Assembly (NCBI GenBank): GCA_021818545.1
Contig: JAKATX010000008.1
Span: 1-44,692 of the forward strand
From: Microcaldota archaeon
GTDB lineage: Archaea > Micrarchaeota > Micrarchaeia > Micrarchaeales > Micrarchaeaceae
Direction of reading: 5' to 3'
Length of the DNA stretch: 44,692 nucleotides
Shown: positions 1-44,692 of the stretch, piece after piece
How positions within the stretch are numbered: the stretch's first letter is position 1
Layout of the letters: each line of letters begins with the position of its first letter
Made by a program: the position numbers and the translations under genes
Notes under the pieces: model-generated
Told to the model about the DNA's origin: nothing
What the model saw: only the letters and a program-made list of their open reading frames with translations
Database searches by the model: none

Positions 1-189
1 TCCCTAGTAATCGCTTGTCATTATCGAGCGGTGAATCTGTCCCTGCTCCTTGCACACACCGCCTGCCAAGTCACCCAAGTGGGGTCCTAGTGAGGCAGTG
101 CCTTCGGGCACTTTCGAGTTAGGGTTCTGTGAGGAGGGCTAAGGCATAACAAGGTATCTGTAGGGGAACCTGCAGATAGATCACCTCGA
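1..189 (+). rRNA. rrs: 16S rRNA, 3' end (partial)
   Basis: This is the last part of the small-subunit rRNA: the top of helix 44, helix 45 and the anti-Shine-Dalgarno tail. Landmarks are CACACACCGCC at 53-63, the ATAACAAGG stretch at 146-154, the GTAGGGGAACCTGC helix-45 loop near 160-174 and the tail GATCACCTC ending at 187. The tail reads CACCTC followed by GA rather than CACCTCCT, so the strongest Shine-Dalgarno complement is GAGGTG. The decoding-site bases differ from the usual archaeal form at 64, 66, 144 and 146, in paired fashion (see findings). No tRNA-Ala, 23S or 5S gene follows, so this 16S gene is probably not part of a linked rRNA operon. The 5' end lies outside the window and the exact mature 3' end is uncertain by a few bases. 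Confidence 0.97.
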
Positions 190-238
190 ATATAATTAGT
201 GTGCAGAGTCTATGCGATTTTTCCTTGCATAAAGCCTC

Positions 239-258
239 AAGACTACGTCTTTTTTCTT
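239..258 (+). terminator. Possible terminator after 16S rRNA
   Basis: A 5-bp hairpin (AAGAC, loop TAC, GTCTT) runs directly into a T-rich stretch about 50 bases after the 16S end. Archaeal transcription ends on T tracts, so this is a plausible end of the 16S transcript and agrees with the absence of a 23S gene. The rest of 190-400 shows only a weak hairpin (CGGTA/TACCG near 313-330) and the promoter of the next gene. Confidence 0.4.
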
Positions 259-374
259 GTACTGACCTACTGGTACTCCATGTATATTGTTAAGGTTTGG
301 AGCGCCGAGTCACGGTAGATATGTTACCGCTTCCTTCGATATTTATACGCCATAAAGTAAATCCGGATAGGATA

Positions 375-384
375 TTATTTAAAT
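375..384 (+). promoter_or_regulatory. TATA box of the glycosyltransferase gene
   Basis: TTATTTAAAT is centred about 28 bases before the ATG at 408. That is the normal archaeal TATA-to-start-site distance, so the transcript is probably leaderless and begins at or next to that ATG. Confidence 0.5.
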
Positions 385-407
385 GGAAACCTTAATCTTA
401 TAATTAC

Positions 408-1676
408 ATGCAACGAATTACATGCAACGCTCGCGTGCATGAAATGTGCATCACCATGCGCGCCACCAAACCCGGATCGAAAAAGGCGATGCGGAGCGAT
501 GTCATTCCGGATAAATATGTATACGCTTGGCTGCTTGCAATTATTATCGCTGGCTTGGCCATTGCTGCTTATTTCTATTCAGGGCCATTCTACGCGTTCG
601 ATGACGGCCAGTACATAATTTACGCCAGGCAGATGATACAGGGCAACTTCAGCATAGCCAGCGGCTATCTCGCCTTCGGGTATCTGACCCCGATGACGGT
701 CGCCGCCTCGTTCCTTATTTTCGGCCAATCCCCGTTCTCCGCGGCGCTGCCCAGCATAGTGGAGTACGTCCTGATAATAATGCTGGCGTTCCTTGTGGGC
801 AGGGAGATGTTTGACAACAGCACCGGCCTGGCCGCAAGCTTCATAATTATAATATCGCCGACGGTGTTCGGCTACGCGACCAGGGTACTGCCCGACATGC
901 TCATCGGTGTGCTGGTAGGTGCAGCGCTTTACGCGTTCGCATCAGGAACCAAGAAAGGCAGGAACAGTGCCTTATTGATTTTCGCCAGCGGCTTCTTTTT
1001 CGGAATGGTGATATTCGTCAAGATGGGCGGCGGCTTCGCCGTCCTGCCCGCGCTCATCGGTGTTTTTGTATTCTACAGGAAGGCCATAATCAATTTCGCA
1101 TCCGGCATGTTCGCAAGCGTGATGCTTTACTTCGCGTCTTTCTACGCGCTTTCCGGCGGCCATCTCTCATTGATAAGCGAGTACAGCGCAGTGCAAGCCG
1201 CATTGCTCCCGCATGGCACGCTGTTGATCAACTTCGTCTCCATGCTGAACATGCTGGCTGGCCCGGTGGAAACGTATCAGATTTATCCGCTGGGACTTAC
1301 AATGCTTTTTGTTTTCATGGGCACTTATATTGCCTACAAGCGAAGGGACCTGCGCCTCGCGTACTTATCGCTGATCTTCTGGTTCGCGTTCTTCTACATT
1401 CTGTACGGCACCGAATCTCTTACCCAATATACCTTTATAACCGTAGTAAACAGGTACCTGATAGCCGTTTTCGTGCCAATGGCACTACTTGCAGGTTACG
1501 TGCTTTCTGACATATATAAGACATGCATGGCGATCGGAGGCATTAAGCTGGCAGTCCTGGTTTTAGCAGTGCTGATAGTCCTGATCATTCTGTCCAACGT
1601 CACTGCTTACATCAATGCGTACGATACCAAAAATCACATACTTGGCGTGCCGCCCTATCCTGGCATGTTCGGATGA
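408..1676 (+). CDS. ArnT/PMT-like integral membrane glycosyltransferase
   Basis: This 422-residue polytopic membrane protein has about ten hydrophobic segments. The first is near residues 36-57. After it comes an acidic extracytoplasmic motif (FDDGQYIIYARQ, about residues 64-75), the usual position of the catalytic aspartates in GT-C enzymes that take sugar from a polyprenyl-phosphate donor. The family (dolichyl-phosphate mannosyltransferase/ArnT/glycosyltransferase 39-83) transfers sugars on the outer face of the membrane to proteins or lipids. That fits a genome rich in secreted proteins with many N-x-S/T sites. The start at 408 is supported by a TATA box 28 bases upstream; ATGs at 456 and 489 are alternatives. 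The precise acceptor cannot be read from sequence. Confidence 0.72.
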   Translation: MQRITCNARVHEMCITMRATKPGSKKAMRSDVIPDKYVYAWLLAIIIAGLAIAAYFYSGPFYAFDDGQYIIYARQMIQGNFSIASGYLAFGYLTPMTVAASFLIFGQSPFSAALPSIVEYVLIIMLAFLVGREMFDNSTGLAASFIIIISPTVFGYATRVLPDMLIGVLVGAALYAFASGTKKGRNSALLIFASGFFFGMVIFVKMGGGFAVLPALIGVFVFYRKAIINFASGMFASVMLYFASFYALSGGHLSLISEYSAVQAALLPHGTLLINFVSMLNMLAGPVETYQIYPLGLTMLFVFMGTYIAYKRRDLRLAYLSLIFWFAFFYILYGTESLTQYTFITVVNRYLIAVFVPMALLAGYVLSDIYKTCMAIGGIKLAVLVLAVLIVLIILSNVTAYINAYDTKNHILGVPPYPGMFG

Positions 1677-1885
1677 AGCCACAGAATACTTCTACTGTGC
1701 TTCAACAGTAGACATGTGAGGGGTTAGCATGGCGCTCGTTTTGGACAGTAATGCTTTGCGACGTAAGAATCATTCACAAACATTGCCCCGAATGCTACTA
1801 TGGAACTATATTGTGTTTCTTCTTGATACAAAATAGTAAAATACTGATATTACGATAATCGGCGTGATAATAACTATGTAGTAAG

Positions 1886-2998
1886 TCAATTGGATATGGT
1901 AATCTTTTTCTTCTTTATTCGTGGCGATAGATAAATCGCAGTTATCAATGCGATTAGGATTGCAATTGCAATTATGTACGACAATGATATGCCAGTTGAA
2001 ATTAATATTGGCGTTGACAATACAGAAACGGTGTTCGATTTAAGATTTGAAATATACACGTACTTGCTGGTCTGTGTAGTAGCAACACTTTCTGGAATGT
2101 TAGCATCGCCAAATGCATAGATAATACTATTATTGAAAGTAGATATTACATAGATTTCTTTCATGCCAGTAACATATGCATATTGGCCAGATGGAATAAA
2201 CGTAATATCATATGGTGAGTTTACCGAACTAATTGTATCTACTAGTGTATTGTTAGATGTAGCGATAACATAAATTCCATTCAGGCTGGTAACATATGCA
2301 TATTCGCCATTCGGCATTATTGAAACATCAAAAGGCAGTCCTTCTACACTTATGGTATTTACTACAGTATAATTAGAGGTTGATATTACAGAAAGCGCAT
2401 TGCTATTACTAATGCAGCATGCTGCAACATACGCATATTTGCTATTTGGCGTAAATGCAATTTGGTTAGAGCCTTCACCTTTAGACTTTATCACTCCTAC
2501 TACGGTATTGTTAGAAGTAGAAATCACATAGATGTTATTTGCAGTGGCATAAACATATTTGCCATTAGGCGTAATTGAGAGCCATCCGGGATTGCTACCA
2601 ATGGTTATATTATCAATGATAGTGTAGTTAGTTGTTGAAATTACAGATATCATACCTGAACCCCAATCAGCAACATAAACATAACTGCCGTTTGCATTTA
2701 TTGCAAGCCCTGATGGGTATGTATAATCTTGTCTCCCTATTTTTATTGACTTTATCAGTGTATTGTTAGATGTAGAGATTACTGATATAGTAGCCGAACT
2801 GTCGCTTGAAACATATACATATCTGCTATCTGGGGTGATAGCGATATCGGTCACCTCACTTGATGTGCCATTTATGCTTATATTTTTGATTAACGTTGGC
2901 TGTTTTATTTGAGGTTTTATGCTGCCTAACGCAAAGAAAATTACGATTATTAGTATTATTATCAATCCGAACATTACATATCGGCTAAGATTTTGCAT
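1886..2998 (-). CDS. Membrane-anchored YVTN beta-propeller surface protein
   Basis: This 370-residue protein has an N-terminal hydrophobic segment (about residues 8-27), then about seven repeats of roughly 42 residues with the YVYV...ISVISTSNNTxI pattern, and a C-terminal membrane segment (about 335-355) before a lysine-rich tail. The repeats are YVTN/NHL-type beta-propeller blades, usually displayed on the cell surface for binding. The gene follows the 883-residue surface gene with 11 bases between them and has a perfect GAGGTG ribosome binding site, so the two are probably co-transcribed. Its codons are clearly AT-rich compared with the housekeeping genes here, which suggests a different history or relaxed selection. 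The ligand is unknown. Confidence 0.8.
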   Translation of the reverse strand: MQNLSRYVMFGLIIILIIVIFFALGSIKPQIKQPTLIKNISINGTSSEVTDIAITPDSRYVYVSSDSSATISVISTSNNTLIKSIKIGRQDYTYPSGLAINANGSYVYVADWGSGMISVISTTNYTIIDNITIGSNPGWLSITPNGKYVYATANNIYVISTSNNTVVGVIKSKGEGSNQIAFTPNSKYAYVAACCISNSNALSVISTSNYTVVNTISVEGLPFDVSIMPNGEYAYVTSLNGIYVIATSNNTLVDTISSVNSPYDITFIPSGQYAYVTGMKEIYVISTFNNSIIYAFGDANIPESVATTQTSKYVYISNLKSNTVSVLSTPILISTGISLSYIIAIAILIALITAIYLSPRIKKKKITISN

Positions 2999-3004
2999 GT
3001 TTTA

Positions 3005-3010
3005 CACCTC
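3005..3010 (-). promoter_or_regulatory. Shine-Dalgarno site of the YVTN gene
   Basis: GAGGTG lies six bases before the ATG at 2998 on the minus strand and is exactly complementary to the CACCTC tail of the 16S rRNA in this window. It fixes the start of the downstream gene and overlaps the stop codon of the upstream one. Confidence 0.75.
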
Positions 3011-5661
3011 TATGTGGAGCTTACACTCACGGTCTGCGAGAAGTTGGCATCCGTAAGTAGTATGCATGGCCCACCATTGCTAATTTTGCATTGAACTGGC
3101 TTTTGAGGTACTATGTTTGATTCATTGAAAACTTCGCCAGTTCCAGAGAGATCGATTTGGTCAGTTTGTATGCTTCTTGAGAGTTTTAGCGTGAGCTCCA
3201 ACTCCTGGAAGTTAAGGCCAACTATATAATCATTTTTAAACTGGTCAAAATTTGTAGTTCCTCCCCTGCTCAATATGTCCCCTCCGTATATCTGTGCTTT
3301 GGCTTCCTTCGTTAAGGCGCCATCATATGATTCAAGGTAAGACAATGTCTGATCAAGATTTGTGTCGGCACATGGATTGCCTCCGAATCCGTCCTTGGAC
3401 ACATTTTTCCCGACCTGCACAATCAGGTCGCCGGAGTATGAGTATGAGATATTGGCACTATTTATGAGATTTACTATTCCACTTAATACCTTGTCATAAG
3501 AAACAGCCTTGGCATCAGAAGCAATCTTGAACGGGCAAGTAAGAAGACTGAAGCCTTGGATCAACTGCTGTACGTGATTAGAATCATTGATTGTGATAAG
3601 ATAAGGGATTGACTTACTACCGTTATCTTCTGTTAAGGGAACAACACGTATAAGCCCAGGGATTCGGGATAAAGATTTATTCAAATTTTGGATAACACCA
3701 CCAATTTGCGTGCTGTTGAACACTGCATAATAGGTGAGCGCAGGCTGCAGCCCGATAGTCAAAGCGTAGTCGACAGAAGAATTTGCTGGGCAGACATCTG
3801 AATTGTTGACGCACTGCTGCGCGCTTGCAGTTATGTAATTAACCCGATGGTTGAATCCTACCCCTATTTTAGCATCTTTATCTGTTATGTTAACATAACC
3901 TGATTGGATAGTTGCTGACCAGTTCGATGGCGATTGCACAGTATATTCGTAGGCACCAGGAGGAAGGTTTTTGAAGGTCATGTTAATAGAAGTGGAATTC
4001 AGTGTTTTATTATTAAGTGTGACAGACCACCGCGGCACTACGCAGCCCTGCCCCGTAATGCCATCGCAGCTAGTACCTCCCCAGTAATTTTTGGATGTTA
4101 TTGTAAACGTAACGTTGTATACGCTGGCCTTCTGGAAATATACTGGTACGTCGGTATTATTGCCTGCAACCTTTACCGTGCCGGTCAGGTTGATTGCAGT
4201 ATAATTCGCAGGAGGGATTATAGTATAATCGTACGTGCCGTTCTGCGCGTAGAATGACATGGAAGTGCCGATTGACGATTGTGGCGGGGCGCCACCAAAA
4301 TCCACGCCCCACTGCAACTTGTTGCAGAGGCTAGGAAACAGCCACCAAAAAAACCCACATTCGATAGAACCGAGTATGCCGCCGGAATTCGGCAGGCCAG
4401 ATTCATCGAACGTTATATTATACCCACTGCATGCACCTTGACTGTTGCTGCATATGATCGGTGTGGGCGGTATAGTGGTAGTGGTCGTGACTGTAGTATT
4501 CGTAGTTTTGGGCGCGTAATAATCACTGAAGTTAAGGTATATTGTAGGCTGGTCGGCATGGAGCACGAACGTGCCGTTCCCCACCTTTATGCACGAAGGG
4601 TAATCACATGAGAATCCGGTGGTGGTTCCGGTGCTCTGGTTGTATGTATACTCCCCGTAGGAGCCGTTGAATATGCCGTACGTGTAATTGTAGTCGCCGT
4701 TTGCCAGCGTGAAAAAATATGACATGTAATCAGTCGAGGAGTTGATGGTTGCGCTTTCCCTGCCAGTAACACCCCTTCCCCCGCCCGCTCCGCCGCCCCA
4801 AAATAGAATCGAAGATGAGTAGTAATACGGGTCCGAAAATGGGTGCGCTATCGGCGGCGAGGTATCGACTTCCGTCATGTTGCGGCCCTCCTTCTCCCAT
4901 GCGAACCACCATCCCGTGCTGCTGGTGTTCTTTATCCCTTCTTCCACCATAGTGAAGCCGTCATAGTACGCACTCTCGTTAAGGTACACGGTCTCGTTCT
5001 TCCCATCCAAAGTGAATTCGCCCTGCCCGCCTACCGGCCAGCAGTTGTGATTTGGGTCACAACCGAAAATTGCTGTAGCTGCACTTTGGTTCGGCGCGGG
5101 GTTTGACCATCCTCCGTCAGATGTGCCTACACCGTAGCGGTATGCATAGACCTGATCGGGCAGGTTCAAGCTCACCGATCCATCCGTAGCGCTATTGCAG
5201 TACCAGGTCCTGTTGCTTTCATTATACGCTTCGGCTATCCCGTAAGCTCCGTCTTGGTTTATGAGACTGCCCAGTTGGTCGGGATACGGCGACGGGTAAG
5301 AATAATTGAGCGCCAACGTGTTCACCCACCATCGCGTCCAGCACCCGAGGCCCGTCTCGATGAACGTGACTGTTGCGTTTCCAGATGGTTTGCTGAAATC
5401 CGTTAGCGTCCTGTTCTGGCCGGCACCGGAAAGCGACATGGACCCCTGAGGGCATGCGGAGAAGTGCGCTATCTCAGTGACGCCGGACTGCGGCATCGTT
5501 ATGGCGAGGCTCTCGCCGCTTCCGGAATAGGTGCCGGTCCATCCCTCGAACGTCACGCCGCTGAAATACGGCCATGCATTGAGCACCACCTGGTTGCCTG
5601 CGTATGCCTCGAAACTGCCGCTTGATGAGTTGCCTATAACTTCAGGGAGCACTGCGCCCAC
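3010..5661 (-). CDS. Large surface protein with InlB-type and VTFxExGL repeats (main part, frameshifted)
   Basis: The 883-residue open frame lacks its own signal peptide. Its first codon is a GTG inside the sequence next to a G8 tract, and it continues the frame that begins at 5905. Near residues 20-68 is an InlB-like B-repeat (FEGWTG...ITMPQSG...AHFS). Several repeats of the type ATVTFIETGLG...W and YNITFDESGLP follow, as in other archaeal surface proteins, with a Thr-rich linker near residues 390-400 and many N-x-S/T sites. There is no obvious C-terminal anchor. The N-terminal half is GC-rich and the part encoded by about 3010-4230 is AT-rich, as if the gene were a mosaic. Probable role: secreted or cell-wall protein, in an operon with the YVTN gene. 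One fewer G, or two more, in the tract would join it to the upstream signal-peptide frame. Confidence 0.7.
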   Translation of the reverse strand: MGAVLPEVIGNSSSGSFEAYAGNQVVLNAWPYFSGVTFEGWTGTYSGSGESLAITMPQSGVTEIAHFSACPQGSMSLSGAGQNRTLTDFSKPSGNATVTFIETGLGCWTRWWVNTLALNYSYPSPYPDQLGSLINQDGAYGIAEAYNESNRTWYCNSATDGSVSLNLPDQVYAYRYGVGTSDGGWSNPAPNQSAATAIFGCDPNHNCWPVGGQGEFTLDGKNETVYLNESAYYDGFTMVEEGIKNTSSTGWWFAWEKEGRNMTEVDTSPPIAHPFSDPYYYSSSILFWGGGAGGGRGVTGRESATINSSTDYMSYFFTLANGDYNYTYGIFNGSYGEYTYNQSTGTTTGFSCDYPSCIKVGNGTFVLHADQPTIYLNFSDYYAPKTTNTTVTTTTTIPPTPIICSNSQGACSGYNITFDESGLPNSGGILGSIECGFFWWLFPSLCNKLQWGVDFGGAPPQSSIGTSMSFYAQNGTYDYTIIPPANYTAINLTGTVKVAGNNTDVPVYFQKASVYNVTFTITSKNYWGGTSCDGITGQGCVVPRWSVTLNNKTLNSTSINMTFKNLPPGAYEYTVQSPSNWSATIQSGYVNITDKDAKIGVGFNHRVNYITASAQQCVNNSDVCPANSSVDYALTIGLQPALTYYAVFNSTQIGGVIQNLNKSLSRIPGLIRVVPLTEDNGSKSIPYLITINDSNHVQQLIQGFSLLTCPFKIASDAKAVSYDKVLSGIVNLINSANISYSYSGDLIVQVGKNVSKDGFGGNPCADTNLDQTLSYLESYDGALTKEAKAQIYGGDILSRGGTTNFDQFKNDYIVGLNFQELELTLKLSRSIQTDQIDLSGTGEVFNESNIVPQKPVQCKISNGGPCILLTDANFSQTVSVSST

Positions 5662-5905
5662 CCCCCCCGCAGCCCGTGGAGTTCTCAGTCACGACTTCGG
5701 CAGGGCCCTGGGGCTGGACGTACACATCCGCAACTTGTTTGGTCTGAGTGTTCATTGGGGCAGTAAACGCAGGATTGAGATATGTTGTATGCACTGCCTG
5801 TGACGCACCGTATGCACATGATTCTGACATGATGAGTACTAGCAGCGCCGAAAATAGGAATACGAAGATATGCATTATACCATTGGGGATTACTGTATTC
5901 TGCAT
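5642..5905 (-). CDS. Signal-peptide 5' portion of the frameshifted surface protein
   Basis: The 87-codon frame encodes a hydrophobic signal sequence (MHIFVFLFSALLVLI, about residues 11-25) and a short mature segment. It then runs into a glycine stretch encoded by the G8 tract and stops at 5642. It overlaps the 883-residue frame by 20 bases, and together they make one normal secreted protein of about 960 residues. The start at 5905 has GGTG about eight bases upstream and a TATA-like CTTAAATATC near 5944-5953. ATG at 5875 is an alternative start directly before the hydrophobic core. As sequenced, translation would give only a short secreted peptide. Confidence 0.65.
   Translation of the reverse strand: MQNTVIPNGIMHIFVFLFSALLVLIMSESCAYGASQAVHTTYLNPAFTAPMNTQTKQVADVYVQPQGPAEVVTENSTGCGGGGRSAP
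5661..5668 (-). repeat. G8 homopolymer at the frameshift (C8 on the plus strand)
   Basis: Eight identical bases sit exactly where the signal-peptide frame and the main surface-protein frame meet. Seven bases would make a single continuous frame. Such tracts can change length by replication slippage and switch surface proteins on and off; they are also classic sites of sequencing error. Confidence 0.85.
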
Positions 5906-5986
5906 CCCTACACCGCTGCTTTAATAGAGATGTAATTGCAATGATATTTAAGGTCTCCTGAAGTACTGCAGACCACCAGCCGCAGC

Positions 5987-5995
5987 TTTTATATC
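5987..5995 (+). promoter_or_regulatory. TATA box of the LAGLIDADG-like gene
   Basis: TTTTATATC predicts a start site near 6016-6020, before the TTG at 6049. It also lies about 80 bases from the divergent surface operon, which has its own TATA-like site at 5944-5953. Confidence 0.45.
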
Positions 5996-6048
5996 TTCAA
6001 GCTTAGAACGTCTTAACGCATTTCCAATCATTACAATCAAAGCGGCGT

Positions 6049-6603
6049 TTGCTTTGGCTGGACCATATTTATGTGCGCACGGAGGCGCGAATTTACGTTT
6101 ACACGCTGATACCAGTGACCAAAAAACTCAAACTTAATCCGAACGTAAGTTATATGTTGGGTTTGTACCAGTGCAGCCCTGACGGCGAGGTAGGGATAGT
6201 GACCGAAAGCCCGGACCTCGTGCAGAAATTCATAAAGCTGCTGATGGACGAGTTCGGCGTGGCGCCCAACAAGGTACTGGTAACCGAATCAGGCAAGGAC
6301 ACCAAGGTGATGACGTACAACTCCAGCCTCAAGAAACTTTTCAAGGGCGCATTGGAGAGGAAGCTCAAGGTGTTCAAGTGGAGGAACGCCTATTCGGCCA
6401 ATTACATAGCAGGCATTTTCGACTGCAACGGAGGCGCGGACGCGCAGGGCCTTTACATAAGGAACCTTGTGGAAGGCGACAGCATGCTGCTCGAGATGCT
6501 GGGCGTACACACTTTCAGGAAGGGGAGCAAGACCTACTTCGTCAACCAGAACACGCTTTTGGGTATGATAAAGGATTACAGCCTGAAATTGGGCAGCGAT
6601 TAA
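6049..6603 (+). CDS. Stand-alone LAGLIDADG-fold protein with degenerate active sites
   Basis: This protein of up to 184 residues has two copies of a homing-endonuclease-like half: YMLGLYQCSPDG at residues 35-46 and YIAGIFDCNGG at 119-129, each followed by the usual alpha-beta spacing. In the canonical LAGLIDADG helix the eighth position is the metal-binding aspartate. Here it is serine in the first copy and asparagine in the second, so cleavage is unlikely. It is not inside an intron or intein. Domesticated LAGLIDADG proteins are known as DNA-binding regulators (for example bacterial WhiA), and a DNA- or RNA-binding role is a reasonable inference. The start is uncertain: TTG 6049 or GTG 6073. 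Confidence 0.6.
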   Translation: MLWLDHIYVRTEARIYVYTLIPVTKKLKLNPNVSYMLGLYQCSPDGEVGIVTESPDLVQKFIKLLMDEFGVAPNKVLVTESGKDTKVMTYNSSLKKLFKGALERKLKVFKWRNAYSANYIAGIFDCNGGADAQGLYIRNLVEGDSMLLEMLGVHTFRKGSKTYFVNQNTLLGMIKDYSLKLGSD

Positions 6604-6683
6604 CCCTTATACGGTTATTTGCACCTTAAGGCTTGCTGCCATTATATAAAGGTGTTTGTTGTTAATTAGATTTCGTGAATTTG

Positions 6684-7322
6684 ATGGGATTGCTGGACAG
6701 GATGTTCAACGGCGGAGAATACAAGATCATGGAGGAGATAGGCGCCATGGCAGAGATAGCCAAGAAGGCCAACATTGAGCTGCAGAACATCATAAAGAAG
6801 CCAAACAGGGTTTACCTGGAGAAGATCAAGATGTTCGAGGAGGAGTCGGACAACAAGGCCTTCGAGCTCTCGAACCACATATCGTCAGGGGCGATTTCAC
6901 CAAACGTGCTGTCAGACATGCTGGCTCTCGTCGAGAAGGAGGACAGCATAGTGGACTCGATATTCAACCTCGCTAGGGAGATAGGAAGGTACAGGATACC
7001 GGACAAGAAAGTGGCTGCAATGGTCGAGAAGGACATACTTACGACTACCAGACTGGTGGATGGGGCGGTGGACGAGCTGGCCAAGATGGAGCAGAGCGGG
7101 GACCTGACGAAGATAAAGGAGCATAGGAAGATAATAGAGAAGCTTGAGAAGGAGGAGGACGACATAAAGGACGGGCTTCTGGACTTCATATACAAGTACG
7201 ATGTCGATTTCAAGACGTTCAATTACATAACGGAGATAGCGCACAGGGGAGACGATATACTGGACAATTGCGAGGATTCCGCAGACATGTTCATGTCGAT
7301 CATGATTTCGATAAGTACATGA
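6684..7322 (+). CDS. DUF47/PhoU-like phosphate transport regulator
   Basis: About 212 residues, almost wholly alpha-helical with heptad-like charge patterns. It has the family start (MGLLDRMFNGGEYKIMEEI) and conserved acidic helices (EEESDNKAFEL, EKEEDDIKDGLLDF). DUF47 proteins resemble PhoU, bind metal clusters through acidic residues and are normally encoded beside PiT phosphate permeases, as here (the next gene, 160 bases downstream). Probable role: cytoplasmic control of phosphate uptake. A TATA box (ATTATATAAA, about 6639-6648) predicts a nearly leaderless start. GTG 6675 is an alternative that adds three residues. Confidence 0.85.
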   Translation: MGLLDRMFNGGEYKIMEEIGAMAEIAKKANIELQNIIKKPNRVYLEKIKMFEEESDNKAFELSNHISSGAISPNVLSDMLALVEKEDSIVDSIFNLAREIGRYRIPDKKVAAMVEKDILTTTRLVDGAVDELAKMEQSGDLTKIKEHRKIIEKLEKEEDDIKDGLLDFIYKYDVDFKTFNYITEIAHRGDDILDNCEDSADMFMSIMISIST

Positions 7323-7482
7323 ATCGCCGTGGACCAATGCCATGCACATACGGCAATCTGCCTCCTGCGTTCATGACAGGTTGCATCTGTGTTACGCTAT
7401 CGGCTTGTTTCGATGGGCATCTTGACCTTTTCAGGCGGCTATGAGATTATGTGCATTGTAAGCATGCGAAAACGATGGTAGT

Positions 7483-8409
7483 GTGTTCGGGATTATAACT
7501 TATGCGCTTGGATTCCTGCTGATAGCGCTGGTTGCGGGCAACAACCTTTCAGTGTGCTTCGGCAGCGTTATAGCGAGCAGGGTCATACGCAGGAGGACTG
7601 GAGTGATCCTCACCATGATAGGTTATGCCGCGGGCCTGCTGCTGCAGGGAGGGCTGCTGGGCCACACGATATCTGTGCTGCTGCCATCGGGCGGCGAGGC
7701 TGCCATAGACATCGCGCTTTGCATATCCATAGCCATATTCGTGGTATCGCAGATAAAGAGCATACCGCAGTCGCTCTCCATAACGCTAACTGCAGTCCTT
7801 GTAGGCATAGATGCGGCCGCCAGCACGGCATTGAAGCTGGACTTCATAGTATATGTGGTGGCTTTCTGGGTGCTCATGCCGATAGTATGCGCGATATTCG
7901 TGCTTGCGCTCATGAGGCTTCTCAGGAAGAAGGCGGTAACCAGGCACGTATGGGGCTACGTCGGCTGGATAAAGCTGATTCTAATAGTAAGCTCCTTCTT
8001 CGTGGCCTTCACCTTGGGCGGGAACACCATAGGGCTGGTAGTCGAGCTGATGTCAAGCGGCTCCAACTACGCGACCGTTACGACAATAGCGATAATGGCC
8101 ATCATAATAGGCGCTGTGGCCTTCAATTCCGGGCCATTGAAGCGCGTAGGGAACGAGATAATACCGATGCGTTATCTCAATGCGGCCAGCGCACAGATAA
8201 TATCCGCGCTGATGGTGGAAATAGCGACGCTTTACGGCATACCGCTGTCCAACACGCAGACGTTCGTTGCAAGCGTATACGGGGCCGGAGTGAGCTATAG
8301 GCAGAGGCTCATAAGGCGGCACCCGTTCTTTACAATGATAAGCATGTGGATAGCGACCGCCTTCATAGCGCTGGCTTCCGGCTACATTGTAATGTATGCG
8401 CTAGGCTGA
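7483..8409 (+). CDS. PiT-family inorganic phosphate permease
   Basis: 308 residues with about nine or ten membrane segments. The PiT signatures are present in both inverted halves: LVAGNNLSVCFGSVIASR at about residues 17-34 (equivalent to GANDxxNSFG) and LSNTQTFVASVYGAG near 255-269. It is shorter than bacterial PiT proteins (about 400-500) but near the size of archaeal ones. It probably imports phosphate with a cation and is regulated by the DUF47 protein just upstream. The start is GTG. It converges with rps11, with about 60 bases between the stops. Confidence 0.88.
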   Translation: MFGIITYALGFLLIALVAGNNLSVCFGSVIASRVIRRRTGVILTMIGYAAGLLLQGGLLGHTISVLLPSGGEAAIDIALCISIAIFVVSQIKSIPQSLSITLTAVLVGIDAAASTALKLDFIVYVVAFWVLMPIVCAIFVLALMRLLRKKAVTRHVWGYVGWIKLILIVSSFFVAFTLGGNTIGLVVELMSSGSNYATVTTIAIMAIIIGAVAFNSGPLKRVGNEIIPMRYLNAASAQIISALMVEIATLYGIPLSNTQTFVASVYGAGVSYRQRLIRRHPFFTMISMWIATAFIALASGYIVMYALG

Positions 8410-8471
8410 AGCTCACTTCGTATATTCTGTCCGGCCATGGCTTGGCCCATTTTGGGCATATGTTGTGCAGG

Positions 8472-8978
8472 TCAGACCCTCCTTCCCCTTCTGCCGCCAG
8501 GCCTCTTCGTAGTATCTGTAGGTATTGGGGTGACGTCCTCTATCCTGTTTATCCTTAAGCCGCTCCTCGCAAGTACCCTGACAACCGCCTGTGCGCCTGG
8601 ACCCGGAGTCTTTGCCCCATGGCCTCCTGGCGCCCTGACAAGTATGTTTATGTTGGTAACCCCCTTGTCCTTTGCAGTAGCAGCTACCTTGTACGCGGCC
8701 TGCATCGCAGCGTATGGGGATCCCTCCTGAGAATCGGCGCTTACCATCATGCCGCCGCTCCCTATAGCTATCGTTTCGGCGCCGCTCATGTCAGTCAGCG
8801 TTATTATCGTATCGTTCTTTGACGAGTATACGTGTGCGACCGCCCAGCGCTCTTCCTTTGATTTTATCTTCGAATCCTCAAGAGCCTTGGCTTCGTATGA
8901 CACTATCTCCTTTGCCTTAACTACCGGTCCTGCAACCGCAGGAGCCTTTTTCTTGCTCGATTTCTTTTCGCCTGCCAT
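8472..8978 (-). CDS. rps11: 30S ribosomal protein S11
   Basis: 168 residues. The S11 core is clear: [22 protein letters not shown], then [10 protein letters not shown], the glycine-rich [26 protein letters not shown] and the C-terminal [22 protein letters not shown]11 binds 16S rRNA in the platform near the E site. It has an N-terminal Lys/Ala-rich extension of about 40 residues that most archaeal homologues lack. ATG 8978 is chosen over 8990 because GGTG precedes it at a good distance. It is the last gene of the tRNA-Ser-rps13-rps4-rps11 group; the RNA polymerase Rpo3 gene that often follows is absent. Confidence 0.97.
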
Positions 8979-8990
8979 ATAAAACACCAA

Positions 8991-9560
8991 TCAGCTTGCT
9001 GCAGAGGCCTCCTGTGCGGCTGCAGGCGCAGGCGGGGTAGGCTCTGGCGCAACCGCGGCTTCTGCCGGATTAACCTTCTGTATTATCTCTATCGGCTTGT
9101 AATATCCTATCTGCTTCTCCTCTTCTGCCTTGACAAGATAGCCGGGCCTGTTTATCCTTACTCCGTTTATTGATATGAACCCGTGCGCTATTATTTGCCT
9201 TGACTGCTTCATGCTTGTGGCAAGGCCCTTCCTGAACACTATGGACTGCAACCTCCTCTCCAAGAATGCATTTTCCTTTATTTCAAGAAGGCTGTCCAAT
9301 GTAGAATCATTCTGGGCTACGCCGAGCCTTGCAAGCCTGCTTATAATATCATGCTCCATCTGGGATGAGCCGGTTGCACCTGAAAGAAGCCCTCTCACGT
9401 TACCCCTTATCCTGCTTATCTCGGTCTGCACCTTCCATAGCTCTTTCATGCTCCTCAGGCCGTATTCGTTTATCAGAGCACGGTCTGAAGATATCCTCTG
9501 TATGTTCCACATGTTCTTTGGTTTGCCGTATTTCTTCCTGTTTCTCCTAGGTGCTCCCAT
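8991..9560 (-). CDS. rps4: 30S ribosomal protein S4
   Basis: 189 residues. The start MGAPRRNRKKYGKP and the S4 RNA-binding domain (RRLQSIVFRKGLATSMKQSRQIIAHGFISINGVRINRPGY split over about residues 98-141) are diagnostic. S4 nucleates assembly of the 16S 5' domain. The C-terminal 25 residues are a low-complexity Ala/Pro/Glu tail, like the tail of the S13 next door. It has 12-base gaps to both rps13 and rps11, indicating one operon. A GAGTGATTAA sequence precedes the ATG. Confidence 0.97.
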   Translation of the reverse strand: MGAPRRNRKKYGKPKNMWNIQRISSDRALINEYGLRSMKELWKVQTEISRIRGNVRGLLSGATGSSQMEHDIISRLARLGVAQNDSTLDSLLEIKENAFLERRLQSIVFRKGLATSMKQSRQIIAHGFISINGVRINRPGYLVKAEEEKQIGYYKPIEIIQKVNPAEAAVAPEPTPPAPAAAQEASAAS

Positions 9561-9572
9561 TTAATCACTCGT

Positions 9573-10160
9573 TTATTTAGGTGCCGGTGAAGGCTTTGCT
9601 GCAGGGGCCGCCGAGGCCGATGGCTTTGCATCACTCTTTGTGGCCGCTGCCATCTGCTCCTTCGCTGCCTTCTTCATGACACCGACAGTTGCGCCGGTCC
9701 TGCCAGTTGAGCGAGTACGCTGTCCGCGCACCTTTTGCCCGTACTGGTGCCTGTATCCACGCCATGACCTTAGCGTAACAGACCTGTTTATGTCTTGCCT
9801 TGTAGTAAGTAGTAAGTCATTGCTGACAAAATGGGAATCTTTGCCAGTTTCAAAGTACCTTCTGTGGTTAACCATGAAATTTGGTATGCCGTAGGAAAGC
9901 GGGTCCTTTATGACAGCCTCGACAGCGGATATCTGATCCTCGTCCAACGAACCTATGCTTGTGCTCCTTGGTATCTTGAGCTTCGTCTCTATAGCGCATG
10001 AGAGCGAATTTGACAGATTTGACCCTATGCCCTTTATCTGCGACATAGCGCGCTCCAGACTTAACGCTCCGTTGACGTCGCGCCCTGCCAGTCTCACTAT
10101 GGACGAGGCGCCCTTTTCACCTTTTTCCTCTTTCCTTTGAGGTTGCTTTTGCTCTGCCAT
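9573..10160 (-). CDS. rps13: 30S ribosomal protein S13
   Basis: 195 residues. It has the helix-two-turn-helix region (QIKGIGSNLSNSLSCAI), FMVNHRRYFETG and the basic C-terminal segment SWRGYRHQYGQKVRGQRTRSTGRTG that contacts the subunit interface and P-site tRNA. Extra Ala/Pro/Lys-rich tails sit at both ends. The open frame runs upstream to 10259, but that part overlaps the tRNA-Ser gene. ATG 10160 is preceded by GGTG and starts 12 bases after the tRNA, so it is the real start. It is first protein gene of the operon, possibly co-transcribed with the tRNA. Confidence 0.96.
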   Translation of the reverse strand: MAEQKQPQRKEEKGEKGASSIVRLAGRDVNGALSLERAMSQIKGIGSNLSNSLSCAIETKLKIPRSTSIGSLDEDQISAVEAVIKDPLSYGIPNFMVNHRRYFETGKDSHFVSNDLLLTTRQDINRSVTLRSWRGYRHQYGQKVRGQRTRSTGRTGATVGVMKKAAKEQMAAATKSDAKPSASAAPAAKPSPAPK

Positions 10161-10186
10161 TTCAACACCATACGCCGGGGTTGGGA

Positions 10187-10203
10187 TTTTCAGCACTGAG
10201 GCG
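10187..10203 (-). other. tRNA-Ser intron 2, T-loop position 59/60 (17 bases)
   Basis: The loop closed by the T-stem folds as TTCA/TGAA (4 bp) flanked by 3-base bulges AAC on the 5' side and AAT on the 3' side, then a short GC/GC helix. Archaeal endonuclease cutting after the second base of each bulge removes 17 bases and leaves TTCAAAT, a standard T-loop. Confidence 0.8.
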
Positions 10204-10235
10204 TTTGAACCCAAAAGGCCGTTAGGCCATGCGCT

Positions 10236-10247
10236 TGCCGTGTTTAA
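10236..10247 (-). other. tRNA-Ser intron 1, canonical position 37/38 (12 bases)
   Basis: Twelve bases (TTAAACACGGCA) separate A37 from A38 in the anticodon loop. The 3-base bulges AAT and CAA flank an imperfect 4-base helix (CTGG against ACGG with one G-A mismatch). This is a relaxed bulge-helix-bulge with a very short intron. Confidence 0.75.
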
Positions 10248-10466
10248 TTCCAGGCGCACGCGATACCGGATTCCGCCACCCCGGCATTTCAGAGAATTAT
10301 CTGTAATAACGTTATTTAGATATTTGCTATATCACTATGATAAAGCGCTGAAAGCACTATATATTACCGGACAATATTTAAAAACCTATGCAGGGACACA
10401 GATACGCAGTTTGCATGATACAGCATCGACTAATATGCATGCAAATGACAGATGTATTTGGAGATG

Positions 10467-10835
10467 CTATCTAAGCGATACTGCACCTGCCTTTGCACTA
10501 TCTTCCTCGATTACTACGCCTGTTCCGTACGCGACAACTTCGGTCATTACCTGGCCTATGTCTGCACTGTCGAACCTCATGTCAACAACGGCATTGGCCC
10601 CGGACTTCTCAGCTTCGGCAATCATACGCTGTATTGCATGCTCCCTTGCCTCTGTGAGCATTTTGGTGTATTCGTTTATCTCGCCGCCGATTATGCCTCT
10701 CAGCCCGGCAACGATATTTCCTCCAAGGCCTCTGCTCCTGACTATTATCCCGAACACGGGCCCCACGACCTTGGTTATCCTATTCATGGGGACATAGTTT
10801 GTAGTAACTACCACGAAGCCGTTGTTTTTGTCCAA
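10467..10835 (-). CDS. YbjQ/UPF0145 family protein
   Basis: 122 residues matching the YbjQ (UPF0145) heavy-metal-binding-domain family. It has a start-proximal VVTTNYVP, the glycine-rich centre GGNIVAGLRGIIGGEI, the E-Y-T-K-M-L-x-x-A-R helix, and ANAVVDMRFDSADIG followed by a VVAYGTGVVI strand. The family forms ring-like pentamers, and its biochemical role is not settled. It is a single gene between the tRNA-Ser/ribosomal block and the tRNA-Lys element. ATG 10835 is taken as the start; M17 is less likely because it would remove the first conserved strand. Confidence 0.88.
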   Translation of the reverse strand: MDKNNGFVVVTTNYVPMNRITKVVGPVFGIIVRSRGLGGNIVAGLRGIIGGEINEYTKMLTEAREHAIQRMIAEAEKSGANAVVDMRFDSADIGQVMTEVVAYGTGVVIEEDSAKAGAVSLR

Positions 10836-10897
10836 TGAATCACAGTTAAGCGTTGGTTTTTAAACCATAAATAGCTATCACTGCCAGATTTACAACT

Positions 10898-10961
10898 GTA
10901 AGGATGAGGCGGGCCCGGTGGGATTTGGACCCACGACTTAAAGGTTAAAAGCCTTCCACTC
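10898..10961 (-). repeat. Distal att copy: 3' fragment of tRNA-Lys
   Basis: Bases 10910-10961 are identical to the 3'-terminal 52 bases of the intact tRNA-Lys at 17161-17212 (anticodon arm, variable loop, T-arm, acceptor 3' strand). Similarity then breaks off in the D-arm. On the other side 10898-10909 matches the flank of the middle copy. No 5' half occurs nearby, so it is not a tRNA gene. It is the displaced target end left by integration into the tRNA. Confidence 0.85.
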
Positions 10962-11038
10962 CTAGCTTTCTTGTAGCCGTTTTCTAGCACCATTAAAAAC
11001 ACCAAAATTTCGAAGCGTTTATTTTCTCCAAGCCCGTC

Positions 11039-11092
11039 ATTCGGACCTATAGCTTATCGGATAGAGGGTATTTAAGCAGCCACGGTCCGAAT
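11039..11092 (+). other. tRNA-like hairpin beside the distal att copy
   Basis: A perfect 9-bp inverted repeat (ATTCGGACC / GGTCCGAAT) encloses 36 bases containing TAGCTTATCGGATAGAG, which looks like the D-arm of an archaeal tRNA-Arg. The total length is far too short for a tRNA, with no anticodon or T-arm. A second hairpin (TAGAGC/GCTCTA, about 11094-11111) follows. This may be a tRNA remnant, a regulatory hairpin or a terminator for the convergent surface-protein gene. Confidence 0.35.
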
Positions 11093-11195
11093 CTAGAGCA
11101 TTCTCGCTCTAATGTGATTTCCCGAGGTTCCGTGCGCGGTAGCGTTTCAGAAATATAGTCGAACCTGCTGCTGCGGCGCGGCTTATGCGGGCAGA

Positions 11196-14060
11196 TCAGC
11201 AGACGGATATGACTGTACCGTTCGCCTCCTTGACCGTGGACGGGCTGATGCAGGTTATGAGAGACGGCTTGCGCACCACTATGTTCTCGACGCCTCCCGA
11301 GCCACTCGATGCGCTAGGCATGACGCCGTCCGGCGGGTAAGCTCTCGCTCTGAGCCACTGAAACTTGGCAGTGGCCGAGAACGCGCCACCGTTCACCTCT
11401 ATTATCGAGTAATAAGTGCTTGGCAGGGAAAGCGCGTTGTTAGTAGAGTTCAGCACAGTGGTGTAGTTCTGCAATGCCGTCTCCTTGCCTGTCGCGCCCC
11501 ATGCGATACTATATATGAATGGTTGCGCCGGGAATGCGGTCTGGTTCAGCACAGTGGAAGAGCCTCCGCCCGATGGTTCATAGAAAAGCTGCGTCTGCGC
11601 AGTGCCACCTGTGGAGCCTCCCACACCGTAAGAACTCGGCGGCTGCTCTGCGCCGCTCACAGATGTGCTTTCACCTTCTGCAACACTGACTCCTGGCGCG
11701 CCGCCGGTCTTGTTGTAATATGTTACTAACGTGTCCACTACCGAAGGCGCACTAATAGCACTTGTGAAGTATATGCCTTCTGTGCCTCCATTGTTATTCT
11801 GCAACTCTGCGTAGTTGTTGAACGTGTTGCTGCCGATTGCACCAGAAAGCACAGACATGCTAGTTGGTATAGACGTGCCGCTGAAGTTCGTGTACTTGTT
11901 GAAGACGTTCGCGCCGTTATCATATTCGCCGTAGGTGCTTGGCAACTGAGGCGCCTCTCCGGTAGTGCCAGAACTGCCGCCGTTGAGCAGGTTCGTTCCT
12001 AAGGACTTCATGCCCATGTACACGGTAACATCTGAGTGCGCGCCTATGCCGCTGCCCAATTTGAGCCAGTATATGGTGTCTGTAGAGGAATTCGAGTTGC
12101 CTGATTCGAGCCATGATGGCACCACGTCTATGGACTGGCCGCTCACAGTGAAGAACTCTATGTTGTCGAGATTTCCCGCCTCATAAGCCTTGTAATTATT
12201 GGAGTTTATGTCCAGAAGCTGCTGGAACGGCGACGGCGTGGCCGAGCCCTGCGAGTTGGATATGGTTATGTTGACGTAGCGCAGGAAAGGCACCACCTTC
12301 GCGGCCGCGCTGGTGACTGATTCGGGTGTGGATGCGCTGTCGTTCACCACTGCGCAGTACCATGTAGTGCTGGTAGGTGAGACTCCGCTGAACGTCGTTG
12401 AGGATGATGACAGCGAGGATTTCGTCTGTACGAGTGTAGATCCGGAATTGCATGTCGATGTTGAAGATGAGTATAGCTTGGCCGTGTAATCCGGAGTGCC
12501 ATCGGCCCATGAAGCGGTGAACGCGACCGACTGGCCGCTGCTGGTGTTTATCAGTATCGCTTGATTTGAGGAAGGCGAAAGCGTAGGCGTCGTAAGGTCC
12601 GGGTTTACTATTATCGTGCTCTCGATCGAATTGAAGATATAGTGCGGCGAAACGCCCTGATCCGTTGATATGGCGTTGTAGGTGAACGTGCCAGTCGCAA
12701 TGGTCTTGAAAGTCACGGATCCGTGCCCCAGCGGTGAGCTTATGGTGACGTTGCTGCCCTGCTGCTTCGAGCCTGTGACGTTGTAGAGTTCGGTATTGAA
12801 CGGCCCTATGCCGTTGTAATCCGTGATTGTATACGTTTCATACTGACCTGAATCTAGGGTCGTATTGGACGGTGCGAGCCCTATAGTTGGTGTGGCGTTG
12901 ACTATGACGTGGACTGCACCGGAGAAAGTGGATCCGGAATTCTGCATTGAACTCGCAGAATCATTGACGAGCACCTTGAAGCGGTACTCGCCTTCAGGTG
13001 TGATGGAATTAGTCGAGAAATTACAAAGCGCGTAAGTTCCGCCGCCGCAATCAGTGGCCTTTGTATAATACGGTGGTGGGAATACCAATCCCTCGGCGGA
13101 CGAATAATTCTCATACCAATGATAGCCATATGGCGAAGTCCCATTCACTATGCCGTTGGCTTCGCTTATCCCTATGGACCTGCCGCGATATACGCCAGTC
13201 GCTGGAACAGTAGGTGTATTTGCTGTTAGTGGGTAGTTGCCCGTGATGTAGTATGTCTGGTTGGCTCGTGCGCTCAAATTGAAATCTGCAGTCGAATTGA
13301 AATGTCTAAATTTTTGGAAATTAATTGAATTTATAGCAACCGCAGAAGTAGTGCAATTAGGAATGATCATGATGCCACTTTCTTGCATACAAAACCATAC
13401 GGAATTTAAGCCATTAAAAGAAAGTGAGGAATACGTTACTGGTTGCTCAGTGCCATAATATGAAACATTATGGCCTTGCTCGGTTAGAAGCCCCGTATAA
13501 AATCCATTTACAGCGCTGTAAGGTATAGAAGCATTGCCTATGAAATGTGTAGCATTCTCTGCACTTTCATTTACTTTTGCTAGGGCTTTTGTGATAGGAT
13601 CATAAACTGACATTATAATGTTACTTTTATAAAAAGATAAATTTAGAATGACATTATCGCCATTTTGTATTCCGGGTACCGTACTGTTGCCTGTAAAATT
13701 TACATACGTTATGGATGTATCTGGCCCGCCCAATCCAGGCTTCCAGATTTGGTATATAAGCTGGAATCCCTTACCAACGTGTGGTGCATTAAAAATATAA
13801 TCTAACCCAACTTGATACCACCACCCCTGATCTGATAGCCCATTTAGTAAGTAAGCCGGGCCGCCGTATAAACCTGTTTGATTAATGGCGCTAACATTAT
13901 ATGTCATGTTAGTAAAATTTTTAGCAAAAGAAATTGATATGCCTTCATCATATGCACCTTGAGCTTTTGATTGACAAAATAAGAATGTAATAGCTACTAA
14001 AGCAAATAACAAGAGCATGCGTATTCGCAAAGGATTATGAGGAGTATTACGGTGCCGCAC
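11196..14060 (-). CDS. Giant secreted DUF2341-containing surface protein
   Basis: 954 residues with a signal peptide (hydrophobic core about residues 13-31). Ig-like or PKD-like repeats follow across the middle, with repeated GNYPLTANTPTVP, SSGQSVAFTASWADGTPDYTAKLY and STTWYCAVVNDSAS elements. A DUF2341 domain then runs from about residue 592 (FLRYVNITISNSQG...WLKLGSGI...VYMGMKSLG) with a lectin-like C-terminal region. DUF2341 is found in extracellular proteins and may bind glycans. There is no clear C-terminal anchor. About the first 255 codons are AT-rich and the rest GC-rich, with a sharp change near 13260-13310. The start overlaps the upstream gene's stop by 14 bases, so translation may be coupled. 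It is cargo of the tRNA-Lys element; adhesion is inferred. Confidence 0.78.
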   Translation of the reverse strand: MRHRNTPHNPLRIRMLLLFALVAITFLFCQSKAQGAYDEGISISFAKNFTNMTYNVSAINQTGLYGGPAYLLNGLSDQGWWYQVGLDYIFNAPHVGKGFQLIYQIWKPGLGGPDTSITYVNFTGNSTVPGIQNGDNVILNLSFYKSNIIMSVYDPITKALAKVNESAENATHFIGNASIPYSAVNGFYTGLLTEQGHNVSYYGTEQPVTYSSLSFNGLNSVWFCMQESGIMIIPNCTTSAVAINSINFQKFRHFNSTADFNLSARANQTYYITGNYPLTANTPTVPATGVYRGRSIGISEANGIVNGTSPYGYHWYENYSSAEGLVFPPPYYTKATDCGGGTYALCNFSTNSITPEGEYRFKVLVNDSASSMQNSGSTFSGAVHVIVNATPTIGLAPSNTTLDSGQYETYTITDYNGIGPFNTELYNVTGSKQQGSNVTISSPLGHGSVTFKTIATGTFTYNAISTDQGVSPHYIFNSIESTIIVNPDLTTPTLSPSSNQAILINTSSGQSVAFTASWADGTPDYTAKLYSSSTSTCNSGSTLVQTKSSLSSSSTTFSGVSPTSTTWYCAVVNDSASTPESVTSAAAKVVPFLRYVNITISNSQGSATPSPFQQLLDINSNNYKAYEAGNLDNIEFFTVSGQSIDVVPSWLESGNSNSSTDTIYWLKLGSGIGAHSDVTVYMGMKSLGTNLLNGGSSGTTGEAPQLPSTYGEYDNGANVFNKYTNFSGTSIPTSMSVLSGAIGSNTFNNYAELQNNNGGTEGIYFTSAISAPSVVDTLVTYYNKTGGAPGVSVAEGESTSVSGAEQPPSSYGVGGSTGGTAQTQLFYEPSGGGSSTVLNQTAFPAQPFIYSIAWGATGKETALQNYTTVLNSTNNALSLPSTYYSIIEVNGGAFSATAKFQWLRARAYPPDGVMPSASSGSGGVENIVVRKPSLITCISPSTVKEANGTVISVC

Positions 14061-14766
14061 CTATTTCACCTGAATAAGCAGTATTTCCTATGGTAAATAG
14101 AAATGGAGCGGCATTGGTACAAACACCTGGGCTCAGTTCAATCCAAGAAGTTCCTTTAATCGAATTGGAAGCAATTTTAAATCGCGCAGTGACTATGTAG
14201 ATGCTATTAGCGGTATAACGCTCATTTTGAGGCGATATGGAAATATTTATTCCGGAATCTTTCAAATTAGAATTTAAATTTTCTACGGCCACCCAATTGT
14301 CTATAGCTAGATTACGAAAACTTGCATTCGTAGCTTTACCAACTAAATATGGCCATCCCCAATAATTTTCGTAAGTTATAGTCGCATTATGTCCAGGCAA
14401 TATTATATAATCGGGCCATAAATTACTGTTTGTGCCATTCGTATAAGCATGTTGTGGTCCACGTATATCAGATACGACAAAACCAGAACTATTCAAGATT
14501 TTAGTCCATGTAGGTGTTATCGTACTGTATGGGCAAAGTCCAAATCCGGTGCCGTTTGGAATCATTTCTGATGCATTTTGCGCTGTTCTATTTGTTGAAT
14601 TAGTTATTTTGCTTGATATTAAAGTCGTTAAAATCGATGGTACTTGAACATTGCCTGTTACATTATGCTGAACTACAGGAGCGGGGGTTGGTAAGGAAAA
14701 GACCGCCGCACCTGCGATGACTGTCACTAATATCAATACAGATAAGTAAACTACCTTTCTCTCCAT
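14047..14766 (-). CDS. Secreted/membrane-anchored protein of unknown function
   Basis: 239 residues from the preferred ATG at 14766 (GTG 14775 is an alternative). An N-terminal membrane segment (VVYLSVLILVTVIAGAAVFSL, split over about residues 4-24) is followed by an extracellular region rich in Asn, Ser and Thr with many glycosylation sequons. Cysteines at CPYST and CTNAAP could form one disulfide. The start is supported by a TATA box at 14787-14796, giving a leaderless transcript. It overlaps the next gene by 14 bases, so the two are probably made together. Low GC across the gene matches the 5' part of that partner. No family recognised. Confidence 0.7.
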   Translation of the reverse strand: MERKVVYLSVLILVTVIAGAAVFSLPTPAPVVQHNVTGNVQVPSILTTLISSKITNSTNRTAQNASEMIPNGTGFGLCPYSTITPTWTKILNSSGFVVSDIRGPQHAYTNGTNSNLWPDYIILPGHNATITYENYWGWPYLVGKATNASFRNLAIDNWVAVENLNSNLKDSGINISISPQNERYTANSIYIVTARFKIASNSIKGTSWIELSPGVCTNAAPFLFTIGNTAYSGEIGAAP

Positions 14767-14786
14767 ATTAACCACTCACATGAAAC

Positions 14787-14796
14787 CTTTAAATGC
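14787..14796 (-). promoter_or_regulatory. TATA box of the element's surface-protein operon
   Basis: GCATTTAAAG on the minus strand sits about 25 bases before ATG 14766, the expected distance for a leaderless archaeal transcript. Confidence 0.45.
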
Positions 14797-14933
14797 GTTG
14801 CGAAGGGATTGCCAAGTGACGAATCAAATATGTGGCGCACCCCCGTGCCTATTTCATTCATGGTTCAAGATAGCCATAGCCGGCCGGAATCCGATTTGTC
14901 CTTTACCCAGCTCGTTAATTCGCCTTGCTCATT

Positions 14934-15136
14934 CGCGAGGGGCCGCCCCAACGGGCTTAAGCCTAGCCACCTAGGCAGTCGGCTCCCATGAGCCTTTAAG
15001 GAACCTGAACCTTCTTGCAAGAAATTCACCAAGAATCAAGCGGCAGCCTTTGAGTGGGGGCAAAGGCTGCCTTCTAGCCTAGCTATGAGCCGCCCGCAGC
15101 CCGCCGAGCGCCACCGCAGGTGGCTTAGGGCGGGCG
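14934..15136. ncRNA. GC-rich, hairpin-dense non-coding region (candidate structured RNA)
   Basis: No convincing protein frame is present. Consecutive inverted repeats are: GGGGC/GCCCC around 14939-14949; GGCTTAAGCC at 14954-14963; GCCTAG/CTAGGC at 14961-14976; GGCTC/GAGCC at 14981-14994; a perfect 11-bp stem GGCAGCCTTTG/CAAAGGCTGCC at 15042-15071; and GCCCGCC/GGCGGGC (15099-15135) enclosing GCCACC/GGTGGC (15110-15124). Local GC is far above the flanking AT-rich genes. Strand and transcription are unknown. It could be a structured RNA, a terminator array for the flanking genes or part of the element's replication or transfer region. The 15137-15466 remainder is the iteron array. Confidence 0.4.
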
Positions 15137-15144
15137 CAGGGCGA

Positions 15145-15441
15145 CTTCATCTGACTACTTCATCTGAACCTACTATTTACCAAGGGAAAGTCGCTCGACG
15201 ACAAATTTTGGGCTGTTTTGGCCTTGTCGTCGTAAGGCTAACTTCATCTGTTTTTCGGAATCAGATGAAGTAAAAACCATAATTTTGACAATCGCAACTT
15301 TATCTGCGGACCTTATCTGAAACTGCGTTTACCAATGTAAAGCCGTTAGGCGACAAAATTTAGGGCTTTTTGAAGCTAACGTCGTAAGCCCAACTGTATC
15401 TGCTTGGCTCCGATCAGATAAAGCCAGCCATCCAGATAAAG
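15145..15441. repeat. Iteron array: nine CTTYATCTG-type sites in two 153-base units
   Basis: Direct sites lie at 15145, 15158 and 15242 and an inverted one at 15262. Then come direct sites at 15298, 15311 and 15394 and inverted ones at 15415 and 15433 (consensus CTTCATCTG or CTTTATCTG; inverted CAGATRAAG). Site spacings repeat exactly or within a base (13, then 84 or 83), showing a duplicated 153-base unit. Between the second and third site of each unit is a conserved block beginning TTTACCAA. In unit 1 this includes a 9-bp inverted repeat CGACGACAA/TTGTCGTCG; unit 2 keeps a diverged CGAC/GTCG version. The layout resembles plasmid iterons or integrase arm sites and abuts the integrase stop codon. 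Confidence 0.75.
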
Positions 15442-15466
15442 CCGATTCGATGGTTTTGGAAACCGG

Positions 15467-16336
15467 CTAAACAGGCTTGGAAACCTTGGCTTTCAGGGCC
15501 ACAGCCTGGCTTACGCTAAATGCTCCATCTATGCCATCATAGAGGGCTTTTTTATTCGTGCTTATGTAGGTCATTGTGACATCCGGCTTGCAATGCCTAG
15601 CGAACTTGCTAGTAAGGAAGACGTTGCCATTGGTTTGCTCGGCGAAGTGCGTTATAGCATAGTGGCGTAGGCTGTGAGTTGTTAATCTGTGCAGACTTCG
15701 TGCTCTCCTATCCGGCACAGATTCATCGGTTGTGCAATAGATTTCATCTATCAGGGCTAGTTGGACATATTCCCTGAACTTATGCCTAGCGTAGCCCTCA
15801 TCAATGAACGCAGCGCTAGTGCTGCTCTTGCCGTCCTCTTTGAAAAACAGGCTCCCATGGGCCTTCTCTATCTTGTCTGAGTTTGCTGTTATGTAGTCCA
15901 AAGTCTCTTTGAATAATGGTGATGGGATCAGGAGCACATCCAACCGCGCAGCCTTTTCGGTCTTGAGGACCAGCTCGCGGCTCTCGAACTTGATATTACT
16001 CAAGTTTAAGCGAACTGCCTCGCCTATCCTAAGACCTAGTTGCGCCTGATACGAGAACAGCAGATGGAACTTCGGATTGTCTACCGCCCTGAAGAAAGCC
16101 TGGAGTTCATGCTCCGTGAAGCCCTTATTAAGTGCTCCGTACTTGGGCGGGCCACTCTTCCTGAACTTCTTCTTGTAGAACCTTACAACTACCGACCTCA
16201 ACTCCTCCGTTTGGTGCTTTGAGAGCGCCGGAAGAGTAGCCTCAAGGTCGGACTTTAATTTTCTGAATCCGATTCTAGGATTGGAACCGGACCTAGGCGC
16301 ACGCTTCATTATGTGCGCCTCCCCGGATTCGGACAC
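15467..16336 (-). CDS. int: Tyrosine recombinase (integrase)
   Basis: 289 residues. A basic N-terminal region (about 1-70) would bind DNA. The catalytic domain carries the full residue set: R103 (GLRIGEA), a lysine at 125 or 128 on the beta-hairpin, H221 and R224 (HSLRHYAITHF), H248 (ARHCKP) and nucleophile Y257 (TMTYIS). All residues needed for recombination are present, so it looks active. Its start lies 9 bases from an att copy, the usual position beside attP. It is not split by the att site, unlike SSV-type integrases. The two arms of inverted and direct sites just beyond its stop could be its arm-binding sites. Probable role: integration into and excision from the tRNA-Lys 3' end. Confidence 0.93.
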   Translation of the reverse strand: MSESGEAHIMKRAPRSGSNPRIGFRKLKSDLEATLPALSKHQTEELRSVVVRFYKKKFRKSGPPKYGALNKGFTEHELQAFFRAVDNPKFHLLFSYQAQLGLRIGEAVRLNLSNIKFESRELVLKTEKAARLDVLLIPSPLFKETLDYITANSDKIEKAHGSLFFKEDGKSSTSAAFIDEGYARHKFREYVQLALIDEIYCTTDESVPDRRARSLHRLTTHSLRHYAITHFAEQTNGNVFLTSKFARHCKPDVTMTYISTNKKALYDGIDGAFSVSQAVALKAKVSKPV

Positions 16337-16344
16337 TAGCTTGA

Positions 16345-16388
16345 CATCGTAAGGATGAGGCGGGCCCGGTGGGATTTGGACCCACGAC
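16345..16388 (-). repeat. Middle att copy (tRNA-Lys 3' end, 44 bases)
   Basis: It matches 17145-17188 with two changes and lies exactly 800 bases from it; 16349-16388 is identical to 10898-10937 (40 bases). Similarity ends after GTGGGTCC...GTC of the T-arm and variable loop, so the cross-over site lies in or next to this segment. It sits directly before the integrase start. Confidence 0.85.
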
Positions 16389-16576
16389 CTCAGCAGAAGA
16401 ATTTGGCAAAATTCGATGTGTACTTAGCAACACCGAATTTATATTGATACTAGGTGCGGTTTACTTGAATTTTAACCTGTTGAAAAAGCTGACGACCGCA
16501 CAAGCGGAGCGGTTTTCGCGAACCGCCAAAATCCTTATTTTTATATGATTCAAAAACGTACATAAACAGAACATAT

Positions 16577-16585
16577 TTATATAAT
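16577..16585 (+). promoter_or_regulatory. TATA box of the toxin-antitoxin pair
   Basis: TTTATATAAT-type box about 30 bases before the antitoxin ATG at 16612. The near-palindromic AT sequence could also be where the ribbon-helix-helix protein represses its own promoter. The 16389-16611 interval otherwise shows no gene. Confidence 0.5.
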
Positions 16586-16611
16586 AAGCAACGTAATATT
16601 CTTGTGGTAAA

Positions 16612-16851
16612 ATGAATGTTACTTTAAGGGGCAAGGTGCAGCAAATCCTTGATGTCATGGTTAAAGAGGGATACGCCAATACCAAGTCCGAAGCAATCAG
16701 GTTCGCCATACTAAATTTTGGTGAAAGCCACGTTGAAGAGATTATGGTGGAGGAGAAGCTTGGCAGAATCAACAAGGAAATAAAAGAAGGGAAAAGGAGA
16801 CTGCTAAATTCGAAAGAGGCTTTGGGTGTTTACGCTAAGTACGCGAAGTGA
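16612..16851 (+). CDS. Ribbon-helix-helix antitoxin
   Basis: 79 residues. The N-terminal strand MNVTLRGKV, then two helices (QQILDVMVKEGYANTKSEAIRFAILNF), is the ribbon-helix-helix fold used by CopG/ParD-type antitoxins. The strand binds the major groove of the operator and the Lys/Glu-rich C-terminal tail (about 45-79) would wrap the toxin. The stop codon overlaps the toxin start by four bases (GTGA), so translation is coupled. Such pairs keep integrated elements from being lost. The annotation as antitoxin rests on fold and gene arrangement. Confidence 0.82.
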   Translation: MNVTLRGKVQQILDVMVKEGYANTKSEAIRFAILNFGESHVEEIMVEEKLGRINKEIKEGKRRLLNSKEALGVYAKYAK

Positions 16852-17117
16852 TAAACACGTACGAAGCTGAATACGACCAGGACTGGCCTAAATATTTCCA
16901 ACATTTGGAGAATGGCATAAAGGCGAGAATCTCCAAGAAGATCTGGAAAATCCTAAATTACCCAAATAAGAGACATTTGAAGAAAAGCCAGTTTTTTGTT
17001 GACGAAGTAGGGCAGTATAGGATTCTTTACATGGTTTTTGAAGAAACGCGGAAGGTAAGATTTTATTTTGTAGGTACACACAAAGAGTATGAAATATGGT
17101 ACAAGCAAGGCCTCTAA
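16848..17117 (+). CDS. RelE/ParE-family toxin
   Basis: 89 residues with the compact RelE/ParE pattern: basic helices IKARISKKIWKIL, the GQYRILYMVFEETRKVRFYFVGTHKEYE strand region and an aromatic C-terminus. RelE-type proteins cut mRNA on the ribosome and ParE-type proteins poison gyrase; sequence alone does not decide which this is. YRILY and FVGTHKEYEIWY resemble the archaeal RelE group. The start is GTG within the antitoxin stop. The pair is the only coding content of the small 800-base unit between the middle and proximal att copies. Confidence 0.8.
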   Translation: MINTYEAEYDQDWPKYFQHLENGIKARISKKIWKILNYPNKRHLKKSQFFVDEVGQYRILYMVFEETRKVRFYFVGTHKEYEIWYKQGL

Positions 17118-17144
17118 TGGCCGACAAAAAAGACTGATTTTTGC

Positions 17145-17212
17145 CATCGTAAAAATGAGGCGGGCCCGGTGGGATTTGGACCCACGACTTAAAGGTTAAA
17201 AGCCTTCCACTC
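17145..17212 (-). repeat. Proximal att copy within tRNA-Lys and its 3' flank
   Basis: This is the 3' 52 bases of the intact tRNA-Lys plus 16 downstream bases, shared with the other two copies (10898-10961 and 16345-16388). The shared flank outside the tRNA shows that repeats came from recombination rather than from independent tRNA genes. Confidence 0.85.
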
Positions 17213-17235
17213 TAGCCAAACTGAGTTACGGGCCC
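17161..17235 (-). tRNA. tRNA-Lys(TTT)
   Basis: 75 bases, no intron. Acceptor GGGCCCG/CGGGCCC with discriminator G, D-stem ACTC/GAGT, anticodon stem GAAGG/CCTTT with loop CTTTTAA (anticodon TTT), variable loop AAGTC, and T-stem GTGGG/CCCAC with loop TCCAAAT. The T-loop has C where T55 (pseudouridine) is normal. CCA is not encoded. Integration has rebuilt its 3' half from the element's copy, so the gene stays functional. A TATA-like GTAAATAAATC lies near 17249-17259. Confidence 0.93.
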
Positions 17236-17327
17236 ATAGATTTAGCGATTTATTTACGTAGACAACGTTTTTAAGGTTTAGTTGTTTATTTAGATAATCA
17301 GGAGATATCGCGATAAGACATGATTTC

Positions 17328-17792
17328 ATGCTTAGTGATGTGATGAAAGCCGAGAAAATAGTAAAAATAAAATTGAGCGACCTTATACCCCACGAACAAT
17401 TCAGGCCAGAACATGCGCAGGAACTTACCGTCCAGATAAAGAACGACAAAGTGTTGAAGAGGCCGATAGCGGTATATGACCTCGGCAGCTACAAGCCTGG
17501 GAAATACATGATAGTGGACGGCCACCACAGGACCGAGGCCCTTAAGGCGCTAGGACTTACTTATGTGCCCGTCAACGTAATAGACTATTTCGACAGGGAT
17601 ATCATGGTAAGGAGCTGGGACGTAGAAGTAGTATGGGACAAGAAGGAAATCGTAATGGGCGCATTGGAAGGGAAGCTGCTAAAGCCCAAGGCGACCAAGC
17701 ATATACTGGTGCAGTACAAGCAGGAATCGGCCTTCCAGGACAACGACTACATAGAGCCCATCATAAATTATCCGTTAGAAGATCTGAAATGA
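17328..17792 (+). CDS. ParB/Srx-fold protein similar to ADP-dependent serine kinase SerK
   Basis: 154 residues. The core is the ParB-like nucleotide-binding fold: KLSDLIPHEQF (about 15-25), MIVDGHHRTEALKALG (61-76) and VIDYFDRDIMVRSW (84-97). The C-terminal KPKATKHILV...YPLEDL resembles the end of archaeal SerK, which phosphorylates free serine with ADP. Compared with SerK (about 240 residues) it lacks much of the middle. No helix-turn-helix DNA-binding domain is present, so plasmid partition is unlikely. Possible roles are small-molecule kinase or sulfiredoxin-like. ATG 17343 (MKAEKIVKI) is an alternative start. It lies just outside the tRNA-Lys element and converges with ahcY, 10 bases apart. 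Confidence 0.6.
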   Translation: MLSDVMKAEKIVKIKLSDLIPHEQFRPEHAQELTVQIKNDKVLKRPIAVYDLGSYKPGKYMIVDGHHRTEALKALGLTYVPVNVIDYFDRDIMVRSWDVEVVWDKKEIVMGALEGKLLKPKATKHILVQYKQESAFQDNDYIEPIINYPLEDLK

Positions 17793-17802
17793 AGGCTCTG
17801 CG

Positions 17803-19038
17803 TCACGTGCCGCTCTCGTAACTGGACAGGTATCTCTTCTGTCGCTCCGACAGCTTGTCTATGCTTATCTTAAGCGATTCCAGTTTTAGCTTGGCTACGT
17901 TCTGGTCTATTACTCTAGGTACGTCATATACCCTGTTAGCCATGCTCTTACCATTCTTCAATAGGTAAACTGCTGATAGGGCCTGGTTCGCAAAGCTCAT
18001 GTCCATCACCTCGGATGGATGGCCTTCCGCTGCGCTGAGATTGACCAGCCTGCCCTGCGCTATTAGCAGTATGCGCCTGCCGTCCTTCATTGTGTATTCA
18101 TAGAGTTGTGCCCTTATCTCGCGCTTCTTTGCTGCGAGCTTTTCTAGGTCTTTCACGTTTATTTCCACGTTGAAATGCCCGGAGTTAGCTACTATCGCGA
18201 GATCCTTCATTTTCTTGATGTGCCTCTCTGTTATTATGTCGCAGTTGCCCGTTGCGGTTACGAATATGTCGCCCGCCTTTGCTGCTTCATCCATAGTTTT
18301 GACGTCGAATCCATCCATGTATGCCTCCAATGCCTTTACAGGGTCTATCTCAGTCACTATGACCCTTGCGCCCATGCCTCTGGCCCTCATGGCTATCCCT
18401 CTCCCGACCCATCCGTAGCCGCCCACAACGAAATTCTTTCCGGCCAGCATTATGTTGGTGGCGCGGAGTATGCCGTCGATTGTGCTCTGGCCCGTGCCGT
18501 ACCTGTTATCGAACATGTGCTTGGTGTCGGCGTCATTCACGCCTATCACAGGGAAGGTTAGGCGCCCTGCTTTCTCCAGCGCTTTGAGCCGGAATATGCC
18601 TGTTGTTGTTTCCTCCATGCCGCCCATTGCATCCAATCCAGCGGATATTGCGGCATTGGTCAGGTCTCCGCCATCGTCCATGACCAATTTTGGCCTGAAC
18701 GCGATGGTGTCAGCTATCGCCTTGTAGTAATTCTTCGCGCTCTCGCCCCTGAAACCCATTGCCCGTATGCCCTGTGAATTCAGATAGGCAACGACATCAT
18801 CCTGCGTGCTCAATGGATTTGAAGCACACATGCAGACTTCTGCGCCACCTGCCTTCAGGGTGATTGCCAATACCGCAGTTTCGGTCGTAAGATGCAGGCA
18901 TCCTCCGAGCTTGGCGCCACGCAGCGGCTTCAACGCGGAAAACTGCCTCCTTATGATGCCAAGTACTGGCATCCTAGTAGATGCCCATTCGACCCTATTG
19001 CGACCCGAAGCTATCAAGGAAGACTTGTTAGAACCCAT
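17803..19038 (-). CDS. ahcY: Adenosylhomocysteinase
   Basis: 411 residues. It hydrolyses S-adenosylhomocysteine to adenosine and homocysteine, clearing the inhibitor made by methyltransferases. Markers are LHLTTETAVLAITLKAGGAEV, the catalytic/NAD region YGTGQSTIDGILRATN, the Rossmann motif VVGGYGWVGRGIAMRARGMGARVIVTE split over about 215-241, and NSGHFNVEIN. The C-terminal NAD-binding tail with K-x-x-Y (KRYLSSY) is present. Length is normal for archaea. ATG 19038 (MGSNKSSLIASGRNR) is chosen; the 22 upstream codons are poor and reach into the divergent promoter region. Confidence 0.96.
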   Translation of the reverse strand: MGSNKSSLIASGRNRVEWASTRMPVLGIIRRQFSALKPLRGAKLGGCLHLTTETAVLAITLKAGGAEVCMCASNPLSTQDDVVAYLNSQGIRAMGFRGESAKNYYKAIADTIAFRPKLVMDDGGDLTNAAISAGLDAMGGMEETTTGIFRLKALEKAGRLTFPVIGVNDADTKHMFDNRYGTGQSTIDGILRATNIMLAGKNFVVGGYGWVGRGIAMRARGMGARVIVTEIDPVKALEAYMDGFDVKTMDEAAKAGDIFVTATGNCDIITERHIKKMKDLAIVANSGHFNVEINVKDLEKLAAKKREIRAQLYEYTMKDGRRILLIAQGRLVNLSAAEGHPSEVMDMSFANQALSAVYLLKNGKSMANRVYDVPRVIDQNVAKLKLESLKISIDKLSERQKRYLSSYESGT

Positions 19039-19125
19039 AGTAATACGCCGAGATTTTATACATTTTTTACTTTGGGCAGAACAGTTTAAATACGTTAAGA
19101 GCACAAGTAGAGTAAAGTTGGTTAT

Positions 19126-19569
19126 ATGGAGAATACGCTTGAGAAGTCACCAAAATCAAGTTCAAAGAGCACCGTGGATAAGGAGCCTAAGAATGAGGAT
19201 TCTACTTACCTGACACAGATGCTGCGCAAGCGTCCGTCGAATAAGCTGCTCAACAATGTGATCACGCATGCACAGAAGCTTGAGGCAAGCAAGAATGTCG
19301 ATAACATGGCAGTTGGTCAGCATTACATTGCAGCGGCCAAGATAGCACAGAAACTAGGAGACCAAAGCAAGGCAGATGCTTACATGGACAAGGCAATCAA
19401 GTATATAAGCAAGGAACTCTACAAGCAAGCAGTCAAAATGGCCAATGCGCTTAAATCACTCGGTGCCAAGGAGGTAACTGTAGGAGTTACAGTACTAGGA
19501 ATAGAAGTCTCTGTAACTTTCGAAGTAAGCACGATAATAGTAACCAAGCCGCAACCGACTGAGAATTGA
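19126..19569 (+). CDS. Conserved-looking protein of unknown function
   Basis: 147 residues. A charged, Ser/Lys-rich N-terminal 35 residues is followed by helices that look like a helical hairpin repeat (VDNMAVGQHYIAAAKIAQKL, GDQSKADAYMDKAIKYISKEL), then a beta-rich C-terminus (KEVTVGVTVLGIEVSVTFEVSTIIV). No signal peptide. I do not recognise the family. It is divergent from ahcY; a TATA box GTTTAAATAC near 19081-19090 drives it. Good codon use and promoter make it a real gene. Confidence 0.6.
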   Translation: MENTLEKSPKSSSKSTVDKEPKNEDSTYLTQMLRKRPSNKLLNNVITHAQKLEASKNVDNMAVGQHYIAAAKIAQKLGDQSKADAYMDKAIKYISKELYKQAVKMANALKSLGAKEVTVGVTVLGIEVSVTFEVSTIIVTKPQPTEN

Positions 19570-19627
19570 GCATTATGAGGTTGGTAGCACCGCCACATCC
19601 AGTGTAGTCTACTGCAATGGTGCCACT

Positions 19628-20176
19628 ATGAAGCTTATTGCCATATACGGTCCTCCTGGGGTCGGGAAGCTGGCCGTAGCTAAAGAGCTTTCCAAGGCGA
19701 CTGGTTATAGGGTATTTCATAATCACCTTACCGTAGACATGGTCGGAGCGGTTTTTGAGCACGGCAGCCCTGTTTATAATAGGCTTGTAAGGAAGTATAG
19801 GACTGAATTGCTTGTAGAAGCCGCGAAATCCGGCGTTGCAGGTGTGATATTTACTTTCATATACAGGGATGAAAAGGAGATCAATAACGTACTGATTAAT
19901 ACTGAAGCCAAACTACGCAAATTGGGCGTAACTACCCACTTCGTAAGGCTTTATTGTAAAAGGAGAACCCTTTATGGTAGGCTCGTTATTGGATCTCGCA
20001 GGAAATTTGATAAGATTGTAAGCGTGAAAGCTCTAGAAGCGGAGTATGCAGGTTATGACATGTTCGCGCAACTGCCATTCGCAAAATCCCTAAGTATAGA
20101 CAATACTGCGCTATCCCCCAAGAAAGTAGCCCTGACGATAGCGAAAAATTACCATTTAATTAGTAGGGGATGGTAA
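19628..20176 (+). CDS. P-loop kinase-like protein, copy 1
   Basis: 182 residues. It has an ATP-binding loop GPPGVGKL at residues 8-15, in which the usual Ser/Thr after lysine is leucine, followed by the family signature TGYRVFHNHLTVDMV and a central GVIFTFIY strand. The C-terminal NTALSPKKVALTIA helix is also shared with copy 2. The fold is that of small nucleoside or shikimate kinases (AAA_33-like), and the G-K-L loop with F-H-N-H-L-T is a known variant group. The substrate is unknown. It is first of a three-gene run with the next kinase (3 bases apart) and the HAD phosphatase. Confidence 0.75.
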   Translation: MKLIAIYGPPGVGKLAVAKELSKATGYRVFHNHLTVDMVGAVFEHGSPVYNRLVRKYRTELLVEAAKSGVAGVIFTFIYRDEKEINNVLINTEAKLRKLGVTTHFVRLYCKRRTLYGRLVIGSRRKFDKIVSVKALEAEYAGYDMFAQLPFAKSLSIDNTALSPKKVALTIAKNYHLISRGW

Positions 20177-20179
20177 CAC

Positions 20180-20737
20180 ATGCGCAAAAATATGGTAAAG
20201 CACACAAACGTAATAGTCCTGTATGGACCTCCGGCAGTGGGCAAGTTGGCTGTGGCAAACGAATTGTCCAGGATAACGGGTTATAAGGTATTGCACAACC
20301 ACCTTACTCTTGACTTTGTCACTTCAATATTTGGTTTTGGAGGTAGAAAAACACCAGGCCTTGTAGATAAATACAGGATTGATATCATTAGGGAAGCAGT
20401 TGACAGTGGGATCGAAGGACTCATACTCACATTTGTATATGGCAACACAAAGGGCGATGACAAATTTATAAACGACATTATAAAGGCGGTCGAACGCGGT
20501 GATGGCAGGGTTTTGTTCTGTCAACTTAAATGCAGCATCAGGGCCTTGAAGTCTAGGATAGGCAGTGCCTCAAGAAAAAGGTATAACAAGATAAGGAGTG
20601 CAAAAAAGTTGGATAGACTGTTTTCAGAATACGACGTGCTGTCACCAATAAAGTCAGTTAACTCTTATATATTAGACAACACTCATCTATCCCCGAAGCG
20701 CGCCGCAATGGCCGTAAAAAAGCATTATGATTTATAG
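20180..20737 (+). CDS. P-loop kinase-like protein, copy 2
   Basis: 185 residues, a diverged tandem duplicate of the preceding gene. The P-loop GPPAVGKL (16-23) is followed by LAVANELSRITGYKVLHNHLT and LILTFVYG, and both end in a DNTxLSPKxxAxxxxKxY motif. Again leucine follows the P-loop lysine. The N-terminus is eight residues longer (MRKNMVKH); ATG at residue 5 is an alternative. Separation of 3 bases from copy 1 and 9 from the HAD gene indicates an operon. The two copies may have split substrates; this cannot be read from sequence. Confidence 0.75.
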   Translation: MRKNMVKHTNVIVLYGPPAVGKLAVANELSRITGYKVLHNHLTLDFVTSIFGFGGRKTPGLVDKYRIDIIREAVDSGIEGLILTFVYGNTKGDDKFINDIIKAVERGDGRVLFCQLKCSIRALKSRIGSASRKRYNKIRSAKKLDRLFSEYDVLSPIKSVNSYILDNTHLSPKRAAMAVKKHYDL

Positions 20738-20746
20738 GGCTTTGAA

Positions 20747-21409
20747 ATGCCAAAAATAAAACTGCTGGGGCTTGACTTTGATGGTACCATAGCGCATTAC
20801 TCGTATCCATCGGCTTGGGAAGTAATAGCAAACGGTATAGGATGTGCAAATGAGGATGCGATATTAAGAAAATTATATTACGATGGGGAATTCGACGTAA
20901 GAACATGGTCTTTCAAATCCGTGGAACTGTACAAGAGATATGGACTTACTAAGCCAGTTTTCCATGAACTATTCACTAGGGATATGAAGCCAGCCACAGG
21001 GGCATTGAAACTTCTATCGGAAATGCGCGACAGGGATATAAAAACTGCCATAATTTCAGGATCAATAAAAGAGGTCTATGAGATATTCGAGCAAAAGTTC
21101 AAGGCGAAAGTAGACTTTGTCAAGATAGCGCACCAATTTGACTTTGACGACAAGGGGATATTGACAGGCGGTTATTTCACAAACCAAGATTTCACTGGAA
21201 AAGTGACTGCACTTAAAGACATATGCGAGAAATTGGGCATAACGCCCAAGGAATGCGCTTTCGTAGGCAACGGTACCAATGATATACCGATATTCAAGAG
21301 TGTGGGCGTGTCTTTTGCATTCAATCCGGAGAAAGACGAGGTCATGGAGAATGCAAACGTGATAATAAACAATCAAGACATAAGTGAGATCCTTAATTAC
21401 ATAGATTGA
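20747..21409 (+). CDS. HAD-superfamily phosphatase, phosphoserine-phosphatase-like
   Basis: 220 residues. It has all four HAD motifs: DFDGT (10-14, nucleophile D10 and acid D12), ISGS (about 103-106), the lysine of FTGKVTALKDIC, and GNGTNDIPIF (about 178-187). The small helical cap between motifs I and II and the E-K-L-G-I-T-P-K-E-C-A-F-V-G-N-G arrangement resemble SerB-type phosphatases. It removes phosphate from a small molecule; phosphoserine is one candidate. It is the last gene of the kinase-kinase-phosphatase run. A SerK-like protein is encoded 3 kb upstream, so a serine-phosphate link is possible but unproven. Confidence 0.85.
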   Translation: MPKIKLLGLDFDGTIAHYSYPSAWEVIANGIGCANEDAILRKLYYDGEFDVRTWSFKSVELYKRYGLTKPVFHELFTRDMKPATGALKLLSEMRDRDIKTAIISGSIKEVYEIFEQKFKAKVDFVKIAHQFDFDDKGILTGGYFTNQDFTGKVTALKDICEKLGITPKECAFVGNGTNDIPIFKSVGVSFAFNPEKDEVMENANVIINNQDISEILNYID

Positions 21410-21504
21410 ATTTTGCAGTGTTTGTGCGCAGGGCCATTTTGCATGAATCAAGAATACGGATGATTATTAATAATTGAAATAGAACACGATCATGTAGCCA
21501 TGGT

Positions 21505-22467
21505 ATGATGACCAACCTTTCGAATTCATTCGCATTTGAAATAATGCCCAAGCCGCCTTATTCTTTTGAGCTTACTGTAAAAAAGCCGGCGGGGTGGCCG
21601 CTTTTCAACCCGTTCGAAGTATACGATAGCAGGACATTATGGACTGCGACTTACATTGGCAGTAGGCTTATTGGAATGCGGATATCATCGTCAGGCACAA
21701 TTAATACTCCGATATTACATATAGCCATACACTATGCACGAAGGTTGGATGATGCAGAGAAAAATAGGATAAAGGATATTGTAAAAAAGGCGATAGGCGC
21801 AGATCAAGATTTGAAGCCATTCTATAGGATGGCAAAGAAAGACAGCATACTCAAGCACACGATAGAAGACCTTTATGGGATGCACGACACTTTTTCACCG
21901 ATGATATTCTCTGAGGCAGTTCTTGCCATATTGCTGCAGATGGCTCCTTTAAAAAGGAGCACCGAAATGATGGGCTCTTTCATAAAAACGTATGGCGAGG
22001 TTGCAGATTTTGATGGGAAAGTAATAAAGGCGTGGCCAACTCCGGTAAAAATAGCAAATCTAAGTGCTATGGAAATTGCAAAGAGATGCAGAGTAGGATA
22101 TAGGGCGAAGAGTTTGGTAAAACTTGCAAAACGCCTTAATTCTGAAGCATTTCCATCTGCTGAGGAGCTTGATGAGATGGATTCGAAGGAAGCCAAGAGG
22201 TTACTGCTTGAACTGCCAGGCATAGGTGATTATTCTGCAGATATAATAAACCCCCATGGTGGTTTCCCGATAGATGTATGGTCGGCAGAAGTTTTCAGCA
22301 AACTCTTTTTCGATAAAGCCCCAAGAAACAACAGGAAGGCGGTTGATAGAATCAAGACCGAAGGGCTGCGAAGATGGGGTGCATGGTCATGGATGGCCTT
22401 TTTCTACGTGGTGCAGGATCTTGAGAATCTCTCCAAGAAGCTTGGTAAGGATATAAGACTTAGCTGA
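21505..22467 (+). CDS. alkA: AlkA-type DNA-3-methyladenine glycosylase
   Basis: 320 residues. The helix-hairpin-helix motif LPGIGDYSAD (237-246) is followed by the catalytic aspartate D257 in GGFPIDVWS, the hallmark of HhH-GPD glycosylases. An N-terminal mixed domain (1-110) matches the AlkA/OGG arrangement. There is no C-terminal Fe-S cluster, so it is not MutY or Nth. It cuts alkylated (or possibly oxidised) bases from DNA to begin base-excision repair. It overlaps the end of the convergent SDR gene by 8 bases. Start: either ATG of the ATGATG pair at 21505. Confidence 0.88.
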   Translation: MMTNLSNSFAFEIMPKPPYSFELTVKKPAGWPLFNPFEVYDSRTLWTATYIGSRLIGMRISSSGTINTPILHIAIHYARRLDDAEKNRIKDIVKKAIGADQDLKPFYRMAKKDSILKHTIEDLYGMHDTFSPMIFSEAVLAILLQMAPLKRSTEMMGSFIKTYGEVADFDGKVIKAWPTPVKIANLSAMEIAKRCRVGYRAKSLVKLAKRLNSEAFPSAEELDEMDSKEAKRLLLELPGIGDYSADIINPHGGFPIDVWSAEVFSKLFFDKAPRNNRKAVDRIKTEGLRRWGAWSWMAFFYVVQDLENLSKKLGKDIRLS

Positions 22468-23305
22468 GTTTACCTATGTGCTCGCTTACGAAATCGGAGA
22501 ACTTGATTGGCTTTGTTACGCACTTGTACAAGACTGTGTCTACCCTAAAGAGGTCATAGCCCAACATGGTGAGTTGCTCCTTACTTATTATGTTTAAGGC
22601 ACTGAGTAGGGGGATCGCCAGATAGAACAATTTTATGGGCAATTGTGGAATGGGTTTCTTGCCTTGTTTGCCCCTTACTATGTTGAGCATATCCCCTAAC
22701 CTTAGCTTTTCATTGCTGCAGACATCAAACTCCCCTTTCGCTTCAAGCAGTTTCTCCACCACTTTTGAGAAGTCACCAACATATACAGGGTTGAGGAATC
22801 CAGATTTTGGAATCGCAGGTACAAATCCGCCAGCCATGCTTAACAACTGCGCGACTATGTGGTCGTCCTCTCCGTAAAGCAATGAAGGTCTTATTATAAC
22901 ATGATTTTCGTGCTGCTTTACGTTTTCTTCTGCGGCCCTTTTTGTATTGAAATATTCGGTGCCACCTTTATCGCTACCTATAGCCGATATATAAACCAGT
23001 TTTATGTCATCTTGACCTGCGATTGCCTTGACGAGATTTGCCGTTCCATTAACATTTACGTCATGATGCTTCTGCTCTTTCTGATCAATCAAACCAACTA
23101 AGTCAATTATAGTGTCGACGCCTGCAGAGACTGCCTTTTGGATTGACTCGAAGCTAAGTATGTTGCCTTCGATCCATGAAATGCCCAGATTATCGGCCCA
23201 TTCTGGTTTATGGCGCGATAGCACCTTTATTTTATTCCTCTTGCCTAGCGCTATGCAAAGATTGCGGCCCACAAATCCAGATCCACCTATTATAAGTATC
23301 TCCAT
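22460..23305 (-). CDS. Atypical short-chain dehydrogenase (NDUFA9-like)
   Basis: 281 residues from ATG 23305 (MEILIIGGSG). The Rossmann motif GGSGFVGRNL at the N-terminus binds NAD(P). DLVGLI, VNVNGTANLV and YISAIGSD follow. The catalytic YxxxK is retained in form as YFNTKRAAE, so activity is possible. VIIRPSLLYGEDD is typical of the atypical SDR5/NDUFA9 and NmrA-like groups that act on quinone-linked or carotenoid-type substrates. A C-terminal hydrophobic patch (LPIKLFYLAIPLLSAL) suggests membrane contact. The substrate is unknown. Confidence 0.85.
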   Translation of the reverse strand: MEILIIGGSGFVGRNLCIALGKRNKIKVLSRHKPEWADNLGISWIEGNILSFESIQKAVSAGVDTIIDLVGLIDQKEQKHHDVNVNGTANLVKAIAGQDDIKLVYISAIGSDKGGTEYFNTKRAAEENVKQHENHVIIRPSLLYGEDDHIVAQLLSMAGGFVPAIPKSGFLNPVYVGDFSKVVEKLLEAKGEFDVCSNEKLRLGDMLNIVRGKQGKKPIPQLPIKLFYLAIPLLSALNIISKEQLTMLGYDLFRVDTVLYKCVTKPIKFSDFVSEHIGKLS

Positions 23306-23407
23306 TAGAAGCACAACATTATATCGAAGGAAAAATGTATCATACTTGCGTATTTACATTATGAAGCAGGCAATTGATTGTCTATTATTCCTTATACGCA
23401 TACGCCT

Positions 23408-25501
23408 TTAAGATATCTGATGAATTGAAGTTTCAGGTCTAAATCTCCCCAATAGCAAAGAATTTGAGACTACGGTAACAGAACTAAACGCCATGGCCAA
23501 TGCAGCAAGGGATGGCAGGACGTTATAAACGCTTATGGTGAAGAACGGGATTAGCGCACCTGCGGCGATAGGTATTAAGATCATATTGTAAGCAAACGCC
23601 CAAAACAAGTTTTGCCGTATCTTGGCCATTGTCTTCTTGCCTAGCCGCAATGCCACGAATGCATCATATATGCTGTTATTTATCAAAACGATGCTGCCTG
23701 CTTGCAGCGCGACATCCATACCTGCACCTATGGCTATGCCAACATCTGCCTTGGTTAAAGCAGGCGCATCATTTATCCCATCCCCTATCATTGCGACGAT
23801 TTTGCCTTGATGCTGCAACTCGGCTATCTTATCCATCTTTTCCTTTGGCTTTGCCCTTGATATTACGTTTTTTATGCCAAGCTGCTTTGCTACAGACCTT
23901 GCCACCCTGTCGTTGTCCCCAGTTATCAGCCATATCTCGGCGTTTGCGTTTTTGAACGCGTTTATCGCCTTCTTGCTATCTCCCTTAAGCGCATCTGCCA
24001 ATGCTAACAGCCCTATCACTTTGCCATTTACCCCTATTATGAGTGTGGTTTTCCCATGAGATTCAAATTTCTGGACCTGTTTTTCTGCAGCACTCAACTG
24101 CCTCTTGCTAAATAGGTCCCTATTCCCCACAGTTATTTTTGTGCCATCCCTGTCAACCGCGGTTACGCCGCTCCCCTGCTTATAGGTGAACTTCTTTGGG
24201 AAATCTGATTTTATACCTAACCTTTTAGCTTTTGACAGCACCGCCTTGCCGATTACGTGTTCTGAGTTTGTCTCTGCTATGGCAGCAAACCTTAGCACAC
24301 GTTTCTCGTTGAAACCCGCAAACGTTACTACGTTTGTAACCTCCGGCCTGCCCTTAGTTATTGTCCCTGTCTTGTCTAAGACCACCGCATTTACCATGCT
24401 TGCCTTTTGCAAACTCTCCCCGCTTTTTACCAGAATCCCGTGCTTGGCAGCCATGCCAGACGAAACCAACAACGCGGCAGGAGTTGCTATGCCTAGTGCG
24501 CATGGGCATGCTATTATCATGACACTTACAAAAATCAGTATTGCTACGTTTAGGGCAACTCCGCCTATGATGAACCATCCAAATGAAGCCATAAGGCCAA
24601 CAAACACCACTGTAGGCACAAAGTATGATGCTATTTTGTCTGCAAGTTCCTGAATTGGCACTTTGCTTGAGGCTGCATCCTGCACAATCCTTATTATCTG
24701 GGCCAATGCAGTGTCTTTGCCTATTTTTGTGGCTTTAACCCTTAACGGGCCGGTTACATTTATTGTGCCGCCCACCACATTATCGCCTACTACCTTGGTA
24801 GATGGCATGCTCTCCCCAGTTATCATAGATTCATCAACAGAGCTCTCACCTTCAATAATTACTGAGTCCGTAGGAACATTTTCACCCTGCTTTACCAAGA
24901 GCAACATGCCAGCCCTAATCTGCTCTATATTTATGTCAACTATGCGGCCATCTTCGATTTTATGCGCCGTTCTCGGCTGCAATGCAATTAATGCTGAAAT
25001 GGCAGTTGAAGCCTTAGATTCTGCGATTCTTTGCATGTACGTGCCCGTTAATATCAATGATATTATCAGTGTTGAAGTATCGAAGTATATGCCGCCAGCA
25101 GGGAAAAGATTGGGCAATAACGTAACTGCAGCGCTATATCCCCATGCTGCGCTTGTGCCTATCGCTATGAGTGTGTCCATATTAGCCGACTTGTTCCTTA
25201 TTGCATCGATTATGCCAGCGTAGAACCTACGCCCGGAATAGAACTGCACCGCACTTGCTAGAATCAACATTATGTAAGTGCCGTATCCAATTTGTAGGAT
25301 GTATGTGAGTATAACAACTACTGCAGTAAGCACCCATGAAACAGTTAATGCATTACGCAAGCCATTTAGCTCTCTTTCGGGTTTTTCGAATTGTATTTTG
25401 CAGGTAGTGCTGCAGAAATAGTATTTCTTGCCTTCCCTATCGCTTGCCAGCGATGAACTCCTTTCATCAACATACATGCCACATACAGGGTCCGTTGCCA
25501 T
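23408..25501 (-). CDS. copA: Copper-exporting P1B-type ATPase with N-terminal YHS domain
   Basis: 697 residues. An N-terminal YHS/TRASH-like metal-binding domain (DPVCGMYVDE...YYFCSTTCKIQFEKPE, Cys7, Cys30, Cys34) replaces the usual HMA domain. Then come six to eight membrane segments with the transport motif CPC at 332-334, the actuator TGES at 228-231, the phosphorylation site DKTGT at 376-380, the SEHVIGKA nucleotide motif and GDGINDAPAL. CPC with C-terminal N and M-x-x-S-S segments marks the Cu(I) subgroup (P1B-1). It pumps copper out of the cytoplasm, as expected in metal-rich acid habitats. It is the last gene of an operon with two mini-proteins, the nearer ending one base before this ATG. 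Confidence 0.93.
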   Translation of the reverse strand: MATDPVCGMYVDERSSSLASDREGKKYYFCSTTCKIQFEKPERELNGLRNALTVSWVLTAVVVILTYILQIGYGTYIMLILASAVQFYSGRRFYAGIIDAIRNKSANMDTLIAIGTSAAWGYSAAVTLLPNLFPAGGIYFDTSTLIISLILTGTYMQRIAESKASTAISALIALQPRTAHKIEDGRIVDINIEQIRAGMLLLVKQGENVPTDSVIIEGESSVDESMITGESMPSTKVVGDNVVGGTINVTGPLRVKATKIGKDTALAQIIRIVQDAASSKVPIQELADKIASYFVPTVVFVGLMASFGWFIIGGVALNVAILIFVSVMIIACPCALGIATPAALLVSSGMAAKHGILVKSGESLQKASMVNAVVLDKTGTITKGRPEVTNVVTFAGFNEKRVLRFAAIAETNSEHVIGKAVLSKAKRLGIKSDFPKKFTYKQGSGVTAVDRDGTKITVGNRDLFSKRQLSAAEKQVQKFESHGKTTLIIGVNGKVIGLLALADALKGDSKKAINAFKNANAEIWLITGDNDRVARSVAKQLGIKNVISRAKPKEKMDKIAELQHQGKIVAMIGDGINDAPALTKADVGIAIGAGMDVALQAGSIVLINNSIYDAFVALRLGKKTMAKIRQNLFWAFAYNMILIPIAAGALIPFFTISVYNVLPSLAALAMAFSSVTVVSNSLLLGRFRPETSIHQIS

Positions 25502-25502
25502 T

Positions 25503-25646
25503 CTATCGCTTCTTTTCGGCTTCTACAGACTGCCTTGCAATGCTCAAATTGCAAGTATCGTGCGATGAGCACCATTTATAGCATTCTGCGGCCAACGCTC
25601 TGCTCTTATAATGCAAACCGCATATTGTGCATTCGTATTTGTTCAT
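25503..25646 (-). CDS. 47-residue cysteine-rich mini-protein, probable metal binding
   Basis: Five cysteines and two histidines in 47 residues: YECTICGLHY near the N-terminus, then CYKWCSSHDTC. The ATG overlaps the stop of the YHS mini-protein by four bases (ATGA), and its stop lies one base before the copA ATG, so all three are translated from one message. The spaced C-x2-C and C-x2-W-C-x2-H-x2-C pattern could bind Cu or Zn; a chaperone or sensor for CopA is an inference. It is too short for default ORF calling but gene order, cysteines and start overlap support it. Confidence 0.72.
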   Translation of the reverse strand: MNKYECTICGLHYKSRALAAECYKWCSSHDTCNLSIARQSVEAEKKR

Positions 25647-25789
25647 TGTCGATTCTTAGTGTAATTTTCCGGCTTCTTATCGAATGCCTGTTTGCAACCC
25701 ACTGAGCAAAAGACGTAAGTCTTGCCGTTGTGGCTGCTTTTGAAGGCCGATTTTTCGTCAACTTCCATGCCGCACACAAAATCCTTCAT
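25643..25789 (-). CDS. 48-residue YHS-domain mini-protein
   Basis: Nearly the entire protein is one YHS/TRASH-like domain: DFVCGMEVDEKSAF, HNGKTYVFCSVGCKQAF, DKKPENY. Cys6, Cys29 and Cys33 match the metal ligands of the domain fused to CopA two genes downstream. It is therefore a free-standing copy of the pump's sensor domain. YHS/TRASH domains bind soft metals and occur in archaeal copper regulators and carriers. The start ATG at 25789 has the AT-rich TTAAATATG about 25-30 bases upstream as promoter. First gene of the copper operon. Confidence 0.8.
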   Translation of the reverse strand: MKDFVCGMEVDEKSAFKSSHNGKTYVFCSVGCKQAFDKKPENYTKNRQ

Positions 25790-25908
25790 TATATCACTGA
25801 CAAGTTTTATTCATATTTAACGCTAAATTATAAATCAATGTGCACATGTAATTTGAGCACGAACTATGATATGGCGGCGTCTTGATTTACTATGATGGCA
25901 TCGCTATT

Positions 25909-27774
25909 TTACCGTACTCTCAATGCATTTAATATTACGGTTATATCGAGTATTTCCTGCAGGACCGCACCTATAGCTGGTTGAATCTCACCTGAAACAG
26001 CTGCAATTAGCATTAAAACGATGCTGGCTCCAAGGCCAAAATAGATGCTCTGCTTTGCTATTTTTATCATTCTTTTACCAATTTTTATTGCAACTGTTAT
26101 TTTTGTGACGTCATCCACTAGGAGAACTATGTCGGCAGCTTCTGCAGATATGCCTGTGCCATGGGCACCCATCGCTACACCAACTGTTGCGGTTGCAAGG
26201 GCAGGGGCGTCATTTATGCCATCACCCACCATCACCGTAGCGTGATGTTTCTGTGTTTCCTCTTTTACTATTGAAACCTTGTCTTCGGGCAGTAAATTTG
26301 GCTTATAATCTGTTATTCCGGCTTCGTCCGCTATTACTTTGGCATTGATTTGATTATCTCCGGTAAGCATTGTTATGTTTTTTATGCCGATTTGGTTCAA
26401 CTCATTTACCATATCTGGTACGCCTTTTCTAATTTGATCTTGCATCACTATTATTCCTTCAATTTTCCCATCTACAAAAATAAATGTGCAAAGTCTGCCG
26501 TCATCACTAGCCCTTTTGATTATCTTGTTATATTTTGATTGAATCCGCTTTTTGTATGTTGATTCGTATAGTTTCCTCGAGCCTACTAGTACGCGTTCGC
26601 CGTTTAGGCGCCCCTCTACGCCTTTTGATGGGTGCTCCTTAAAGTTTAATGGGGTATTGAGTTTTTTGAACTCGGATTGTGCTTTCTGTTTTATGGAATT
26701 TGCGAATGGATGTGCGGATAGTTGTTCAAGACAGCCGCTCATGTACAAAAGGCTCCTCTCCGTGCGATTTCCAGTAGGTATTATTTTGTCCAGTGACGGA
26801 GAACCATATGTTATCGTGCCTGTCTTGTCAAAAAATATGGCTTTTGTATTGGCGAGCTGTTCTATGGCAATGCCACTTTTTACTATTATACTCTCATTTG
26901 ATGCTTTATTCACCCCCGCTATTACGGCTATTGGCACGGCTATTATAAGCGGACATGGCGTGGCAACGACAAGGACTGATAGTATTGTGACTATCTTCCC
27001 AGTTATCAAATAGCCGGCTCCGGCAAGGATTAGGGTTATTGGCGTAAATAATACTGCATACTTATCGGCTAGCCTTTGGATTCCGGGTTTTTGGCTTTGG
27101 GCCTGTTTTACTATCTCTACTATTTTCTCATATTCGCTTTCCTTGCTCACCTTGTCAGTAACTATTTCAAAAGTGCCGGATACATTTACACTTCCGCTAA
27201 GGACTTTGTCTCCTCTCCGTTTGGTCTTAGGCACTGGCTCCCCGGTTAGAGCTGACTCGTCTACATAACCTTCATTGCTTATGACGGTCCCGTTCACAGG
27301 TATCAAGTCGCCGTGCCTTATAACCAATTTGTTTCCGACTTCTACTTCATTAACATCTATTTCTTCTATGCTCTTGCCTATCTTTCTTCTTGCAATCTTT
27401 GGGGCGCGTGCCATAAGGGTTTCGAGGGACATTGATGCGCGTTTAAAACCGTAATCTTCCAGAGCTTCGCCTCCTGACTGCATTATTACTATTATTACGC
27501 CGGCAAAACTTTGGCCCAATAATATTGCAATCACTATCGCCAAGGCAGCAATTATGTCAGAGGTAAAATTCTTCTTTAGCGTCTTGTTTAACGTTTTCCA
27601 TACCAGGGGTATGCCCCCGATTAACAAAGTTGCAAACCAGGTTATATTTGCATATGACGTATATCCTAAGAAGAATATGACTATGCCTGCTACTAGGGCA
27701 ATTATAGAGAAAAATACTGTAGGATAAGACCCCACTATGGTTAATGTGATGTTTTTTCGTTTATGAAGCTCCAT
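25909..27774 (-). CDS. P1B-type metal ATPase with TPC transport motif
   Basis: About 621 residues. All P-type motifs are present: actuator TGEP, phosphorylation site DKTGT, SAHPFANSI (HP motif of P1B pumps) and GDGINDAPAL. The transport motif in the sixth membrane segment reads ATPCPLII where CPC is found in Cu and Zn pumps; TPC defines a separate P1B subgroup of less certain metal (nickel, iron or cobalt have been suggested). No N-terminal metal-binding domain. A TATA box at 27845-27855 puts the transcription start near 27823, so the ATG at 27837 would be outside the message and 27774 (MELHKRKN) is preferred. It lies 120 bases beyond the copper operon on the same strand. Confidence 0.88.
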   Translation of the reverse strand: MELHKRKNITLTIVGSYPTVFFSIIALVAGIVIFFLGYTSYANITWFATLLIGGIPLVWKTLNKTLKKNFTSDIIAALAIVIAILLGQSFAGVIIVIMQSGGEALEDYGFKRASMSLETLMARAPKIARRKIGKSIEEIDVNEVEVGNKLVIRHGDLIPVNGTVISNEGYVDESALTGEPVPKTKRRGDKVLSGSVNVSGTFEIVTDKVSKESEYEKIVEIVKQAQSQKPGIQRLADKYAVLFTPITLILAGAGYLITGKIVTILSVLVVATPCPLIIAVPIAVIAGVNKASNESIIVKSGIAIEQLANTKAIFFDKTGTITYGSPSLDKIIPTGNRTERSLLYMSGCLEQLSAHPFANSIKQKAQSEFKKLNTPLNFKEHPSKGVEGRLNGERVLVGSRKLYESTYKKRIQSKYNKIIKRASDDGRLCTFIFVDGKIEGIIVMQDQIRKGVPDMVNELNQIGIKNITMLTGDNQINAKVIADEAGITDYKPNLLPEDKVSIVKEETQKHHATVMVGDGINDAPALATATVGVAMGAHGTGISAEAADIVLLVDDVTKITVAIKIGKRMIKIAKQSIYFGLGASIVLMLIAAVSGEIQPAIGAVLQEILDITVILNALRVR

Positions 27775-27844
27775 AATATTACCAGCCTTATTCAGCACTG
27801 GAATTATCCTGGAACCTTGCGGTTTCCTTTGAGCCACGATTACT

Positions 27845-27855
27845 TTTTATAAAAA
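27845..27855 (-). promoter_or_regulatory. TATA box of the TPC-motif ATPase
   Basis: TTTTTATAAAA type element on the minus strand. Its distance to 27774 leaves a short leader, whereas the first in-frame ATG (27837) is only 8 bases away; this decides the start. Confidence 0.45.
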
Positions 27856-27888
27856 CTTATCGGTATTGGTCATTTTGCATTTTTGAGA

Positions 27889-29403
27889 TTAACTGGCAAT
27901 AGCGCTGATTGATGCGCTTGCGTCATTCTCACCGCCAACTTCTACGGTGTACGTGCTATTGACAATAGGTGCTATTGATATGCCGCCATTGCTTGTCACT
28001 ACTGCGCCGTTGAATACGAACGTATATGACTGGCCGGATTGCAATGCGTAGCCGGTTGCATTAAAGTCCTCTAGTGCATATGGCAGTGATAATGTGCCAT
28101 TGCTAGACACTAAAAAGTGTATCTGCTTAATATCTGCCTGCCGCAGACCAAAGTTCGTGGCCATAGCGATGGACCTGTTCCTGAACTCATTCGCAAATTG
28201 AGGCAGACCGGAGGTTGCACACACGCTAGAATTAATCTGGATGCCGACTTGGGCGCGAATTCTTTCCCCTATGTCGCCAAGTTCTGATGAGTTAAACCTA
28301 GATCCCTCAGAAGCTGAAGTTGCACTGTTGTTTTCATTAGCCACTGTAGACGTTTTTCCCTGGATGGAGGATGATTCGCCATCATTTGATGTGTTTACTT
28401 TCAAACCGCTCTGATTGACCTCCCCCAGTCCAATACTTACTCCTGCGCTGGTATCATACCCTGCCATTGAAAGCGTAGAGTTGGTAGAGCCTGTCACTTT
28501 AGCAGTAGCATTATTTGATACATTGACGCATGCGGTGCTGTTTCCAATCTTATCCCTAAGCTCTGTCTCTACCCTTACTGCGCTGTCCTCTATCGCACTC
28601 GTATTAAGTGAGGTTGATATGTTTCCTGACAAACTTATGCGTTTTATCAGGACGCTTTGGTTAGCGTTGTTTTTCACTGTTAAGCTAAGCTTTGTGTTAT
28701 TCCCGGAAACTAAAAGCGTTGCATTGGTTATCGTTATGTTTGGTTTTATGCGTTCCAATTCGGCCCTTGCGGAACTCTTTAGCACCTGCCTTGCGCCTTT
28801 AGACAGCGTATTGTTTGCAGTTCCATTTGATACTAATATGGCCCTAACAGACGGAACCATTACAAAAATTGTTTGATTGGACGCCAATATCTCCACTACA
28901 GTAGGCGATAATGACAACAATACGCTATCAGATTTGTTCATCGAAGCATTTCCATTTATTTTGGCTGTGATTTGGTTGCTCGGCAATGTTACGTTGTAAG
29001 TGACATTATTTATCTTTATGACTGCTGACGAGACATAGAACCTGACCATATCTATTGCAGTTTCATTCGAAACTGATACGTTACCTAGAGTCTGAGATAT
29101 GTTTAGCAATGATAACAGGTTAACACTGCCAGTATCGTTTGACTGTACCCATCCTGCATTTGCTCCACTGCGCGCATGCACGGAGAGTGAATTATAATTT
29201 ATGACAAGTGATTGCGTTCCTGATGGCACAACCGGTGGATCTGTAAGCTGTATCGCCATAATATTTTTCCCTGAGACGTTTTGTAAGGACGCTATTGATG
29301 ATGTGTTTTGTGTTGTAGGTGCAGTTAATGTTATGTATCCTATCGCAAGTATTGCTATTATTATAACCGCCATTATTCCGATTATTGAATTAGAAACGGA
29401 CAT
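27889..29403 (-). CDS. Secreted DUF4382 surface protein
   Basis: 504 residues. An N-terminal membrane anchor (SNSIIGIMAVIIIAILAIGY, about 4-23) is followed by a DUF4382 domain (IQLTDPPVVPSGTQSLVINY, VNLLSLLN, IDMVRFYVSSAVIKINNVTYNVTLP split over about 50-145). A long helical and Ser/Asn/Thr-rich stalk and a beta-rich C-terminal domain complete it. There are two cysteines (one in CVNVSNN, one in SSVCATSG) and dozens of N-x-S/T sequons. DUF4382 is common in archaeal and bacterial lipoprotein-like surface proteins; function unknown. Probably a cell-surface glycoprotein anchored by its N-terminus. Confidence 0.8.
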   Translation of the reverse strand: MSVSNSIIGIMAVIIIAILAIGYITLTAPTTQNTSSIASLQNVSGKNIMAIQLTDPPVVPSGTQSLVINYNSLSVHARSGANAGWVQSNDTGSVNLLSLLNISQTLGNVSVSNETAIDMVRFYVSSAVIKINNVTYNVTLPSNQITAKINGNASMNKSDSVLLSLSPTVVEILASNQTIFVMVPSVRAILVSNGTANNTLSKGARQVLKSSARAELERIKPNITITNATLLVSGNNTKLSLTVKNNANQSVLIKRISLSGNISTSLNTSAIEDSAVRVETELRDKIGNSTACVNVSNNATAKVTGSTNSTLSMAGYDTSAGVSIGLGEVNQSGLKVNTSNDGESSSIQGKTSTVANENNSATSASEGSRFNSSELGDIGERIRAQVGIQINSSVCATSGLPQFANEFRNRSIAMATNFGLRQADIKQIHFLVSSNGTLSLPYALEDFNATGYALQSGQSYTFVFNGAVVTSNGGISIAPIVNSTYTVEVGGENDASASISAIAS

Positions 29404-29654
29404 TTTATCCCTTATTTTTTTAGTATGCTAGCATATTTAAATTACACTGTATAAGTGGCTTCATCCCATAATTCGTAACCGACGCTAGAATCTTATCATT
29501 TCCGTCTGATAGTTTTTGCGTTGGGAAGTACAATAAGAGGGTTAACCCCAAGGTGACCAGCAGAGCAGACATGGACCTCAAAGACTTGACGGTAAAGGAG
29601 GCGAATAAGTACGTAAACAGGCAGCAGCAGTCATTGGTATAACCTGAAGCGCAT

Positions 29655-29726
29655 CGCCCGAAGCAGGGATCGAACCTGCGACCTATTGATTAACAGTCAA
29701 TCGCTCTACCACTGAGCTATTCGGGC
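29655..29726 (-). tRNA. tRNA-Asn(GTT)
   Basis: 72 bases, intronless. Acceptor GCCCGAA/TTCGGGC with discriminator G, D-arm GCTC/GAGC with loop AGTGGTA, anticodon stem ATTGA/TCAAT and loop CTGTTAA (anticodon GTT), variable AGGTC, and T-arm GCAGG/CCTGC with loop TTCGATC. CCA is not encoded. A TATA-like GTAATAAATC lies about 25-30 bases upstream. The 29404-29654 stretch before it (250 bases) holds no convincing gene. Confidence 0.96.
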
Positions 29727-29840
29727 TTGAAGAAGTCAAACGACCTGGCAAGATTTATTACCCTTATACAAATAAAAGTGTTTCCTATCAGTTTTTCTGT
29801 TGCGGGACTTTTTGGCACTTTTATATTAGGGTTTGGATGG

Positions 29841-30674
29841 TCACTTGAATATGAGACCTATAAGGTACATCACAGCATAAGCAGGCTCGTATATTATAGG
29901 GAAAGCGAGTGCTCCCTGGCCTATGGCGTTGTAATCGTTAAGCACTGACGCATTCACGACAAGAGTGACATTGGTGCGCTTATATACAAGCGGGCTGCGT
30001 GATGATTGGACTAATATCGATACTGGCCAGACACCTGGTGTGTCCTCATACACCGGGTATGAATACTTGCTAGTAGTGTGATGCAGCGGTATCACTGTTT
30101 CAGAAGCATTGTTGAACGCTGGTAGGCCCGATGCAGTTATTATAAATGGGTTGTCTGAAACACCAGTGTTATTTATTGAGATGTAGATTACTGCTGGCTC
30201 GCCAGGGCCAACAACCAACCTTTGCGGGTACGCTGAAAGCTTGAAAACGTCTTGGGTTATATTTACGTGGGCAGGTATTGTGAAATTGCCAAGCTTGGAG
30301 TAGTTTCCTATGTTTATTGCGGTAAGGGTGAAGTTGTATGTGCCGTTTATGCTCTCCGCAGAGGATGTTACCTCGACCGAAAGATTTGACGTATAAAGGG
30401 CTGAGTTTTTGCCTGCCCATCCCTTAGGCAGGTTAGATACGGTAAACTCGTTCCAGCCCAGGTTGTTTACTGCGCCGGTGACATTGGACGTGGCTGATGA
30501 TATAGTGACATAAAAGGTTTGACCCGGACCAACCTGGCCCAGATACAACTGGTTCCCGCTATATATTGTGACATTTGTAGGCTCTACTACATGGACATAC
30601 ATGGCATTCGAAAGTGGGATAACAGCCAGCACTAACGCAAAAAGCAACGATATTTTTAGTACTGCGTTTGGCAT
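29841..30674 (-). CDS. Secreted protein with Ig-like (CARDB/NEW3-type) domains and C-terminal anchor
   Basis: 277 residues. Signal peptide (LKISLLFALVLAVIPLSNA, about 6-24), two beta-sandwich domains with QTFYVTISSATSNVT, LPKGW and YPQRLVVGPGEPAVIYISINNTG (the GPGEPAxIxIxINNTG segment is typical of CARDB/NEW3-like domains), and a short hydrophobic C-terminus (AYAVMYLIGLIFK). Many sequons suggest glycosylation. Probably exposed on the cell surface. The gene stands alone and ends close to tRNA-Asn. A more specific role is not visible. Confidence 0.7.
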   Translation of the reverse strand: MPNAVLKISLLFALVLAVIPLSNAMYVHVVEPTNVTIYSGNQLYLGQVGPGQTFYVTISSATSNVTGAVNNLGWNEFTVSNLPKGWAGKNSALYTSNLSVEVTSSAESINGTYNFTLTAINIGNYSKLGNFTIPAHVNITQDVFKLSAYPQRLVVGPGEPAVIYISINNTGVSDNPFIITASGLPAFNNASETVIPLHHTTSKYSYPVYEDTPGVWPVSILVQSSRSPLVYKRTNVTLVVNASVLNDYNAIGQGALAFPIIYEPAYAVMYLIGLIFK

Positions 30675-30720
30675 TCTATCACTTATACATTTTGTTTATA
30701 CAGTATTTTCGCTTAAATAT

Positions 30721-31284
30721 CTAATGTTTAGGCGCATTGCCAAGCTTGCGCATGAGAACCGCTAGTTCATTTGCATTCTTTACCAGCGTTCTGCGTTCGC
30801 CGGCGTTCGATATTATGAAGTCTGCATCCGCGATCGCTCCCCTTACCCCGTATCTTGCTTCTTTCTTCTCCCTCCATAAGAAGTCCTTGTACGAATCAAA
30901 GTCATCACTCCTCCCTCTTTGTACCATCCTCTTGTACCGCACTTTTGGAGGCGCAGTTACGGCTATGACGTAAACCTTGCCTTTGAGGTGCTTTTTAAAG
31001 TAGCTGATCTCCTTCTTGCTCCTTATCCCTACTACGGCTATATCCCCTGACCGCCTATGTATTTCTGAAACTGTAAGCTTGGCTACTGCCATGCTGCCAT
31101 GTTCTTCCCTTAGGTGGAGGGCGAAGTTCCTCAGCGTATGGTTGTCTATGTTTATGCCCTGTTCTTTCATCATCCCCCTTACGATCTGCCCCATTTCTAT
31201 CGGGACAAAACCGCTCTTATGGAGTATCGAAGCAAATGAGGACTTACCGCTGCCAGGCATCCCAGTCAAACATAATACTATCAT
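30721..31284 (-). CDS. UPF0200 family P-loop kinase (dephospho-CoA kinase-like)
   Basis: 187 residues from ATG 31284. The P-loop GMPGSGKSS is at about residues 8-16. It is followed by the archaeal UPF0200 signature (GFVPIEMGQIVRGMMKEQG, LREEHGSMAVAKLT, VVGIRSKKEISYFKK) and the C-terminal ADADFIISNAG. Members resemble dephospho-CoA kinase and adenylate kinase folds, but the substrate is unproven. The open frame extends 31 codons upstream, overlapping the pilin gene; the shorter start is chosen because it begins directly before the first beta-strand. Possibly co-transcribed with the upstream pilin-like gene. Confidence 0.88.
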   Translation of the reverse strand: MIVLCLTGMPGSGKSSFASILHKSGFVPIEMGQIVRGMMKEQGINIDNHTLRNFALHLREEHGSMAVAKLTVSEIHRRSGDIAVVGIRSKKEISYFKKHLKGKVYVIAVTAPPKVRYKRMVQRGRSDDFDSYKDFLWREKKEARYGVRGAIADADFIISNAGERRTLVKNANELAVLMRKLGNAPKH

Positions 31285-31292
31285 TTTATCAC

Positions 31293-31859
31293 TTAAGTAT
31301 ACCTTGTATTGAAAGTGGCCGCCACCTCTACCGTATGGAGCGATGACGGGAGCCCCGCATATGTATAGTTTATCCACACGATGCCACTTAATTTGTTGCC
31401 AAGATTGCCTGTTGCCCTGCCGGATGGGCCATAGCAGTAAACTGACATAACGCCTGATGAGCCGCTTGATATCGCAAGGCCATTGATAAGCGCGTTGCTT
31501 GGATAATACGCGCTTGTTGTAATGGAGTTATAAGGCATGATGTGCACATTGCCGTATGCCGGCGTATTGCCAGAAACGTTGGCTGTCAATGAGCATGCGA
31601 CTCCCGTTATGTTTATTTGTCCGTTGGTATTTTGAGAAAGGACCATGGTGAGGTTGCTAGATGTGGACAACGACACCGTATCGCAGATAAATGCCGATGA
31701 TGACGACGTGCAGCCTATTGGCACAAGTTGCGTGTTGAATATGCCTATCCTAAATACCACATAAAGGGACAATGTTATTATCAATATCGCTATGCCGTAG
31801 GATAGCATAAAGTCAACAGCCACCTGGGCCTTCCTCGCGGAGACGCGCTTAGTTTTCAT
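31293..31859 (-). CDS. Type IV pilin-like protein with class III signal peptide
   Basis: 188 residues. A short basic leader (KTKRVSARKA) precedes QVAVDF and a hydrophobic helix (MLSYGIAILIITLSLYVVF). This is the class III archaeal signal, cut by a prepilin peptidase between A and Q so that the helix becomes the pilus core. The rest is beta-rich, with cysteines at CTSSSSAFICD, ACSL and VYCYG that may form disulfides, and ends in VEVAATFNTRY. Likely a minor pilin or an anchored pseudopilin. No pilus ATPase or platform gene lies in the window. ATG 31859 is chosen; 31865 is possible. Confidence 0.75.
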   Translation of the reverse strand: MKTKRVSARKAQVAVDFMLSYGIAILIITLSLYVVFRIGIFNTQLVPIGCTSSSSAFICDTVSLSTSSNLTMVLSQNTNGQINITGVACSLTANVSGNTPAYGNVHIMPYNSITTSAYYPSNALINGLAISSGSSGVMSVYCYGPSGRATGNLGNKLSGIVWINYTYAGLPSSLHTVEVAATFNTRYT

Positions 31860-31889
31860 GCACACAGTCTTCCCTTCATTTAGAGGATT

Positions 31890-33080
31890 TCAACCCTTCC
31901 TGCCGACCTGGAGCCTTACTCCGCTAGGATCTCGTGTTATCTTTATATCGAGGTTCTGGTCGCTGAACAGCTTCTCAAGTTCCTCATAGGTGTAAGAGCC
32001 GAGGTTGTTTGCAGGTACGCCTTTGTCCTTCAGTATCGCATCCCTGCGTTCCTTCAGCTTCTCTTTCTCAGATTCGGCGAACTTTATTGACAATTTTGGA
32101 ATCTCTTTTGATTCGAACAGGCTTTCTATGTCGCTCATGTTTATGCTCTTGAAACCGGCATCCTGTAGTATGAAAGGCATGACCGCATCGAATTCGCCTT
32201 TTACTTCCTTGATTAAGTTGTCGACGTTCTCCTTCATCCCTGCGATGACGAATTCCGTATTGTTCAAGAAGCCGACGAAAGCGACCTTGGTCTTAGTCCT
32301 TATTATGTCCTGCAACAGCTGCGAGACCAGACGCAGTATTACCATGGCAGATTGGTTGCCGAACCTTCTTGCATAAACGCCCAGGTTGTCTATCGTGAGC
32401 GTGCCTATTACGTATTCGCCATTTTCCTTTATGGAGCGCTCAATCTCCTTTGATATGCGTTCCTCGTCAGGCAGGTCTATCAATGCATCAAAGCGTTTGC
32501 CCTTCTTCCTAAGGAATATCGTAACAAGCGCGCGTATCTCGCCAGGGTCGAACGGCTTCCTTACGTAGTAGTCCGCGCCGTATTCTATGCCCTTGAACCT
32601 GTTGCTGGTCGGATCCATGGCACTGACCAGTATGACTATCGTGTTGCTTAGCTCAGGGTCGCTCTTTATTGTCTGGCAGATGTCCAGCCCATTCTTGTTT
32701 GGAAGCATCAGGTCAAGGACGACCAAGTCCGGCTTGTTCGCCCTTATGAATGACATCGCCTCACCGCCATCGTATATCTGGCTAACATTGAAGCCTTTGC
32801 CTATCGTTATCGCCATTAGCTTGCTTATGCTCTTGTCATCCTCCACTATCAGAACCTTGTTTATCTGGGTGCCCTCATCCAGTATGTAGTATGTCATTAT
32901 GCCCCCGCTGTTCCTTGATGCTATCCTCTTGCTTGTTTCAAGTTGCAGTATCACGTCCTTCAGCTCGTTTTCGGGTATGCCACGGCTAAAGGCTATCTCG
33001 CTCAAATCGTTATAGGTGACCTGTTGGCGCTCGTTTATTATGAAAAGCAGATCGTTTGTGAAATCGTGTTCCCCCGACAT
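31890..33080 (-). CDS. Response regulator: winged helix, receiver and degenerate GGDEF-like domain
   Basis: 396 residues from ATG 33080. An N-terminal winged-helix-like region (about 1-65, TNDLLFIINERQQVTYNDLSEIA) precedes a receiver domain (75-195) with acidic pair E80/D81/D82, phosphoacceptor D123 (LVVLDLMLP), Ser/Thr at ILVSAMD and K175 (VRKPF). A GGDEF-like domain follows (about 225-320: IGTLTIDNLGVYARRFG, VAFVGFLNNTEFVIAG) in which the GGDEF signature is replaced by NNTEF, so diguanylate cyclase activity is unlikely. The rest is a charged coiled region. It probably receives phosphate from a histidine kinase (one is encoded at 34852-37134) and signals through DNA or protein binding. Confidence 0.82.
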   Translation of the reverse strand: MSGEHDFTNDLLFIINERQQVTYNDLSEIAFSRGIPENELKDVILQLETSKRIASRNSGGIMTYYILDEGTQINKVLIVEDDKSISKLMAITIGKGFNVSQIYDGGEAMSFIRANKPDLVVLDLMLPNKNGLDICQTIKSDPELSNTIVILVSAMDPTSNRFKGIEYGADYYVRKPFDPGEIRALVTIFLRKKGKRFDALIDLPDEERISKEIERSIKENGEYVIGTLTIDNLGVYARRFGNQSAMVILRLVSQLLQDIIRTKTKVAFVGFLNNTEFVIAGMKENVDNLIKEVKGEFDAVMPFILQDAGFKSINMSDIESLFESKEIPKLSIKFAESEKEKLKERRDAILKDKGVPANNLGSYTYEELEKLFSDQNLDIKITRDPSGVRLQVGRKG

Positions 33081-33245
33081 CCGTGCCACCCATAGGTTAT
33101 AGACAAAAAGGCTAATATTCCTTACCATTTTAGCTTTTTAAAAATTGCAGTTTAAGGCACTTTTCTATGGGCGCCATTACTGACTGCAGATGCGATCCCC
33201 TACGATAGTATTAAAAGATTTGGTAAAAAAGGCATTATCGGTTGG

Positions 33246-34328
33246 ATGGCTCTTGACAAAAACGACAAAAACATCCAGAAACAGCAGGCCATGCAGGCAA
33301 CCGCGCCACAAAATGGAAAGCGCAAGGGTAGTATAGTCCCAAAACTGATTGCCATAGTAATAGTACTTCTTGTGGCGTATTTTCTTCTAGGCTACTTAAG
33401 CGCCGCGCCTACAATAAATGTAACCGGCCTTACGGCACTTACCATAACTGCAGCGCCAAAGGTCATAATTGTAAATGGCACGTCTTACATGATATCGCTA
33501 GGATCTTATAATTCAGCTAAAAATGCCGTGTATGTATACTTGAATGCAGTGCCGCCATTCATTAATCCAGAATACAATATAACGCTTATTTACGGCACAT
33601 CGGTCAGGGTAAATCCGGGTAACTCGAGTTATGCCACAATCTTGCTTTCCCTAATCAGCGGCTCTTCGAGTTCTGCCAAAATAGATGTATCTCCCATACC
33701 GCAAGACCTACAGGAGAAGCCGAATTATTCTTATATATCGATTGTAAATACATCGCTATTGGGTTATAAGCACAACCAAAATATTGGAGCCATAAACACC
33801 ATTTCTGTGACCACAACAACGATAGCGGCTACCAGCACGCATACGACCAGTGTGCAGACCACCACGGTCAACCAGAATTACCAGGAGAATCAGACAGTTA
33901 TAGCTGCTCTTGAGAAGGGACTTTATTACCCGATAATGTTAAATTATTCCGTGGTCTATGCGAATTCCAGAAACTGCACTTCGAGCTTATACAACACGAC
34001 ATACAAGAGTTACTATGGCAAGGCTGCTTTTGGTCACACCGATTACATGAATACGAGCGCCCTGACCCCATACTCTCTCAACTATAGCATAGTTAACTAC
34101 GCGAACGGATATTCCACGGTTACTTACACTGCAACGTCACATTCGGCGGCAACTACCGGAGTGGCGCTAACAATGAATATAAGCAGGTCATCCGGAGTTA
34201 TAGTTAAACAGACAATACCGCTTTCAGGAGTTTATGGCGGGGCAAACGCTACGCAGCTTAATGCAGGCCTCAATAGCATGGCAAGGATAGGAAACGCCTG
34301 CGGCGTTGATGTGTTTTCCAGCTCATAA
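33246..34328 (+). CDS. Membrane-anchored extracellular protein, unknown function
   Basis: 360 residues. A hydrophilic 28-residue cytoplasmic start, one membrane helix (SIVPKLIAIVIVLLVAYFLLGYL, about 29-51), then an extracellular part with a beta-rich domain, a Thr-rich linker (TTTTIAATSTHTTSVQTTT, about 190-208) and a C-terminal domain with two cysteines (NCTS and NACGVD) that could form a disulfide. Sequons are frequent. It resembles the smaller anchored protein at 40487-41098 in layout, and both have the phrase SxLGYKxN. No family recognised. It is divergent from the response-regulator gene, with about 165 bases between starts. Confidence 0.68.
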   Translation: MALDKNDKNIQKQQAMQATAPQNGKRKGSIVPKLIAIVIVLLVAYFLLGYLSAAPTINVTGLTALTITAAPKVIIVNGTSYMISLGSYNSAKNAVYVYLNAVPPFINPEYNITLIYGTSVRVNPGNSSYATILLSLISGSSSSAKIDVSPIPQDLQEKPNYSYISIVNTSLLGYKHNQNIGAINTISVTTTTIAATSTHTTSVQTTTVNQNYQENQTVIAALEKGLYYPIMLNYSVVYANSRNCTSSLYNTTYKSYYGKAAFGHTDYMNTSALTPYSLNYSIVNYANGYSTVTYTATSHSAATTGVALTMNISRSSGVIVKQTIPLSGVYGGANATQLNAGLNSMARIGNACGVDVFSSS

Positions 34329-34384
34329 CCCCATTCCTCTTTGCGGACCGGCTTGCATCAGTGACCTTTCTGCGGTTCGATCTC

Positions 34385-34409
34385 ATCCCACCGCTAAAGC
34401 GCGTGGGAT
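34385..34409 (-). mobile_element. Solo IS200/IS605-like end hairpin
   Basis: ATCCCAC/GTGGGAT with an inner CGC/GCG, loop TAAA and a single unpaired C on the plus-strand 3' side. Read on the minus strand (AAATCCCACG...GTGGGATGA) it matches the 3' end of tnpB-type elements and has the same architecture as the hairpin at 44562-44582. No transposase or tnpB is next to it, so it is a relic end, a tiny non-autonomous element, or a terminator shared by the two convergent genes. Confidence 0.5.
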
Positions 34410-34424
34410 TTCCCGCTCACGATG

Positions 34425-34802
34425 TTAAAAAACAGCATGTAGTGATAACAAGAAAAGGACTATTATCACGCAATGGCTCGCGACGCAGTACACGCAGATG
34501 GCCCTAAGCCTAATTTGTATGCTGACAAGCCATGCTACGAGCAAAAGGCCCAACATGTTGTAAATCGCCACTATCAATGGCGGAATCGCATAGTATGAGA
34601 GAGGCAGCTCTATCAGAAAGAATGCCGCACCAAGTGCTGCGGTCTGGATACCAAGTAATTTGGGGTTTGTATCTAGCACTCTCTTGCAGTTTACAAAGCC
34701 GCCTTCAGGGCAATACAACCTTACCACTTTCATGCGGTAAAGCATTATGTAAAATGATATGAAAAGTCCAAGCAATGCCAAGGCAGCATAAACAATGTCC
34801 AT
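34425..34802 (-). CDS. Vitamin K epoxide reductase (VKOR) family protein
   Basis: 125 residues, four membrane helices. The family cysteines are present: C31 and C39 in the first loop (CPEGGFVNCKRVL) and the redox pair C103-x2-C106 (CVYCVASH) near the last helix. Archaeal and bacterial VKOR passes electrons from new disulfides to quinone and so drives disulfide formation in secreted proteins, a clear need here given the cysteine pairs in several secreted proteins. No fused thioredoxin domain; a separate DsbA-like partner is expected elsewhere. Confidence 0.9.
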   Translation of the reverse strand: MDIVYAALALLGLFISFYIMLYRMKVVRLYCPEGGFVNCKRVLDTNPKLLGIQTAALGAAFFLIELPLSYYAIPPLIVAIYNMLGLLLVAWLVSIQIRLRAICVYCVASHCVIIVLFLLSLHAVF

Positions 34803-34851
34803 TATTTACTGCCATTATCCGTATTGTAGCATCCGATGGGCATCGTACCAA

Positions 34852-37134
34852 CTAGTGTTGTTGCTTTTTCTTGGACTGCCGGCGGGTTATCGGCAAAGTG
34901 AAGATGAAGGTGCTGCCCTTACCTACCTCCGACTCTACCTTTATCTTGCCATGATGCAGCTTTATTATGTCCTTTGTTATGGACAGGCCGAGTCCCGTTC
35001 CTGTGCCTTCTGGCTTTACAAGGCCCTTCCTTGGGACTTGGTAGAACTTCCTGAATAGCTTCTGCTTGTCCTCCGGGCTTATTCCCATGCCTGTGTCCCT
35101 GACCTGTACCTGTATCTTCGTTCTGCTCTTCCTTTCAATGACAACGTAGATACCGCCAGATTCGGTGAATTTTATTGCGTTGCCTATCAAGTTTACGAAA
35201 ACCTGGATTAGCCTGTTTTGATCGGCAGTTATGCTTGGTGGATCGCACTTGGCATCCCACGAGAATTGAAGCCCCTTGTTTTGAGCAGCTTCTTCCAATG
35301 CCTTTATGCTGGGGTTGTTGCTCAGCTCTGCAAGATTAACTTCCTTGAAATCCAGTTCCACCTTATTGGCATCAAGCTTCGTGGCATCCAGTATCTGCTG
35401 TATTATCAACATAAGCCTGTTGGCCTCGTCCATGATGGTCTTTATGTTGTCTTTCTGCTCATCATTCATCTGGCCGAATTCTCCCTCATAAAGGAACTTT
35501 GAGAATCCGATTATGCTGGTTAATGGGGTCTTCAGCTCATGAGATATGTTATATATAAATTCAGACTTCAGTTCGCTGTTGCCTTCAAGCTTCTTTACGC
35601 GGTTGAAGTACTCCTTCAGCATGGTATCCTGCATTTGCATTTTCTCCTTTGTCTCCAGTTCCTTTATCAAAAGCATGTAATAGCCGTCGCTACCCTTCAT
35701 TTTAATAAGGCGGACGTGGTGTGTTGCAGGTATCCTGGACATGTCTTTCTTGAATAGATTTACGTAAGTATTGTCTGCCTTGCCGCCGTTCTTGACATAT
35801 GTTATGTCCCTGTCTAGCATGGATGGGTCCTCGTAGAGGGACCTTACGTCCTTACCGATGAGCTCGTCCTTATTGTAACCTAGCACGCGCTCCGGATTGA
35901 CATTGCATTCTTTGATGAAGCCCAAACTGTCTATAGTAAGCACAATATCGTTCGTTGCGCTTACGAAGTCCATGAGGTTCTCGCTCGCTATCTCTACGTA
36001 TTCTTCCATGTCCGCCTTAGAAACAGCTATTACGGCGCCATAGAATGACTTGGCCATCACTATGTGGGTCCTCACGAGGGACGAGTTGCTCGTTATAAGC
36101 CTAAGCGTTCCGGCCAAAATGCCCGAATTGGGTGGTTCTTGCTTATTTTCTCCTCCGGCCAGTAGCACCCGCCCTTCCTTGTCCGTTATATCCATCACCG
36201 ATTTGCCGATTAAGGAGACCTGCGGGTAGCCGATGAGCTGGCCGAACCCGCTGGTTGACTGCCTTATTATGAAATTATTGTCTATGAATACCACTGCTGC
36301 ATCATTGCTGTAGTCCATCGCGTTCAATGCGCTCTTTAACAGCAATGTAGAAGTAGAATTCATTAGTAGTACGTGAACCAGGCTATCGCTTATTTTAGTA
36401 ACGCTAATGGAATACGCAACTGGATCAGCGCCTTGCGCCATAACAAACTCGCTATGAAATCCTTTTGATAGCTGGACAAGTCCGGTGAAATCCGTGTTGA
36501 GCACTGCGCCGACTTTCACCTCGGATCCGATGCTTATGTTCAACGCCTTTATGGCGCTCTTGTTCGCCTTTATTATGTTGTTGTTGCTGGATACAAGGAG
36601 CTGCGGTACGCCATCGCTGAACGCCGCATCGAAATAAGTAGCTAGCTTGATGCTCTTTCCGCGTTCCTTCTTGTACATCAATGCATAGCCAACCAATGGA
36701 AGGCCCAACGAAAGGATTTGCATCATGTCGTTGCTGAACTTGTTCTCGAAGTTTGACAGCATCTCAAGCACGAAAACCGCCTTGCCATCAACAACTATCG
36801 GTATGGCAGCATAACTCTTGTAGCTCGCATTCTTGTATCCTATCAGCTCAGGGAATGCGGAGTATTCACTGAGTTGGTTGTCCACGTACACTTTCTTTGT
36901 ATTTGCAACATATTCGCATACTGCGCTATTACGCTCTTGGATTTCTGTAAGGATTGTCTTCTCTACGCCGAACATACTGCTTATAACAGTCGAAAGATTA
37001 GTTTGAATATCGTTATTTTCTGATGAGCCGCTCAGTACTTGCGATATGTCTAGCAGTAGCTTGCTGGTCGCCATGTTTTCGGTCATGCCGTCATCCGTAA
37101 TGCTGAGAACTGTGCCTAGTTTATATGATGCCAT
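34852..37134 (-). CDS. Soluble GAF/PAS sensor histidine kinase
   Basis: 760 residues without clear membrane segments. A GAF-like N-terminal region (about 20-155), two or three PAS domains (about 170-260, 270-370, 385-495), a short coiled linker and then the HisKA box with phospho-acceptor H532 (ISHELKTPLTSIIGFSKF). The ATPase domain carries the N box (VFVNLIGNAIKF, about 645-656), G1 (DTGMGI, 690-695), F box (KLFRKFYQ) and G2 (GTGLGL, 712-717). It should sense a cytoplasmic signal and phosphorylate a receiver; the only one in this window is encoded by the response-regulator gene 1.8 kb further along the same strand. VKOR lies 49 bases downstream. Confidence 0.92.
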   Translation of the reverse strand: MASYKLGTVLSITDDGMTENMATSKLLLDISQVLSGSSENNDIQTNLSTVISSMFGVEKTILTEIQERNSAVCEYVANTKKVYVDNQLSEYSAFPELIGYKNASYKSYAAIPIVVDGKAVFVLEMLSNFENKFSNDMMQILSLGLPLVGYALMYKKERGKSIKLATYFDAAFSDGVPQLLVSSNNNIIKANKSAIKALNISIGSEVKVGAVLNTDFTGLVQLSKGFHSEFVMAQGADPVAYSISVTKISDSLVHVLLMNSTSTLLLKSALNAMDYSNDAAVVFIDNNFIIRQSTSGFGQLIGYPQVSLIGKSVMDITDKEGRVLLAGGENKQEPPNSGILAGTLRLITSNSSLVRTHIVMAKSFYGAVIAVSKADMEEYVEIASENLMDFVSATNDIVLTIDSLGFIKECNVNPERVLGYNKDELIGKDVRSLYEDPSMLDRDITYVKNGGKADNTYVNLFKKDMSRIPATHHVRLIKMKGSDGYYMLLIKELETKEKMQMQDTMLKEYFNRVKKLEGNSELKSEFIYNISHELKTPLTSIIGFSKFLYEGEFGQMNDEQKDNIKTIMDEANRLMLIIQQILDATKLDANKVELDFKEVNLAELSNNPSIKALEEAAQNKGLQFSWDAKCDPPSITADQNRLIQVFVNLIGNAIKFTESGGIYVVIERKSRTKIQVQVRDTGMGISPEDKQKLFRKFYQVPRKGLVKPEGTGTGLGLSITKDIIKLHHGKIKVESEVGKGSTFIFTLPITRRQSKKKQQH

Positions 37135-37228
37135 GACAAAGTATATAAAAGTAGCCGCTAATTTCTTTATCGTCGGAACCTGCGCGGCATTTCCTGTCGG
37201 ATTTTAATCCGGCTGGTTGGTGGATTAA

Positions 37229-37888
37229 TTGAACTTTAAAGAGTTGTACGAAGGCGTTTTTTCCTTTGATGGGAAACTGGCGACCAGGAATTTTTCCGTG
37301 GGCAGGAAAGTCTATAATGAAGAGCTCATCAGATATGAAGGGTCTGAATACCGCACCTGGAACCCGTACAGGAGCAAGCTTGCCGCGGCCATATTGAACG
37401 GGCTCAAGAATTTTAAGATTGGAAGAGGCAATGCAGTACTTTACCTTGGAGCGGCCACCGGCACCACCTCTAGCCACGTGAGCGACATAGTTGGTGAAGA
37501 CGGAAGGGTGTACTGCGTGGAGATTTCAGAGAGGAACATGAGGGACCTCATAAGGGTGTGCGAATCCAGGGACAACATGCTGCCGCTACTCGGCGATGCT
37601 ATGCATACGGAAAAGTACAGCGATGTGGTAATGCCATGCGATGTGATCTATCAAGATATATCAGCCAGGGATCAGGCCCTGATAATTAAAGCGAACAGTA
37701 TTTTCCTAAAGAAGGGCGGATATGCCTATTTCATAATAAAGTCGCAGAGCATCGACATATCTAAGAAGCCGAAGGATGTTTTTGACCAGGAGTTGTCAAA
37801 GCTAGGCGACGAATTTGAGGTTGTAGAGACGCTTAGCCTTGAGCCGTTCGACAGCATGCATCTTTTTGCGGTACTTAGGAGGATGTGA
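37229..37888 (+). CDS. flpA: Fibrillarin-like rRNA/tRNA 2'-O-methyltransferase
   Basis: 219 residues. The catalytic subunit of C/D-box RNPs, which methylates rRNA and tRNA ribose guided by small RNAs. It has the N-terminal YEGVFSFDGKLATRN, EYRTWNPYRSKLAAAI, the SAM-binding VLYLGAATGTTSSHVSDIVG (about 70-89), VYCVEISERN, VIYQDIS and AYFIIKSQSID. Archaeal length is normal. The start is TTG at 37229; no ATG is available before the conserved N-terminal strand. The partner Nop5 and L7Ae genes are not in the window. Confidence 0.95.
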   Translation: MNFKELYEGVFSFDGKLATRNFSVGRKVYNEELIRYEGSEYRTWNPYRSKLAAAILNGLKNFKIGRGNAVLYLGAATGTTSSHVSDIVGEDGRVYCVEISERNMRDLIRVCESRDNMLPLLGDAMHTEKYSDVVMPCDVIYQDISARDQALIIKANSIFLKKGGYAYFIIKSQSIDISKKPKDVFDQELSKLGDEFEVVETLSLEPFDSMHLFAVLRRM

Positions 37889-37935
37889 ACGGGGCTCTAA
37901 TTTAATAAATTTTCTTGACATATAAATGTGATAAG

Positions 37936-38766
37936 ATGGATGTTAAGTCTTATATGGGTCAGATACAGGCAGCCGCGCAATCGCGCCAGATGTTCTGCGC
38001 ATATTGCGGGGCGCAGACGCCCGCAAACGGATCTGAGGGGATATGCTCAAACTGCGAGAGCCCGGTGTACCACACGCTAGACGGAGTGAAAGATGCCAGC
38101 CCTACCATAATAGAAGTGCTAAACAGGATAAACGACTGCATTGCTAGGAATGAATATGATGCTGCAGCTGCAGAATATGAGAAGCTCATAACCACGAACA
38201 AGGATGACGCCGACCTTTTCTATGTTGCAGGCTTATTTTACATAAAGTATTCGAATTATGAAGTAAGCAGGATAAACTACAAGCTTCCGGGTTTCATGGA
38301 GCAGAACTCGGCACAGAGGCACAAAGCCAATGACCTTACCTCCAAGGCCAGACTGCTTTTCAATAGAGCAGTATATATCAGCGATGTGGAAGTTGCAAAA
38401 GGCAATGACCAATTACGCCAGACCTATATACGCTTCCTTTGTTCCATAAAACTGCACAAACTCAGGGAAGCAAGCGGCAGCGTGGAAAAGATGAAGACGC
38501 TTGGCAACAATGCGATGGCGGCGTATGCGGAGCTCGTGCTTATGGCGAATTTGGGCAATTATGATTATGTCATAACACACGCGCAGGACCTTATAAACGC
38601 GCAAAGCTTTGCACTGAATGCTTCGTTCTATCTGTCTTTTGCACTATTCAAGAAGCGCAGGTACGGTGAATCCGAAATGATAGCCAAGGCGCTCAAGGAT
38701 AAGGTAGCCGGCAGCAATGTTAATGAACTTCTGGATGAAATCTACGATATGAAGGCATCATTTTGA
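37936..38766 (+). CDS. Zinc-ribbon protein with TPR-like helical repeats
   Basis: 276 residues from ATG 37936. A zinc ribbon near the N-terminus (FCAYCGAQTP...GICSNCESP, four cysteines) is followed by about 200 residues of paired helices typical of TPR-like repeats (NEYDAAAAEYEKLI, DADLFYVAGLFYIKY, NASFYLSFALFKKRRYGESEMIAKAL). Such proteins are scaffolds. I cannot name a partner. An AATAAATT TATA-like site at 37904-37911 predicts a leaderless message from 37936, so the upstream TTG 37915 is rejected. Its end overlaps the convergent gltX stop by 9 bases. Confidence 0.72.
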   Translation: MDVKSYMGQIQAAAQSRQMFCAYCGAQTPANGSEGICSNCESPVYHTLDGVKDASPTIIEVLNRINDCIARNEYDAAAAEYEKLITTNKDDADLFYVAGLFYIKYSNYEVSRINYKLPGFMEQNSAQRHKANDLTSKARLLFNRAVYISDVEVAKGNDQLRQTYIRFLCSIKLHKLREASGSVEKMKTLGNNAMAAYAELVLMANLGNYDYVITHAQDLINAQSFALNASFYLSFALFKKRRYGESEMIAKALKDKVAGSNVNELLDEIYDMKASF

Positions 38767-40476
38767 TATGAATATGAACTGCATCTTCTCCTTGTCGTCC
38801 AATATGCAGTATCCGAACCTTTCGAATTGCACTATGTCATGCTCATTCAGCTTCCTTGCATAGCCCTCGACATATCCTTGGACCGCCTTTAAGCTGTCTG
38901 GATTGTACTTGCCATGCTCGTCCATGATGCTGCCTGGCACTAGTACTGTGCATTCAATGCAATCGTTTTGCGGCACCCATTGTATTATCTTATCCTTCTG
39001 CGTGGCAGGGCCTGTTTCCCCCAGGATCTCATTTCCGGTTTCCGACACTTTTATGTCCATAAGGTCCTTTAGCCTTATTGTGTCGCCGCTCTTGATCGAT
39101 TTGGCGTCACTTCCGCTTATGTAGAATGCACTGCCTACCTCGTATTCGCGATAACCGTAATCATTCGAAGGATGCAGCTTCAATTTCGCGTTCATTGCAT
39201 TGGCATTGCCGATGGACAGCTTGACCGGGCTGCCAACAAAGAATAGGTGCTTCGCTATGGGGTCTATGTGCTTCTTATTCTCTGCGAGAAGCATGTCTAT
39301 GCTCATCATCGCGTCAGTGAGGCTCAAACCGAAGCGAAGGACAAAATCCCTTATTGCCTGTGCCTGTATGCCCCTTCTCCTGAGCGCCGCTATGGTGCCT
39401 AGGCGCGGGTCATCCCACGTTTTCACCAGACCGTCCTTCAGGAATGCGCGGATCTCCCTTTTTGCGGTTGCCACCTCCTTTATCCTTAATCTCGCCTCAT
39501 AGTGGAACCTTGGGGCTTTTAGGTCCAGAGACTTAAGCATCTTCTTGTTTATATCGCCCCATATTTCGTATTCCTTGCCTCTTATCACGTCGGTCACGCC
39601 GTTGATATTGTCTATCACAGGGGTGTTGACGTGATATGTTGGCCAGACAATGTACTTGCCGCCTTGCCTGAAGTGGCTGGCCTTCTTTATCCTGAAAATT
39701 GTTGGATCACGAAACGTGGCGTTCTCAGACTTCATGTCACCCTTAAGCCTTATTATGACCTGACCCGCATCATACTTGCCGGACAGCATCTCTTCGAATA
39801 TCTTTAGGTTCTCTGCAGGATCCTGTGCCCTATGCTGGCATTCCGACATATCGGCCCTTTTCTCTTTTACTATGTCTCCGCTGCACATGCATGCATAGGC
39901 ATCGTTTTGCCTGATTAGCCTGCGGCCCGCATCGTAAATCTTTTCTATGCTGTCGCTTGCGTAGTATTCTTTGGAGAACTTGACGCCCAGCCATGCAGTA
40001 TCCCTCTTTATGCCATCGACATACTCCTGCTTGCACTTCTCGGGGTTGGTATCATCGAAATACAGGAATATGGCACCTTTGTAGAAATTGGCCAGCTCCT
40101 CGCTGAGCAGGCACTGCTTTGCATTTCCTATCTGTATGTAGCCGCCGGGCTCCGGAGGGAACCTGGTGAATACGTGACCGTCTACTGCGCCTTCAACATT
40201 TATCCTTGGCTTTGCGGTCCTTTCCGCAGTTTCCTTCGCCCTCTGCTCGAACTCCTTTTCGAATGGGGCGTATGCCTTCTCCAGATCCGCTTTGTCCAGC
40301 GCGTTTACTTCATTGATTATTTCTTGGACTGATGCCTTAAGTTCTGGTATCGGTGTGCCCTTTGCTGCCTGTATGGACTTGCCGAGGACGCTGCCGACAT
40401 CGGCCTTCCCGTAATCAAGGGCGTTCTTTATTGCGAATTTCCTTATTATGGACCTTATATCCTCGCTAACTGCCAT
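38758..40476 (-). CDS. gltX: Glutamyl-tRNA synthetase with altered signature motifs
   Basis: 572 residues from ATG 40476 (GTGGT site just upstream). It charges tRNA-Glu, and in archaea tRNA-Gln as well, for later amidation. The archaeal class I layout is clear: an N-terminal helical region, FTRFPPEPGGYIQIGNAKQ, YFDDTNPEKCKQEYVDGI, FRDPTIFRI, VWPTYHVNTPVIDNINGVTDVIRG, TWDDPRLGTIAALRRRGI, then the beta-barrel anticodon-binding domain. The HIGH motif reads QIGN, with both histidines lost, and the KMSKS position reads roughly VATAKR. The lysine is kept. These changes are unusual for an essential enzyme (see findings). Confidence 0.93.
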   Translation of the reverse strand: MAVSEDIRSIIRKFAIKNALDYGKADVGSVLGKSIQAAKGTPIPELKASVQEIINEVNALDKADLEKAYAPFEKEFEQRAKETAERTAKPRINVEGAVDGHVFTRFPPEPGGYIQIGNAKQCLLSEELANFYKGAIFLYFDDTNPEKCKQEYVDGIKRDTAWLGVKFSKEYYASDSIEKIYDAGRRLIRQNDAYACMCSGDIVKEKRADMSECQHRAQDPAENLKIFEEMLSGKYDAGQVIIRLKGDMKSENATFRDPTIFRIKKASHFRQGGKYIVWPTYHVNTPVIDNINGVTDVIRGKEYEIWGDINKKMLKSLDLKAPRFHYEARLRIKEVATAKREIRAFLKDGLVKTWDDPRLGTIAALRRRGIQAQAIRDFVLRFGLSLTDAMMSIDMLLAENKKHIDPIAKHLFFVGSPVKLSIGNANAMNAKLKLHPSNDYGYREYEVGSAFYISGSDAKSIKSGDTIRLKDLMDIKVSETGNEILGETGPATQKDKIIQWVPQNDCIECTVLVPGSIMDEHGKYNPDSLKAVQGYVEGYARKLNEHDIVQFERFGYCILDDKEKMQFIFISK

Positions 40477-40486
40477 TATACCACTT

Positions 40487-41098
40487 TCATTTTGCAATGG
40501 ACACGTTGAATTGGTTGCTTATTATCGTGCCATTGGCGGACACCACGGCGAATACCTTTAACCTGAGCGAGGAGTTTACAGCCGGCGGGTTGACAAGGCC
40601 AAGCGTGGTGTTCAGGGCAGGCGAGGCGACGGAGACTGATTGGTTATGAAAATAAAGCTTGGTGTATTGCGGCAGGCTCACTATGGCTATCGCGGACACA
40701 TTTATGCCTAAAAGCGCGTTTGATGCGAGACCGTAACGTATTGCGCTCTGCAACCCATTAGGATCTATGCGTACAGTATATACGTCAAACTGATTACCAA
40801 GTGGCACATAGCTGCTTATGGAGCCGTTGGACTGCATCTTTGACAGTATACCGGATATTGCACCAGAATAATTTACCGATTGGCCCGATAACTTCACTAC
40901 GGAGTTGTTTTTGTATCCTAATATTGTAGAATTCACATAGCCAATCACAGGATAACCGGTGACTTGCTGGATCGTAGTCGTAGTAGTGGCCGTTGGCGTG
41001 TTGCCGAAGGACACGTACGATGAGACGAACATTATTGAAATTATTATAGTGCCTATAAGCAGTAATGCCTTGTTGTTCTTTTCTTTTTCTTTAGCCAT
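40487..41098 (-). CDS. Small membrane-anchored extracellular protein, unknown function
   Basis: 203 residues. A charged start (AKEKEKNNK), one membrane helix (ALLLIGTIIISIMFVSSYVSF), a Thr-rich linker (TPTATTTTTIQQ) and an extracellular beta-rich domain with sequons (NSTILGYKNNS, NYSG, NVSA, NQSV). It shares the general layout and a LGYKxN phrase with the protein at 33246-34328. Stop lies 10 bases before the gltX start, so the two may be co-transcribed. No family recognised. Confidence 0.65.
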   Translation of the reverse strand: MAKEKEKNNKALLLIGTIIISIMFVSSYVSFGNTPTATTTTTIQQVTGYPVIGYVNSTILGYKNNSVVKLSGQSVNYSGAISGILSKMQSNGSISSYVPLGNQFDVYTVRIDPNGLQSAIRYGLASNALLGINVSAIAIVSLPQYTKLYFHNQSVSVASPALNTTLGLVNPPAVNSSLRLKVFAVVSANGTIISNQFNVSIAK

Positions 41099-41219
41099 CA
41101 AAAAGCAGCCCTAAACAGCTTTAACCTAATAATCCGCTAACGGTATAAGGCAGATATTGATTGTGTTGAAAAGCTTTTATAGATATGGCATCAAAAGTAA
41201 TCTTACTGTAGGTAATTGA

Positions 41220-41942
41220 ATGACTTTCAATGATGGAGATTTTTTAGAGGTAGATTACAGCGTATGGAACGCTTCTGACAACAGGCTTATAGCAACCACC
41301 AAGGCGGATGAGGCCAAGAGCGCCGGCATTTACAATGAGAAGGGGCACTATGGGCCAGTACTTGTCATACTAGGCTCCAATGGGGTAATAAAGGGGCTTG
41401 ACAGGGAGCTAAGAGCCATGGAGCCGAGCCAGAAGAAGAAATTCACGTTCAAGCCTGAAGATGCATTCGGGCAAAGGAGCGAGTCATTGGTAAGGGTGAT
41501 GCCGCTATCAGATTTCAGGGCGAGGGACATAAATCCGGAGCCAGGCATGCAGGTGACGATAGACGACATGACTGCGGTGATAAAGAGCGTGAATTCTGGC
41601 AGGGTCGTAGTTGACGCCAACCATCCGTATGCCGGCAGGGACGTGGCTTATGAGGTCAACATAATAAAGAAGCTTGATACTGACAATGACAAGATAGCGG
41701 CGCTTGGCGACACGTACAACGTGAAGCCGTCGTCGGCCCAGATAAAGGACAAGGGTGCCGAGATAATTTTTGATGACAAAGTAAAGAAGGACGCTGATTA
41801 TTTCGTTGGCAAGGCAAGCCTTGTGGCCGCTGCATTCAATTACTTGGGCAGCATAGACAATATAATCGTTAAGGAGGAGTATGCAAGGCCGAAGGCAGTT
41901 GCGCCAAAGGAGCCTGAAGACGTCGAAGCCAAACAGAAGTGA
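41220..41942 (+). CDS. FKBP-type peptidyl-prolyl isomerase (SlyD-like)
   Basis: 240 residues. The FKBP core (FNDGDFLEVDYSVWNASDNRLIATT, GVIKGLDRELRAMEPSQKKKFTFKPEDAFGQR) contains the inserted flap domain (RVMPLSDFRARDINPEPGMQVT...VVVDANHPYAGRDVAYEV, about 100-155) that gives archaeal long FKBPs and SlyD their chaperone function. The C-terminal 80 residues are an extra domain found in some archaeal members. Catalyses proline isomerisation and prevents aggregation in the cytoplasm. Preceded by GGTAATTGA before the ATG; TATA TTTTATAGAT near 41175-41184. Confidence 0.92.
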   Translation: MTFNDGDFLEVDYSVWNASDNRLIATTKADEAKSAGIYNEKGHYGPVLVILGSNGVIKGLDRELRAMEPSQKKKFTFKPEDAFGQRSESLVRVMPLSDFRARDINPEPGMQVTIDDMTAVIKSVNSGRVVVDANHPYAGRDVAYEVNIIKKLDTDNDKIAALGDTYNVKPSSAQIKDKGAEIIFDDKVKKDADYFVGKASLVAAAFNYLGSIDNIIVKEEYARPKAVAPKEPEDVEAKQK

Positions 41943-41964
41943 GGCGAAAAGTAAAGACCGGATG

Positions 41965-42159
41965 TCAGGTCTTTATGTTGAGGGCGAACGTGCTTGCGAC
42001 CTTGAGCCCTAGTTTCTTTGCTATTTCCGACTTCTCCACGTTGAGCACAATTATGTAGCCGTTCCATTTTGTAGTCAGCTCATTGGACCCGCAAAGCGGG
42101 CACACATCGCCGTGGCTTTTCATTATGAACCTGCAACTCTTGCATGCTTTTTCTTCCAT
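41965..42159 (-). CDS. spt4: Transcription elongation factor Spt4 (RpoE'')
   Basis: 64 residues. Zinc-binding cysteines in CKSC and CPLCGS, followed by KWNGYIIVLNVEKSEIAKKLGL, the normal archaeal Spt4. It pairs with Spt5 on RNA polymerase to make it processive. It begins 6 bases after rpo7, the usual archaeal order. Confidence 0.96.
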   Translation of the reverse strand: MEEKACKSCRFIMKSHGDVCPLCGSNELTTKWNGYIIVLNVEKSEIAKKLGLKVASTFALNIKT

Positions 42160-42165
42160 ATGACA

Positions 42166-42744
42166 TCACTTTTGTTTTTCCTTCTTCGTACCGGCCGCCT
42201 TCTGCGCGGACCTGGTTGATATCCACTCCAACTTCCCAAGACCCTCAGGCTTCATTGTCAGCGCTATCTTGGAGTCCTTTATTGAAGTCTTCATGCTGAC
42301 CGTTGATATCTTGGCATAAACGATATCGCCCTTCTTGAGGTTCCTACCCGTCTTCCTTGAAACGAATGCAGGTACCTTCTTATCGAACGACAGGAAGTCG
42401 CTCGTTATTTGTGATACGTGGACAAGCCCATCCATTGGCCCCATCCTAACAAAAGCCCCGAATTCCGCCAGCTCTGTGACCTCTCCTATTACGACCTCGT
42501 CCACCTTTGGCATGAAAGAGAGCACGCTGAACTGCGCCTCGTGATGCGTAGCAGGATCGCCCGGGTATATTATCCCGTCGCTTACGTTCTTCACGTTGAA
42601 TATGGCCACTATCACGCCCATGTCCTTGTCTATCATGCCTTCGTATTTCTTCTGGAGCACTTGGGCAGCTACGTCCTCTATGTCCTTGTCGAAGTACTCC
42701 GGGGAGAGTTTGAACATATCCCTTACAGTATAGATGCTGTACAT
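42166..42744 (-). CDS. rpo7: RNA polymerase subunit Rpo7 (RpoE')
   Basis: 192 residues. N-terminal RNP-like tip domain (MYSIYTVRDMFKLSPEYFDKDIEDVA) and an OB-fold S1 domain (VIGEVTELAEFGAFVRMGPMDGLVHVSQI, about 80-108). It forms the polymerase stalk with Rpo4, helps open promoters and binds the emerging RNA. The C-terminus is Lys-rich. AAGGTG lies before the ATG. It sits between a PIN-domain gene (18 bases) and spt4 (6 bases), the arrangement common in archaea. Confidence 0.96.
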   Translation of the reverse strand: MYSIYTVRDMFKLSPEYFDKDIEDVAAQVLQKKYEGMIDKDMGVIVAIFNVKNVSDGIIYPGDPATHHEAQFSVLSFMPKVDEVVIGEVTELAEFGAFVRMGPMDGLVHVSQITSDFLSFDKKVPAFVSRKTGRNLKKGDIVYAKISTVSMKTSIKDSKIALTMKPEGLGKLEWISTRSAQKAAGTKKEKQK

Positions 42745-42762
42745 CGATACACCTTACAAGTA

Positions 42763-43131
42763 TTATTTAAGTATGCCGTTCCTTGCAATCTTCAAGGCTT
42801 TTACACCGCTAGCGCGAAGCTTCCTTATCAATGCGGTGTCATTCGTGATTACGCTGGCCGTCTTGTCCCTCTTAGCCGCGCTCAGTATCCAAGAATCGAC
42901 ATTTATATTTGCATTAGCAACATTAATATCCTTAATGCTTATAGCCACAAGGGCGGTCTTTGCCGTTATCCCTATCGCAGTGGGTTGCTGCGCTATTCCC
43001 TTGAGCTCGTTTATGACGCCTTTTGATATGAGCATGTCGCATCCCGGCATCTGCTTGGCGACGTGTTCGAATATGTCGTGCCCGTTAGAGAAGGCGAATA
43101 ATATGGAGCTTGTGTCTATTATGACCTTCAT
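42763..43131 (-). CDS. PIN-domain protein (Fcf1-like archaeal family)
   Basis: 122 residues from ATG 43131. MKVIIDTSSILFAF carries the first catalytic aspartate (D6). ISKGVINELKGIA gives the conserved glutamate, VDSWILSAA a second aspartate and VITNDTALIRKLRASGVKAL the last one, so the Mg-dependent RNase site is complete. Its position before rpo7-spt4 matches the archaeal Fcf1/Utp24-like PIN protein linked to rRNA processing, rather than VapC: no antitoxin gene is beside it. The reading frame continues upstream to 43473 but that part is antisense to the CoA-binding gene. Confidence 0.85.
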   Translation of the reverse strand: MKVIIDTSSILFAFSNGHDIFEHVAKQMPGCDMLISKGVINELKGIAQQPTAIGITAKTALVAISIKDINVANANINVDSWILSAAKRDKTASVITNDTALIRKLRASGVKALKIARNGILK

Positions 43132-43191
43132 TGTAAAACAGTTAGTAAATACAGTACAAAGCTTTAATATTATGTTCTGTGATTCCCTATC

Positions 43192-43596
43192 ATGGCGGAC
43201 AGTGCGGATGTCATAGACAGCATACTGAAGGACTGCAAGGTAATAGCCGTTGTGGGATGCTCGCGTGAGCCCGGCAAGCCCAGCCATGACGTGCCGGCGT
43301 ATATGCAATCCAAGGGATACAGGGTAATACCGGTAAATCCATTCGCGGATATTATATTGGGCGAGAAGGTCTACAAGAAGTTGGCAGACATAAAAGAAAG
43401 TGTAGACGTAGTTGATGTCTTCAGGCCGGGATCTGAAACCCCCTCCATAGCTGCGGAGGCACTGCATATACATGCGAAGGCGCTGTGGCTGCAGGAGGGC
43501 ATAGCGAACGATGAGGCAAGGAGGATAGCCGAGGACGGCGGGATGCTATTTGTGATGGACAGGTGCATGATGAAAGAGCATGATAGGCGTGCCTAG
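43192..43596 (+). CDS. CoA-binding domain protein (YccU-like)
   Basis: 134 residues. The Rossmann-type CoA-binding domain is the whole protein: VIAVVGCSREPGKPSHDVPAYMQSKGY, IPVNPF, VDVVDVFRPGSE and ALWLQEGIANDEAR, ending in the conserved MDRCMMKEH. Members bind CoA but lack a catalytic domain; the role is unclear, possibly regulation of acyl-CoA metabolism. It is divergent from the PIN gene with a 60-base shared promoter region and converges with the DUF488 gene. Confidence 0.92.
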   Translation: MADSADVIDSILKDCKVIAVVGCSREPGKPSHDVPAYMQSKGYRVIPVNPFADIILGEKVYKKLADIKESVDVVDVFRPGSETPSIAAEALHIHAKALWLQEGIANDEARRIAEDGGMLFVMDRCMMKEHDRRA

Positions 43597-43606
43597 GCGC
43601 GGGTCA

Positions 43607-43969
43607 TTATTCCTGAAGCTTCTCCAGCCTTTGGTTAAGGACCTCCAACAGCACGACTGCGTTGTTATGCTCCGTGTCCTTTGAAGCGAAAAGCAGCGTC
43701 AGCGCATCATGTTCCAACGCCATGTCGACCAGCTTGTCCATTGCCTTGTTGGCATCAAGCTCGGCCCTATAGCGTTTGCGGAACTCGGACCATTTGGTGG
43801 GGTCATGCGCGAACCACTTCCTCAGCTCCGGAGTTGGGGCAGTGTCCTTGAACCAGATATCTATGTTCTGGGTGCCTGTCCTTATGCCCCTGGGCCATAA
43901 TCCATCTATGAGTACGCGCATGCCGTCCCTAACGTCTATCTTGTCATAGACCCTCTTTATTTTTATCAT
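43607..43969 (-). CDS. DUF488 family protein (YeaO-like)
   Basis: 120 residues from ATG 43969. Family markers are IKIKRVYDKIDVRDGMRVLIDGLWPRGI at the start, WFKDTAPTPELRKWFAHDPTKWSEFRKRY, and the LLFASKDTEHNNAVVLLEVL end, in which a cysteine/serine loop of phosphatase-like relatives is replaced by SKD. No function is established. The upstream 26 codons are not supported; a TATA-like sequence near 43985-43995 fits the shorter start. Confidence 0.9.
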   Translation of the reverse strand: MIKIKRVYDKIDVRDGMRVLIDGLWPRGIRTGTQNIDIWFKDTAPTPELRKWFAHDPTKWSEFRKRYRAELDANKAMDKLVDMALEHDALTLLFASKDTEHNNAVVLLEVLNQRLEKLQE

Positions 43970-44138
43970 ACAAATTAAGGTTTGTATGTGCATCTTTTTA
44001 TTACTTGCACAGTGATAACTCTGCCTGATTCCAGGCTGCAAAACCATGAAATACGAGGGAAAATCGAGATATAGCCAACGCGAAAGTATTATAAACTTAT
44101 ATTGTATATTATTCGCGAGGCGACTTTAGGTGAGCTAA

Positions 44139-44519
44139 ATGGGAATTTTTGATAAACTAGGTAAGACGTTAGGTGCTTCAAAGGAACTTGACGTCGAAGA
44201 GTACATGAACTCTGCAGAGATGGAGAATGTAGACGTGATGAACGAGCCTGCAGACTTTTATATAAAGCCCGTTGCACTGAGAGAAGAATCTGACGTCGCA
44301 CTGATACAGGGCGAGCTCCAGAAGAAGAACATAATACTGCTTAACATATCAGAGCTATCCAAGAGGCCGAACACGCTTAAGACGATGGTCGACTCCCTGA
44401 AAGACTACGTTTCCAAGATAAACGGGGATATAGCAAGAATAGACGACGAGAAGATACTGCTTACCCCTGCTAAGGTCAAGATAATAAAGAACAAGAAACC
44501 ACCCCAGCAAAAGATGTGA
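44139..44519 (+). CDS. sepF: Cell division protein SepF
   Basis: 126 residues. An N-terminal amphipathic membrane-targeting helix (MGIFDKLGKTLG), a linker, then the SepF core (ADFYIKPVALREESDVALIQGELQKKNIILLNISELSKRPNTLKTMVDSLKDYV split over about 39-91). Archaeal SepF anchors FtsZ to the membrane and is essential where FtsA is absent. The RBS is AGGTGAGC. ftsZ itself is not in the window. A Lys-rich C-terminal tail is present. Confidence 0.93.
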   Translation: MGIFDKLGKTLGASKELDVEEYMNSAEMENVDVMNEPADFYIKPVALREESDVALIQGELQKKNIILLNISELSKRPNTLKTMVDSLKDYVSKINGDIARIDDEKILLTPAKVKIIKNKKPPQQKM

Positions 44520-44561
44520 ATCTGGGATTTTACTTTTCCTTCTTGTTTTTGGTGACATCCT

Positions 44562-44582
44562 CCCACCCGTGAACGGCGTGGG
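44562..44582 (-). mobile_element. IS200/IS605 element right-end hairpin
   Basis: CCCAC/GTGGG with inner CCG/CGG, a short loop and one unpaired C, followed on the minus strand by GAGGATGTCA, the standard end of tnpB-type elements. It lies 12 bases after the tnpB stop, so the element enters from the window's right edge and terminates here, about 40 bases downstream of sepF. Confidence 0.7.
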
Positions 44583-44594
44583 CTTCCTCTGCGT

Positions 44595-44692
44595 TCATGC
44601 AATCGCTGCATCCCGCAAAGGATGTGTTTTATCGGTTCTCAGTTCGCCGAGTCCGTTTGCATTCCCTGTTGGAACGTATTGACGATTCTCTC
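44595..44692 (-). CDS. tnpB: TnpB, C-terminal end (partial; starts outside the window)
   Basis: Only the last 31 codons are inside (ending GELRTDKTHPLRDAAIA). This region is the variable tail of TnpB, so the family call rests mainly on the typical stop-to-hairpin-to-GAGGATGTCA arrangement that follows. In such elements the guide RNA (omega-RNA) overlaps the tnpB 3' end and continues through the hairpin on the same strand, so it would cover about 44550-44692. Whether the nuclease and a partner TnpA are intact cannot be seen. Confidence 0.6.
   Translation of the reverse strand, partial: ENRQYVPTGNANGLGELRTDKTHPLRDAAIA

Follow-up and report, generated by a model that had tools for sequence, protein, structure and literature searches.

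In the ribosomal A site, A1492 and A1493 flip out of helix 44 of 16S rRNA, opposite A1408, and check the codon-anticodon helix, and models of A-site flexibility and drug binding invoke the neighboring U1406·U1495 mismatch. The opposition of these two uridines was described in 2011 as conserved in all three domains of life, including organelles, with the mitochondria of trypanosomes, which carry C1406-G1495, as the exception (PMC3101183). The same pair has been engineered into Mycobacterium smegmatis, yielding recombinants that grew and could be drug-tested: neomycin and paromomycin still acted on them, whereas resistance to gentamicin and tobramycin was high, such that 4,5-linked aminoglycosides remained effective and 4,6-linked ones were resisted (PMC3101183). 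In PMC3140962, Hobbie et al. are cited for U1406C/U1495G having almost no effect on MIC. A further drug, hygromycin B, contacts positions 1403-1405/1494-1498 (PMC5774723).

Here we describe C1406-G1495 in place of U·U in archaeal chromosomal 16S rRNA, across most of an order and also in a second phylum, whereas the Leishmania/Trypanosoma case, described as the sole exception, concerns organelle rRNA. The resemblance to the trypanosome-mitochondrion A site is convergent, and unlike in those mitochondria, changes occur here at 1404-1497 and 1405-1496 as well. The M. smegmatis recombinants also differ from our case, being bacterial ribosomes that lack the flanking 1404-1497 change. At 1409-1491, M. 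smegmatis has C-G and the 16S rRNA studied here has A-U. Other archaeal 16S rRNAs with A1405-U1496 or U1404-A1497 display the same compensatory changes of neighboring pairs but keep U1406·U1495. We found no paper on C1406-G1495 in Micrarchaeota, in a literature covering few subscription journals; while the base pair itself is known, its occurrence in cellular ribosomes, throughout most of an archaeal order and again in a second phylum, appears to be undescribed.

Helix 44 at the start of the window

The window, which is the whole 44,692-nucleotide stretch analyzed, comprises bases 1-44692 of contig C1, in a genome of 711 kb in 13 contigs that is 60% complete. Its first 189 bases (1..189, + strand) are the 3’ end of a 16S rRNA gene whose 5’ side is cut by the contig end. 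This fragment matches positions 1288-1478 of the Rfam archaeal SSU covariance model (RF01959) with 155 bits (E 8e-42; gathering cut-off 50) and contains the consensus structure, and the full-length 16S genes of same-genus genomes score about 1,390-1,400 bits with the same model. The letters read GCCTGCC at 61-67 and AAGGCATAAC at 141-150. We fixed the numbering register by the anchors CACACCG and TAACAAGG, and alignment to E. coli rrsH gave the same numbering as the covariance-model alignment.

In this numbering, the 5’ strand of the decoding-site helix (E. coli 1401-1409, G C C U G C C A A) lies at 61..69 and the 3’ strand (1491-1498, U A A G G C A U) at 140..147, both on the + strand, with the remaining helix 44 at 68..139 folding together with the two strands into one long hairpin, in agreement with the model structure. 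U1404 (64) is paired with A1497 (146), and C1406 (66) with G1495 (144), a C-G pair where the standard cellular decoding site has U1406·U1495. All other bases of the site are standard, namely G1405 (65), C1407 (67), A1408 (68), A1492 and A1493 (141 and 142), G1494 (143) and C1496 (145). Both alignments thus bear out the sequence-only reading, which had placed the four substitutions at these positions, had described them as compensating (C-G to U-A at 1404-1497 and U·U to C-G at 1406-1495) and had listed A1408, A1492, A1493, G1405-C1496 and C1407-G1494 as kept.

Further downstream, the anti-Shine-Dalgarno stretch (182..188, + strand) reads CACCTCG, which departs from the archaeal CACCTCC in its final base, as it does across the order. 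In the rest of the window (190-44692) there is no 23S gene, an RNA search having returned only the 16S end and two tRNAs. Since the 16S and 23S genes are separated by tens of kilobases or more in G001, G007 and G013, the rRNA genes are unlinked.

Distribution and origins of C1406-G1495

We scanned the genomes of 84,980 species, one genome per species, for the exact pattern with both variant strands. Besides the window, 61 contigs from other assembled genomes showed exactly its four-base state, almost all of them under Micrarchaeota titles, and the three same-genus genomes having a 16S carry the same four bases. Three public records titled ‘bacterium’ or ‘Candidatus Marsarchaeota’ (L040, L041 and L082) also carry the order’s 16S variant; these titles look wrong, and L082 coincides with a genome of the window’s family (G261).

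We then surveyed 301 genomes of the window’s phylum, reading both strands in 173 sequences (109 from the window’s order and 64 others); counts are among the matches listed, and families f22-f28 of the phylum lie outside the sequences read. Among these 173 sequences, C1406-G1495 was restricted within the phylum to the window’s order (families f1 and f2), where 94/109 sequences have C-G at 1406-1495, one has G-C (G028) and 14, all of family f2, have U·U. Judging by record names and acidic sources, this order is probably Micrarchaeales. The neighboring pairs vary as well, with U-A in 89 and C-G in 20 of the 109 at 1404-1497, G-C in 91 and A-U in 18 at 1405-1496, and A-U in 103, C-G in three and G-C in three at 1409-1491. 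Pairs toggle even inside single genera (g3, g4 and g37), and mispaired combinations at 1404-1497, 1405-1496 and 1406-1495 were absent from all 109 order sequences, which substantiates the compensation first seen in the window. All 64 sequences from the 14 other families of the class have U·U together with G1405-C1496, and U1404-A1497 occurs in only one of them (G136). A1408, C1407-G1494, A1492 and A1493 are invariant, as in a standard decoding site, in the 109 order sequences and the 64 others. The comparison of the four columns across aligned Micrarchaeota 16S rRNA, which the sequence-only reading had proposed, finds the pair to be common to most of the window’s order; that reading was also right in its description of U1406·U1495 as near-universal and in its guess of Micrarchaeota.

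To follow these changes we used a 16S tree of 133 sequences from which the helix 44 columns at issue were omitted, and in which deep branches are weak. Parsimony gave a minimum of 10-12 changes at 1404-1497, 6 at 1405-1496, 5 at 1406-1495 and 4-5 at 1409-1491. The change of the 5’ base and that of its 3’ partner fell on the same branch in every case (15/15 for 1404, 6/6 for 1405, 8/8 for 1406 and 4/4 for 1409), a coincidence matched by 0 of 20,000 random placements for each of the four pairs; this analysis is poorly rooted and serves for the coincidence, not for change counts. U·U genera are scattered among the C-G genera of family f2, but a single C-G clade within the order is not rejected by an AU test (p 0.34), and C1406-G1495 may have had one or several origins there. 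The genome with G1406-C1495 (G028) was placed outside its own family, a position that may reflect a long-branch artefact.

L081 (isolate B47_G15), one of the 61 contigs, comes from outside the order. Its 16S rRNA reaches at most about 82% identity to that of any family, has retained G917, C1060 and G1197, and terminates in CACCTCCTTT, and its genome (G301) sits in another archaeal phylum, with 19 genomes in the collection. In that phylum, C1406-G1495 is present in 2/5 genomes with a readable site, accompanied by U1404-A1497 in G301 and by A1405-U1496 in G304, and the other three have U·U. As the pair occurs both in the order and in this separate phylum, the switch to C1406-G1495 arose at least twice. 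Among the matches listed of 297 relatives of G301, a set extending far outside its phylum, U1406 is present in every genome that belongs to neither of these two groups; several of them carry A1405 or U1404, and in 13/13 of those with the 3’ strand read, the matching partner and U1495 are present.

Other changes in the ribosomal core

A census of 16S base pairs found 233 that are fixed in the other families, of which 7 were swapped for another fixed state in the order. Five of these 7 are altered on both strands, with 137-226, 341-348, 963-972 and 1060-1197 becoming another standard pair and 249-275 becoming C-A. Almost every order member has G-C instead of C-G at both the central pseudoknot pair 18-917 (in our reading of the alignment) and the h34 pair 1060-1197.

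In the 530 loop, G527A is found in 79/79 order sequences, including the U·U members readable at this position, while C522 is unchanged, so that the substitution has no obvious partner change; in the same loop, C518 is G in most of the phylum. C1400, which stacks on the wobble position of the P-site tRNA, is U in six family f1 genomes (G013, G028, G036, G044, G022 and G048; loci L230-L235). The 16S 3’ end of the order reads CACCTC followed by A or G, compared with CACCTCC in the other families of the phylum and the other archaea read, and the order may depend less on Shine-Dalgarno pairing when start sites are chosen.

Two partners of the decoding site were considered as sites of compensation, and both were rejected. 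The 23S H69 loop reads UAACUCUGA (A1916C) instead of UAACUAUGA in all 11 Micrarchaeota genomes read, and compensation through bridge B2a is dismissed since the loop is the same in the U·U and C-G genomes among them; A1927, also in H69, is G or U in several order members. In protein uS12 (loci L277-L302), the near-universal loop PNSA reads PHSG in nearly all Micrarchaeota examined, the exceptions being PNSG in G028 and PSSG in G007, and across 25 genomes no feature of the PHSG loop tracks the 1406-1495 state (the row for G001, in a wrong reading frame, was left out).

The 16S genes of some 45 genomes also contain insertions, mostly at E. coli position 1102, of about 280-840 bases and mostly near 500. 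The insertion site is common to families f1, f2, f15 and f16, and all five insertions examined contain open frames of 160-280 codons; they are probably rRNA introns with homing endonuclease genes.

Probable compensatory re-pairing and its alternatives

The likely explanation, in our judgment, is a genuine, lineage-wide compensatory re-pairing of the decoding-site helix, with function conserved and decoding ordinary, and it is not a new mechanism. In the order’s ancestor, or a few times within the order, U1406·U1495 would have become the Watson-Crick pair C1406-G1495, and the neighbors 1404-1497, 1405-1496 and 1409-1491 would have been swapped between equivalent pairs, each substitution on one strand being offset by another on the opposite strand. 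In this way the helix, and with it A1408, A1492 and A1493 as decoding bases, would keep its geometry, and the ribosome would read codons as usual. Because the order has re-paired many otherwise conserved pairs, we read the helix 44 switch as one case of what would be fast compensatory evolution of the small-subunit core in these small-genomed archaea. The altered pairs sit directly beneath the invariant decoding bases and C1407-G1494. The covariation indicates that the paired helix was kept and that the loss is limited to the U·U opposition.

We infer from these sequence patterns that decoding has stayed the same and that the driver was drift with compensation and not selection. The toggling of 1404-1497 and 1405-1496 in other archaea that keep U·U speaks for compensatory re-pairing, and, by analogy, so does the tolerance of C1406-G1495 in M. 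smegmatis and its natural presence in trypanosome mitochondria (PMC3101183). Against drift, a pair described as universal should resist change, which means that the lifting of some constraint must have come first, and the partnerless G527A near the same site would fit an altered decoding centre. The sequence-only reading had taken the covariation to argue for a functional change; the maintained pairing stands, but covariation alone is no proof of altered function, given that the pairs toggle within genera and that many other conserved pairs were re-paired too.

Selection for an order-specific decoding centre, in which the Watson-Crick pair stiffens the base of the A site and changes how decoding or initiation proceeds, perhaps in concert with G527A and the shortened anti-Shine-Dalgarno, is an alternative that we regard as unlikely, though worth keeping in view. 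Unusual decoding-centre features do cluster in the order (C1406-G1495, the 79/79 G527A, C1400U in six genomes and the CACCTC[A/G] end), and the pair arose again in a second phylum; yet fourteen order members keep U·U, those readable at 527 sharing the G527A background, the 1404 and 1405 pairs flip back and forth, and neither H69 nor uS12 follows the 1406-1495 state. We give still less credence to a coordinated change of the decoding centre, with the Watson-Crick 1406-1495 pair, G527A, C1400U in some genomes and the shortened anti-Shine-Dalgarno jointly altering codon reading or start choice, which, if true, would be the first such case in a cellular ribosome. An antibiotic origin, with the pair fixed as protection from a 4,6-linked aminoglycoside or a hygromycin-like compound, seems improbable: acid-water archaea are not known to encounter such drugs, and it leaves unexplained both the flips at 1404-1497 and 1405-1496 and the re-paired positions remote from any drug site. 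In its favor are the high-level gentamicin and tobramycin resistance of the C1406-G1495 recombinants (PMC3101183) and the hygromycin B contacts (PMC5774723), set against the small effect on 4,5-linked drugs (PMC3101183; PMC3140962). Practically no weight is left for a sequencing or assembly error at the contig end, or a pseudogene: the window’s 16S does lie at the very start of a contig in an incomplete genome, but this reading is already refuted by the 61 other contigs with the same bases, and the full-length same-genus 16S genes and the perfect compensation stand against it as well.

The changed bases bear on predicted drug sensitivity and on surveys. By analogy with the recombinants, the order is predicted to be insensitive to 4,6-linked aminoglycosides and not, from this pair, to 4,5-linked ones; the link to aminoglycosides is narrower than the sequence-only reading implied, as M. 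smegmatis with C1406-G1495 stays sensitive to 4,5-linked drugs and resists 4,6-linked ones (PMC3101183). The universal primer site at 1390-1407 is altered, as had been suggested, by two mismatches to 1391R/1406R, but these lie toward the primer’s 5’ end, well away from its 3’ terminus (positions 14 and 16). The 1492R site is worse, with mismatches 4 and 6 bases from the primer’s 3’ end plus two more, so that the group is probably overlooked more readily in surveys using 1492R than in those using 1391R, and the helix 44 changes explain part of the poor fit of 1492R to these archaea.

These results break a stated universal, as roughly a hundred archaeal genomes have C-G for U·U, and show that the U1406·U1495 mismatch is dispensable in cellular ribosomes. 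Close relatives of the same family that keep U·U provide a natural experiment on the need for the mismatch.

Follow-up and report, generated by a model that had tools for sequence, protein, structure and literature searches.

The window, which is the whole stretch of 44,692 nucleotides analysed, carries on its minus strand a tRNA-Ser(GGA) gene interrupted by two short inserts (Table 1). The 3' end of the tRNA is separated by 12 nt from the start of the gene coding for ribosomal protein uS13, and the uS4 and uS11 genes come next. The exons display the features of a class II tRNA-Ser, namely the GGA anticodon, a long variable arm (GGCC-TAAC-GGCC) and discriminator base G73. The stems are formed, 5' to 3', by GCCGGGG/CCCCGGC (acceptor), TGCGC/GCGCA (anticodon stem) and TTGGG/CCCAA (T-stem).

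Table 1. Features of the tRNA-Ser(GGA) locus, with positions numbered along the window.
Feature	Position	Strand	Basis or remarks
tRNA-Ser(GGA) gene	10173..10285	minus	113 nt unspliced, 84 nt without both introns; class II with G73, CCA not encoded
Exon 1: 5' side of the acceptor stem, D-arm, 5' side of the anticodon stem and loop up to position 37	10248..10285	minus	ARAGORN cloverleaf
Anticodon GGA	10251..10249	minus	within exon 1
Intron 1, TTAAACACGGCA, 12 nt, canonical position 37/38	10236..10247 (read 10247..10236)	minus	relaxed bulge-helix-bulge, 3/4 pairs
Exon 2: position 38, 3' side of the anticodon stem, variable arm, 5' side of the T-stem and T-loop	10204..10235	minus	ARAGORN cloverleaf
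T-stem 5' strand TTGGG	10214..10210	minus	within exon 2
T-loop part TTCAAA	10209..10204	minus	within exon 2
Intron 2, CGCCTCAGTGCTGAAAA, 17 nt, position 59/60 in the T-loop	10187..10203 (read 10203..10187)	minus	3-4-3 bulge-helix-bulge
Intron 2 TGAA paired with exon TTCA	10192..10189 with 10209..10206	minus	3-4-3 bulge-helix-bulge
Exon 3: T60, 3' side of the T-stem (CCCAA) and of the acceptor stem, discriminator G73	10173..10186	minus	ARAGORN cloverleaf
TATA-box-like AT-rich TCTAAATAA	10312..10320	minus	-35 to -27; A+T maximum at the same distance over 109 orthologs
uS13 gene	9573..10160	minus	ATG at 10160; sequence reading and relatives

Removal of both inserts leads ARAGORN, at its default threshold, to identify a tRNA-Ser(GGA) with a regular cloverleaf. 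At the same threshold no tRNA is found in the raw gene or when either insert alone is removed, while partial calls are obtained with the relaxed-score or intron options when one insert is removed. Both inserts lie inside an otherwise complete tRNA whose cloverleaf is restored by their excision in silico. An earlier note, made from the sequence of the window, had placed introns at 37/38 and 59/60 of this gene and held that only the removal of 12 and 17 bases restores a class II tRNA; its coordinates are exact and the second statement holds at the ARAGORN default threshold. The Rfam tRNA model, used at its gathering threshold on the raw window, also missed the tRNA-Ser(GGA) gene, showing that default annotation with these two tools overlooks such tRNAs. 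A covariance model of spliced relatives, whose 30 training rows include the spliced window sequence, scores the gene at 83 bits (E 6e-16). This model was built from spliced sequences; MAFFT alignment of the unspliced genes misplaced the T-stem in intronless rows.

The T-loop insert has a strict 3-4-3 bulge-helix-bulge (BHB) organization composed of the bulge AAC (cut after AA), the 4-bp helix TTCA/TGAA and the bulge AAT (cut after AA). Exon bases 54-57 (TTCA) pair with TGAA close to the 3' end of the insert, and cutting in both bulges generates the loop TTCAAAT. Among 86 distinct introns, 84 pair fully with TTCA at the expected place, versus 18 of 1348 other intron 4-mers. The motif of the 37/38 insert is relaxed, with three of four pairs in CTGG/ACGG, which is its commonest state among orthologs. 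A group I intron was considered and rejected, as the inserts have 12 and 17 nt, display no ribozyme core and gave no Rfam match.

Of 60 relatives, 57 gave matches in a DNA search. Scanning named genomes for the pattern retrieved 119 stretches, mostly from Micrarchaeota MAGs and including Ca. Micrarchaeum A_DKE and ARM-1. In A_DKE the two introns of the Ser(GGA) gene measure 14 nt (37/38) and 16 nt (59/60). The 158 genes parsed, 112 of which are distinct, belong nearly all to the order Micrarchaeales. The inserts are found at identical sites across dozens of genera and the exons are nearly invariant. All 112 distinct orthologs have the 37/38 intron, and once both introns are removed they all yield tRNAs of 84-87 nt with the loop CTGGA[AG]A. 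The 59/60 insert is present in 93 of them, with a length of 13-40 nt (mode 16 nt). It is absent in the other 19, whose T-loop is in every case TTCAAAT, the predicted spliced loop; the motif and its product are those that the earlier note had described.

Pairing of the exon-intron helix is complete (4/4) in 91 of the 93 interrupted orthologs, and the variants TGGA and TGAG retain wobble (G-U) pairs. The inner helix, formed by three intron pairs beside the bulges, is paired in 83, 83 and 61 of 85 introns, compared to shuffle means of 52, 46 and 38, uncorrected for shared ancestry, and the pair types vary. Its pairing amounts to 0.89 in register versus 0.22-0.51 when slid, again with shared ancestry left in the figures. 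Relative to TTCA:TGAA, a distant family (G126, G127) shows a compensatory change, with TTCG in the exon and CGAG or CGGA in the intron. Such two-sided changes of the exon-intron helix come from this one family because the exon side is constrained by T-loop function. The tRNA-Ser(GGA) of the same family features a T-loop insert and no anticodon insert.

The best matches to the Ser(GGA) covariance model in the source assembly (G000, 60% complete) and in three relatives that are 92-96% complete (G003, G034 and G012) include no second tRNA-Ser(GGA). The remaining Ser genes read in these four genomes have other anticodons. A further complete tRNA-Ser(GGA), which the earlier note had named as an observation that would speak against it, was thus not found in this set. 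By the archaeal decoding rule the GGA anticodon reads UCU and UCC and, since no second Ser(GGA) was found, this gene is most likely the only one to decode both codons.

ARMAN-2 (Ca. Micrarchaeum acidiphilum) was reportedly described by Fujishima in 2011 as having intron-containing tRNAs and an epsilon-2 EndA. The source genome encodes an EndA of 392 amino acids (G000:C2:94202-95377), with the length of about 390 residues of a three-fused-unit enzyme, that aligns end to end with ARMAN-2 EndA (4FZ2) at 559 bits. Its catalytic triad Y241/H256/K287 and lysine K166 of the ARMAN-specific loop (ASL) match Y236/H251/K282 and K161 of the reference enzyme (PMC6379350). As judged from these residues and the alignment, the endonuclease is of the ARMAN-2 type, epsilon-2, the three-unit form that had been predicted from the introns. 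It shares with ARMAN-2 both the type and the conserved triad and ASL lysine (PMC6379350, PMC12397907). Epsilon-2 endonucleases are known to accept both strict and relaxed motifs, located at various positions of the tRNA (PMC4033280, PMC12397907). The RtcB ligase is also encoded in the source genome.

It is highly probable (about 96%) that the locus is a functional single-copy Micrarchaeales tRNA-Ser(GGA) gene, from whose transcript EndA cuts two introns before the ends are joined, and that its T-loop intron is old and underwent several losses. The transcript would fold and be cut by the epsilon-2 EndA at the two introns. Cleavage of the 12-nt intron at 37/38 would proceed via the relaxed BHB, and that of the 17-nt intron at 59/60 via the strict 3-4-3 BHB in which T-loop bases 54-57 are paired to the intron. 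The ends would then be joined, most likely by RtcB, to yield a normal T-loop. Transcription, cleavage, ligation and the order of these steps are deduced here from the DNA.

The escape of the unspliced gene from ARAGORN and the incompleteness of the source assembly might suggest a decaying pseudogene that suffered two chance insertions while Ser(GGA) is supplied by another gene. This is extremely unlikely, as the same sites are occupied in dozens of genera with nearly invariant exons, and the Ser-model matches examined, from the source genome and from relatives that are 92-96% complete, contain no other Ser(GGA). The T-arm including its insert can fold by itself, as would be expected if only the 37/38 intron were removed and the T-loop insert stayed in the mature tRNA, expanding its T-loop. 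Such retention is very unlikely: the 3-4-3 BHB is maintained while the insert varies between 13 and 40 nt, the empty orthologs display the exact spliced loop, and pairing with the insert would sequester TTCRA.

The junction 59/60 is also the one used in permuted tRNAs of Thermofilum pendens and Cyanidioschyzon merolae (PMC3218864), which raises the alternative of permuted or split tRNA processing instead of a cis intron. In these tRNAs the splice junction is identical, whereas all exons found here follow the normal order inside 113 nt and the intron is internal. Gene order refutes this alternative, whose probability is vanishingly small.

The history of the T-loop intron was traced by parsimony on a tree of the ribosomal proteins uS13, uS4 and uS11 (85 genes, midpoint root). 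The root is reconstructed as intron-bearing, with six changes in all, and the intronless genes are scattered among the intron-bearing ones, which leads to about five losses within the order. The T-loop intron, ancestral by parsimony, is thus old in Micrarchaeales and underwent several precise losses. In other sampled families of the class, most of the Ser(GGA) genes read are without it, so its gain may have occurred at the origin of the order or before. The 93 intron-bearing and 19 empty alleles provide a natural data set in one tRNA gene, useful for the study of non-canonical intron retention and of repeated precise loss in a DPANN lineage whose endonuclease is of the epsilon-2 type.

Location within 150 nt of rps13 is found for 63 of the 93 intron-bearing genes and for 2 of the 19 intronless ones (Fisher p 4e-6, uncorrected for phylogeny), and for the intronless genes that could be placed on the tree the distance to rps13 is never below 90 nt. 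The position of uS13 12 nt downstream, together with the lack of tight linkage to rps13 of the intronless genes on the tree, could indicate that the T-loop intron is under selection and that its removal would gate 3'-end processing of the transcript shared with uS13. We regard this role as improbable.

The position 59/60 is published for archaeal tRNA introns (PMC4090602, the Yoshihisa 2014 review; Sugahara et al. 2008), and multiple-intron tRNAs are known in ARMAN-1 and ARMAN-2 (PMC4033280). The present gene resembles the known non-canonical 59/60 introns in position, in BHB motif and in the frequent companion intron at 37/38. It differs in that the intron, with 13-40 nt, occurs widely in the Ser(GGA) genes of one Micrarchaeota order, and that the endonuclease would be epsilon-2 instead of the (alpha-beta)2 form of Crenarchaeota. 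The gene is a further case of a kind already known, the archaeal BHB tRNA intron, a result that is sound but not surprising.

Several other tRNA genes of the source genome are also interrupted. The tRNA-Arg(TCT) and tRNA-Arg(CCT) genes (G000:C2:121361-121398 and G000:C3:5071-5120) have T-loop introns of 27 and 39 nt at 59/60; the standard tRNA model saw merely a 59-nt fragment of the former. In relatives, tRNA-Arg(TCG) has a T-loop intron as well. Anticodon-loop introns are found in the Ser(TGA), Tyr, Met, Ile and Trp tRNAs. Introns being common in other tRNAs of this genome, two of them in Arg genes at 59/60, the T-loop intron of Ser(GGA) is unexceptional there. The claim of the earlier note that so short a T-loop intron is rare does not stand, given its presence in 93 of 112 orthologs and in these two tRNA-Arg genes and the published position (PMC4090602). 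Short T-loop introns, as predicted in this gene, are the norm for Ser(GGA) in Micrarchaeales, most often with 16 nt. A second non-canonical position is occupied in tRNA-Ser(CGA) (G000:C10:8039-8139), whose anticodon stem is interrupted near 30/31 by a 16-nt insert. The tRNA-Leu(TAA) gene (G000:C11:44370-44479) features an apparent D-loop insert, and a similar one is found in G003, G012 and G034.
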